Source: Rickettsiales bacterium (GTDB lineage Bacteria > Pseudomonadota > Alphaproteobacteria > Rickettsiales > SXRF01). Taken from it: a stretch of 33,867 nucleotides of DNA. Position numbers and translations under genes: made by a program. The notes under the pieces were generated by a model, which searched no databases, was not told where the DNA came from, and saw only the letters and a program-made list of their open reading frames with translations. Shown here piece after piece: positions 1 through 33,867 of the stretch; the first letter of the stretch is position 1, and the number at the start of each line of letters is the position of its first letter. The stretch covers positions 1-33,867 of the forward strand of contig SXRF01000100.1 of the NCBI GenBank assembly GCA_005792635.1, read 5' to 3'.

Positions 1-983
1 ACCGCACCCGCCTGACCCATCGGCTTGAGGTGTCGCAACTGGCGCGGGGGTTGTGTCGCAGCTTGCGGCTGAATGAGGATTTGGCGGAGGCACTCGCCCT
101 TGCTCATGATTTGGGGCATACGCCGTTTGGACATGCTGGCGAGGACGCGCTGGGCGAAGCGATGCAGCCTTATGGTGGCTTTGACCACAACGCCCACACT
201 ATCAAGCTGCTGACGCGGTTGGAGCAAAAATACGCCGAGTTTGACGGACTGAATTTGACATGGGAAACGCTAGAAGGTGTGGCAAAACATAACGGGCCAA
301 TTTTGCATCTGCCCCGCGAAATCGCTGAGTATAACTCGCGGCATGATTTGGAATGTGGAACTTATGCCAGCGCGGAGGCGCAAATTGCCTCGCTTGCCGA
401 TGATATTGCCTATAATAATCACGATATTGACGACGGAATTCGCGCTGGTTTGCTCACCATCTCGCAGCTTGACGAAGTGCCAGAAGTGGCGGAAATTTTT
501 CGCGCTGTGCAGAAGAAATATCCAGCTATAGAGGAAGCGCGGTTGACACATGAAGGCATTCGCCGCCTGATTAACCTGATGGTTACGGATTTGGTGGCGC
601 AAACGCGCATAAATATCGCTGAATATAACATAAAAACTGTGGATGATGTTCGCGCACTCGGCAAGCCGCTGGTGTTTTTTTCGCCGTCAATGCAGGAGAC
701 CAACCGCAAATTGCAAGCCTTCCTCATGCAGAATATGTATCGCCATTATAAGGTGAACCGCATGGCGAGCAAGGCTTCCCGCGTGGTGCGCGAGTTGTTT
801 GATTTTTTTGTGAGTGAGCCAGAATGCTTGCCTGATGCGTGGCGCAAGCAAACGGACGGCGTTAAAACCACAAAAACTGCCGAAGTCGTCGCTGATTTCA
901 TTGCGGGCATGACCGACCGCTTCGCGCTGGACGAATATCGCCGCGTGTTTGATGTGCAGGCGCGAAGCTGGCTGGGGCGGTAA
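1..983 (+). CDS. dgt: Deoxyguanosinetriphosphate triphosphohydrolase-like protein (5' end outside window)
   Basis: HD-domain dNTP triphosphohydrolase; the family converts dGTP or other dNTPs to the deoxynucleoside plus triphosphate in the cytoplasm. The ORF track begins at a GTG at base 30, but the frame is open to the window edge (RTRLTHRLEV, a conserved family stretch), so this is a truncated gene and not a GTG start. The HD metal-site motif is visible as AHDLGHTPFGH, and later ASLADDIAYNNHD supplies further metal-binding acidic residues. It ends 3 bp before ispG and leads a close-packed operon with ispG, hscB and ogt. Substrate preference cannot be read from sequence; many alphaproteobacterial homologues are annotated only as dGTPase-like. 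Confidence 0.93.
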   Translation, partial: RTRLTHRLEVSQLARGLCRSLRLNEDLAEALALAHDLGHTPFGHAGEDALGEAMQPYGGFDHNAHTIKLLTRLEQKYAEFDGLNLTWETLEGVAKHNGPILHLPREIAEYNSRHDLECGTYASAEAQIASLADDIAYNNHDIDDGIRAGLLTISQLDEVPEVAEIFRAVQKKYPAIEEARLTHEGIRRLINLMVTDLVAQTRINIAEYNIKTVDDVRALGKPLVFFSPSMQETNRKLQAFLMQNMYRHYKVNRMASKASRVVRELFDFFVSEPECLPDAWRKQTDGVKTTKTAEVVADFIAGMTDRFALDEYRRVFDVQARSWLGR

Positions 984-986
984 AAA

Positions 987-2216
987 ATGACGATAACGCG
1001 CAGGAATTCACATAAAGTTTTGGTGGGTGGCGTATATGTTGGTGGCTATGCGCCTGATGCTGCGCCGATTATGGTGCAATCCATGACCAACACCGACACG
1101 GCGGATATTGCGGGAACTGTGGCGCAAGTTGCGGCACTGGCGCAGGCGGGTTCGGAGGTGGTTCGCATAACTGTGAATAACGAGGCGGCAGCGGCGGCAG
1201 TGCCAGAAATCCGCGCAAGGCTAGACGCGCTGGGCGTTCGCGTGCCGTTGGTTGGCGATTTTCACTATAACGGGCATACGCTGCTGAATAATTTCCCCGA
1301 TATGGCGGTTGCCCTTGCGAAATATCGCATAAATCCCGGAAATGTTGGCTTTGCCGATAAGCATGACACGCAGTTTGGGAGCATGATTGAGGCGGCGATT
1401 AAATATGATAAACCTGTCCGCATTGGCGTTAATTGGGGCAGCCTTGACCAAGCCATGCTAGCGCGGGTGATGGATGAAAATTCTAAACTCAAAGAGCCGC
1501 TGGACGCTGGCGCAGTGGCGCGGGAAGCGTTGGTGCGCTCGGCGGTGGAAAGTGCGCTGGCGGCGGAAAAAATCGGGCTGGCAGCGAACAAAATCATCCT
1601 TTCCTGCAAGGTTAGTCGCGTTCAGGATTTGATATTGGTTTATCGTGAATTGGCGGTTCGCTGCGCCTATCCGCTGCATCTTGGGCTGACCGAGGCGGGC
1701 ATGGGCAGCAAGGGGATTGTGGCTAGCACCGCCGCGCTATCTGTTTTGTTGCAAGAAGGCATTGGCGACACTATCCGCATTTCGCTAACGCCAGAGCCAA
1801 ATGGAGATCGGACACAGGAAGTGCGCGTGGCGCAGGAGATTTTGCAGAGTATGGGGCTTCGCGCCTTCACCCCGCAAGTCACCGCTTGCCCTGGTTGTGG
1901 GCGCACGACCAGCACAGTTTTTCAGGAATTGGCGGATAAAATCCAGAGCTATCTTCGCGCACAAATGCCAATTTGGAAGGGCAAATATAGCGGTGTGGAA
2001 AATATGAATGTCGCGGTTATGGGCTGTATCGTGAACGGGCCGGGGGAAAGCAAACACGCCAATATCGGAATCAGCCTGCCCGGAACGGGCGAAAGCCCCG
2101 CCGCGCCCGTGTTTGTGGATGGCGCGAAAACTGTGACCTTGCGCGGTGCAAAAATTGCCGAGGAATTTCAGGCAATTGTTGAGGAATATGTGCAGCGCAA
2201 ATATGGTGCAAAATAG
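987..2216 (+). CDS. ispG: 4-hydroxy-3-methylbut-2-en-1-yl diphosphate synthase (flavodoxin)
   Basis: Penultimate step of the MEP (non-mevalonate) isoprenoid pathway: converts 2-C-methyl-D-erythritol 2,4-cyclodiphosphate to HMBPP with a [4Fe-4S] cluster. The 409-residue product has an N-terminal TIM-barrel part ([11 protein letters not shown] near residue 29). The C-terminal cluster domain has the expected ligands: C301 and C304 in CPGCGRT, C347 in [11 protein letters not shown], and E354. Length fits the two-domain bacterial type. The ATG lies 3 bp after the dgt stop, and hscB starts on the base after its stop, so the genes are probably co-transcribed and coupled. Pairing an Fe-S enzyme with the Fe-S co-chaperone hscB is suggestive but not proof of a functional link. 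Confidence 0.97.
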
Positions 2217-2660
2217 ATGTCTTTTTTTGATTTACTGAATATTCCGCCAGAATTTGAGCTAGACATAGCCGCGCTGGAAGTCGCGTATTTCAAGGCGCAG
2301 CGGCAGTTTCACCCCGATCGTTTTGTGGGCAAACCCGCCGCTGAAAAACTGGCGGCAATGCAAAAATCAATGGATATAAATCAGGCTTATGAAACACTGA
2401 AAAACCCGCTGAAACGCGCTGAATATCTGTTGTCATTGCAAGGCATTATGGTCGGAACGAATAGCGACACAGTAAAACCATCAGCGGAAATTTTGATGGA
2501 GGTGATGGAGCTGCGCGAAAATGAGGCGAATGCGGACGAAGTAAAGGAGCTAATAGCCAGCTCCAACGCATTAATCGCCGATTATTTCAAAGCCAAAAAT
2601 TTTGCGGCAATGGCGCAGGAAACCTTGCGCCTTGGTTATTTGCGGAAGATGGTGGAGTAG
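2217..2660 (+). CDS. hscB: Fe-S cluster assembly co-chaperone HscB (J-protein)
   Basis: J-domain co-chaperone that delivers the IscU scaffold to the HscA chaperone and stimulates its ATPase during Fe-S cluster transfer. The 147-residue product has the J-domain HPD triad at residues 32-34 (QFHPDRF), then NQAYETLKNPLKRAEYLL, a typical J-domain helix IV region. A C-terminal helical part for IscU binding follows. The ATG directly abuts the ispG TAG. No other isc genes are in the window, so this copy is separated from the usual iscU-hscB-hscA cluster, at least on this side. Length is slightly short of the common 165-175 residues. Confidence 0.9.
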   Translation: MSFFDLLNIPPEFELDIAALEVAYFKAQRQFHPDRFVGKPAAEKLAAMQKSMDINQAYETLKNPLKRAEYLLSLQGIMVGTNSDTVKPSAEILMEVMELRENEANADEVKELIASSNALIADYFKAKNFAAMAQETLRLGYLRKMVE

Positions 2661-2667
2661 GGCGGTC

Positions 2668-3132
2668 ATGTATCAAAAAATAATCACCTCACCAATTGGC
2701 AATTTGCAGCTTGTGGCTTCAGACGCGGGGCTGCGGGCGGTGAATTTTGACGGCAAATTCTGGGACAATGCAGAGGAAAAACCGAGCCATCATATCTTGC
2801 TTAAAGCCGAAAAACAGCTTGGCGAATATTTTGCGGGAAAGCGCAAAGAGTTTGAGATAAAGCTGGAAATGCGCGGCACAGTTTTTCAGATAAATGCTTG
2901 GCGGATTTTGCAAAAAATCCCTTACGGAGAAACTGTTTCCTACGGTCAGCAAGCCGCGCAAATTGGCGACAGCAAAAAAGCCCGCCCTATTGGTGTTGCT
3001 AATTCGCGCAACCCAATACCCATTATTGTTCCCTGTCACCGCGTCGTCGGCGCGTCAGGTGCGCTTACTGGCTATGCTGGCGGGCTTGCCATCAAGCAAT
3101 TCTTGTTGGATTTAGAAGCTATAGTAATTTGA
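2668..3132 (+). CDS. ogt: Methylated-DNA--protein-cysteine S-methyltransferase
   Basis: Suicide repair protein that moves the methyl group from O6-methylguanine (or O4-methylthymine) to its own cysteine. The active-site motif PCHRV is at residues 122-126 (C123), preceded by YGETVSYGQQAAQIG and ANSRNPIPII, all typical of the C-terminal Ada/Ogt domain. The track ORF starts at 2602 inside hscB; I use ATG 2668 because it follows a GGAGTAGGG ribosome-binding stretch and gives a normal 154-residue protein beginning MYQKIITSP. It sits 7 bp after hscB as last gene of the dgt operon. A palindromic repeat follows. The choice between the names ogt and mgt is arbitrary here. Confidence 0.92.
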   Translation: MYQKIITSPIGNLQLVASDAGLRAVNFDGKFWDNAEEKPSHHILLKAEKQLGEYFAGKRKEFEIKLEMRGTVFQINAWRILQKIPYGETVSYGQQAAQIGDSKKARPIGVANSRNPIPIIVPCHRVVGASGALTGYAGGLAIKQFLLDLEAIVI

Positions 3133-3151
3133 TTTAATAAGCACCAGTTTT

Positions 3152-3236
3152 CGTCATTGCGAAGCGAAGCTGAAGCAATCCAGAAACTATCAACAAGCTG
3201 GATTGCCGCGTCGGCTACGACCTCCTCGCAATGACG
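3152..3236. repeat. Palindromic interspersed repeat, CGTCATTGCGA family
   Basis: An 85-bp imperfect palindrome between the convergent genes ogt and leuA. The outer arms CGTCATTGCGA (3152-3162) and TCGCAATGACG (3226-3236) are perfect 11-bp inverted repeats. Inner arms GCAATCCAG (3175-3183) and CTGGATTGC (3198-3206) are perfect too. Elements of this look are widespread in Rickettsiales-like and other alphaproteobacterial genomes. The RNA would fold on either strand, so it might also stop transcription from both genes, although there is no T-tract. Confidence 0.8.
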
Positions 3237-3257
3237 GGTGGATGGGTAGTAAATCAT

Positions 3258-4799
3258 TTATAGCGGCGGCAGCAAGCCTTCGCTCTCGTTAACCCTTTGC
3301 AATTTGCACAATGCGCTGATGTAGGCAAGGGCGGAGGCGACGACAGTGTCAATATTCGCGCTATTGCCGTTCACGATTTTTCCGTCCTCGGTTTCAAGGC
3401 GAACTGTAACCTCAGCCTGCGCGTCCGTTCCTTGCGTGATGGCGTTCACCTGATAAAGCTTGAGCGTTGCCGTGTGCGGCACAAGGGCGCGGATGGCGTT
3501 AAACGCCGCGTCCACAGGGCCGTTACCCTCCACCGTTACGCGGCGGATTTCGCCATTCACACGCAGGCAAAGCATAGCCGTTTGCGGCCCAACAGTGCCG
3601 CAAGTTATGTGCAGTGATTCCAGCAAAATAGCGTCATCGCGGCGGGATTCGGTGTCCAGCAGCGCGATCAAATCCTCGTCATAAATGTCTTTTTTCTTAT
3701 CCGCCAAGTCTTTGAACCGCGCAAAAGCCTCCTCCAGCGCGTTATCGCCCAGAACAAAGCCCAGCTGCGCGATTTTGTCCTTAAAAGCGTGGCGACCAGA
3801 ATGCTTGCCCATAACCAAGTTTGACTTGGCAAGCCCAACCGATTCAGGGGTCATAATCTCATAAGTTCCCGCGTGTTTCAGCACGCCGTCTTGATGGATG
3901 CCCGACTCATGGGCGAAGGCATTCGCGCCGACAATCGCCTTGTTCACCTGTACCAATGCGCCCGTGATGTTTTGAATAAGGCGCGAGGCGCGGATGATGT
4001 GCGTGCTGTCAATATTGGTTTTGAACGGATACATATCAGCGCGGGTTTTAATCGCCATCACCACTTCTTCAAGCGCGGTGTTGCCCGCCCGTTCGCCGAT
4101 GCCGTTTATGGTGCATTCAATTTGCCGTGCGCCGTGACGGATTGCGGCCAGCGAATTGGCGGTCGCCAAGCCCAAATCATTTTGGCAGTGGGTGGAAAAA
4201 ATCACCTTTTCCGCGCCTTTCGCCTTCTCAATCAAGGTTTTAATCAACAAACCATAGTCATCAGGCGTCGCATAACCCACAGTGTCAGGAATGTTAATAG
4301 TGGTCGCGCCCGATTTTATCGCCATTTCCACCGCTTTGATAAGGAAATCCGTCTCCGTGCGGGTTGCGTCCATCGCGCTCCACTCAACATTATCGGTGAA
4401 TTTGCGGGCGAGGGACACGCTGTCTTTAATCATCTCAAGGCAAGAGTCCTGCCCGATTTTATACTGATATTTCAAATGGATTTCGGAAGTGGACATGAAG
4501 GTATGAATCCGCCCGCGCTTGGCTGGTTTAATCGCCTCCGCCGCGCGTTCAATATCCGCCGATTTCGCCCGCGCCAGCGAGCAAACCACAGCGTTTTTAA
4601 CCTGCCCAGCAATCGCACGCACCGACTCAAAATCGCCATTACTCGCCATGGCAAAACCAGCCTCAATCACATCCACACCCATCGCGTCGAGCGTCTCCGC
4701 TACCATGATTTTTTCCTCTAAATTCATGGACATCCCTGGAGATTGCTCACCATCGCGCAAGGTGGTATCGAAAATGATAATTTGGTCTTGTTTGGTCAT
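3258..4799 (-). CDS. leuA: 2-isopropylmalate synthase
   Basis: First committed step of leucine synthesis: acetyl-CoA plus 2-oxoisovalerate gives 2-isopropylmalate. The 513-residue product has the catalytic [12 protein letters not shown] motif (residues 11-22), the metal site in THCQNDLG (about 203-210), CTINGIGERAGNTALEE, and a C-terminal LeuA regulatory domain (from about 380) that normally binds leucine for feedback inhibition. Many homologues have HxH at the metal site; here the second position is Gln (HCQ), a variant I believe occurs in other LeuA lineages. The start is the ATG after TTTAGAGAAAAC. It lies 35 bp downstream of brnA, and its first 30 codons are duplicated upstream of brnT (see 5432-5524). 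It is probably transcribed with, or through, the toxin-antitoxin module. Confidence 0.96.
   Translation of the reverse strand: MTKQDQIIIFDTTLRDGEQSPGMSMNLEEKIMVAETLDAMGVDVIEAGFAMASNGDFESVRAIAGQVKNAVVCSLARAKSADIERAAEAIKPAKRGRIHTFMSTSEIHLKYQYKIGQDSCLEMIKDSVSLARKFTDNVEWSAMDATRTETDFLIKAVEMAIKSGATTINIPDTVGYATPDDYGLLIKTLIEKAKGAEKVIFSTHCQNDLGLATANSLAAIRHGARQIECTINGIGERAGNTALEEVVMAIKTRADMYPFKTNIDSTHIIRASRLIQNITGALVQVNKAIVGANAFAHESGIHQDGVLKHAGTYEIMTPESVGLAKSNLVMGKHSGRHAFKDKIAQLGFVLGDNALEEAFARFKDLADKKKDIYDEDLIALLDTESRRDDAILLESLHITCGTVGPQTAMLCLRVNGEIRRVTVEGNGPVDAAFNAIRALVPHTATLKLYQVNAITQGTDAQAEVTVRLETEDGKIVNGNSANIDTVVASALAYISALCKLQRVNESEGLLPPL
4710..4733. repeat. 24-bp direct repeat, copy 1 (inside leuA)
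   Basis: This 24-bp stretch inside codons about 22-30 of leuA is identical to 5438-5461, exactly 728 bp away. It marks the downstream edge of the duplicated leuA 5' segment and so the likely recombination point at which the brnTA-bearing segment was joined. Identity breaks off at both sides (T versus A before it, C versus A after it). Confidence 0.85.
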
Positions 4800-4834
4800 G
4801 TTTTCTCTAAATTTTTGAAAGTTATTTTTTATTC

Positions 4835-5161
4835 CTAAACCCTATGCTCCTGCACCAGCATATAGGCTTTTAGGACGGAGTTTATGGTTGCTTGGCAGTC
4901 ATCGCCTAGGTTTTTGTAAAATGATATAACGTCGTTGTCTAGTGCCATGCCGACTAATTTTTTTGAAGAATCAGCAAATATAACATTATTCCAAAAGCTA
5001 TCATTGCTAAAATTCACATCATCCGTGGCTGCGATTTTATCCGCTTCGGATTGACTCATGCTCTGCAAATATCCCCAATTCGTGCCAGTATTCCCAGCCT
5101 CACGAAGTTTTCGCAATTCTTCAGGCGTATAGCGTTTTATAGATTCGTTCTTCTCTGACAT
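4835..5161 (-). CDS. brnA: BrnA-family antitoxin
   Basis: Antitoxin of a type II module; family members neutralise BrnT and repress their own promoter through a ribbon-helix-helix-like C-terminal region. The 108-residue product has an N-terminal [14 protein letters not shown] stretch typical of the DUF4415/BrnA family, a central region, and the C-terminal GDDCQATINSVLKAYM that matches the DNA-binding part of BrnA proteins. It overlaps the brnT 3' end by 41 bp, which is normal toxin-first BrnTA order, and is followed 35 bp later by leuA. The middle (NDSFWNNVIFADSSKKLVG) is more divergent than I expect from family members, so exact specificity is unknown. Confidence 0.8.
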   Translation of the reverse strand: MSEKNESIKRYTPEELRKLREAGNTGTNWGYLQSMSQSEADKIAATDDVNFSNDSFWNNVIFADSSKKLVGMALDNDVISFYKNLGDDCQATINSVLKAYMLVQEHRV

Positions 5162-5438
5162 GCGCCCTCCGTGCGGTTATAATGCGTATATTTTCGGCTC
5201 TTATTGTGTATATTACAGCAAATAATTTATTTTTCAACAGCCCAACGGTCACAAAACGCTTCTCTGCGGTTTCTGTATTGTGGCTTATATAGGTAAATCT
5301 TGTATATTCTTCAAATAGTTGAGATGCATCTATAAAGCTTATCTGTCTTTTTTCCAATGTTTGTTGGTACTTACCATCGTCCCACTCAAAGCCAGTATAA
5401 GCAGAGTTATCAATAGAATGATTGGAAATAATTAACAT
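5121..5438 (-). CDS. brnT: BrnT-family ribonuclease toxin
   Basis: RelE-like RNase toxin of the BrnT (DUF497) family, which arrests translation by cutting mRNA. The 105-residue product carries family hallmarks: [23 protein letters not shown] near the N-terminus, [18 protein letters not shown] in the middle, and the C-terminal [17 protein letters not shown]. Its ATG overlaps the stop of the upstream leuA remnant (reading AAATGTTAA), and its ribosome-binding site appears to be GAGGAAAA in that remnant, so translation is likely coupled to it. It is a complete module with brnA and carries no integrase or transposase. Confidence 0.83.
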
Positions 5439-5524
5439 TTTTCCTCTAAATTCATGGACATACCCGGAGATTGCTCCCCATCGCGGAGTGTAGTGTCAAA
5501 AATGATGATTTGGTCTTGAGTCAT
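5432..5524 (-). pseudogene. leuA': Duplicated leuA 5' end (30-codon remnant) leading brnTA
   Basis: Not in the ORF track. The reading frame starts at ATG 5524 and encodes 30 residues ([20 protein letters not shown] then [10 protein letters not shown]) before a TAA that overlaps the brnT start. Residues 1-29 match the N-terminus of the intact LeuA except for one missing Lys. Compared by hand, the two DNA copies show 11 base substitutions, all synonymous, plus the one-codon indel, while the last 24 bp are identical. The leader has its own AGAGGAAAAACC ribosome-binding stretch. It may still be translated and may set brnT expression, so 'pseudogene' refers to its lost LeuA function only. Confidence 0.85.
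5438..5461. repeat. 24-bp direct repeat, copy 2 (end of leuA remnant)
   Basis: Identical to 4710-4733. Here the matching DNA ends within the brnT start codon, so the repeat contains the brnT ribosome-binding site. Its position defines the 728-bp unit that holds the BrnTA module plus one leuA 5' end. Confidence 0.85.
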
Positions 5525-5840
5525 GGTTTTTCCTCTGTTTGAGGAAGAAAACTAGCGCAAAGACGCACAAATTACAACAGGGAAAAACGGCGTAACTAAC
5601 ATTGCGCAATCATTGTCATACCAGCGGAAGCTGGTATCCAGTCTTTCTTCTGTGCTGGATGCCACATAGCTTATTTTGTAACGATTTTTTTGCAAAAATC
5701 TAACAAAATCTAGCTTCTGGCATGACAAGAATTATAGTGCGTAAGGTGAGATCGTAAGATTTTACCTTTTCAAGCAGCTCATATTGCCGTATCATCCTGC
5801 AAGAAAAACCAAGAAAAATATCTAGAATTGGGAGAAAACT
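5525..5840. other. Intergenic region between leuA'-brnTA and the patatin-like gene
   Basis: 316 bp without a gene. It must hold divergent promoters for the leuA'-brnT-brnA-leuA unit and for the patatin-rsmA-kdsB unit, but I see no convincing -35/-10 pair. It contains a perfect palindrome ATTGCGCAAT (5601-5610), a dispersed palindromic repeat (5613-5728), and a CTTACG direct repeat on the minus strand (about 5739-5757) that loosely resembles the stress-island motif but with 13-bp spacing. Confidence 0.6.
5613..5728. repeat. Palindromic dispersed repeat, TTGTCAT...ATGACAA family
   Basis: A 116-bp element bounded by TTGTCAT and ATGACAA. The left half folds on itself (ACCAGC GGAA GCTGGT), and the arms TATCCAG/CTGGATGCC pair around the centre. 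It has the same plan as the elements at 15281-15385, 24099-24187 and 24233-24346. No ORF; probably a MITE-like or REP-like element. Confidence 0.7.
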
Positions 5841-6887
5841 ATGTCAGCCCGTGCAAAATCTAGCAAAAAAATCAACTTGGCTCTGCAAGGTGGCGGGGCG
5901 CATGGGGCTTATACTTGGGGCGTTTTGGACAGGTTGCTTGAGGAGGAAAAACTCACCATAGAAGGCATCAGCGGCACGAGTGCGGGAGCGATGAACGCTG
6001 CTATGCTGGTTAATGGCTTTGTGCAGGGCGGAAATATTGGCGCGAAGGAGATGCTGGAGACCTTCTGGCGGCGGGTTAGTGATGTTGGCGCGTTCAGCCC
6101 GATGCACAAAAACCCGCTGGAAAGGATGCTAACGGGCTGGAATCTGGATATGTCGCCGACCTATCACATGATGGATTTTCTAAGCCGTACCTTTTCGCCC
6201 TATCAGCTAAACCCGCTGGGAATTAACCCGATGTCAGCGATTATTGACGAATTGTTGGACGCAGAAGCGGTTAATAATTGCTGTATTATCAAGCTGTTTA
6301 TCGCGGCGACGCATGTGGCAAGCGGGCAAGCGCGAGTTTTCCATTGTCATGAAATAACCCGCGATGTTCTGCTCGCCTCCGCTTGCATTCCATTTATGTT
6401 TCAAGCGGTGGAAATTGAAGGCGAGGAATATTGGGACGGTGGTTATATGGGCAATCCCGCCATCTGGCCGCTGATTTATAACTGCGCCAGCGAGGATGTG
6501 GTTCTTGTACAGATAAACCCGATCCACCGCGATGCTGTTCCGCGCTCGGCGAATGAAATCATCAATCGCCTGAACGAAATAACCTTTAATTCCAGCCTGA
6601 TTGCCGAGATGCGGGCGATTGATTTTGTTTCTAAATTAATCCACGAGGATAAATTGGAGCATGGAAAATATAAGGATATGCGGATGCACTTAATTTATTC
6701 CGCAGACGAAATGAAACATTTGAACGCTTCCAGCAAATCAAACGCGGACTTGGATTTTTTCCTGCATCTAAAAGAAATTGGGCGCACGGCGGCGGATGAT
6801 TGGCTTAAACAAAACTGGGCGCATATCGGCGAAAAATCCACGCTAGATATTCGTGATAAATTCCTTTCCACAAAACCAAAAAAGTAA
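5841..6887 (+). CDS. Patatin-like phospholipase family protein
   Basis: Predicted serine lipid acyl hydrolase. The 348-residue product has the three patatin elements: oxyanion-hole glycine motif QGGGAHG (residues 16-22), nucleophile elbow GTSAG (Ser47), and catalytic Asp in DGGYMGNP (Asp199), giving a Ser-Asp dyad. No signal peptide or membrane segment is evident, so it is likely cytoplasmic or membrane-peripheral. The substrate cannot be named; relatives act on phospholipids or acylglycerols. The start follows GGGAGAAAACT, a clear ribosome-binding site. It is 3 bp from rsmA, and so heads an operon with rsmA and kdsB. Confidence 0.88.
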   Translation: MSARAKSSKKINLALQGGGAHGAYTWGVLDRLLEEEKLTIEGISGTSAGAMNAAMLVNGFVQGGNIGAKEMLETFWRRVSDVGAFSPMHKNPLERMLTGWNLDMSPTYHMMDFLSRTFSPYQLNPLGINPMSAIIDELLDAEAVNNCCIIKLFIAATHVASGQARVFHCHEITRDVLLASACIPFMFQAVEIEGEEYWDGGYMGNPAIWPLIYNCASEDVVLVQINPIHRDAVPRSANEIINRLNEITFNSSLIAEMRAIDFVSKLIHEDKLEHGKYKDMRMHLIYSADEMKHLNASSKSNADLDFFLHLKEIGRTAADDWLKQNWAHIGEKSTLDIRDKFLSTKPKK

Positions 6888-6890
6888 CCA

Positions 6891-7760
6891 ATGCAACCAA
6901 AACTACCACCACTTAAAGAAGTAATTGCAAGGCACGGGCTTGGTGCGCGTAAGTCACTCGGGCAGCATTTTTTGCTGGACGAGGGGGTGACGGCGGAAAT
7001 TGCACGATATGCTGGCGATCTTTCTGGTTATAATGTGGTTGAAATCGGCTCAGGGCCGGGTGGGCTTACCCGTGCAATTTTGAACGCAGGCGCGAAAAGC
7101 CTGACTGTAGTGGAAAAGGACGACCGCGCAATTGCTATCATGCAAGAGCTGGCTGCTGCTTATGGCGCAAATGCTGGAAATTGCCGCCTTCAGGTAATTC
7201 ATGATGACGCGCTGAAAATAAATCTGCTGGAGGCAGTGCCGCACCCGCGCAAAATCATCGCCAACCTGCCATATAATATCGGAACGCAGCTTTTGCTAAA
7301 CTGGCTGGATGATGTTTATACGCACGGCGCGGAGGCCTATACCTCTCTCACCCTCATGTTTCAGGAGGAAGTGGCGCAGCGCATCATTGCCGCGCCTGAC
7401 ACTAGCGATTATGGGCGGTTGTCGGTGATTTGCCAGTTTCTATGCGATTGCCGCTATGATTTTCAGCTTCCGCCCGAAGCTTTCACGCCGCCGCCCAAGG
7501 TGCATTCGGCGGTTATAACGCTAACACCGCGCACGAAACCGCTATTTCCCGTCGCCAAAAAATCGTTGGAAAAAGTCGTTGCCGCTGCTTTTAACCAACG
7601 GCGAAAAATGCTGCGCGGTGGGCTTAAATCGCTCGGTGTTCCCGTGGAGGAATTGCTTGCAAAATCAGGAATAGATGGAACTTTGCGGGCAGAGGTTCTG
7701 ACTATCGACGATTTTTGCCGCTTGACGCAAGTTTATGAACAATTATCATCGCGCACATGA
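6891..7760 (+). CDS. rsmA: 16S rRNA (adenine1518/1519-N6)-dimethyltransferase
   Basis: SAM-dependent enzyme that dimethylates two adjacent adenines in the 3' hairpin of 16S rRNA during 30S maturation (also called KsgA). The 289-residue product starts with the typical [16 protein letters not shown], has the SAM site [10 protein letters not shown] (51-60), the catalytic NLPYNIG motif (125-131), and the C-terminal [17 protein letters not shown] of the rRNA-adenine dimethylase family. It lies 3 bp after the patatin gene, and its TGA overlaps the kdsB ATG (ATGA), suggesting translational coupling. Confidence 0.97.
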
Positions 7761-8500
7761 ACCCAATTATTATAATTCCCGCTCGTCTTGCCTCGTCTCG
7801 TTTGCCGAATAAACCTTTGGCGGATATTGGTGGGTTGCCGATGATTGTGCAGGTGATGAAGCGGGCAGTGGCGGCGAATATTGGGCGGGTGGTGGTGGCT
7901 TGTGACGGCGAGGAAATAGCAAGCGCAGTGCGCTCGGCGGGTGGCGAGGCGGTGCTGACTGACGCTGATTTGCCATCAGGCTCAGACCGCATCCATCAAG
8001 CCATCAGCAAAATAGACCCAGAAAAAAAACACGACATTATCATCAATGTACAGGGCGATATGCCTTGCCTTGACCCACAGATTATTTCCGCCGTTTTGTG
8101 CGTTCTTGAAAACCCAGAGGTGGATATTGCTACCCTTGCAGCGGTGATAACTGATGATGCGGAGAAGCTGGATAGCGCAGTTGTTAAAATCGTAATTACT
8201 TCACCGACAACCGACAACCGACAACTGACAACTGGCAAAGCCCTTTACTTCTCGCGCTCTGCCGTCCCACATAACGCCGAAACCTACTACCACCATATCG
8301 GCATCTATGCTTATCGCCGCGCCGCGCTGGAAAAATTTGTAAGCCTTCCGCCAAGCCCATTGGAAATTTGCGAAAAACTTGAGCAACTCCGCGCCATAGA
8401 GGCAGGAATGCGAATTGCCGTTGCTGTTGTTGACACTGTGCCGCTTGGTGTTGACACTGCGGAAGGGCTAGAAAAAGCACGAAAAATTTATAGCACTTGA
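7757..8500 (+). CDS. kdsB: 3-deoxy-manno-octulosonate cytidylyltransferase (CMP-KDO synthetase)
   Basis: Activates KDO with CTP for lipopolysaccharide inner-core synthesis. The 247-residue product shows [20 protein letters not shown] at the N-terminus (nucleotide binding), [12 protein letters not shown] (metal/CTP site), YFSRSAVPH and [15 protein letters not shown]. Unusual: a loop before YFSRS reads [14 protein letters not shown] and is encoded by four tandem 7-bp repeats (8204-8231). Compared with my memory of E. coli KdsB it seems to be about 9 residues longer there, and it remains in frame. The rest looks intact, so the enzyme is probably active. The start overlaps the rsmA stop by 4 bp. 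Confidence 0.95.
8204..8231 (+). repeat. Heptanucleotide tandem array (4 units) inside kdsB
   Basis: Three units CCGACAA and one CTGACAA in perfect register, followed by CTGG. The complement begins CCAG then TTGTCAG and three TTGTCGG, which is the same unit and flank as the array in the uracil-DNA glycosylase gene (30131-30158) in the other orientation. Confidence 0.9.
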
Positions 8501-8595
8501 ATGGGAATAGAGCCACTTTCTTATTGATAAATAAGAAAAAAATATTTTATTGTGAATTCTGCTTGTAAATATGCGTAAAAAATACAAATTTCATA

Positions 8596-8624
8596 TTGAC
8601 TAAACAATACAATATGTCGATATT
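8596..8624 (+). promoter_or_regulatory. Candidate promoter for tRNA-Glu
   Basis: TTGACT (8596-8601), a 17-bp spacer and GATATT (8619-8624), ending 29 bp before the mature tRNA 5' end. The -35 is close to consensus and the -10 is a 4/6 match. It lies in an A+T-rich gap after kdsB. Confidence 0.5.
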
Positions 8625-8653
8625 ACGCTTCCTTTTTGGAGATATTCCAGATT

Positions 8654-8728
8654 GACTCCTTCATCTAACGGTTAGGATACCGCCCTTTCACGGCGGGAAT
8701 ACGGGTTCGAATCCCGTAGGAGTCACCA
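8654..8728 (+). tRNA. tRNA-Glu (anticodon TTC), CCA encoded
   Basis: Complete cloverleaf. The 7-bp acceptor GACTCCT/AGGAGTC is perfect, the anticodon arm is CCGCC-CTTTCAC-GGCGG with TTC at 8687-8689, and the T arm is ACGGG-TTCGAAT-CCCGT. The discriminator is A8725 and CCA (8726-8728) is encoded. Reads GAA/GAG. Confidence 0.97.
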
Positions 8729-8798
8729 ATAAATTCATTCACGCCATTTCCCCATTTTTCAAAATTAACTTGTTCTTAGCTGGTCATGGGCTTAGATT

Positions 8799-10373
8799 AT
8801 GGGCATGACAAACGCCAAACTGATAAAAGAAATAGAAATAAACCCAGAATTTGAGCGGGCTATATCGCTGATGGCGGATAGCGATAAGAGCTTGTTCGTC
8901 ACGGGGAAGGCGGGAACGGGGAAGTCCACCTTGCTGGATCATTTTTGTTCGAATACTGACAAAAAACCAGTAGTTCTTGCGCCCACAGGCGTTGCCGCGC
9001 TGAATGTTAAGGGGCAAACTATCCATAGTTTTTTTAATTTTTATGTGGATGTGACACCAGAAAAAATACAAAAGCGAAAAACCAAGCCAAGAAACGCAAA
9101 GCTTTATAAAAAACTGAGAACTGTTATCATTGATGAAGTGTCTATGGTGCGGGCGGATTTGCTGGATTGTATTGATGTTTTTCTTCGTATGTATGGCCCT
9201 GATATTAAAAAACCATTTGGCGGCGTGCAGATGATTTTTGTCGGCGATTTATACCAATTGCCGCCCGTAGTTGCGGGTGATGAGGGGAAAATTTTTAGCA
9301 CTCATTATGAAACACCATATTTTTTTAGCGCACACGCCATACAGCAATTAAATCTGGAGGTTATCGAGCTAGAAAAAGTCTATCGCCAGAAGGACGAAGA
9401 ATTTGTTGGGTTATTAAACCGCATCCGTAATAATTCTGTTGAAGCAAAAGATATTGAGCATCTTAATAGTCGGTTTGATGATGCGGCGATGATAAAAGAC
9501 GGTGAGTTTTACATTACCCTGACCACCACCAATAAAAAAGCGGATGAGGTAAATGACGAGCATTTACAGGCGTTAAAAGGCAAAATTTATCGCTCGGCGG
9601 CGCATATTTCTGGCGATTTTGGCAAGGAATATTTCCCCACTGCCACCGATTTGCAGTTCAAAATCGGCGCACAAATTATGCTGCTGAATAATGACACTAA
9701 AAAACGCTGGGTTAATGGCAGCATCGGGGTTATTGAAGCGATAAAAAAAGACGAAGACGGCGATGAATATATTAGCGTTCGCCTGAATGAAAGCGACAGA
9801 TTGGTTTGCGTTGAGCCATTTGCTTGGGAGGTTTTCCATTTTTCCTTCGACGGCGAGCAGATTGTTTCCGAGCCAGTCGGCACATTTACGCAATATCCAT
9901 TTCGCCTTGCGTGGGCGATTACCATTCATAAAAGCCAAGGGAAAACCTTTGACCGCGTGATTATCGACATCGGCAAGGGAACATTTGTCTCAGGGCAGAT
10001 GTATGTCGCACTCAGCCGTTGCACGAGTTTTGAGGGTATAATCCTGAAGACTCCCATCAAGGCGAGCAGCATTCGCACCGATTTCCGCATTTTCAAATTC
10101 CTCACCAGCTATCAATATAACAAAGCCGCCAAGGAATTATCGCATGATGATAAGGTTGCGCTTATTGAAAAGGCTATCCATGAAAAATTCAATCTGAATA
10201 TGACCTATCTCAAAGCCAATGACACAAAATCCACCCGCGTTATAAAACCGCTAACCGTGGGGACGGAGGATTATCAAGGGAAAAAATTCCCCGGGATGAA
10301 GGCGTTCTGCACCAACAGAAAAGAAGAGCGCATGTTTCATGTTGGTAGGATTTTGAAGCTAGAACGCGCTTAG
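8799..10373 (+). CDS. PIF1-family ATP-dependent DNA helicase with C-terminal WYL-like domain
   Basis: Superfamily 1B helicase. The 524-residue product has Walker A GKAGTGKST (36-44), APTGVAALN, Walker B IIDEVSMV (110-117), FVGDLYQLPPV (about 146-156), and near the end of the motor WAITIHKSQGKTFDRV and YVALSRCTSFEGI, the order typical of PIF1/RecD2 proteins. The last ~75 residues (IHEKFNLNMTYL, RVIKPLT, MKAFCTNRKEERMFHVGRI) resemble a WYL domain, a module reported as an ssDNA-binding accessory in some bacterial PIF1 helicases. Likely role: unwinding of structured DNA or forks during repair or replication. An alternative ATG lies 2 codons downstream. Its 3' end overlaps convergent tsaD by 15 bp. 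Confidence 0.88.
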   Translation: MGMTNAKLIKEIEINPEFERAISLMADSDKSLFVTGKAGTGKSTLLDHFCSNTDKKPVVLAPTGVAALNVKGQTIHSFFNFYVDVTPEKIQKRKTKPRNAKLYKKLRTVIIDEVSMVRADLLDCIDVFLRMYGPDIKKPFGGVQMIFVGDLYQLPPVVAGDEGKIFSTHYETPYFFSAHAIQQLNLEVIELEKVYRQKDEEFVGLLNRIRNNSVEAKDIEHLNSRFDDAAMIKDGEFYITLTTTNKKADEVNDEHLQALKGKIYRSAAHISGDFGKEYFPTATDLQFKIGAQIMLLNNDTKKRWVNGSIGVIEAIKKDEDGDEYISVRLNESDRLVCVEPFAWEVFHFSFDGEQIVSEPVGTFTQYPFRLAWAITIHKSQGKTFDRVIIDIGKGTFVSGQMYVALSRCTSFEGIILKTPIKASSIRTDFRIFKFLTSYQYNKAAKELSHDDKVALIEKAIHEKFNLNMTYLKANDTKSTRVIKPLTVGTEDYQGKKFPGMKAFCTNRKEERMFHVGRILKLERA

Positions 10374-11387
10374 CGGCCAGCGAGCGCGTGGCTCAAAATC
10401 TAGACTATCGCTTAGCCCAAGGCGGAAGCGTTCCAACCCTGCCCACGCTATCATCGCCGCGTTATCTGTGCAGAGTTTTATCGGCGGGGCAATGAGCGAC
10501 AAGCCATTTTCCGCGAGTAAGCTTTGCAATTGCCCGCGAATATATTGATTTGCCGCCACACCGCCCGCCAGCACAAAATCCTTGCCATCTTGGTGTTGTT
10601 CTTTGAATTTTTTGATGGCGAATTGACTGCGTTCAAGCAGGCTCTTAGTCGCGGTATATTGAAAAGAAGCACAGATGTCGGCAGTTTTTTGCGCGTCGAT
10701 TGCGCCTAGTTTCTCTATCTGCAAGCGCACGGCGGTTTTTAGCCCTGAGAAGGACAAATCGCAACCATCGCGTCCGTGCAAGGGCAGGGGGAGTTTATAG
10801 GCATTAGGATCGCCATTTTTTGCCGCAGCCTCCACCGCCGCACCACCGGGATAGCCAAGCCCGAGCATCTTTGCGGTTTTATCGTAAGCCTCGCCGAGTG
10901 CGTCATCAATTGTTCCGCCAAGCTTTTGATATTTGCCAACACCACTCACAATTAAAAACTGGCAATGTCCACCAGAAACCAACAATAATAAATAGGGAAA
11001 CGGAACGCTATCGGTAAGGCGGACTGTGAGCGCGTGTCCCTCGAGATGGTTCACGGCGATAAAAGGCTTCTTCGCCACGCTGGCAATGGCTTTTGCCGTC
11101 ATAACGCCAACAATCACACCTCCGATTAACCCTGGTCCCGCCGTTGCCGCCACCGCGTCAATCTCGGAAAGAGAAACCCCCGCCTCCGTAATTGCGCGGT
11201 TTATAACATTTTCGATATGCTCCATATGGGCGCGGGCGGCGATTTCAGGCACAACCCCGCCATACGCCTCATGCTCGAGCTGCGACCACACGATATTGGA
11301 AAGAATGCGCTTACCGCAATCAGCATCATCGCTGACCACCGCCGCCGCCGTTTCATCACAACTAGATTCTATACCGAGGACTAACAT
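10359..11387 (-). CDS. tsaD: tRNA N6-adenosine threonylcarbamoyltransferase
   Basis: Catalytic subunit that, with TsaB and TsaE, transfers the threonylcarbamoyl group to A37 of ANN-reading tRNAs (t6A). The 342-residue product begins MLVLGIESSCDETAAAVV, has the iron-binding histidines in NHLEGH (H114, H118), LLVSGGHCQ, the ATP-site VAANQYIRGQL, and the final CTDNAAMIAWAG with a metal-ligand Asp. Length is normal. It overlaps the convergent helicase gene tail-to-tail by 15 bp. The 217-bp region upstream separates it from csbD and holds a stress-island motif. Confidence 0.97.
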   Translation of the reverse strand: MLVLGIESSCDETAAAVVSDDADCGKRILSNIVWSQLEHEAYGGVVPEIAARAHMEHIENVINRAITEAGVSLSEIDAVAATAGPGLIGGVIVGVMTAKAIASVAKKPFIAVNHLEGHALTVRLTDSVPFPYLLLLVSGGHCQFLIVSGVGKYQKLGGTIDDALGEAYDKTAKMLGLGYPGGAAVEAAAKNGDPNAYKLPLPLHGRDGCDLSFSGLKTAVRLQIEKLGAIDAQKTADICASFQYTATKSLLERSQFAIKKFKEQHQDGKDFVLAGGVAANQYIRGQLQSLLAENGLSLIAPPIKLCTDNAAMIAWAGLERFRLGLSDSLDFEPRARWPLSAF

Positions 11388-11478
11388 TTTATTTTTTCAT
11401 TTTTGGAAAACAAACAGAAACCAGCACCACATGCCAACTTTACGCCGAAAAGTCAACCGACAAGAACATGCTGTCATT

Positions 11479-11497
11479 TTTACATCCCTCCTTACGC
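11479..11497 (+). promoter_or_regulatory. Stress-island direct repeat 1 (before csbD)
   Basis: TTAC, 7 bp, CTTACGC: tandem half-sites 12 bp apart, ending 107 bp before the csbD ATG. Same motif as 14041, 14316, 15730 and 20162 but with one extra base of spacing, so the weakest-spaced member. Confidence 0.55.
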
Positions 11498-11554
11498 CAT
11501 CCTTATATAAGCACTGATAGCTCGCATAGCATCCTTAGCTTGCTCCTGCCATTC

Positions 11555-11571
11555 ATTGCAAGCGTTGCAAT
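11555..11571. promoter_or_regulatory. 17-bp perfect inverted repeat before csbD
   Basis: ATTGCAA GCG TTGCAAT, a perfect 7-bp inverted repeat with a 3-bp centre, 33 bp before the csbD start. It looks like an operator for a dimeric regulator; I cannot name which. A TTGACA follows directly at 11571-11576, but no good -10 lies at the right distance. Confidence 0.4.
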
Positions 11572-11604
11572 TGACAACGATAACCAACTTTTAGGAGAAT
11601 TTTT

Positions 11605-11838
11605 ATGAATAAAGAACAAGTTCAAGGCAAAGCTGAACAGCTAAAAGGCAAGCTTAAAGAAGCTTTCGGCAAGCTTGGTAACGATGATTTGAGGCTCATC
11701 GCTGAAGGAAAACGCGACCAATTCGTTGGTAGAGTGGTTGAGCTTCAAGGCATTGCTAAAGAAGATGCTGAAAAGAAAATCAAAGCAATTGAAGATGCTT
11801 GCACTTCTGAGTGTTCAACTTCGACCAAAGTTGCATAA
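11605..11838 (+). CDS. CsbD family stress protein
   Basis: Small (77 residues), very hydrophilic, Lys/Glu-rich helical protein. MNKEQVQGKAEQLKGKLKEA matches the CsbD-like family, whose members are induced by general or osmotic stress; the biochemical role is unknown. The final CTSECSTSTKVA with two cysteines is not part of the usual family core. ATG follows TTTTAGGAGAATTTTT, a strong ribosome-binding site. First gene of the stress island; a 51-residue ORF follows 27 bp on and a terminator closes the pair. Confidence 0.9.
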   Translation: MNKEQVQGKAEQLKGKLKEAFGKLGNDDLRLIAEGKRDQFVGRVVELQGIAKEDAEKKIKAIEDACTSECSTSTKVA

Positions 11839-11865
11839 TTAAACCACAAAAATAGGAGATATATT

Positions 11866-12021
11866 ATGCCTGACAATAAAACAAACGCTAATCAGAATAA
11901 CCAACAGCAAAAACCAAATCAACCAGCAAAACCAATTATTGCTGGTGATAAATCTGGTTCTGCGAAAAACATGAATCCAAATGCTAAACCTATGGATACT
12001 AAAAAAACTCACAAGGCTTAG
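11866..12021 (+). CDS. Small Asn/Gln/Lys-rich hydrophilic protein (51 aa)
   Basis: Too short for the ORF track. ATG 11866 follows AATAGGAGATATATT, a strong ribosome-binding site, and the frame ends at TAG 12021. The product begins MPDNKTNANQNNQQQKPNQP, ends THKA, and is almost free of hydrophobic residues, so probably disordered. No family recognised. Position 27 bp after csbD and before a strong terminator supports it as the second gene of a csbD operon. Confidence 0.65.
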   Translation: MPDNKTNANQNNQQQKPNQPAKPIIAGDKSGSAKNMNPNAKPMDTKKTHKA

Positions 12022-12040
12022 TGGTTTTAACTGCTAATTG

Positions 12041-12071
12041 AGAACTGGGCTTTATGCCCAGTTCTTTTTTT
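12041..12071 (+). terminator. Rho-independent terminator after csbD operon
   Basis: Perfect 10-bp stem AGAACTGGGC/GCCCAGTTCT with a 5-nt loop (TTTAT), then a run of seven T from the stem end. Lies 19 bp after the 51-aa ORF and just before the LpxR-like gene. Confidence 0.93.
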
Positions 12072-12087
12072 ATGGAATGACAGTTTT

Positions 12088-13080
12088 ATGAAAATAAAAA
12101 TCGTTTTTTTGTGGTGCTTTATTCTTTCGTCTTTTCCTGCATTTGCCAGCGAAGAGCGCGTAGAAGAAGACGATAAAGGCATTTTTGGCGTGGTGATTGA
12201 AAATGATAGTTTTGCGGGAACTGACCGTGATTATACCAATGGCATTCGCTTTTCGTGGATGTCATCGGAAGAAAAAATGCCAAGCTGGGTGCGAGCTGTG
12301 GCTGGAGTATTGCCGCTGGCGAGCGATGGTAAAAAACGCATCAGCATCGCAGCAGGGCAGAATATGTTTGCGCCACAAGACCTTTCGCGCAGAGATTTAG
12401 TAGCAGGAGATCATCCTTATGGTGGTTGGCTTTATGGCTCGGTGGGTATGGTGTCGGATACGGGAAAAACTTTGGATAATGTGATGCTGACGCTTGGGCA
12501 TACTGGGTCGCTTTCTTTTGCCGAACCAACGCAGAAATTTGTGCATCATGTGACAGGCAGCCCGCAGCCGATGGGGTGGGATAATCAGATAAAAAACGAG
12601 GCGGGAATAATACTGACTTATGAGCGCAAATGGCGCGGAATGTATGAGTTTTCGCCATTTGGCATGGGCGCGGATATAACCCCGCATGTTGGCGTTAATC
12701 TGGGCAATATCAACACGGATGCTAGCGTGGGAGCGACATTTCGCCTTGGCTATGACCTGCCCGCGGATTATGGCGCACCGCGCATCCGCCCCAGCCTTGC
12801 AGGTTCGGATTTTTTTATCCCCACGAAAAATCTCGGCGGATATTTATTCACAACCATTGAGGAAAGAGCCGTTGCTAGAAATATATTTTTAGACGGTAAT
12901 ACATTCCAAGATAGTGCGCATGTGCATAAAGAAAATTTGGTTAGTAGTTTGCAAGTTGGCGCGGCGATGACTTACGGCGCAGCTCGGCTTTCCTATACCC
13001 AAGTTTTTATGAGCAAAGAATATAAAACCCAACAACACTCCGCAGAATTCGGCGTTCTTACGCTGTCATATCGGTTTTAG
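12088..13080 (+). CDS. LpxR-like lipid A deacylase (DUF2219 family)
   Basis: Outer-membrane beta-barrel enzyme family that removes the 3'-acyloxyacyl group of lipid A. The 330-residue precursor has a signal peptide (MKIKIVFLWCFILSSFPAFA, cleavage after about residue 20). The mature protein begins the family core FGVVIENDSFAGTDRDYTNGI (conserved Asn-Asp), followed by DHPYGGWLYG, the conserved His in LGHTGSLS, and WDNQIKNE. It ends in a beta-strand with terminal Phe (LTLSYRF), the usual barrel-assembly signal. It sits 17 bp after the csbD terminator, so it may use its own promoter, which I did not find. Its place among stress genes suggests envelope remodelling, an inference. Confidence 0.88.
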   Translation: MKIKIVFLWCFILSSFPAFASEERVEEDDKGIFGVVIENDSFAGTDRDYTNGIRFSWMSSEEKMPSWVRAVAGVLPLASDGKKRISIAAGQNMFAPQDLSRRDLVAGDHPYGGWLYGSVGMVSDTGKTLDNVMLTLGHTGSLSFAEPTQKFVHHVTGSPQPMGWDNQIKNEAGIILTYERKWRGMYEFSPFGMGADITPHVGVNLGNINTDASVGATFRLGYDLPADYGAPRIRPSLAGSDFFIPTKNLGGYLFTTIEERAVARNIFLDGNTFQDSAHVHKENLVSSLQVGAAMTYGAARLSYTQVFMSKEYKTQQHSAEFGVLTLSYRF

Positions 13081-13115
13081 AGATAATGTTGAATTTATTT
13101 GGCAATAGGGAAACC

Positions 13116-13979
13116 TTAGCCTGCTATCTGATTCTCGAAAGTTTCCCTTTGAGAGCAATAAGCATAGCGTTCCTTTTGAGCAAACGACAATTTATTAATA
13201 ATCTGAACATAACTTTTAGAGGCTATAGTTTTATCATAGTGTATTTCAGGAGCTCCGATTTTTGACTTATCTTTTTTTGGCACAAATGAAACACAATGCC
13301 TGTTTGAAACGGGGAAGTGCTTTTTTACATTCATTCTGCCCCAGTCAATATTGTCATATTTGTAGTGTGTATCCGATGAGAGTATTTCAAGGCAACAAAA
13401 CATATCATTAAAAATAAATGGTGGTGAGCCTTCTTCAGATGTAATTAAGCATAAGTCAAAATTATCGGTTAAAGCTTTGAGTCTATGAAGAAAACTACCT
13501 TCTAAGGTGAGAGCGTAAGCCAAACCTTTACTTTCATTGCAAGCATCTACAAGCATTTTTGCATTTGGATCTACTTCTAGCATTTTGAATAACACCTGCT
13601 CCCTCTTCACGACCTTTTCTGCTACATTAGTATGTCTTGGAGTTCGTATAAAGAGGAACACAATAAATTTTATAAGTTCTTGTATTTCTGCTTGAGTGAT
13701 ATCTGAAAATCCTGTCGCATTTATTTTTTTTAATAAAGGTGCGTTATGACTTTCAATTTCTGAGAATTTTTCTTCGATCGTGTAGTTTTTATTTTGTCCT
13801 TTAATAACAGTATAAATATTCGTTTGTTTTGCCACTGAATCTACATTTCTTGGATTACTGATTTTATTTTTTCTAGCATCAAACATAAAAATGTTATCGC
13901 TCTCATTCACAAATCCGTTGAGAAACATTCGAGGCAAAATATGTTGGTCTTTAGTTTTATTCTTTTGGATATTATTCAT
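13116..13979 (-). CDS. DUF4238 domain-containing protein
   Basis: The 287-residue product matches the DUF4238 pattern: KDQHILPRMFLNGFVNESDNIFMFDARKNKI near the N-terminus (family form 'QHyvPq.yLr.Fs') and a later stretch with conserved Phe/Asn. Function is unknown; members are often found in mobile or defence-rich DNA. It has no signal peptide. Its base composition is visibly more A+T-rich than the housekeeping genes, it is transcribed against the flanking island genes, and it converges on lpxR with 35 bp between them, all consistent with later acquisition. Confidence 0.75.
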   Translation of the reverse strand: MNNIQKNKTKDQHILPRMFLNGFVNESDNIFMFDARKNKISNPRNVDSVAKQTNIYTVIKGQNKNYTIEEKFSEIESHNAPLLKKINATGFSDITQAEIQELIKFIVFLFIRTPRHTNVAEKVVKREQVLFKMLEVDPNAKMLVDACNESKGLAYALTLEGSFLHRLKALTDNFDLCLITSEEGSPPFIFNDMFCCLEILSSDTHYKYDNIDWGRMNVKKHFPVSNRHCVSFVPKKDKSKIGAPEIHYDKTIASKSYVQIINKLSFAQKERYAYCSQRETFENQIAG

Positions 13980-14040
13980 AATAAAAAATGTTAATAAAAT
14001 ATTTGTTTTCCGTCAATCATCAATAGGCATAGGTAAATTC

Positions 14041-14057
14041 TTACCCTCCCCTTACAC
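14041..14057 (+). promoter_or_regulatory. Stress-island direct repeat 2
   Basis: TTAC CCTCCC CTTACAC: half-sites exactly 11 bp apart, ending 82 bp before ATG 14140, in the divergent region with the DUF4238 gene. Confidence 0.65.
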
Positions 14058-14139
14058 ATACTTCATTTTCTCATGCTGCATTTTTATTTTGTCGGTGCTT
14101 TGCTCTTGGATAGTAGCAAACCAAACAAGGAGAAATAAA

Positions 14140-14301
14140 ATGTATTCACAACCAAATATCGGTCAGCCAGAGCATAGCAAAAGCACACCTATGATTGACA
14201 CTGATTTTGATGCTTTTGAGATGAACAGCGATTTTGGCGATAATCTGCGCGAAGCCGACGCAGCGACATTTTACCATGATGCTCGAGAGTTTGAGGAATA
14301 G
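14140..14301 (+). CDS. Small acidic protein (53 aa), unknown
   Basis: The track shows a 136-residue ORF from 13891, but most of that runs antisense through the DUF4238 gene. The real start is probably ATG 14140, which follows AAACAAGGAGAAATAAA, a strong ribosome-binding site. The 53-residue product (MYSQPNIGQPEHSKSTPMID and so on, ending DAREFEE) is acidic and hydrophilic with no signal or membrane segment. No family recognised. Its own direct-repeat site upstream ties it to the island regulon. Confidence 0.65.
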   Translation: MYSQPNIGQPEHSKSTPMIDTDFDAFEMNSDFGDNLREADAATFYHDAREFEE

Positions 14302-14315
14302 GTTCTGCCCATAAA

Positions 14316-14333
14316 CTTATAGCTTCCTTACGC
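14316..14333 (+). promoter_or_regulatory. Stress-island direct repeat 3
   Basis: CTTAT AGCTTC CTTACGC: half-sites 11 bp apart, with the first degenerate in its last base, ending 88 bp before ATG 14422. Confidence 0.6.
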
Positions 14334-14421
14334 GGACGGGAAACCTCCGTATAGAAAAAAAATGCCGTAGCCAATAGTTATAACTCGTTAAAGTTCACCT
14401 CATACATTGAAAGAAAATTAT

Positions 14422-14688
14422 ATGGAAACACAAAACTCACAAAATTCATCTGGCAAATTTTTAGTAACTGCGGCTTTGGTAATGGTTATTGGGATTGTCG
14501 GCTATTATATTTTAACCGCGCCCGACAAACGAAATGCAGGTGAAAAACTTAGCGACGCAATAAATGAACTTCCAAATGGCGTTGATAAAGCATCGCGCCA
14601 ATTAGAAAACCGCACGCCCGCCGACAAGTTAAATGATGCGGCAAAAGACGCTGGTGATGATTTGAAAAAAGCCACTAATCAACAATAA
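14422..14688 (+). CDS. Small single-pass membrane protein (88 aa), unknown
   Basis: The track starts at TTG 14407; ATG 14422 (METQNSQ) is the more natural start, though the upstream GAAAGAAAA is a weak ribosome-binding site. One membrane segment lies at residues 12-31 (KFLVTAALVMVIGIVGYYIL), followed by a charged, helix-forming tail with repeated 'DKxxDAxxxxxx' spacing, similar in style to YtxH- or apolipoprotein-like stress proteins. Probably inner-membrane anchored with a soluble tail. It is 25 bp before the SYLF gene, likely the same transcript. Confidence 0.75.
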   Translation: METQNSQNSSGKFLVTAALVMVIGIVGYYILTAPDKRNAGEKLSDAINELPNGVDKASRQLENRTPADKLNDAAKDAGDDLKKATNQQ

Positions 14689-14713
14689 TTTTAACCAATA
14701 AATGGAGATAATC

Positions 14714-15274
14714 ATGAGAAGCATAAAAACAATAAAATCTATTATTGCAGCCGTTGTTATAGGTGTTTTAACCCTTTCGTCGGGTGGGGCAATCGCCGCA
14801 ACTGCGGAGGATTTGAACACAGATTCAGCGCAGGCTCTACAAATTCTAACTGAAAAAAACCCGCTGGCGTCTGATATTGCCAAAAAAGCGAAAGCGGTTT
14901 TGGTTTTTCCTAACATCGTGAAGGCTGGGCTAGTATTTGGCGGAGCGTATGGCGAGGGTGTGCTTAAAAAAGGCGGCACGATTGCTGGATATTACAACTC
15001 CATAACCGCGTCATTTGGCTGGCAAGCTGGCGCACAATCATATGGGTATGCGGTGTTTTTGATGAATGATAAAGCAATTAAATATGTGCAAGAAACTCAT
15101 GGCTGGGAAATTGGTGTTGGGCCGACTGTGGTTTTGGTGAATGAAGGCGTTGCAAAAAATCTTTCATCCTCAACCTTAAAAGATGATGCTTATGCCTTTA
15201 TTTTTGACCAACAAGGCTTAATGGCTTCTTTGAGCATTGAAGGCACAAAAATTTCGCGGATTAAAACTCCATAA
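14714..15274 (+). CDS. Exported lipid-binding SYLF domain protein (Ysc84-like)
   Basis: The 186-residue product has an N-terminal signal peptide ending near GGAIAA (about residue 28), followed by a full SYLF domain: AKAVLVFPNIVKAGLVFGGAYGEGVL, TASFGWQAGAQSYGYAVFLMN, and DAYAFIFDQQGLMASLSIEGTKI. SYLF proteins bind phosphoinositides in eukaryotes; bacterial exported members have no settled role and are linked with the envelope. I use ATG 14714 because GGAGA lies 5 bp before it; the track's ATG 14702 overlaps that ribosome-binding site. A palindromic repeat and a terminator follow. Confidence 0.88.
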   Translation: MRSIKTIKSIIAAVVIGVLTLSSGGAIAATAEDLNTDSAQALQILTEKNPLASDIAKKAKAVLVFPNIVKAGLVFGGAYGEGVLKKGGTIAGYYNSITASFGWQAGAQSYGYAVFLMNDKAIKYVQETHGWEIGVGPTVVLVNEGVAKNLSSSTLKDDAYAFIFDQQGLMASLSIEGTKISRIKTP

Positions 15275-15280
15275 AATAGC

Positions 15281-15385
15281 TTGTCATCCCCGCCCAACCT
15301 TGTTTGAAAGAATTGGCGGGGATCTAGAGCTTGACGCACTGACTAAAAATATGTCCTTAGATACCCGCCTGCGCGGGTATGACAA
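15281..15385. repeat. Palindromic dispersed repeat, TTGTCAT...ATGACAA family
   Basis: A 105-bp element made of two hairpins. The left arm pairs CCCCGCC with GGCGGGG and the right arm is ACCCGCCTGCGCGGGT. It is bounded by TTGTCAT (15281-15287) and ATGACAA (15379-15385). Same family as 24099-24187. Confidence 0.78.
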
Positions 15386-15404
15386 CCGAGAGGCTCTGTA
15401 TTAC

Positions 15405-15441
15405 AAAATGCGCTATTCCTAAAAGTTTAGCGCATTTTTTT
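15405..15441 (+). terminator. Rho-independent terminator
   Basis: An 11-bp perfect stem AAAATGCGCTA/TAGCGCATTTT with a 12-nt loop and a T-run to 15441. It ends the 14422/SYLF transcript beyond the palindromic repeat. Confidence 0.85.
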
Positions 15442-15477
15442 ATCGCTATTTAACACATATAAGCGCAAGAATTAGCA

Positions 15478-15720
15478 ATGGAAGAGTGCAAAACAGATTT
15501 AGAGCAAGCCCGCAATGAATTATTGCGGAAGGCTTTTAATGTCGTGGCGCATGACTTCAAAACCCCGCTGTCGGTTATTATAGGCTCTCTGGGTATTATA
15601 GAGCGCATGAAAGACAGCCTTTCCCCTGAACAGATTGATAGCTTAATAAAAAGCGCACTCACCGAGGCGCACCGCCTAGATGATATGATCAGCAAAACTC
15701 TGGAATCTGCAAAGCCTTAA
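15478..15720 (+). CDS. Stand-alone HisKA (histidine kinase dimerisation) domain protein
   Basis: The 80-residue product is nearly all HisKA domain: H-box FNVVAHDFKTPLSVIIGSLG with the phospho-accepting His at residue 25, then the second helix HRLDDMISKTLESAK. No ATPase domain follows; TAA ends the frame. The H-box resembles KdpD-type kinases. It could be a decayed kinase fragment or a working phosphotransfer partner for the KdpE-like regulator (20183) or the hybrid kinase (17590). No good ribosome-binding site is seen before ATG 15478, and a terminator stands upstream, so expression is uncertain. Confidence 0.7.
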   Translation: MEECKTDLEQARNELLRKAFNVVAHDFKTPLSVIIGSLGIIERMKDSLSPEQIDSLIKSALTEAHRLDDMISKTLESAKP

Positions 15721-15729
15721 TTGGCATTT

Positions 15730-15746
15730 TTACCACTTCCTTACAC
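15730..15746 (+). promoter_or_regulatory. Stress-island direct repeat 4
   Basis: TTAC CACTTC CTTACAC: half-sites 11 bp apart, ending 75 bp before the lipoprotein ATG 15822. The T-rich flank TTTTTAC is shared with site 1. Confidence 0.68.
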
Positions 15747-15774
15747 CGCACGCCAAACCTCGCATCGCATCCTT

Positions 15775-15792
15775 GTGTGAAGCCTGTCACAC
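15775..15792. promoter_or_regulatory. CRP-like palindrome
   Basis: GTGTGA AGCCTG TCACAC, a perfect 6-6-6 palindrome with the CRP/FNR-superfamily core TGTGA-N6-TCACA. CATAAT (15793-15798) follows directly and could be a -10 element. It lies 30 bp before the lipoprotein start. Confidence 0.5.
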
Positions 15793-15821
15793 CATAATCA
15801 CAACCAAGAAAGGAAGTTTTT

Positions 15822-16265
15822 ATGATAAATAATATTTTTTCAAATAACCGAGCGATAGCACTGCTAGCCTGCGTTTCTGTTGTTTCAATGCTTGCCGCAT
15901 GTGGCACGCCTGATGGTGGGTATTATAATAAGCAAGGCAATTATGTTCCGACCGATACTCCGTATAATATAAAAAACAATAAGCATTCGTCTATGCCGGG
16001 TGGAAATCCGAATGCAGAGGCAGATCGTGAGAATAATCGCTCAGAATATCCGCGTTATACTCGCCGTGGATATTATGATTATAACGGTTATTACATGGAC
16101 AAAAATAGCGGGCTTAGTGTTCCAAGGAACATGTTTCCGCCGCGCGGCATGTGCCGTGTGTGGTTTCCAGAGCGCATGGGATATAATGAACAGCCAGCCG
16201 TTGAGTCATGCGATGGCATAAAATACCGCGTACCAGCAGGTGCGTATGTGATTTACGGCGGATAA
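15822..16265 (+). CDS. Lipoprotein, unknown function
   Basis: The 147-residue precursor has a type II signal peptide with lipobox LAAC (Cys27). The mature part is rich in Tyr, Asn and Gly (GYYNKQGNYVPTDTPYN, RRGYYDYNGYYMDKNSG), followed by a compact C-terminal segment NMFPPRGMCRVWFPERMGY and VESCDGIKYRVPAGAYVIYGG. The two Cys (in MCRVW and ESCDG) could form a disulfide. The CRVWFP pattern recurs in small exported proteobacterial proteins of unknown role. Ribosome-binding site AAGAAAGGAAG. It heads a run of small genes to about 17051 and has both a direct-repeat site and a CRP-like site upstream. Confidence 0.8.
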   Translation: MINNIFSNNRAIALLACVSVVSMLAACGTPDGGYYNKQGNYVPTDTPYNIKNNKHSSMPGGNPNAEADRENNRSEYPRYTRRGYYDYNGYYMDKNSGLSVPRNMFPPRGMCRVWFPERMGYNEQPAVESCDGIKYRVPAGAYVIYGG

Positions 16266-16293
16266 TCAACAATAAGAAGAAGAAGAGGGTTTT

Positions 16294-16446
16294 ATGTCAA
16301 CGCTATTATTCATAGTTTTAATACTTATCGTGGTTGGTGCTTTGCCAACATGGCCACACAGCAAAAATTGGGGCTATTACCCTAGTGGTGGCTCGGGCTT
16401 GCTACTGATTGTCTTACTTATTTTACTATTTACTGGTCGCATTTAA
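16294..16446 (+). CDS. DUF3309 family small membrane protein (50 aa)
   Basis: Too short for the track. ATG 16294 follows AAGAAGAAGAGGGTTTT. The product starts MSTLLFIVLILIVVGALPTW and continues through WGYYPSGGSG to a second hydrophobic helix ending LLFTGRI: the DUF3309 pattern of two membrane segments around a WGYYPSGG loop. Role unknown; common in proteobacteria beside stress and envelope genes. It lies 28 bp after the lipoprotein, probably one transcript. Confidence 0.88.
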   Translation: MSTLLFIVLILIVVGALPTWPHSKNWGYYPSGGSGLLLIVLLILLFTGRI

Positions 16447-16481
16447 TTTAACACTAATTTTAGAAATCAAAGGAGCTTTTT

Positions 16482-16775
16482 ATGAACAAGAAAATACCGA
16501 TTTTAGTTGTTGTGTCTGTTTTAACTCTTGGGCTTACGGGCTGTATGGAAAATCATCGTTCAATGATGAGCAAACCAGAGGGTAAGTATAATAGCACCGA
16601 AACCTCAACAGATGCCAAAGGCACGACAACTGTAAAGCAATCAACTACTGAAGTTATTGTGGATGAAAATGGCAACAGAAGAGAAGTCATTACCTCAAAA
16701 GTTACCAAAGATCCAAAAGGCTTGTGGAACAAAACTACTACCAGCAAAACTTCGCAAACCTTTGAAGATAAATAA
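16482..16775 (+). CDS. Small Thr-rich lipoprotein
   Basis: The 97-residue precursor has a lipobox LTGC (Cys21) after a hydrophobic signal. The mature part is rich in Thr, Lys and Ser (STETSTDAKGTTTVKQSTTE) and has strand-like repeated motifs (VIVDENGNRREVITSKVTKDP). No family recognised. The ATG follows AAAGGAGCTTTTT, a strong ribosome-binding site. It lies 35 bp after the DUF3309 gene and 27 bp before the DUF883-like gene, in the same direction. Confidence 0.75.
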   Translation: MNKKIPILVVVSVLTLGLTGCMENHRSMMSKPEGKYNSTETSTDAKGTTTVKQSTTEVIVDENGNRREVITSKVTKDPKGLWNKTTTSKTSQTFEDK

Positions 16776-16802
16776 TTTTAACACCTAAAAAGGAATAAAA
16801 TC

Positions 16803-17051
16803 ATGTTTAATAAAACCGCAAAAGACGAAACTGTTAGCACTCTAAGCCTTACGGATCATAATATTGCTGATGATTTACACGATGCAGCACATAGTGCAGG
16901 ACGCAAAGTTCGTAGTCTGTATAATTCCGCAAGCGATGAAATAAGTCATGCCAGCAGCGCAGTGACGGGTGAAATCCGTGGTAATCCAATTCGTTCAAGT
17001 GCAATCGCCCTTGGTCTTGGCTTTGTAATTGGCGCGCTGCTGCGTCGTTAG
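16803..17051 (+). CDS. ElaB/YqjD-like (DUF883) membrane-anchored stress protein
   Basis: The 82-residue product has a soluble helical part (DDLHDAAHSAGRKVRSLYNSASDEI) and a C-terminal membrane anchor GNPIRSSAIALGLGFVIGALLRR, the typical tail of the ElaB/YqjD family. Those proteins are stationary-phase or stress-induced, and YqjD binds ribosomes at the inner membrane. Ribosome-binding site AAAAAGGAATAAAATC. A hairpin terminator follows, and two membrane-protein genes come next; E. coli yqjD is also followed by a two-segment membrane protein, YqjE. Confidence 0.82.
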   Translation: MFNKTAKDETVSTLSLTDHNIADDLHDAAHSAGRKVRSLYNSASDEISHASSAVTGEIRGNPIRSSAIALGLGFVIGALLRR

Positions 17052-17068
17052 TTTTAATTACTGATGTG

Positions 17069-17104
17069 AATAGGCAGGGTGGTTTTGGCTGCTCTGCCTA
17101 TTTT
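17069..17104 (+). terminator. Rho-independent terminator after DUF883-like gene
   Basis: A 9-bp stem AATAGGCAG/CTGCCTATT with a 16-nt loop, followed by TTAT. The T-tract is short, so termination may be partial, allowing read-through to 17123. Confidence 0.65.
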
Positions 17105-17122
17105 ATACAAAAGGATAATAAT

Positions 17123-17200
17123 ATGCGTAGTTTATTACTTTGGTTATTCGGAGTTCCTATTTTTGTTATCATATTGCTTAACTTATTTCATGTGATTTAG
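17123..17200 (+). CDS. 25-residue hydrophobic membrane peptide
   Basis: Far below the track cut-off. ATG 17123 follows AAAAGGATAATAAT, a good ribosome-binding site, and TAG is at 17200. The product is one membrane helix, MRSLLLWLFGVPIFVIILLN then LFHVI. Similar 25-30 residue 'LLLWLxGVPIxIIIL' peptides occur in other proteobacteria as unnamed small proteins. It ends 4 bp before the next gene, so it is likely co-translated with it. Confidence 0.65.
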   Translation: MRSLLLWLFGVPIFVIILLNLFHVI

Positions 17201-17204
17201 AGAT

Positions 17205-17618
17205 ATGGAAAATATATTGCTTTTAATAAGCCTAGCCCAACGCGCTTATAGCAAATGGCTGTTGCATAGGATGTTGCTGCGAATTGCCATAATAATTGGG
17301 CTGGTTATTGTTATTTCCATAATGGTGAGTGCTGCTTTTATCGGCGGATTATATATTATTTATTACTCCTTGCTATCTTCGGGAATAGAGCAGATGGTGG
17401 CGATGCTTATGACAGGAATTGCCGCTATTTTCCTTGTTTTTATTCTGATAATTATATTGCTTATCTGCCTACAGAAAATTCGCAATATGCCACAAGCGAT
17501 GCTTAAGTCATCACCAGTCACCACCCTTGCTATGGATGCTTTTAATTCTTTCACCGACGGCCTTATGGCAGAACAGGGTAAAAAATCTAATGGACACCCT
17601 AAAAAAACATCTTTGTGA
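17205..17618 (+). CDS. Two-segment membrane protein, holin/YqjE-like
   Basis: The 137-residue product has two long hydrophobic segments (about residues 26-55 and 63-92: [20 protein letters not shown] and [19 protein letters not shown]), then a soluble tail ([20 protein letters not shown]). The plan is like YqjE and other phage-holin-superfamily proteins often coded next to DUF883 proteins, but I see no diagnostic motif. It starts 4 bp after the 25-residue peptide, and its last 29 bp overlap the hybrid kinase start, so the three genes are coupled. It may be a sensory or membrane partner of the kinase (inference). Confidence 0.7.
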
Positions 17619-19143
17619 TTATGGTTTATACATAATTCTTGGTGCTTGCATTTTGCGCTTCATAATTACCTTTGTGGTTGGTGGCGTGTATCGTGATGAG
17701 GAGCTTGTTCTTTCCGCAATTGTCGTCGGACTTGTCATAATTGTTATCTATGTACATTGGGAATCAAAAAAAAACGCTGAAGCTTACGCGGAGGGTTTGA
17801 CTAATGTTGCTTATGAACTGGCAGAATCGCATGTATTGCTAGCGCAGTCTAACTTAAAAACAGCAATGGAGTTGGAAAGTGCCGCCTGCGAAAAACAAGA
17901 GCAGTCAGATAAAGACTTGGAAACCGCCGAGGATGCAGTCCAGTTTGCTGATAACGCTAGGCTCTCAGCAGAAAGTGCGGCCGCTATTGCAGAAAAAGCC
18001 AATAAAGCAAAGTCAGATTTTCTCACCAATATGAGCCATGAAATACGCACGCAGATGAATGCGATAATCGGACTTACCAATATTTTGCTGACCACCAAAC
18101 TAGATGAAAAACAAAAAGAATGTGTCGGTGTTTTGCAAACCAGTGCGGATGGCTTAATGTTGCTTATCAATGATTTGTTGGACATTGACAAAATAGAATC
18201 AGAATCAATTGAGCTGGAGAATGCTCCGTTTAATATGATTTCTTTGATTGAGCGCGTGATTAGCGTGATGTCGGTTCGCGCACAAGAAAAAAACATCGCC
18301 CTTAATGTGCATTATGATGCAGGGCTTTATAAAACCTTCATTGGCGATAGCGGTCGTATCCGTCAGATATTATTTAATCTGGTGGGTAATGCGGTTAAAT
18401 TCACCGATAGCGGCAGCGTTTCTATTTTCTTCAGTAATGGCGGAAAAAGCAATGGCAAGCGCGATCTAACTATTTCGGTAAATGATACTGGTATTGGCAT
18501 TCCCGAAAATAAAATTTTTGATATATTCGGAAAATTCATTCAGGCTGATCCTTCCATAACCCGTCGCTATGGCGGCACTGGCTTAGGGCTTGCCATTTCA
18601 AAATCGCTCGCCGAGCAAATGGGTGGTAATATAACAGTTACTAGCGAGGTTGGCGTTGGCTCTTCTTTTGTGTTGCATTTAAGCTTGCCAGTGCAAGCCA
18701 GCGAAAGCATAAACTTATTGGACAAGGAAAACACGATATATCTAGATAGGCAGCAAAATGCAGAGCATCTGCCGATTTTATTGGTGGAGGATTATGAGCC
18801 GAATATCTTGGTGGCGACCATTATGCTCAAAAATTTTGGTTATCATTACGAGGTTGCCCGCAATGGGAAAGAAGCTATTGATAGATTTTCTCCAGAAAAA
18901 TATTCATTGGTTCTGCTGGATGTAGAAATGCCGATTATGGATGGCTATGAAACCACGCGCCATATTCGCGGCTTTGAAAAAGCTAAGGGTTCGGCTCGTA
19001 CGCCAATTATCGCCATGACCGCCCACGCACTCAAAGGCGACCGCGAAAAATGTTTGGCGGCTGGTATGGATGACTATATCCCCAAACCCTTCAACCCCCA
19101 CCAGCTGCAAGCCGCATTGCTTAAGCATATTGCGAAGGGCTGA
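17590..19143 (+). CDS. Membrane hybrid sensor histidine kinase (HisKA-HATPase-REC)
   Basis: The track starts at 17527 inside the previous gene; ATG 17590 (MDTLKKHL) is the better start, giving 517 residues. Two membrane helices (about 11-32 and 39-55) have almost no periplasmic loop. A long Ala/Glu-rich coiled coil follows (62-140), then HisKA with H150 in [13 protein letters not shown], HATPase with [35 protein letters not shown], and a C-terminal receiver (from about 395) with [15 protein letters not shown] and IPKPF. The H-box has Gln where Pro is nearly always found (HEIRTP). It has no separate input domain, so it may sense the membrane. The output is unknown: no DNA-binding domain and no Hpt gene next to it. 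Confidence 0.92.
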
Positions 19144-19161
19144 GATTTCGTTGCCGCCATA

Positions 19162-19189
19162 AAAAAGGGAGCAATAAAGCTCCCTTTTT
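19162..19189. terminator. Bidirectional Rho-independent terminator
   Basis: Stem AAAAAGGGAGC/GCTCCCTTTTT (11 bp, perfect) with a 6-nt loop AATAAA. The T-run on both strands lets it serve the hybrid kinase gene (+) and the DUF1328 gene (-), which converge here. Confidence 0.92.
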
Positions 19190-19207
19190 CAGTATATCAA
19201 GCAAACT

Positions 19208-19390
19208 CTATAGTGGTGGGTTCACTCTGCGACCTGTTACTACGCTATAAATCAAGCTGGCAACGAATAACAGAACAAACAATCCCGCAAGGAAGCGGGC
19301 AATACCAGCAAAATCAGCGGCTAACCCACCAAAGCCAAATATGGCAGCGATGATAGCTAAAACAAAAAATGTGATGATGTAATTTAACAT
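19208..19390 (-). CDS. DUF1328 family small membrane protein (60 aa)
   Basis: Two membrane helices (IITFFVLAIIAAIFGFGGLA and FLAGLFVLLFVASLIYSVV) separated by ADFAGIAR, the standard DUF1328/YtjA layout. Function unknown; family genes are commonly stress-related. The start follows CCAAGGAGATTTTT. It is the third gene of a minus-strand run 20084-19828-19390, with gaps of only 10 and 27 bp, so it probably shares the direct-repeat site at 20162-20179. Confidence 0.9.
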   Translation of the reverse strand: MLNYIITFFVLAIIAAIFGFGGLAADFAGIARFLAGLFVLLFVASLIYSVVTGRRVNPPL

Positions 19391-19417
19391 AAAAATCTCC
19401 TTGGTTATTGATTAAAA

Positions 19418-19828
19418 TTATTTCCAAACAAAGCGGATATAAGAAGTTTTTTTGCCTGTAATGGTTATATTTTGTCGCTGAGTTTGTTTGCCAACGAAGC
19501 CCTCAACTATATATTTTCCATTGGGTAGGCTTGCATAAAATAACGGCCCACCATCAGCGTTTATCAGCTCATTATGCTGCATATCGCTGATTATTATGTG
19601 TGGGTAGCCATTAAAATGCCCGAGCCTATCCGCACTCATAATTTGCAGATTATAATCGCCGCGTTCGGTTTCCATAGCATCAGTTTCTTCATCGCCAATA
19701 CCGCCGGTGACATAATAAACATCGCCCTGTTGCTGAATGTCAGGCAAAAAATTATCAGCAGACCAAGCTGATGGGCTTTGCAGTGCTGAAGCAATTGCCA
19801 CAGCAAAAACATAATTTAATTTTTTCAT
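19418..19828 (-). CDS. Exported protein, carboxypeptidase-regulatory-like fold suspected
   Basis: The 136-residue precursor has a signal peptide cleaved near AWSA-DN (residue 24). The mature part, YYVTGGIGDEETDAMETERGDYN then HIIISDMQHNELINADGGPL and ASLPNGKYIVEGFVGKQTQRQNITI, looks like a small beta-sandwich of the kind found in carboxypeptidase-regulatory domains. Homologues with the 'GGIGxDE' opening exist as uncharacterised periplasmic proteins. No enzyme residues seen. It is the middle gene of the glycine-zipper/DUF1328 run. Confidence 0.72.
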   Translation of the reverse strand: MKKLNYVFAVAIASALQSPSAWSADNFLPDIQQQGDVYYVTGGIGDEETDAMETERGDYNLQIMSADRLGHFNGYPHIIISDMQHNELINADGGPLFYASLPNGKYIVEGFVGKQTQRQNITITGKKTSYIRFVWK

Positions 19829-19838
19829 GATATTTATC

Positions 19839-20084
19839 CTAACGCCAAATTGGTTTTCCGAGGTTTATATCTTTTTTCTTGGTTAGTCCGCCAGCTGCCG
19901 CGCCAACTGCGCCACCAACCACCGCACCCGTCACAGGGTCGCCGCCTAGAACCGCGCCACCAACTGCGCCAGCACCAGCACCAATAGCACCGCCGCTAAT
20001 TGCGCGGTCGCCTGTGCTTTCGCCGCATGCGCTTAAAAAGCCAATGGCGGCTATCATCATTATCGTATTTTGTATTTTTGTCAT
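19839..20084 (-). CDS. Glycine-zipper lipoprotein
   Basis: The 81-residue precursor has a lipobox LSAC (Cys20). The mature part is dominated by a glycine zipper (ISGGAIGAGAGAVGGAVLGG and GAVVGGAVGAAAGGLT), a membrane-inserting helical hairpin common in outer-membrane stress lipoproteins such as the OsmB and YMGG-like families. It ends KKKDINLGKPIWR. Ribosome-binding site CCAAGGAGAGTTTT. First gene of a three-gene minus-strand run, with a direct-repeat site 77 bp upstream and the response-regulator gene directly before that. Confidence 0.85.
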   Translation of the reverse strand: MTKIQNTIMMIAAIGFLSACGESTGDRAISGGAIGAGAGAVGGAVLGGDPVTGAVVGGAVGAAAGGLTKKKDINLGKPIWR

Positions 20085-20161
20085 AAAACTCTCCTTGGTT
20101 AGCGTTGTATTGCTAACCTAAAGAATTGCTTATAAATTTACCGCAGGGGAAAGGGGGGTAT

Positions 20162-20179
20162 GCGTAAGGGGGCAGTAAA
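20162..20179 (-). promoter_or_regulatory. Stress-island direct repeat 5
   Basis: Read on the minus strand: TTTAC TGCCCC CTTACGC, half-sites 11 bp apart, ending 77 bp before the glycine-zipper lipoprotein start. It lies only 3 bp beyond the stop of the KdpE-like regulator gene. TATAAG, a possible -10, occurs further downstream. Confidence 0.68.
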
Positions 20180-20182
20180 GAT

Positions 20183-20899
20183 TTACGCAGCTTGTAAAAT
20201 TTTTTGTGGCAACACTTCCATGCGATAACCAATTCCTGCTTCGGTGGTTATGAAAATTGGATTGGCTGGGTTTTCCTCAATTTTCTCGCGGATTTGCCCA
20301 ATATAAACCCGCAGGTAAGTTGTGTCGTCGCTATGCGCTTCGCCCCAAACTTTGCGCAAAATCTCCTTATGGGTGAGCATTTTTCCGCTATTTACCATAA
20401 AATGGCGCAGCAAATCATATTCCTTAGGCGTGAATGAAACTAACTCATTATTCAAAAACACCTCATGGCGCACTAAATCCATCCGTAAATTGCCATTTTG
20501 CAGCTCTGGTTCGCCAGTTTCGCGCACGGCTGCTGAACGCAAGCAAGCATTTATCCGCGCTAGCAACACATCAATGTTAAACGGTTTGGTAACATAATCA
20601 TTCGCGCCGATATTAAGGGCAGCGGTAATTTCATCGTCCAATGAACAAGCGGAAAGGACAATAATCGGAACTTGCGACCACTCGCGGATGGAGGAAATAA
20701 CCTCCTTCCCATCAAGATCAGGAAGTCCTAGATCAAGCAATATAATGTCAGGCTTCACCGAAGCGCACATGCGAATTGCTTGCTTGCCAGACAACGCTTC
20801 AACAATTTTGAAATCTTCACCACCCAGTAAAATGCCAAGCATTTTTTGAATCTGCTGTTCGTCATCAACAACCAAAATGGTGTTTTTCTTCTCGTGCAT
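20183..20899 (-). CDS. KdpE-like OmpR/PhoB-family response regulator
   Basis: The 238-residue product has a receiver domain (Asp12/13, phospho-acceptor Asp56 in ILLDLGLPDLDG, Lys105 in VTKPF) and a winged-helix DNA-binding domain (VSFTPKEYDLLRHFMVNSGKMLTHKEILRKVWG, then TTYLRVYIGQIREKIEENP). The receiver is closest to KdpE (LDLGLPDLDGKEVISSIREWSQVPIIVLSA), but no kdpFABC or full kdpD is in the window. I use ATG 20899 with GAGG upstream; the track's extra four residues come from a TTG start. It is the natural candidate to bind the 11-bp-spaced direct repeats in this island. Confidence 0.9.
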   Translation of the reverse strand: MHEKKNTILVVDDEQQIQKMLGILLGGEDFKIVEALSGKQAIRMCASVKPDIILLDLGLPDLDGKEVISSIREWSQVPIIVLSACSLDDEITAALNIGANDYVTKPFNIDVLLARINACLRSAAVRETGEPELQNGNLRMDLVRHEVFLNNELVSFTPKEYDLLRHFMVNSGKMLTHKEILRKVWGEAHSDDTTYLRVYIGQIREKIEENPANPIFITTEAGIGYRMEVLPQKILQAA

Positions 20900-21074
20900 A
20901 ACGAACCTCAAAAATTACAATTCATATTTCTAATCTTAGGTTAGGCTTTAATGTGGGAATGTCAAACTTATTGGCTTGACTATATTTCAGAACCTATCGC
21001 TCAGAGGAAAAAAGCTAGAATATACAATGCGTTCTCCCTTCAAGGAGTTCGCTGAAGTATCAAAAATTGAAGAA

Positions 21075-21151
21075 TGGTCGGAACGACAGGATTTGAACCT
21101 GCGACCCCTAGTCCCCCAGACGAGTGCGCTACCAGACTGCGCTACGCTCCG
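21075..21151 (-). tRNA. tRNA-Pro (anticodon GGG), CCA encoded
   Basis: Minus-strand cloverleaf with acceptor CGGAGCG/CGTTCCG (one G-U), anticodon GGG at 21115-21117, T-loop TTCAAAT, discriminator A and encoded CCA (21075-21077). The anticodon stem CTCGT/ACTAG has a C-T (C-U) mismatch at its middle pair (29-41). It begins one base after the stop codon of the upstream phosphomannomutase gene, so it must be cut from that mRNA or have a promoter within it. Confidence 0.94.
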
Positions 21152-21152
21152 A

Positions 21153-22571
21153 TTAATGCCCAGACGAATGATTTGGAAGCGCGACATTACTCAAAGCTAG
21201 CTGTTCCTGCAAGTCTTGTTTCAGGCGTTCCAGCCCTTGCGTGTCCTTCGCTTCGCAGCGGGCAACCAGCATCGCCTGTGTGTTGGAGGCGCGAAGCAAC
21301 CACCAGCCATCAGCGGTGGAAACGCGCACGCCGTCGACGGCACTAAACTTTGCCTGTGCGGCGGTTAGGCGAGATTTCACCTCATCAATCACCGAGAATT
21401 TCCGCAAATCATCACACGGGAAGCGGATTTCAGGCGTATTAATGCGCTGCGGCAAGGCTTTACGCATATCGGAAAGTTTTTTGCCCGAGCGCGACAGCAA
21501 ACCAAGCAGGCGCACAGCGGCATAGAGCGCGTCGTCAAAGCCGTAATATTTATCGGCAAAGAATAAATGCCCACTCATTTCGCCAGCCAGCGGCGAGCCA
21601 GTTTCCGCCATTTTGGATTTTATCAGCGAATGCCCAGTTTTCCACATTAGCGGTGTGCCGCCGAGGCGTTCAATTTCTTCAAATAATGCGCCGCTTGCTT
21701 TCACATCGGCGATAATCGTTGCCTTGGGTTTTTCGCGTAAAATATCCGCGGCATAGAGCATCAGCAACTGATCGCCCCACAGGATCGCGCCCTCATCATC
21801 CACCACGCCAATGCGGTCGCCGTCGCCGTCAAAGGCAATACCAACGGCCAGCTTTTTTTCGCGCACAGTTTTTATTAAATCCACCAGATTTTCTGGCACA
21901 GTTGGGTCGGGGTGATGGTTCGGGAAATTACCATCAATCTCCGCAAAAAGCGCGGTGTGTTTGCCGCTTAGGCGATTGGTCAGAGCCGTCATAATCTCAC
22001 CCGTCGCGCCGTTTCCTGCGTCCCAAGCAACAGATAATTCACGAGTGCCGTCATAAGCCGCCAGCAGCGCGGAAATATAGGTTTCGCGGATGTCCTGCAC
22101 TTCAATTTTGCCATTGCCATTTGCGAGCTTGCCTCTTTCGGCGATTTCTCGAAGTTCGGCAATTTGTGCGCCGTAGAAAGCTTTATTTTGCAGAACGAAT
22201 TTGAAGCCGTTATGAGTTGGCGGGTTGTGCGAGCCAGTAATCATAATTCCGCCCGCTGCTTTTTTGGTGTAGGCTGCGTAGTAAAGCATTGGCGTTGGCC
22301 CAAGCCCGATGTCTAAAACATTCATTCCGCTGTCGGCTATGCCTTTGCAAACGGCGGCGTGGAGGGCTGGCGAACTCATGCGCCCATCGCGCCCGACACA
22401 GATAAAGCCGTCTGGCTGTAATTCCTTGGCTTTGGTGGCGAAGGCGCGGGCGATGTAATAAGCATCATCCGCGCCTAAAGTTTCGCCGATAATGCCGCGA
22501 ATGTCATATTCACGAAAAATAGTTGGTGTAAAACGGTGCGAGTTTTCGGTTTTAGCGGTCTGAGTAGTCAT
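21153..22571 (-). CDS. Phosphomannomutase/phosphoglucomutase
   Basis: Interconverts hexose 6- and 1-phosphates, feeding surface polysaccharide and LPS sugar nucleotides. The 472-residue alpha-D-phosphohexomutase has the phosphoserine loop ITGSHNPPTH (Ser114), the metal-binding DGDGDRIG, the sugar-binding GEMSGHLFF, and the C-terminal phosphate-binding region RASNTQAMLVARCEA. Length and motifs match the AlgC/ManB dual-specificity type. It lies 27 bp after the MotE-like gene in the flagellar run and is followed after 1 bp by tRNA-Pro. I leave the symbol empty because manB, algC and pgm are all in use for this family. Confidence 0.95.
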   Translation of the reverse strand: MTTQTAKTENSHRFTPTIFREYDIRGIIGETLGADDAYYIARAFATKAKELQPDGFICVGRDGRMSSPALHAAVCKGIADSGMNVLDIGLGPTPMLYYAAYTKKAAGGIMITGSHNPPTHNGFKFVLQNKAFYGAQIAELREIAERGKLANGNGKIEVQDIRETYISALLAAYDGTRELSVAWDAGNGATGEIMTALTNRLSGKHTALFAEIDGNFPNHHPDPTVPENLVDLIKTVREKKLAVGIAFDGDGDRIGVVDDEGAILWGDQLLMLYAADILREKPKATIIADVKASGALFEEIERLGGTPLMWKTGHSLIKSKMAETGSPLAGEMSGHLFFADKYYGFDDALYAAVRLLGLLSRSGKKLSDMRKALPQRINTPEIRFPCDDLRKFSVIDEVKSRLTAAQAKFSAVDGVRVSTADGWWLLRASNTQAMLVARCEAKDTQGLERLKQDLQEQLALSNVALPNHSSGH

Positions 22572-22598
22572 TTGTTATTCCTGATTAGCTGATTAATA

Positions 22599-23447
22599 TT
22601 ATTGGGTTGGTTTTGCATTAGCATCCGCCGCAGGTGGTGTAGGCGGTGTGGCGGTTGGTGGTGTGGTTGCAGGCGGCTCGGCAGTAGTCGTATCAGCTGC
22701 CCCATTTGTTATTTTGCTGTTTATTTTGCGCTCGTTTGCCAGCTCAACGGTGAGCTGCTTTGCCTTTTTTGGATTCATTGCGGCGAGGATGGGCGCGGCT
22801 TTTTTCTCCGCCATCGCGTCAATAACCAACAGCAAGATTGGCATTTCCACCTCGTCAAAAATCCGCGCTGCTTCACTTGGTTTCATATTTTCATAGATTT
22901 TCACTAGGCTATGAATTTTTGCGTCTTCCTGCGCGTTGTATTTTTCCAGTAGCGCAGCCACTTGTTTTTTCATTGCTTCAATTTGTAAAATTTTTTCATT
23001 AATGCGCTTTTGCGTAGCGTCAAGAGCGGCTTCTTTTATTTGGATATTGGTTTCCCAGCGTTCAAGCTCCTCGCGGCGTTTGGACAGGCTTTGCAGCAAC
23101 TCCACCTCCACATCCGTATAGCGATGATCGGCGGTATTATCTATTTCCTTGGAAACATTGGGATTTTTTTCTTCTTTCTTTTCTTCTGATTTATGCTCGC
23201 CGCCTTCGGCTGGTTTTTCTTCAGGTTTTTTTTCCTCTGGCTTTTTGGCGGATTTTTCTTGGTCAGCAGCGGCGGGCTTTTCCGCAGAAATATTGGTGGG
23301 TTTTTCTGGCTGCTGCGCCTCTACACTGCCGATGAATAGCGACTCGGTATCGCGCACCATGCCCATAATTTTTACGCCAAGCAGCAACGACGCAGTGACA
23401 ATCGTCGCGGGAAGTAGGCGGAATATTTTGCGCTTAAACAAACTCAT
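22599..23447 (-). CDS. MotE-like flagellar protein (MgtE N-terminal domain)
   Basis: The 282-residue product has a short cytoplasmic start, a membrane helix (about 13-30), a Lys/Glu/Pro-rich linker (about 44-105, EKSAKKPEEKKPEEKPAEGG), a coiled coil (about 110-180), and an MgtE-N-like helical domain (VKIYENMKPSEAARIFDEVEMPILLLVIDAM and PILAAMNPKKAKQLT). This matches alphaproteobacterial MotE-like proteins, thought to act as periplasmic motor chaperones or scaffolds. The C-terminus is Ala/Pro/Thr-rich. The ATG overlaps the stop of the DUF6468 gene (ATGA), so it is coupled. Whether the bulk is periplasmic follows from the single N-terminal helix. Confidence 0.85.
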   Translation of the reverse strand: MSLFKRKIFRLLPATIVTASLLLGVKIMGMVRDTESLFIGSVEAQQPEKPTNISAEKPAAADQEKSAKKPEEKKPEEKPAEGGEHKSEEKKEEKNPNVSKEIDNTADHRYTDVEVELLQSLSKRREELERWETNIQIKEAALDATQKRINEKILQIEAMKKQVAALLEKYNAQEDAKIHSLVKIYENMKPSEAARIFDEVEMPILLLVIDAMAEKKAAPILAAMNPKKAKQLTVELANERKINSKITNGAADTTTAEPPATTPPTATPPTPPAADANAKPTQ

Positions 23448-24085
23448 CCTTTGATACCTGCGCGAATCATGTCCAGAAGCTCCTTTTCGGCTTTTGAGCG
23501 ATTATTACTATCTGATTTTTCTTGGAATTTTTCAGGAGATTTTTCTTGCCTACCAGCCGCAGGTTTTACCCGCCCGATAACGCGATCTAGCACCGCTTCA
23601 ATTGACGCGCTGGCTGATGATTTCGCCGCTGTTTTTTCTGATTTTTTTTCCAAAACGGGCTGTGGTTTTAGGTTGTGCCTTGGTAAAAATTCCTCTTCCT
23701 GCTCGTTCGCTATTTCTGGCTCTTTTATTGGCTCAACATTAACGCGGCTGCGGGCGCGGTTGACGGCGAAATTCGCGTCCAGCTGGTCGGCAAGGCGGTT
23801 GCCTTTATCAATCATAAAATTAAGGTCATCCATCACAAAATTGGCTTTATCAATCCGTACCTGAATATTCTCGCCAATTTTTTTGCTGGCGGATTGCAAA
23901 GCGATAATCGTTTCGGAAGCGCGGGTGGTGGATTCATCAAAATATTTAAGCAAACTGGAAAGCTCGCTTTTGCTGTCTTGCAGAATTTTTATACGGCGGT
24001 TAAGCACCCAGCAATAGCTGATAGTCGCCATCAACAAGCCCGTGATGAGCAGATTAAGCAACAAACTCATAACGCCCAGTGTCAT
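23444..24085 (-). CDS. DUF6468 family protein, flagellar gene neighbour
   Basis: The 213-residue product has one N-terminal membrane helix (about 5-27, VMSLLLNLLITGLLMATISY), a coiled-coil region (NRRIKILQDSKSELSSLLKYF to DDLNFMIDKGNRLADQLD) that carries the DUF6468 signature, and a disordered Lys/Ser-rich tail (EKSEKTAAKSSASASIEAVL). The family occurs between fliM and the motE-like gene in alphaproteobacteria, so a motor-assembly role is likely but unproven. Ribosome-binding site ATGGAGACAAAATT. Two palindromic repeats separate it from fliM. Confidence 0.85.
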   Translation of the reverse strand: MTLGVMSLLLNLLITGLLMATISYCWVLNRRIKILQDSKSELSSLLKYFDESTTRASETIIALQSASKKIGENIQVRIDKANFVMDDLNFMIDKGNRLADQLDANFAVNRARSRVNVEPIKEPEIANEQEEEFLPRHNLKPQPVLEKKSEKTAAKSSASASIEAVLDRVIGRVKPAAGRQEKSPEKFQEKSDSNNRSKAEKELLDMIRAGIKG

Positions 24086-24098
24086 AATTTTGTCTCCA

Positions 24099-24187
24099 TT
24101 GTCATCCCCGCCTTGTGCGGGGATCTAGGGCTAAAGCCACAGGCGGAGTTTGTGTCAATAGATCCCCGCACAAGGCGGGGATGACGA
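24099..24187. repeat. Palindromic dispersed repeat with 27-bp perfect inverted arms
   Basis: The arms 24101-24127 and 24159-24185 are perfect 27-bp inverted repeats (GTCATCCCCGCCTTGTGC... and its complement) around a 31-bp centre; each arm also folds on itself (CCCCGC/GCGGGG). It lies between fliM and the DUF6468 gene and is the cleanest copy of the TTGTCAT family in the window. Confidence 0.9.
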
Positions 24188-24215
24188 CCACTGAATGACA
24201 ATTCGCTAACAGAAA

Positions 24216-24231
24216 TCATAGATGCGTCTCC
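24216..24231. repeat. 16-bp direct repeat, copy 1 (possible target-site duplication)
   Basis: TCATAGATGCGTCTCC, identical to 24362-24377, which is the last codons and stop of fliM. It flanks the palindromic element 24233-24346 on its far side. Confidence 0.8.
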
Positions 24232-24232
24232 A

Positions 24233-24346
24233 TGTCATGCCAGACGCAAGTTTTACCAGCTAGCGTAGCGAGGTGCGAGGAAAACTTAGCGATGTGGCAT
24301 CCAGAAAGATGGTTGTAACTGGATGCCAGCCTACGCTGGCATGACA
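24233..24346. repeat. Palindromic dispersed repeat flanked by 16-bp direct repeats
   Basis: A 114-bp element with ends TGTCATGCCAG and CTGGCATGACA (perfect 11-bp inverted repeat) and inner arms GGCATCCAG/CTGGATGCC. Same plan as 5613-5728. It sits 1 bp from one 16-bp repeat and 15 bp from the other, as expected if it was inserted at the end of fliM with duplication of the target. Confidence 0.85.
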
Positions 24347-24361
24347 ATATAACTCCAAGGG

Positions 24362-25486
24362 TCATAGATGCGTCTCCCGCGTTTTCTGCTTCACAGGGTC
24401 GTGAATGGAAATGGCGATATTTTCGCGCACTCGCCCTAGCGTTCCCGTGGTCACAGGAATGCCGCCACAGCGAAGCGTTATATCGTCATCAGGAGCGCAA
24501 TCAAGCAGCATGGTGCTGCCAACTTTCAGGCTCATAATATCGCGCAGCGACACGACTTTTTCGTTAAAAATCGCTTCAATTTCAATATTCGTTCCGCGCA
24601 GTTCCTTGCCCAGATATTTTTCCCAGACTGTGTCCTTGCCGAAATTCTCGCCCATGAACATTTGCAACAGCAAATCACGCACAGGCTCAAGCGTAGTGTG
24701 TGGCAGAAGAATTTCCAGCATTCCGCCGCGATCATCCGCCATATCCACACGGAAACGCACGAGCAGGGCAGGGTTTCCCGGCCGCGTAATCGTGGCAAAG
24801 CGAGGGTTATTTTCCAAGCGTTCAAAATGAAAAGTGACGGGCGAAAGTGGCTCAAAAGCCGCGCTCATATCCGCCAGCACCACATCCACCATGCGCTTTA
24901 CAATATCCTGCTCAATCGTAGTGTATGGGCGACCTTCAACGCGGATTGGGCGATCGGACTTCCTGCCGCCCAGCAAAATATCCACCATGGAATAAATATG
25001 CGAGCTATCAACAGTAATCAGCCCAAAATTTTCCCACTCAACAGCGCGAAAAACCAGCAGCAAAGCGGGAAGGGGGATAGAGTTCAGATAATCCTCAAAC
25101 TTGATGCTAACCATGGATTCCAGATTAACATCAACATTTTCTGAGGTGAAATTGCGTAAGGAAGTTGAAAGCTGGCGCACCAAGCGGTCAAAAACCACCT
25201 CCATCATCGGCAATTTTTCATACGCCGTCATGGATTTATCAAGGATGGCGAAAATTCCGTCTGTCCGCCCGCCGCCACCATCTTTTTTTACATCAAAACC
25301 AAGCAGGGAATCAATCTCATCCTGATTGAGAACACGCGGTGGCTCACCACTTTCCGCCGCCATTGCCGCTGCCATCTCGTCATCAGCCGCGGGTTCTCCA
25401 GCCTTTTTTTCCTCAAGCTCCAGCATAGACGCCCACTCGGCGGCTGCCGCATCGTCCTCTGGTTTTGTTGGTTCGTTATCAGCCAT
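24362..25486 (-). CDS. fliM: Flagellar motor switch protein FliM
   Basis: C-ring switch component that binds CheY-P and, with FliG and FliN, sets rotation direction. The 374-residue product has an acidic N-terminal extension, the CheY-binding motif VLNQDEIDSLLGF (about residues 57-69), the middle CheC-like domain (SIKFEDYLNSIPLPALL, MVDILLGGR, TTIEQDIVKRMVDVVLADM), and a C-terminal FliN-like SpoA domain (IEAIFNEKVVSLRDIMSLKVGSTMLLD). It is longer than typical FliM (~330) because of the extension. The last codons and stop lie in a 16-bp repeat duplicated beyond the adjacent palindromic element. First gene of the minus-strand flagellar run. Confidence 0.97.
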   Translation of the reverse strand: MADNEPTKPEDDAAAAEWASMLELEEKKAGEPAADDEMAAAMAAESGEPPRVLNQDEIDSLLGFDVKKDGGGGRTDGIFAILDKSMTAYEKLPMMEVVFDRLVRQLSTSLRNFTSENVDVNLESMVSIKFEDYLNSIPLPALLLVFRAVEWENFGLITVDSSHIYSMVDILLGGRKSDRPIRVEGRPYTTIEQDIVKRMVDVVLADMSAAFEPLSPVTFHFERLENNPRFATITRPGNPALLVRFRVDMADDRGGMLEILLPHTTLEPVRDLLLQMFMGENFGKDTVWEKYLGKELRGTNIEIEAIFNEKVVSLRDIMSLKVGSTMLLDCAPDDDITLRCGGIPVTTGTLGRVRENIAISIHDPVKQKTRETHL

Positions 25487-25601
25487 GGTTTTTATAATAT
25501 GCTAGCTATTGATGTTGATGGTTTTTATAACACAGTGATAAATACACAGCAACAAATAACAAGTGATTTTTCTGATTGGCTTTGTTGTATAATTGTTTAT
25601 T

Positions 25602-26882
25602 ATGCCAAAAATGTTTCCAAAATTTGAACGCACCATTGCCGCCCGTTATCTTCGCGCCCGCCGCGAGGAAGGTTTTATCTCGGTTATCGCGCTGTTTTCG
25701 CTGGTGGGTATTGCGCTTGGCGTTGCCACTTTGATTGTGGTTTTATCGGTGATGAACGGCGTGCGCGGCGAACTAATCAACAGCATCATCGGGCTGGAAG
25801 GACATGTAACAGTTTATTCCAATGAGCGCGGCGGAATTGCTGATTATGACAAATTAAGCACCGATTTATCGGGAATTGCTGGCGTAAAATACGCCATGCC
25901 CAAAATTGAAGGGCAGATTATGGCAAGCGCGAACGGCGTTAATACGGGCGCGATGGTCTCTGGTTTTCGGGCGGAGGATCTGGATAAAAAACCCTTGCTG
26001 GTGAAAAAAATTGACGCGGATTCGCTTGCGGCTTTTAAGCGCGGTGAGGGGGTGATAATCGGTGCGCGGATGGCGGATAAGCTGCGCCTGCGTGTGGGTG
26101 ATGATATAACGCTGATTTCGCCAGATGGTCGGGCGACGATTGCGGGCGTTGTGCCGAGGGTGAAGGCGTATCCTATTGTTGGCACATTTGAGGTCGGCAT
26201 GTTCGCTTATGACAGCGGCTTAATTCTCATGCCGTTTTCCGAGGCGCAGATTTATTTCAAGCTCCACGAAAATGACGCGGATAATGTTTCCGCGATTGAG
26301 GTTATAAGCGACAATCCAGACAATGCGCTAGACATTGCCCGCGAGGCTTCGCAGTTGCTTAATGCGGCTTATAATGGCGGTTATCGCCTTTATGATTGGA
26401 AAACCTCCAACAACCATATTTTTGAGGCGGTGTTGGTGCAGCGCAATGTGATGTTTTTAATTCTCATGCTGATTATTCTCGTTGCCTCGTTCAATATCAT
26501 TTCCAGCCTGATTATGCTGGTGCGCGAAAAAGGGCGCGATATTGCGATTTTGCGGACGATGGGCGCAAGTCGCGGCTCTATATCGCGGATATTTTTTATG
26601 TGTGGCGCAAGTGTCGGCGTTATGGGTGCGCTTATTGGCTTGTTTCTTGGGCTGCTGATTGCCTTTAACACCGAGAATATACAATCTTGGCTGGAAAGCA
26701 TGATGGGACATAAATTATTCCCCGCCGAGCTTTATTTCCTCTCGCATTTGCCGTCAAAGGTGGATCTGTCAGAGGTGGCGGGTGTGCTGGTTTTCTCGCT
26801 CGCTCTTTCCTTCCTCGCCACCATTTATCCCGCCCGCCGCGCCGCCAAGCTCAACCCAGCGGAGGCTTTACGATATGAGTAA
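25602..26882 (+). CDS. lolC: Lipoprotein-releasing ABC transporter permease LolC/LolE
   Basis: Inner-membrane permease that, with LolD, extracts lipoproteins and passes them to LolA. The product (about 426 residues from ATG 25602) has the N-terminal FERTIAARYLRARREEGFISVIALFSLVGIALGVATLI, a large periplasmic domain (about 50-270), and three C-terminal helices of the FtsX-like domain (FLILMLIILVASFNIISSL, then GREKGRDIAILRTMGASRG-type coupling helix). The track's TTG 25593 is less likely; ATG 25611 is another option. No Shine-Dalgarno is visible, and TATAAT lies at 25588-25593, so the mRNA may be leaderless. Alphaproteobacteria often have one LolC/E-type permease. Confidence 0.94.
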   Translation: MPKMFPKFERTIAARYLRARREEGFISVIALFSLVGIALGVATLIVVLSVMNGVRGELINSIIGLEGHVTVYSNERGGIADYDKLSTDLSGIAGVKYAMPKIEGQIMASANGVNTGAMVSGFRAEDLDKKPLLVKKIDADSLAAFKRGEGVIIGARMADKLRLRVGDDITLISPDGRATIAGVVPRVKAYPIVGTFEVGMFAYDSGLILMPFSEAQIYFKLHENDADNVSAIEVISDNPDNALDIAREASQLLNAAYNGGYRLYDWKTSNNHIFEAVLVQRNVMFLILMLIILVASFNIISSLIMLVREKGRDIAILRTMGASRGSISRIFFMCGASVGVMGALIGLFLGLLIAFNTENIQSWLESMMGHKLFPAELYFLSHLPSKVDLSEVAGVLVFSLALSFLATIYPARRAAKLNPAEALRYE

Positions 26883-26886
26883 GCAC

Positions 26887-26914
26887 GAGTTTGGAGTTTT
26901 GAGTGTGGAGTGTG
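26887..26914 (+). repeat. Heptanucleotide tandem array (4 units) at lolC/lolD junction
   Basis: GAGTTTG, GAGTTTT, GAGTGTG, GAGTGTG: four 7-bp units beginning 4 bp after the lolC stop. Different unit sequence from the arrays in kdsB and the glycosylase gene but the same unit length and copy number. Confidence 0.8.
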
Positions 26915-26942
26915 GTGAAGCAATAATATTGGGGGTTATATT

Positions 26943-27620
26943 ATGACCAATTCCACACTTGAGCTAAAAAATATCACAAAAACCTACAGCCAAGCAGGTG
27001 AAAAGCTCGCGGTGCTTTCTGGCTTGAATTTAGAAGTGAAGGCTGGCGAGGTGGTGGCTTTGGTTGGGCAAAGTGGCTCTGGTAAAAGCACACTCCTCCA
27101 AATTGCGGGTTTGCTGGATAACCCGACCAGCGGCTCAGTTGCCATTCGCGGCGAAGATTTAAGCTCGGCAAGTGACAAAAAACGCACAATGGCGCGGCGG
27201 AAATATCTAGGTTTTATCTATCAATTTCATCATTTGCTGCCCGAATTTTCCGCGCTGGAAAATGTGGTTATGCCGCAAATGATTGCGGGAGTTTCGGAAA
27301 AAATGGCGCAGGAAACCGCGCGGGAATTGCTCGGGGAGCTTGGGCTTTCGTCGCGGATGAGCCATCGCCCAGCGCGGCTTTCTGGCGGTGAACAACAGCG
27401 CGTTGCCATCGCCCGCGCCCTTGCCAACTCGCCCGCCCTTGTGCTTGCCGACGAACCAACGGGGAATTTAGACCCCAAAACGGCGGGGGAAGTGTTCGAT
27501 ATGTTCATGCGACTAGCCCGCGAACGGGGGCAATCCGCCCTTGTTGCGACCCATAATCTCGAGTTGGCGGGGCGGATGGATAGAATTGTGCGGCTGGAAA
27601 ATGGGAAATTAAATTTCTAA
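26943..27620 (+). CDS. lolD: Lipoprotein-releasing ABC transporter ATPase LolD
   Basis: ATPase that powers lipoprotein release by the LolC/E permease. The 225-residue product has Walker A GQSGSGKST (42-50), Q-loop YQFHHLLPEFSALENV, signature LSGGEQQRVAIARAL (146-160), Walker B VLADEPTGNLD and H-loop VATHN. Full-length for the family. ATG 26943 follows TTGGGGGTTATATT. It lies 60 bp after lolC, although these genes normally touch or overlap; the gap contains a 7-bp tandem array. Confidence 0.96.
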   Translation: MTNSTLELKNITKTYSQAGEKLAVLSGLNLEVKAGEVVALVGQSGSGKSTLLQIAGLLDNPTSGSVAIRGEDLSSASDKKRTMARRKYLGFIYQFHHLLPEFSALENVVMPQMIAGVSEKMAQETARELLGELGLSSRMSHRPARLSGGEQQRVAIARALANSPALVLADEPTGNLDPKTAGEVFDMFMRLARERGQSALVATHNLELAGRMDRIVRLENGKLNF

Positions 27621-27921
27621 AAATTGCGTTTTTGGGCGTTTTTTTATCCCAAAACACCCCGTTTTTTACTTTAAGTTCTCGTTGTAACCACTTGATATTT
27701 TTGAATTCACCTGTAAAAATACGGCTGATTTTTTTATTTTTTTTATTCTTGATAAATTTGTAATTTTTTTTCATTTTCACACTTCCAGAGCAATTTTATT
27801 CCCTGTATTATTGGAATATGCGCGATACAAAGATGACATTTCTTCGAAAATATGGAAATTGTCATAAAACTGTCATCTTTCCCTTATTGCCCTAGATTTT
27901 GGCTTGTGTTAAAGTCAACTC
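27621..27921. other. Intergenic region lolD to unknown membrane protein
   Basis: 301 bp without a supported gene. The first part is T-rich; TTTTGGG/CCCAAAA (27630-27654, 11-nt loop) is a weak terminator candidate for lolD. Further on lies a 10-bp inverted repeat AAAGATGACA (27829-27838)/TGTCATCTTT (27871-27880), whose right arm overlaps a Pho box. The minus-strand ORF 27505-27780 in the track covers the lolD end and looks spurious. Confidence 0.55.
27859..27876 (+). promoter_or_regulatory. Candidate PhoB box before 27922
   Basis: TTGTCATAAAACTGTCAT matches the PhoB consensus (CTGTCAT-N4-CTGTCAT) at 17 of 18 defined or spacer-consistent positions: two 7-bp direct repeats 11 bp apart. It ends 45 bp before ATG 27922. 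No ideal -10 at the canonical distance (TTATTG at +8, TAGATT at +17). Confidence 0.6.
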
Positions 27922-28392
27922 ATGATTGAAGAAGCCACAGACGCGCCAAAAAAACAGGAGGAATTGTCTACTTTCAACAAAGTGGCAAATGTTTTGGCGT
28001 ATCCAATTTCTGCTGGTTTTGGCTATTATGCTTTCAATTATACTGTTAATAATCAATTGTTTGACCATTTGAAGAAAATGGATGCCACACCAACATTGCA
28101 ACAAAAAACGATTGATTTTAGAGCAGAGGTTAAAGCTTCTGCCTTTAAGGATTTACCAAACAGAATGAAAGCCTATCATGCTAGTTGGTCTGATACTTAT
28201 AAAACTCGCTTGGAAGAATTAGGGTTTGATTCAATAGGCAGTAAATTAAAAGGCATTCACCCAGATCAGCGTTCGGAGGCAGTGGTTCTTGCTTTCACCG
28301 CTGCGACTATTGCTCTTGGAGTTGGCTTAACTATTGCTAATGGCAATAGATTTTTTGATAATTTATTCCCTTCCAAAGAAAAATCGCGTTAG
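27922..28392 (+). CDS. Unknown protein with two hydrophobic segments (156 aa)
   Basis: No family recognised. The 156-residue product has a charged N-terminus, a first hydrophobic segment (about 22-42, ANVLAYPISAGFGYYAFNYT), a soluble middle of about 75 residues with many Lys and Asp, and a second membrane segment (about 120-140, AVVLAFTAATIALGVGLTIA). It ends in a charged tail (LFPSKEKSR). This could place the middle in the periplasm. ATG 27922 has only a weak ribosome-binding stretch. It ends 3 bp before the convergent ETF-QO gene. The Pho box suggests phosphate-starvation control. Confidence 0.78.
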   Translation: MIEEATDAPKKQEELSTFNKVANVLAYPISAGFGYYAFNYTVNNQLFDHLKKMDATPTLQQKTIDFRAEVKASAFKDLPNRMKAYHASWSDTYKTRLEELGFDSIGSKLKGIHPDQRSEAVVLAFTAATIALGVGLTIANGNRFFDNLFPSKEKSR

Positions 28393-28395
28393 CCG

Positions 28396-30003
28396 CTACA
28401 TCCCATTATAATTCGGGCCACCGCCGCCTTCTGGCGTTTTCCACACGATATTTTGCGTCGGGTCTTTTATGTCGCAAGTTTTGCAATGGACGCAGTTCTG
28501 CGCGTTGATATGCAGGGCGGGTTTTCCGTTTTCCTCCACAATTTCATAAACGCCTGCTGGGCAATATCTTTGCTCTGGCGCGTCATACTCCGCCAAATTC
28601 AGCGCAATGGGAACGCTGGCATCTTTAAGCGTTAAATGCGCTGGCTGGTCTTCCTCTTGGTTGGTGCTGGACAGGAAAACCGAGGACAAGCGGTCAAATG
28701 TCAACTTTCCGTCTGGCTTTGGATAGCTGATTTTTGTGCAAGCTTTTGCGGGTTTTAATTGCGTGTGATCAGGGTGGTGATGCAGCGTCCACGGGGCTTT
28801 GCCGCGGAATATAAATGTGTCAATCGCCGCATATAACAGCCCCGCCCATAAGCCATAGCGAAAGCTTGGGCGGATATTGCGGACAGCGCGAAGCTCGCTA
28901 TACACCCAGCTGTTTTTTAGCGCGTCATTATATTGGTGCAAGTCGTCGTCATTTCCGCTGTTAATCGCTGCGGCAACCGCCTCCGCCGCCAGCATGGCGG
29001 ATTTCATGGCGGTGTGCGTGCCTTTTACTTTCGGCACATTCATAAAACCCGCCGCTGCGCCAATCAGTGCGCCACCAGCAAAAGTGAGCTTCGGTATTGA
29101 CTGAAATCCACCCTCATTCAGTGCGCGTGCGCCATAAGAAATCCGCCGCGCTCCGTCAAAAATTGGCGCAATCGCTGGGTGGGTTTTGAATTTTTGGAAT
29201 TCTTCGTAAGGATTTAGATATGGGTTTTGATAATCCAGCCCAACGACAAAGCCAACTGCGATTTTATTATCCGCCGCGTGGTAAATAAACGAGCCGCCAT
29301 AAACGGAATTAGACACAGGAAAACCAACGCTGTGCTGCGTCCGTCCTAGCTTATGATTCTCGGGTTTTACTTCCCAGATTTCCTTGATGCCGATGCCGTA
29401 GGTCTGCGCGTCACATTCGGCGCGGAGGTTGAATTTTTCCATTAGTTGTTGCGACAGTGAGCCGCGGCAACCCTCGGCAAATAGCGTGTATTTCCCGCGG
29501 ATTTCCACGCCTTCTTGATAGGTGGATTTTTTCGCGCCGTCCTTGCCGATGCCAAATTCACCAGTAACCACGCCCGCTACTCGCTCATTTTCAATAATCA
29601 ATTTCGCGGCGGGAAAGCCAGAAAAAATCTCTACACCCAAGCTTTCCGCCTGCGTCGCCAGCCATTTGCAGAAATTGCCCAGCGAAATAATATAATTGCC
29701 GTGATTGTTCATTTGCGGCGGGGTAGGCAGGCGGATAGCGCGGGTTTTGGTGAGGAATAAAAAGCGATCCTCGGTCGCGGGCGTATCCAGCGGTGCGCCG
29801 CGCTCGCGCCAGTCAGGCAATAATTCATTCAGTGCGCGAGGCTCAAGAACACAGCCAGAAATGATATGTGCGCCAACTTCCGAGCCTTTTTCCAGAACGC
29901 AAACGCTCACATCTGGCGCGAGCTGTTTCAGGCGAATCGCCGCCGACAGCCCAGCCGCCCCCGCACCCACAATAACCACATCATAATTCATAACTTCGGT
30001 CAT
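28396..30003 (-). CDS. Electron transfer flavoprotein-ubiquinone oxidoreductase
   Basis: Membrane-associated FAD and [4Fe-4S] enzyme that passes electrons from ETF (fatty-acid and amino-acid oxidation) to ubiquinone. The 535-residue product has the N-terminal FAD motif [16 protein letters not shown], the family stretch [22 protein letters not shown], ubiquinone-pocket-region residues in the middle, and the C-terminal cluster domain with four cysteines in YCPAGVYE and [17 protein letters not shown]. It ends [15 protein letters not shown], a near-universal C-terminus. Length is normal. Divergent from the glycosylase gene with 49 bp between starts. The ETF subunits are not in this window. Confidence 0.97.
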
Positions 30004-30015
30004 ATATTCTCACGC

Positions 30016-30044
30016 TTTACATTATTCAGCATTCCTATCATTAT
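30016..30044 (+). promoter_or_regulatory. Candidate promoter of the uracil-DNA glycosylase gene
   Basis: TTTACA (30016-30021), 17 bp, CATTAT (30039-30044). The predicted start of transcription falls at about 30051, next to ATG 30053, and no ribosome-binding site is visible, so the mRNA may be leaderless. Confidence 0.4.
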
Positions 30045-30052
30045 AGCCATCT

Positions 30053-30829
30053 ATGGATAATAAATCATTACTTAAATGGTATTTAGAAGCTGGGGTGGAC
30101 GAGGCGGTGGCGGATGAGCCATGCAACCAGTTGTCGGTTGTCAGTTATCAGTTGTCAGAAACAGCTATTCCCGAAGCCAGAACCCCGAAGCCCGAAGGCA
30201 AACTCCACCATTCACCGAGTGCGGCGATGGCAAAAGCTAGGGAAATGGCGGATGCAGCGCAGAATTTGGCGGATTTAGAGCTGGCTGTGCGCCAGTTTGA
30301 TGGTTGTGCGCTTAAGAAAACCGCGACCAAGACAGTGTTCGCCGATGGCAACCCGAATGCAAAAATTATGGTTATTGGTGAAGCCCCCGGAGCGCAAGAA
30401 GATGTGCAGGGTATCCCGTTTTGTGGGCAAAGTGGGCAGTTGTTGGATAAAATGCTCGCCGCAATTGGGCTTTCTCGAGCTGAAACAGTTTATATCAGCA
30501 ACACGATATTCTGGCGACCACCGGGAAATCGGCAGCCAAGCCCAGAGGAAACCGCGATTTGCCTGCCTTTCGTGGAAAAACATATTGCGCTAATCTCGCC
30601 AGACCTGCTTATTCTTTTTGGCGGCACGGCAACTAACACGCTGCTTAATAACGACCTTTCCATGTCGCGCCTGCGCGGAAAATTTTATGAATATTCCAAT
30701 ACTTACATAGAAAAACCAATAAAAACCGCGGTTTCCTATCACCCGTCTTATCTCCTGCGCCAACCACTCGCCAAAAAACAAGCGTGGCAGGATTTGCTGA
30801 TGGTTAAAGATTTTTTAAGCAAAAACTAA
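30053..30829 (+). CDS. Uracil-DNA glycosylase, family 4-like
   Basis: Removes uracil from DNA in base-excision repair. The 258-residue product has VIGEAPGAQEDVQGIPFCGQSG (catalytic and uracil-binding region), YISNTIFWRPPGNRQPSPEE, and the C-terminal SYHPSYLLR. Family 4 enzymes use four Cys for an Fe-S cluster. Here only one Cys is in the first pair region (FDGCALKKTA) and the CRPPGNR position is Trp, so the classical cluster is probably absent; related alphaproteobacterial enzymes share this. Residues about 27-36 (NQLSVVSYQLS) are encoded by four 7-bp repeats, followed by a Pro-rich linker, an in-frame expansion ahead of the catalytic domain. Confidence 0.93.
   Translation: MDNKSLLKWYLEAGVDEAVADEPCNQLSVVSYQLSETAIPEARTPKPEGKLHHSPSAAMAKAREMADAAQNLADLELAVRQFDGCALKKTATKTVFADGNPNAKIMVIGEAPGAQEDVQGIPFCGQSGQLLDKMLAAIGLSRAETVYISNTIFWRPPGNRQPSPEETAICLPFVEKHIALISPDLLILFGGTATNTLLNNDLSMSRLRGKFYEYSNTYIEKPIKTAVSYHPSYLLRQPLAKKQAWQDLLMVKDFLSKN
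30131..30158 (+). repeat. Heptanucleotide tandem array (4 units) inside the UDG gene
   Basis: TTGTCGG, TTGTCAG, TTATCAG, TTGTCAG preceded by CCAG. Same 7-bp unit and same CCAG flank as the array in kdsB, but in the opposite orientation. Confidence 0.9.
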
Positions 30830-30832
30830 TTT

Positions 30833-30866
30833 CTGTCATCAAATTGTAACAATTCTGTGCTATATT
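30833..30866 (+). promoter_or_regulatory. Candidate Pho-type promoter before 30910
   Basis: CTGTCAT CAAA TTGTAAC (30833-30850): a perfect PhoB half-site and a degenerate second one 11 bp later. TATATT (30861-30866) is exactly 10 bp beyond, which is the normal spacing in PhoB-activated promoters. The second half-site matches only 4 of 7. Confidence 0.4.
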
Positions 30867-30909
30867 AAGGCATAGATTTATTAAGTTATGGACGACATGT
30901 GGAGATTAT

Positions 30910-31383
30910 ATGCAGATAAACGAAGATAAAATTAAAGAAATTCAGAAGTTTTTTAATCACAAAATACAAACTAACGAACATTTGTATGCTGGTGAGCCGC
31001 TGCTGGTGGTGGACGGCAAATTGGGTGAAAAAACAAAGCGCATGGTTAAGCTTTTTCAATATGATAATCTGTTGGATATAAACGGCAATATAAACCAAGA
31101 AACCCTTGATGCTCTTGATAGGAAGATGCAGAAAAAACCGATTATAGACATGGAAATTCTTGATGATGGCAGAACGCGAACCGTTATTCATTTTGCGCGT
31201 AATGATGGTAGAAGTGAACATACTATTCCAGAAAAAGAGCGTGTGAAAAACGCACAGAATGCCGTTGATAGCACTCCAAACATCCATACAATTATTGCAA
31301 AAGCATTTGAAGATGGAAGTCCAGTTAAAGAGCAAAATAGAACTGCTGGATTTACAATTAATGTCCCATACGGTGGCAGATAA
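30910..31383 (+). CDS. Peptidoglycan-binding-domain-like protein, otherwise unknown
   Basis: The 157-residue product contains a stretch with PG_binding_1 character (LVVDGKLGEKTKRMVKLFQYDNLLDINGNINQETLDAL, about residues 30-68): the DG-x-G-x-x-T...FQ...L pattern of the three-helix fold. The second half (PIIDMEILDDGRTRTVIHF to FTINVPYGGR) is not recognised. Strikingly, there is no signal peptide or membrane segment, so it may not meet peptidoglycan unless exported by another route. ATG 30910 follows TGTGGAGATTAT. It ends 3 bp before the convergent purU gene. Possible Pho-type control upstream. Confidence 0.7.
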   Translation: MQINEDKIKEIQKFFNHKIQTNEHLYAGEPLLVVDGKLGEKTKRMVKLFQYDNLLDINGNINQETLDALDRKMQKKPIIDMEILDDGRTRTVIHFARNDGRSEHTIPEKERVKNAQNAVDSTPNIHTIIAKAFEDGSPVKEQNRTAGFTINVPYGGR

Positions 31384-31386
31384 AAC

Positions 31387-32247
31387 CTACTTAAACACCA
31401 CCGTTTTTTTGCCGTTAAGAAGCACCCGCCGTTCAGTGTGATATTTGAGGGCGCGGGCGAGGGCGACGCACTCGGTGTCGCGCCCGATGGCGGCGAGATC
31501 CTCTGGCTGGTTGGTGTGGTCAACTCGCGCAACTTCTTGCTCAATAATTGGCCCTTCGTCGAGGTCTGTCGTCACATAATGGGCAGTTGCACCAATTAGT
31601 TTTACACCGCGGTCAAAGGCTTGCTGATATGGCTTCGCCCCCTTAAAGCTGGGCAGGAAGGAATGGTGAATATTTATCGCTTTTCCCTCGAGTTTTTTGC
31701 ATAATTCAGGCGATAAAATTTGCATATATCGCGCCAGAACCACCACATCAATCTTTTGCCTGCTCACTATTTCCAGCAATTTTTCTTCTTGCTGAGCTTT
31801 GTTTTGCGGCGTTACAGGCAGATAATAAAACGGAATATCATGCCATTTCGCCACTCGTTCTAGGTCGGTGTGATTAGAAATAATTGCGGGGATTTCAATA
31901 GCAAGCTGCCCCGTGGCGTGGCGATGGAGCAGGTCATTCAAGCAATGTCCAAATTTCGAAACCATGATTAATACGCGGCTTTTGCAAGACTTATCAGCGA
32001 TTTCCCATTGCATGGAGAATGGTTTTGCCACTTTTTCCGCAAATAATGATTTCATCGTTTCTATGGAAAATTTATCATTATCAACACTGAATTCAATGCG
32101 CAGGAAAAACCGCCCAGTGGACGCATCGCCAAACTGCGCGGACTCAATAATAAAGCCAAAATTTTCGGCAAGAAAGCCGCTAACCGCCGCCACAATACCG
32201 CGAATGTCAACGCAAGAGATAGTCAAAATATAGCGGTTTTTGGTCAT
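31387..32247 (-). CDS. purU: Formyltetrahydrofolate deformylase
   Basis: Hydrolyses 10-formyl-THF to formate and THF, balancing one-carbon units. The 286-residue product has an N-terminal ACT domain (YILTISCVDIRGIVAAVSGFL) and a formyltransferase-like catalytic domain with INIHHSFLPSFKGAKPY and GATAHYVTTDLDEGPII, containing the catalytic Asn-His-Asp set. The track's start is a GTG at 32262; I prefer ATG 32247, which overlaps the yoeB stop as TAATG and gives the usual N-terminus MTKNRYIL. It is thus coupled to the toxin-antitoxin module and probably transcribed from its promoter and possibly from guaB. Confidence 0.95.
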   Translation of the reverse strand: MTKNRYILTISCVDIRGIVAAVSGFLAENFGFIIESAQFGDASTGRFFLRIEFSVDNDKFSIETMKSLFAEKVAKPFSMQWEIADKSCKSRVLIMVSKFGHCLNDLLHRHATGQLAIEIPAIISNHTDLERVAKWHDIPFYYLPVTPQNKAQQEEKLLEIVSRQKIDVVVLARYMQILSPELCKKLEGKAINIHHSFLPSFKGAKPYQQAFDRGVKLIGATAHYVTTDLDEGPIIEQEVARVDHTNQPEDLAAIGRDTECVALARALKYHTERRVLLNGKKTVVFK

Positions 32248-32510
32248 TAGTAATGTGTCCACATTCGTAGTATTTTTACAATTTTTTCCTCTTCCAAGAC
32301 TTCATAAACCAGCCTATGCTGTGCATTAATGCGACGGGAATATGCTCCTGCCATATTGCCAGAAAGTTTTTCATAAGCAGGATAAGTTGCAAAAGGATTT
32401 TCTAATATTAAATCAACCAACATTTCTGCTTTTTCTTTCAAACCAGCGGAATAAAGATTTTTAGAATCTTTTTGCGCTTGCTTGCTAACTTTTAGAGAAT
32501 ATTTTACCAT
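32247..32510 (-). CDS. yoeB: Txe/YoeB-family mRNA interferase toxin
   Basis: Ribosome-dependent mRNA endonuclease toxin with a RelE fold. The 87-residue product has family features: KYSLKVSKQAQKDSKNLYSAGLK, the central NPFATYPAYEKLSGNMAGAYSRRINAQHRLVYEV, and the C-terminal VKILRMWTHY, with the catalytic Glu/Arg/His/Tyr set plausible (E in YEKL, R in SRRI, H and Y at the end). It overlaps yefM by 7 bp, and its stop overlaps the purU start. Complete and likely functional. Confidence 0.92.
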   Translation of the reverse strand: MVKYSLKVSKQAQKDSKNLYSAGLKEKAEMLVDLILENPFATYPAYEKLSGNMAGAYSRRINAQHRLVYEVLEEEKIVKILRMWTHY

Positions 32511-32749
32511 TCTATTTTGTCGTCACATTCTTCAATTGGCGTGTTCATACCATCTATAATAGACTCAACCATATTGGGTATTGAAGATAGATAAATAGTT
32601 TCCTGAATAGAACGCCAATCTTCCTCAGAAACCATAACCGCGTTATTGCGCTTGCCAGTTATAAAAACAGGGTGATGAGTTTCGCTAACCTGATCCATCA
32701 GGCGGAATATATTGGCTCTGGCTTCACTCGCGGTTATGATAGTTTGCAT
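32504..32749 (-). CDS. yefM: Phd/YefM-family antitoxin
   Basis: Antitoxin and operon repressor. The 81-residue product begins MQTIITASEARANIFRLMDQVSETHHPVFITGKRNNAVMVSEEDW, the complete Phd/YefM DNA-binding fold; the C-terminal PNMVESIIDGMNTPIEECDD is the toxin-binding tail. I use ATG 32749, which follows GGGAGAAAAAT, in place of the track's longer start. The gene is 52 bp after the guaB stop, and the interval holds a promoter and GTAC repeats. Confidence 0.92.
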   Translation of the reverse strand: MQTIITASEARANIFRLMDQVSETHHPVFITGKRNNAVMVSEEDWRSIQETIYLSSIPNMVESIIDGMNTPIEECDDKIEW

Positions 32750-32769
32750 ATTTTTCTCCCTATCCACTA

Positions 32770-32798
32770 ACGGTACACAAAAGCGTACGCATTGTCAA
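32770..32798 (-). promoter_or_regulatory. yefM-yoeB promoter with candidate YefM operator
   Basis: On the minus strand: perfect -35 TTGACA (32798-32793), 17-bp spacer, weak -10 TACCGT (32775-32770). Two GTAC cores 12 bp apart (GCGTACGC and TGTACC) lie within the spacer and -10; YefM-type repressors recognise TGTACA-like palindromes. The -35 begins right after the guaB stop. Confidence 0.6.
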
Positions 32799-32801
32799 TC
32801 C

Positions 32802-33867
<1,066 letters not shown>

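Follow-up and report, generated by a model that had tools for sequence, protein, structure and literature searches.

The junction between fliM and a downstream gene for a DUF6468 protein in Rickettsiales contig SXRF01000100.1 (assembly GCA_005792635.1; 33,867 nt, here called the window) contains a 16-bp direct repeat around a palindromic element. As judged by sequence comparison, this repeat corresponds to the stop/restart module at the overlap of two genes, and it is present in three copies (A, B and C). It had earlier been read as a mere trace of insertion, a reading that missed both the function-shaped stop/restart content and the number of copies. The explanation that we favour, and regard as fairly likely as a whole, is that palindrome dimers were inserted at the gene overlap and that the copied module was kept for the sake of translational coupling. 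The element is known; its arrangement is unusual and probably selected.

Layout of the fliM-DUF6468 junction

The features of the locus are listed in Table 1 in minus-strand order, from the end of fliM to the DUF6468 gene. A 30-nt spacer separates copy B from palindrome 2, and the latter lies between the second and the third, diverged copy of the module.

Table 1. Features of the junction between fliM and the DUF6468 gene, in minus-strand order (coordinates of the window).
Feature	Position	Strand	Remarks
fliM	24362..25486	-	ORF; Pfam FliM, E=5e-53; stop TGA (24364-24362) overlaps ATG of ORF A (24365-24363)
Junction copy A	24348..24377	-	GGAGACGCATCTATGACCCTTGGAGTTATA; fliM end and old DUF6468 gene start (MTLGVI); includes 16-bp copy 24362-24377; same junction single in G001-G003
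ORF A, 49 aa	24216..24365	-	MTLGVILSCQRRLASS...WHDMETHL; from copy A through palindrome 1 to stop in copy B
Palindrome 1 (focal element)	24233..24346	.	TGTC-tagged REP dimer with 11-bp terminal inverted repeats; minus strand TGTC-ATGCCAGC-GTAG-GCTGGCAT-CCA; class according to PMC3733652
Junction copy B	24216..24231	-	GGAGACGCATCTATGA; exact duplicate of first 16 nt of copy A; begins 1 nt past end of palindrome 1
Spacer, copy B to palindrome 2	24186..24215	.	Contains GTTAGCGAATTGTCATTC (minus strand), by eye like outer arm of another G000 palindrome type, GTTAGCGATTATCGTCATTC
ORF B, 45 aa	24082..24219	-	MISVSELSFSGRHPRL...GMTMETKL; begins at ATGA of copy B, crosses palindrome 2, ends at ATGA of copy C
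Palindrome 2	24101..24185	.	85-bp CGTC-tagged REP dimer; 27-bp perfect arms (CGTC-ATCCCCGC-CTTGT-GCGGGGAT)
Junction copy C	24068..24097	-	GGAGACAAAATTATGACACTGGGCGTTATG; 22/30 identical to copy A; carries present DUF6468 gene start
DUF6468 protein gene of flagellar operon, downstream	23444..24085	-	Starts at ATGA of copy C; Pfam DUF6468, E=6e-13

The 16-mer TCATAGATGCGTCTCC is found exactly at 24216-24231 and 24362-24377, as the earlier note had it. When up to three mismatches were allowed, three matches were present in the window compared with 0.17 expected by chance. Read on the minus strand, GGAGACGCATCTATGA consists of the fliM end (E-T-H-L-stop), a Shine-Dalgarno-like GGAG and the ATG, overlapping the stop, with which the next gene begins. 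The fliM stop codon in the copy at 24362-24377 had been recognized before, but the start codon overlapping it (ATGA, minus strand, 24365-24362) had been overlooked. Palindrome 1 is indeed a 114-bp element with perfect 11-bp terminal inverted repeats (TGTCATGCCAG/CTGGCATGACA), and it folds far better than shuffled sequences (z = -6.1). The repeat does flank this element, but it is not flush at both ends: the gap measures 1 bp at one end (24232) and 15 bp at the opposite end (24347-24361). Copy A runs 14 nt beyond the 16-mer and there codes for TLGVI, corresponding to the residues that open the present DUF6468 protein (MTLGVM). The lack of a flush end on this side is due to the 15 intervening bases being the start of the old downstream gene (MTLGVI). 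Since copy A codes for MTLGVI and copy C for MTLGVM, and since the starts in relatives differ, copy A is the stranded remnant of the old DUF6468 gene start.

By their ORF coordinates, the genes form an unbroken chain fliM-ATGA-ORF A-ATGA-ORF B-ATGA-DUF6468 with three -4 stop/start overlaps in series. Pfam searches with ORF A and ORF B gave no match, and Rfam searched over the window returned two tRNAs only and nothing at the palindromes. That this layout reflects chance and neutrality, with old insertions at the junction and similar ribosome-binding and start sequences mimicking both the repeats and the ORF chain, is very unlikely. Palindromes of the family are often open in a frame, and starts and Shine-Dalgarno motifs are alike everywhere; however, neither the exact 16-nt match nor the 22/30 match, which codes for the same MTLGV, was reached in 2000 shuffles. 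Chance would also have to get both spacings correct across a series of three ATGA joints, and to produce a second relay in the sister species (see below).

Empty sites in relatives

The genome of the window (G000; 128 contigs, 1.95 Mb) was compared with three genomes of the same genus (G001-G003), of which G001 represents the sister species. In all three, fliM overlaps the next gene by ATGA, the element is absent and the junction occurs once, not as both 16-bp copies; the empty site in a relative that the earlier note had called for is thereby at hand. At 45 further fliM loci, the next start lies mostly -13 to +17 nt from the fliM stop, in many cases exactly at -4 (often ATGA), compared with approximately 275 nt from the fliM stop to the DUF6468 gene in the species of the window. 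The insertion is therefore confirmed, both by the empty site in the three genomes of the genus and by nearly all of the 45 fliM relatives, where a DUF6468-type gene abuts or overlaps fliM. The focal element was correctly described as a non-autonomous element that had been inserted; it is dispersed, with approximately 35 matches across G000. The comparison, in which empty sites carry a single junction copy, supports the view that the repeat arose together with the inserted state. It is difficult to recognize empty sites in intergenic positions, since the relatives are metagenome-assembled genomes (MAGs) of other species with approximately 73% nucleotide identity.

An assembly error in this metagenome-derived contig might be suspected from the number of contigs and from the MAG status of the relatives. 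We consider its probability negligible, as the junction is coherent, frames are kept and a relict gene start is present; moreover, the repeat is far shorter than reads, and the same layout exists in another genome.

Class of the palindromic element

Palindrome 1 has TGTC-AT at both ends, while palindrome 2 has CGTC-AT on the minus strand and TGTC-AT on the plus strand. Stem, loop and tail can be recognized in one half of palindrome 1 (ATGCCAGC-GTAG-GCTGGCAT-CCA), the other half having a long loop; palindrome 2 combines an 8-bp stem with a CTTGT loop and a CTA tail. Head-to-head dimers of this kind are dispersed in many copies, some of them in frame in genes. Scans of G000 made use of a sample of approximately 683 kb out of 1.95 Mb (about a third), for which contigs with matches were partly favoured; in this sample, a motif scan yielded 57 candidate head-to-head pairs of several types. 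The closest full-length relative of the focal element (85% identical; L220:3953-4063, contig C63) lies in frame in mfd (TRCF domains), where it adds approximately 38 residues, and is absent from the sister genome. Further in-frame copies were found in a gene for a UvrD-family (AddA-like) helicase and in siroheme-synthase-like and COX1-like genes, as well as at the FliP N terminus. Identification of the gene on contig C79 as metF was ruled out, since Pfam assigns it as siroheme-synthase-like. By these sequence features, the focal element is a CGTC/TGTC-tagged REP dimer, a known class, related to Rickettsia palindromic elements (RPE).

The CGTC-tagged REPs described in PMC3733652 share with the G000 elements the CGTC/TGTC tag, an 8-bp stem beginning with AT, a loop of 4 or 5 nt, the CCA tail and the head-to-head dimers. 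According to that source, they are likewise numerous in alphaproteobacteria, often located in coding regions and repair genes, and without a dedicated transposase, and they include RPE-6 of Rickettsia conorii (CGTC-1) and RPE-4 (CGTC-4). Unlike these REPs, the focal dimer has a long extra hairpin in the loop of one half; the location of two dimers in a gene-overlap junction with duplicated stop/start modules also departs from what the consulted passages of PMC3733652 describe. RPE (Ogata 2000/2002, as cited in PMC10969869 and PMC3767692) are 100-150-bp palindromes with GTCAT...ATGAC ends that lie in frame within unrelated genes, and PMC3767692 gives the ATGAC motif as typical of RPE-4, RPE-6 and RPE-7. 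The elements of G000 resemble them in their ATGAC ends and in the in-frame copies in mfd, the helicase gene, the siroheme-synthase-like gene and fliP, a likeness that lies in motif and structure rather than in established orthology to any named RPE. In contrast to RPE, the focal copies sit between genes and create new small ORFs instead of lengthening a protein.

Flanks of other copies and search for a transposase

The 16-bp repeat had been attributed to target duplication by the transposase of the element, and duplications of equal length were accordingly looked for around other copies. When paired and mispaired flanks of 52 copies were compared, only the focal copy stood out clearly, its repeat exceeding the mispaired flanks of other copies (p ~0.002), and the rest resembled the control. 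Low-level matches at contigs C38, C9, C13 and C91 were at the edge of the control, and a raw scan of direct-repeat lengths gave a few 8-bp cases (C9, C69, C94). A motif-free search with an arm threshold of 12 bp, which leaves out the focal element with its 11-bp arms, covered 186 palindromes (67 in the G000 sample, 119 in G001) and detected no direct repeat of length 10 or more within 45 bp. In comparison with the sister genome, no duplication was seen at the in-frame copies in mfd, the siroheme-synthase-like gene and the COX1-like gene; host sequence was replaced in places. Similarly, the purS/purQ junction of G000 contains a palindrome without duplication, the G001 junction being directly overlapping, and two window palindromes of the same broad class (5615-5726 and 15283-15383) have no flanking direct repeats. 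Inspection by eye of the flanks of the 52 copies did not reveal a preference for TGGAGA sites beside the elements. Duplications of equal length at other copies were thus not seen, and ordinary target duplication by a transposase was rejected as the general mechanism because flanks of other copies in the two genomes lack repeats. The focal element shares with MITEs that generate target site duplications its short length, terminal inverted repeats, lack of an internal transposase gene and an empty site in relatives. It differs from them in that the other copies of the G000 family show no duplication of a fixed length that abuts the element at both ends.

Mobility driven by a RAYT, as in REPINs, was also discarded: the only PF01797 (Y1) gene encodes an IS200-like TnpA of 144 aa and is not flanked by its own repeats. 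No Y1 transposase gene was found in the same-genus genomes carrying the repeats. On contig C69 of G000 (L236:870-1680), an IS200-like element (144-aa transposase, 1039-1473) apparently lies within a larger palindrome, and the outer arms of this palindrome (CACGGCGGTTTCATAAA) are found again elsewhere in the genome. A complete 2.0-Mb genome of the same order (G026 C1) contains at least 64 near-identical Y1 (IS200-type) transposase genes.

Origin of the duplication

The duplication calls for two or more events that differ in age, since copies A and B match at all 16 nt, but 8 of the 30 positions differ between A and C. The start of the copies only 1 and 3 nt past the ends of palindromes 1 and 2, respectively, links duplication and insertion. 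Possible routes are a one-off long target duplication, slippage at a hairpin, or recombination between strains or allelic lineages.

In the first case, which resembles the proposal of the earlier note but involves more than 16 bp, a staggered cut of approximately 30 nt would have left copy A (24348-24377) on the left and copies B and C on the right. The geometry agrees with this: copy A abuts palindrome 1 at the left end of the latter, copies B and C start close to the right end of palindrome 1 and to palindrome 2, and the A-C homology spans the full 30 nt. Such a long target duplication is nevertheless unlikely. No such repeats exist at any other copy, including the in-gene copies compared with the sister genome; copy B comprises 16 nt only, so that the right copy would have to have lost its last 14 nt; the different ages of the copies argue against a single event; and no suitable transposase was found, the one Y1 enzyme being an ordinary IS200 transposase. 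IS200-type enzymes are not known to make target duplications.

Codons 2-6 of copies A and C show four differences, all of them at third positions (4/5 third, 0/10 other positions; random probability 0.0037), as if both copies had evolved as coding sequence. This pattern leans slightly towards allelic recombination, or towards copy A having changed little. A recombination mosaic, with fliM and copy A from one allelic lineage and copy C and the DUF6468 gene from another, joined via the palindromes, is nonetheless quite improbable, because the pattern is based on 15 nt and because a mosaic alone leaves copy B, flush with palindrome 1, unexplained.

A candidate translational relay

In the explanation that we favour, two RPE-like CGTC/TGTC-tagged REP dimers were inserted at the 4-nt overlap of fliM and the DUF6468 gene, each palindrome being followed directly by a copy of the overlap module (GGAG...ATGA). 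Ribosomes ending fliM would restart at the same ATGA into ORF A; after stopping at its end, they would use the copied ATGA to enter ORF B and then, in the same manner, the DUF6468 gene. The duplicated module may have been kept because it restored translational coupling that a gap of 130-270 nt would otherwise abolish. Selection for coupling would also explain why the duplication survived here and not at other copies. We infer from the layout the translation of the relay ORFs, the selection that keeps the module and the origin of its duplication.

The three ATGA overlaps fall within the -4/-1 stop/start overlap that marks termination-reinitiation coupling. In published experiments, such coupling was reduced by 80-100% at 38 nt in E. 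coli and was lost completely or almost so at 22-23 nt in H. volcanii (Haloferax), and the final 15 nt of the upstream gene were enough to sustain it (PMC10666635). Given this steep decrease with distance and the short sequence needed, the copied 16-nt module is approximately what coupling after the insertion would require. The locus resembles known termination-reinitiation systems (PMC6728339, PMC10666635) in its ATGA overlap, and would be expected to share with them the sufficiency of the last 15 nt upstream and the distance sensitivity. It differs from the usual case, one junction between two real genes, by three junctions in series via putative element-derived mini-ORFs. The chain stays open only if the length of each insert is correct modulo three and its frame is free of stops; with other family copies as stand-in inserts, the probability of an open in-frame chain was 0.16 per slot and ~0.026 for both. 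Since members of the family frequently have one open frame in any case, the chain alone is weak evidence of selection (~2.6%). With a GGAG of its own, copy B could also allow fresh initiation in place of coupling.

An independent case of the same layout is, by sequence comparison, present in the sister species. In G001 (C6:283321-283452; L174:3321-3452), a palindrome-bearing ORF of 43 aa lies between radC and an ELM1-family gene and is joined to each of them by ATGA, and the orthologous genes of G000 overlap directly by ATGA (empty site C19:4403-4406). The candidate module copies at this G001 junction, when aligned with gaps, agree in 19 of 25 columns (p ~0.02 by shuffling), which is no more than suggestive of module duplication. 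When short ORFs linked in chains by -4 overlaps were scanned for, the radC/ELM1 locus was the one palindrome-bearing relay of G001; in the 683 kb of G000, only the focal locus had palindrome motifs, and two other matches without such motifs may be spurious.

It is conceivable, though somewhat doubtful, that palindromes in overlapping junctions are repeatedly accommodated by copying of the module, the mini-ORFs serving as relays between operon genes and offering a selectable route from selfish palindromes to new small genes. RPE-type palindromes are known for in-frame entry into proteins; the locus suggests a second way of tolerating them in tight operons, in which a small inserted ORF would hand the ribosome on and the coupling signal is copied on the far side, no protein being lengthened. 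If ORF A and ORF B are translated, they would show concretely how selfish DNA can give rise to new small proteins and would test, in nature, to what extent termination-reinitiation can proceed in series.

Further palindromes in G000 and G001

A second flagellar junction is affected in another way: on contig C20 of G000 (L237:4330-4460), the N terminus of FliP is lengthened in frame by a palindrome that lies immediately after a gene overlap. The upstream gene we take from its context to be fliO. Palindromes nested within longer inverted arms (ATAGCCATTAACGAATAGTTAGC...), a layered type, occur on contigs C24, C3, C63 and C111 (L005, L006, L009, L011, L012). Finally, different palindromes are located at apparently the same place in the UvrD-family (AddA-like) gene of G000 (C16, L156:291-377) and G001 (C6, ~370,700), which suggests that palindromes either enter preferentially at this place or have replaced one another at a site that is old.
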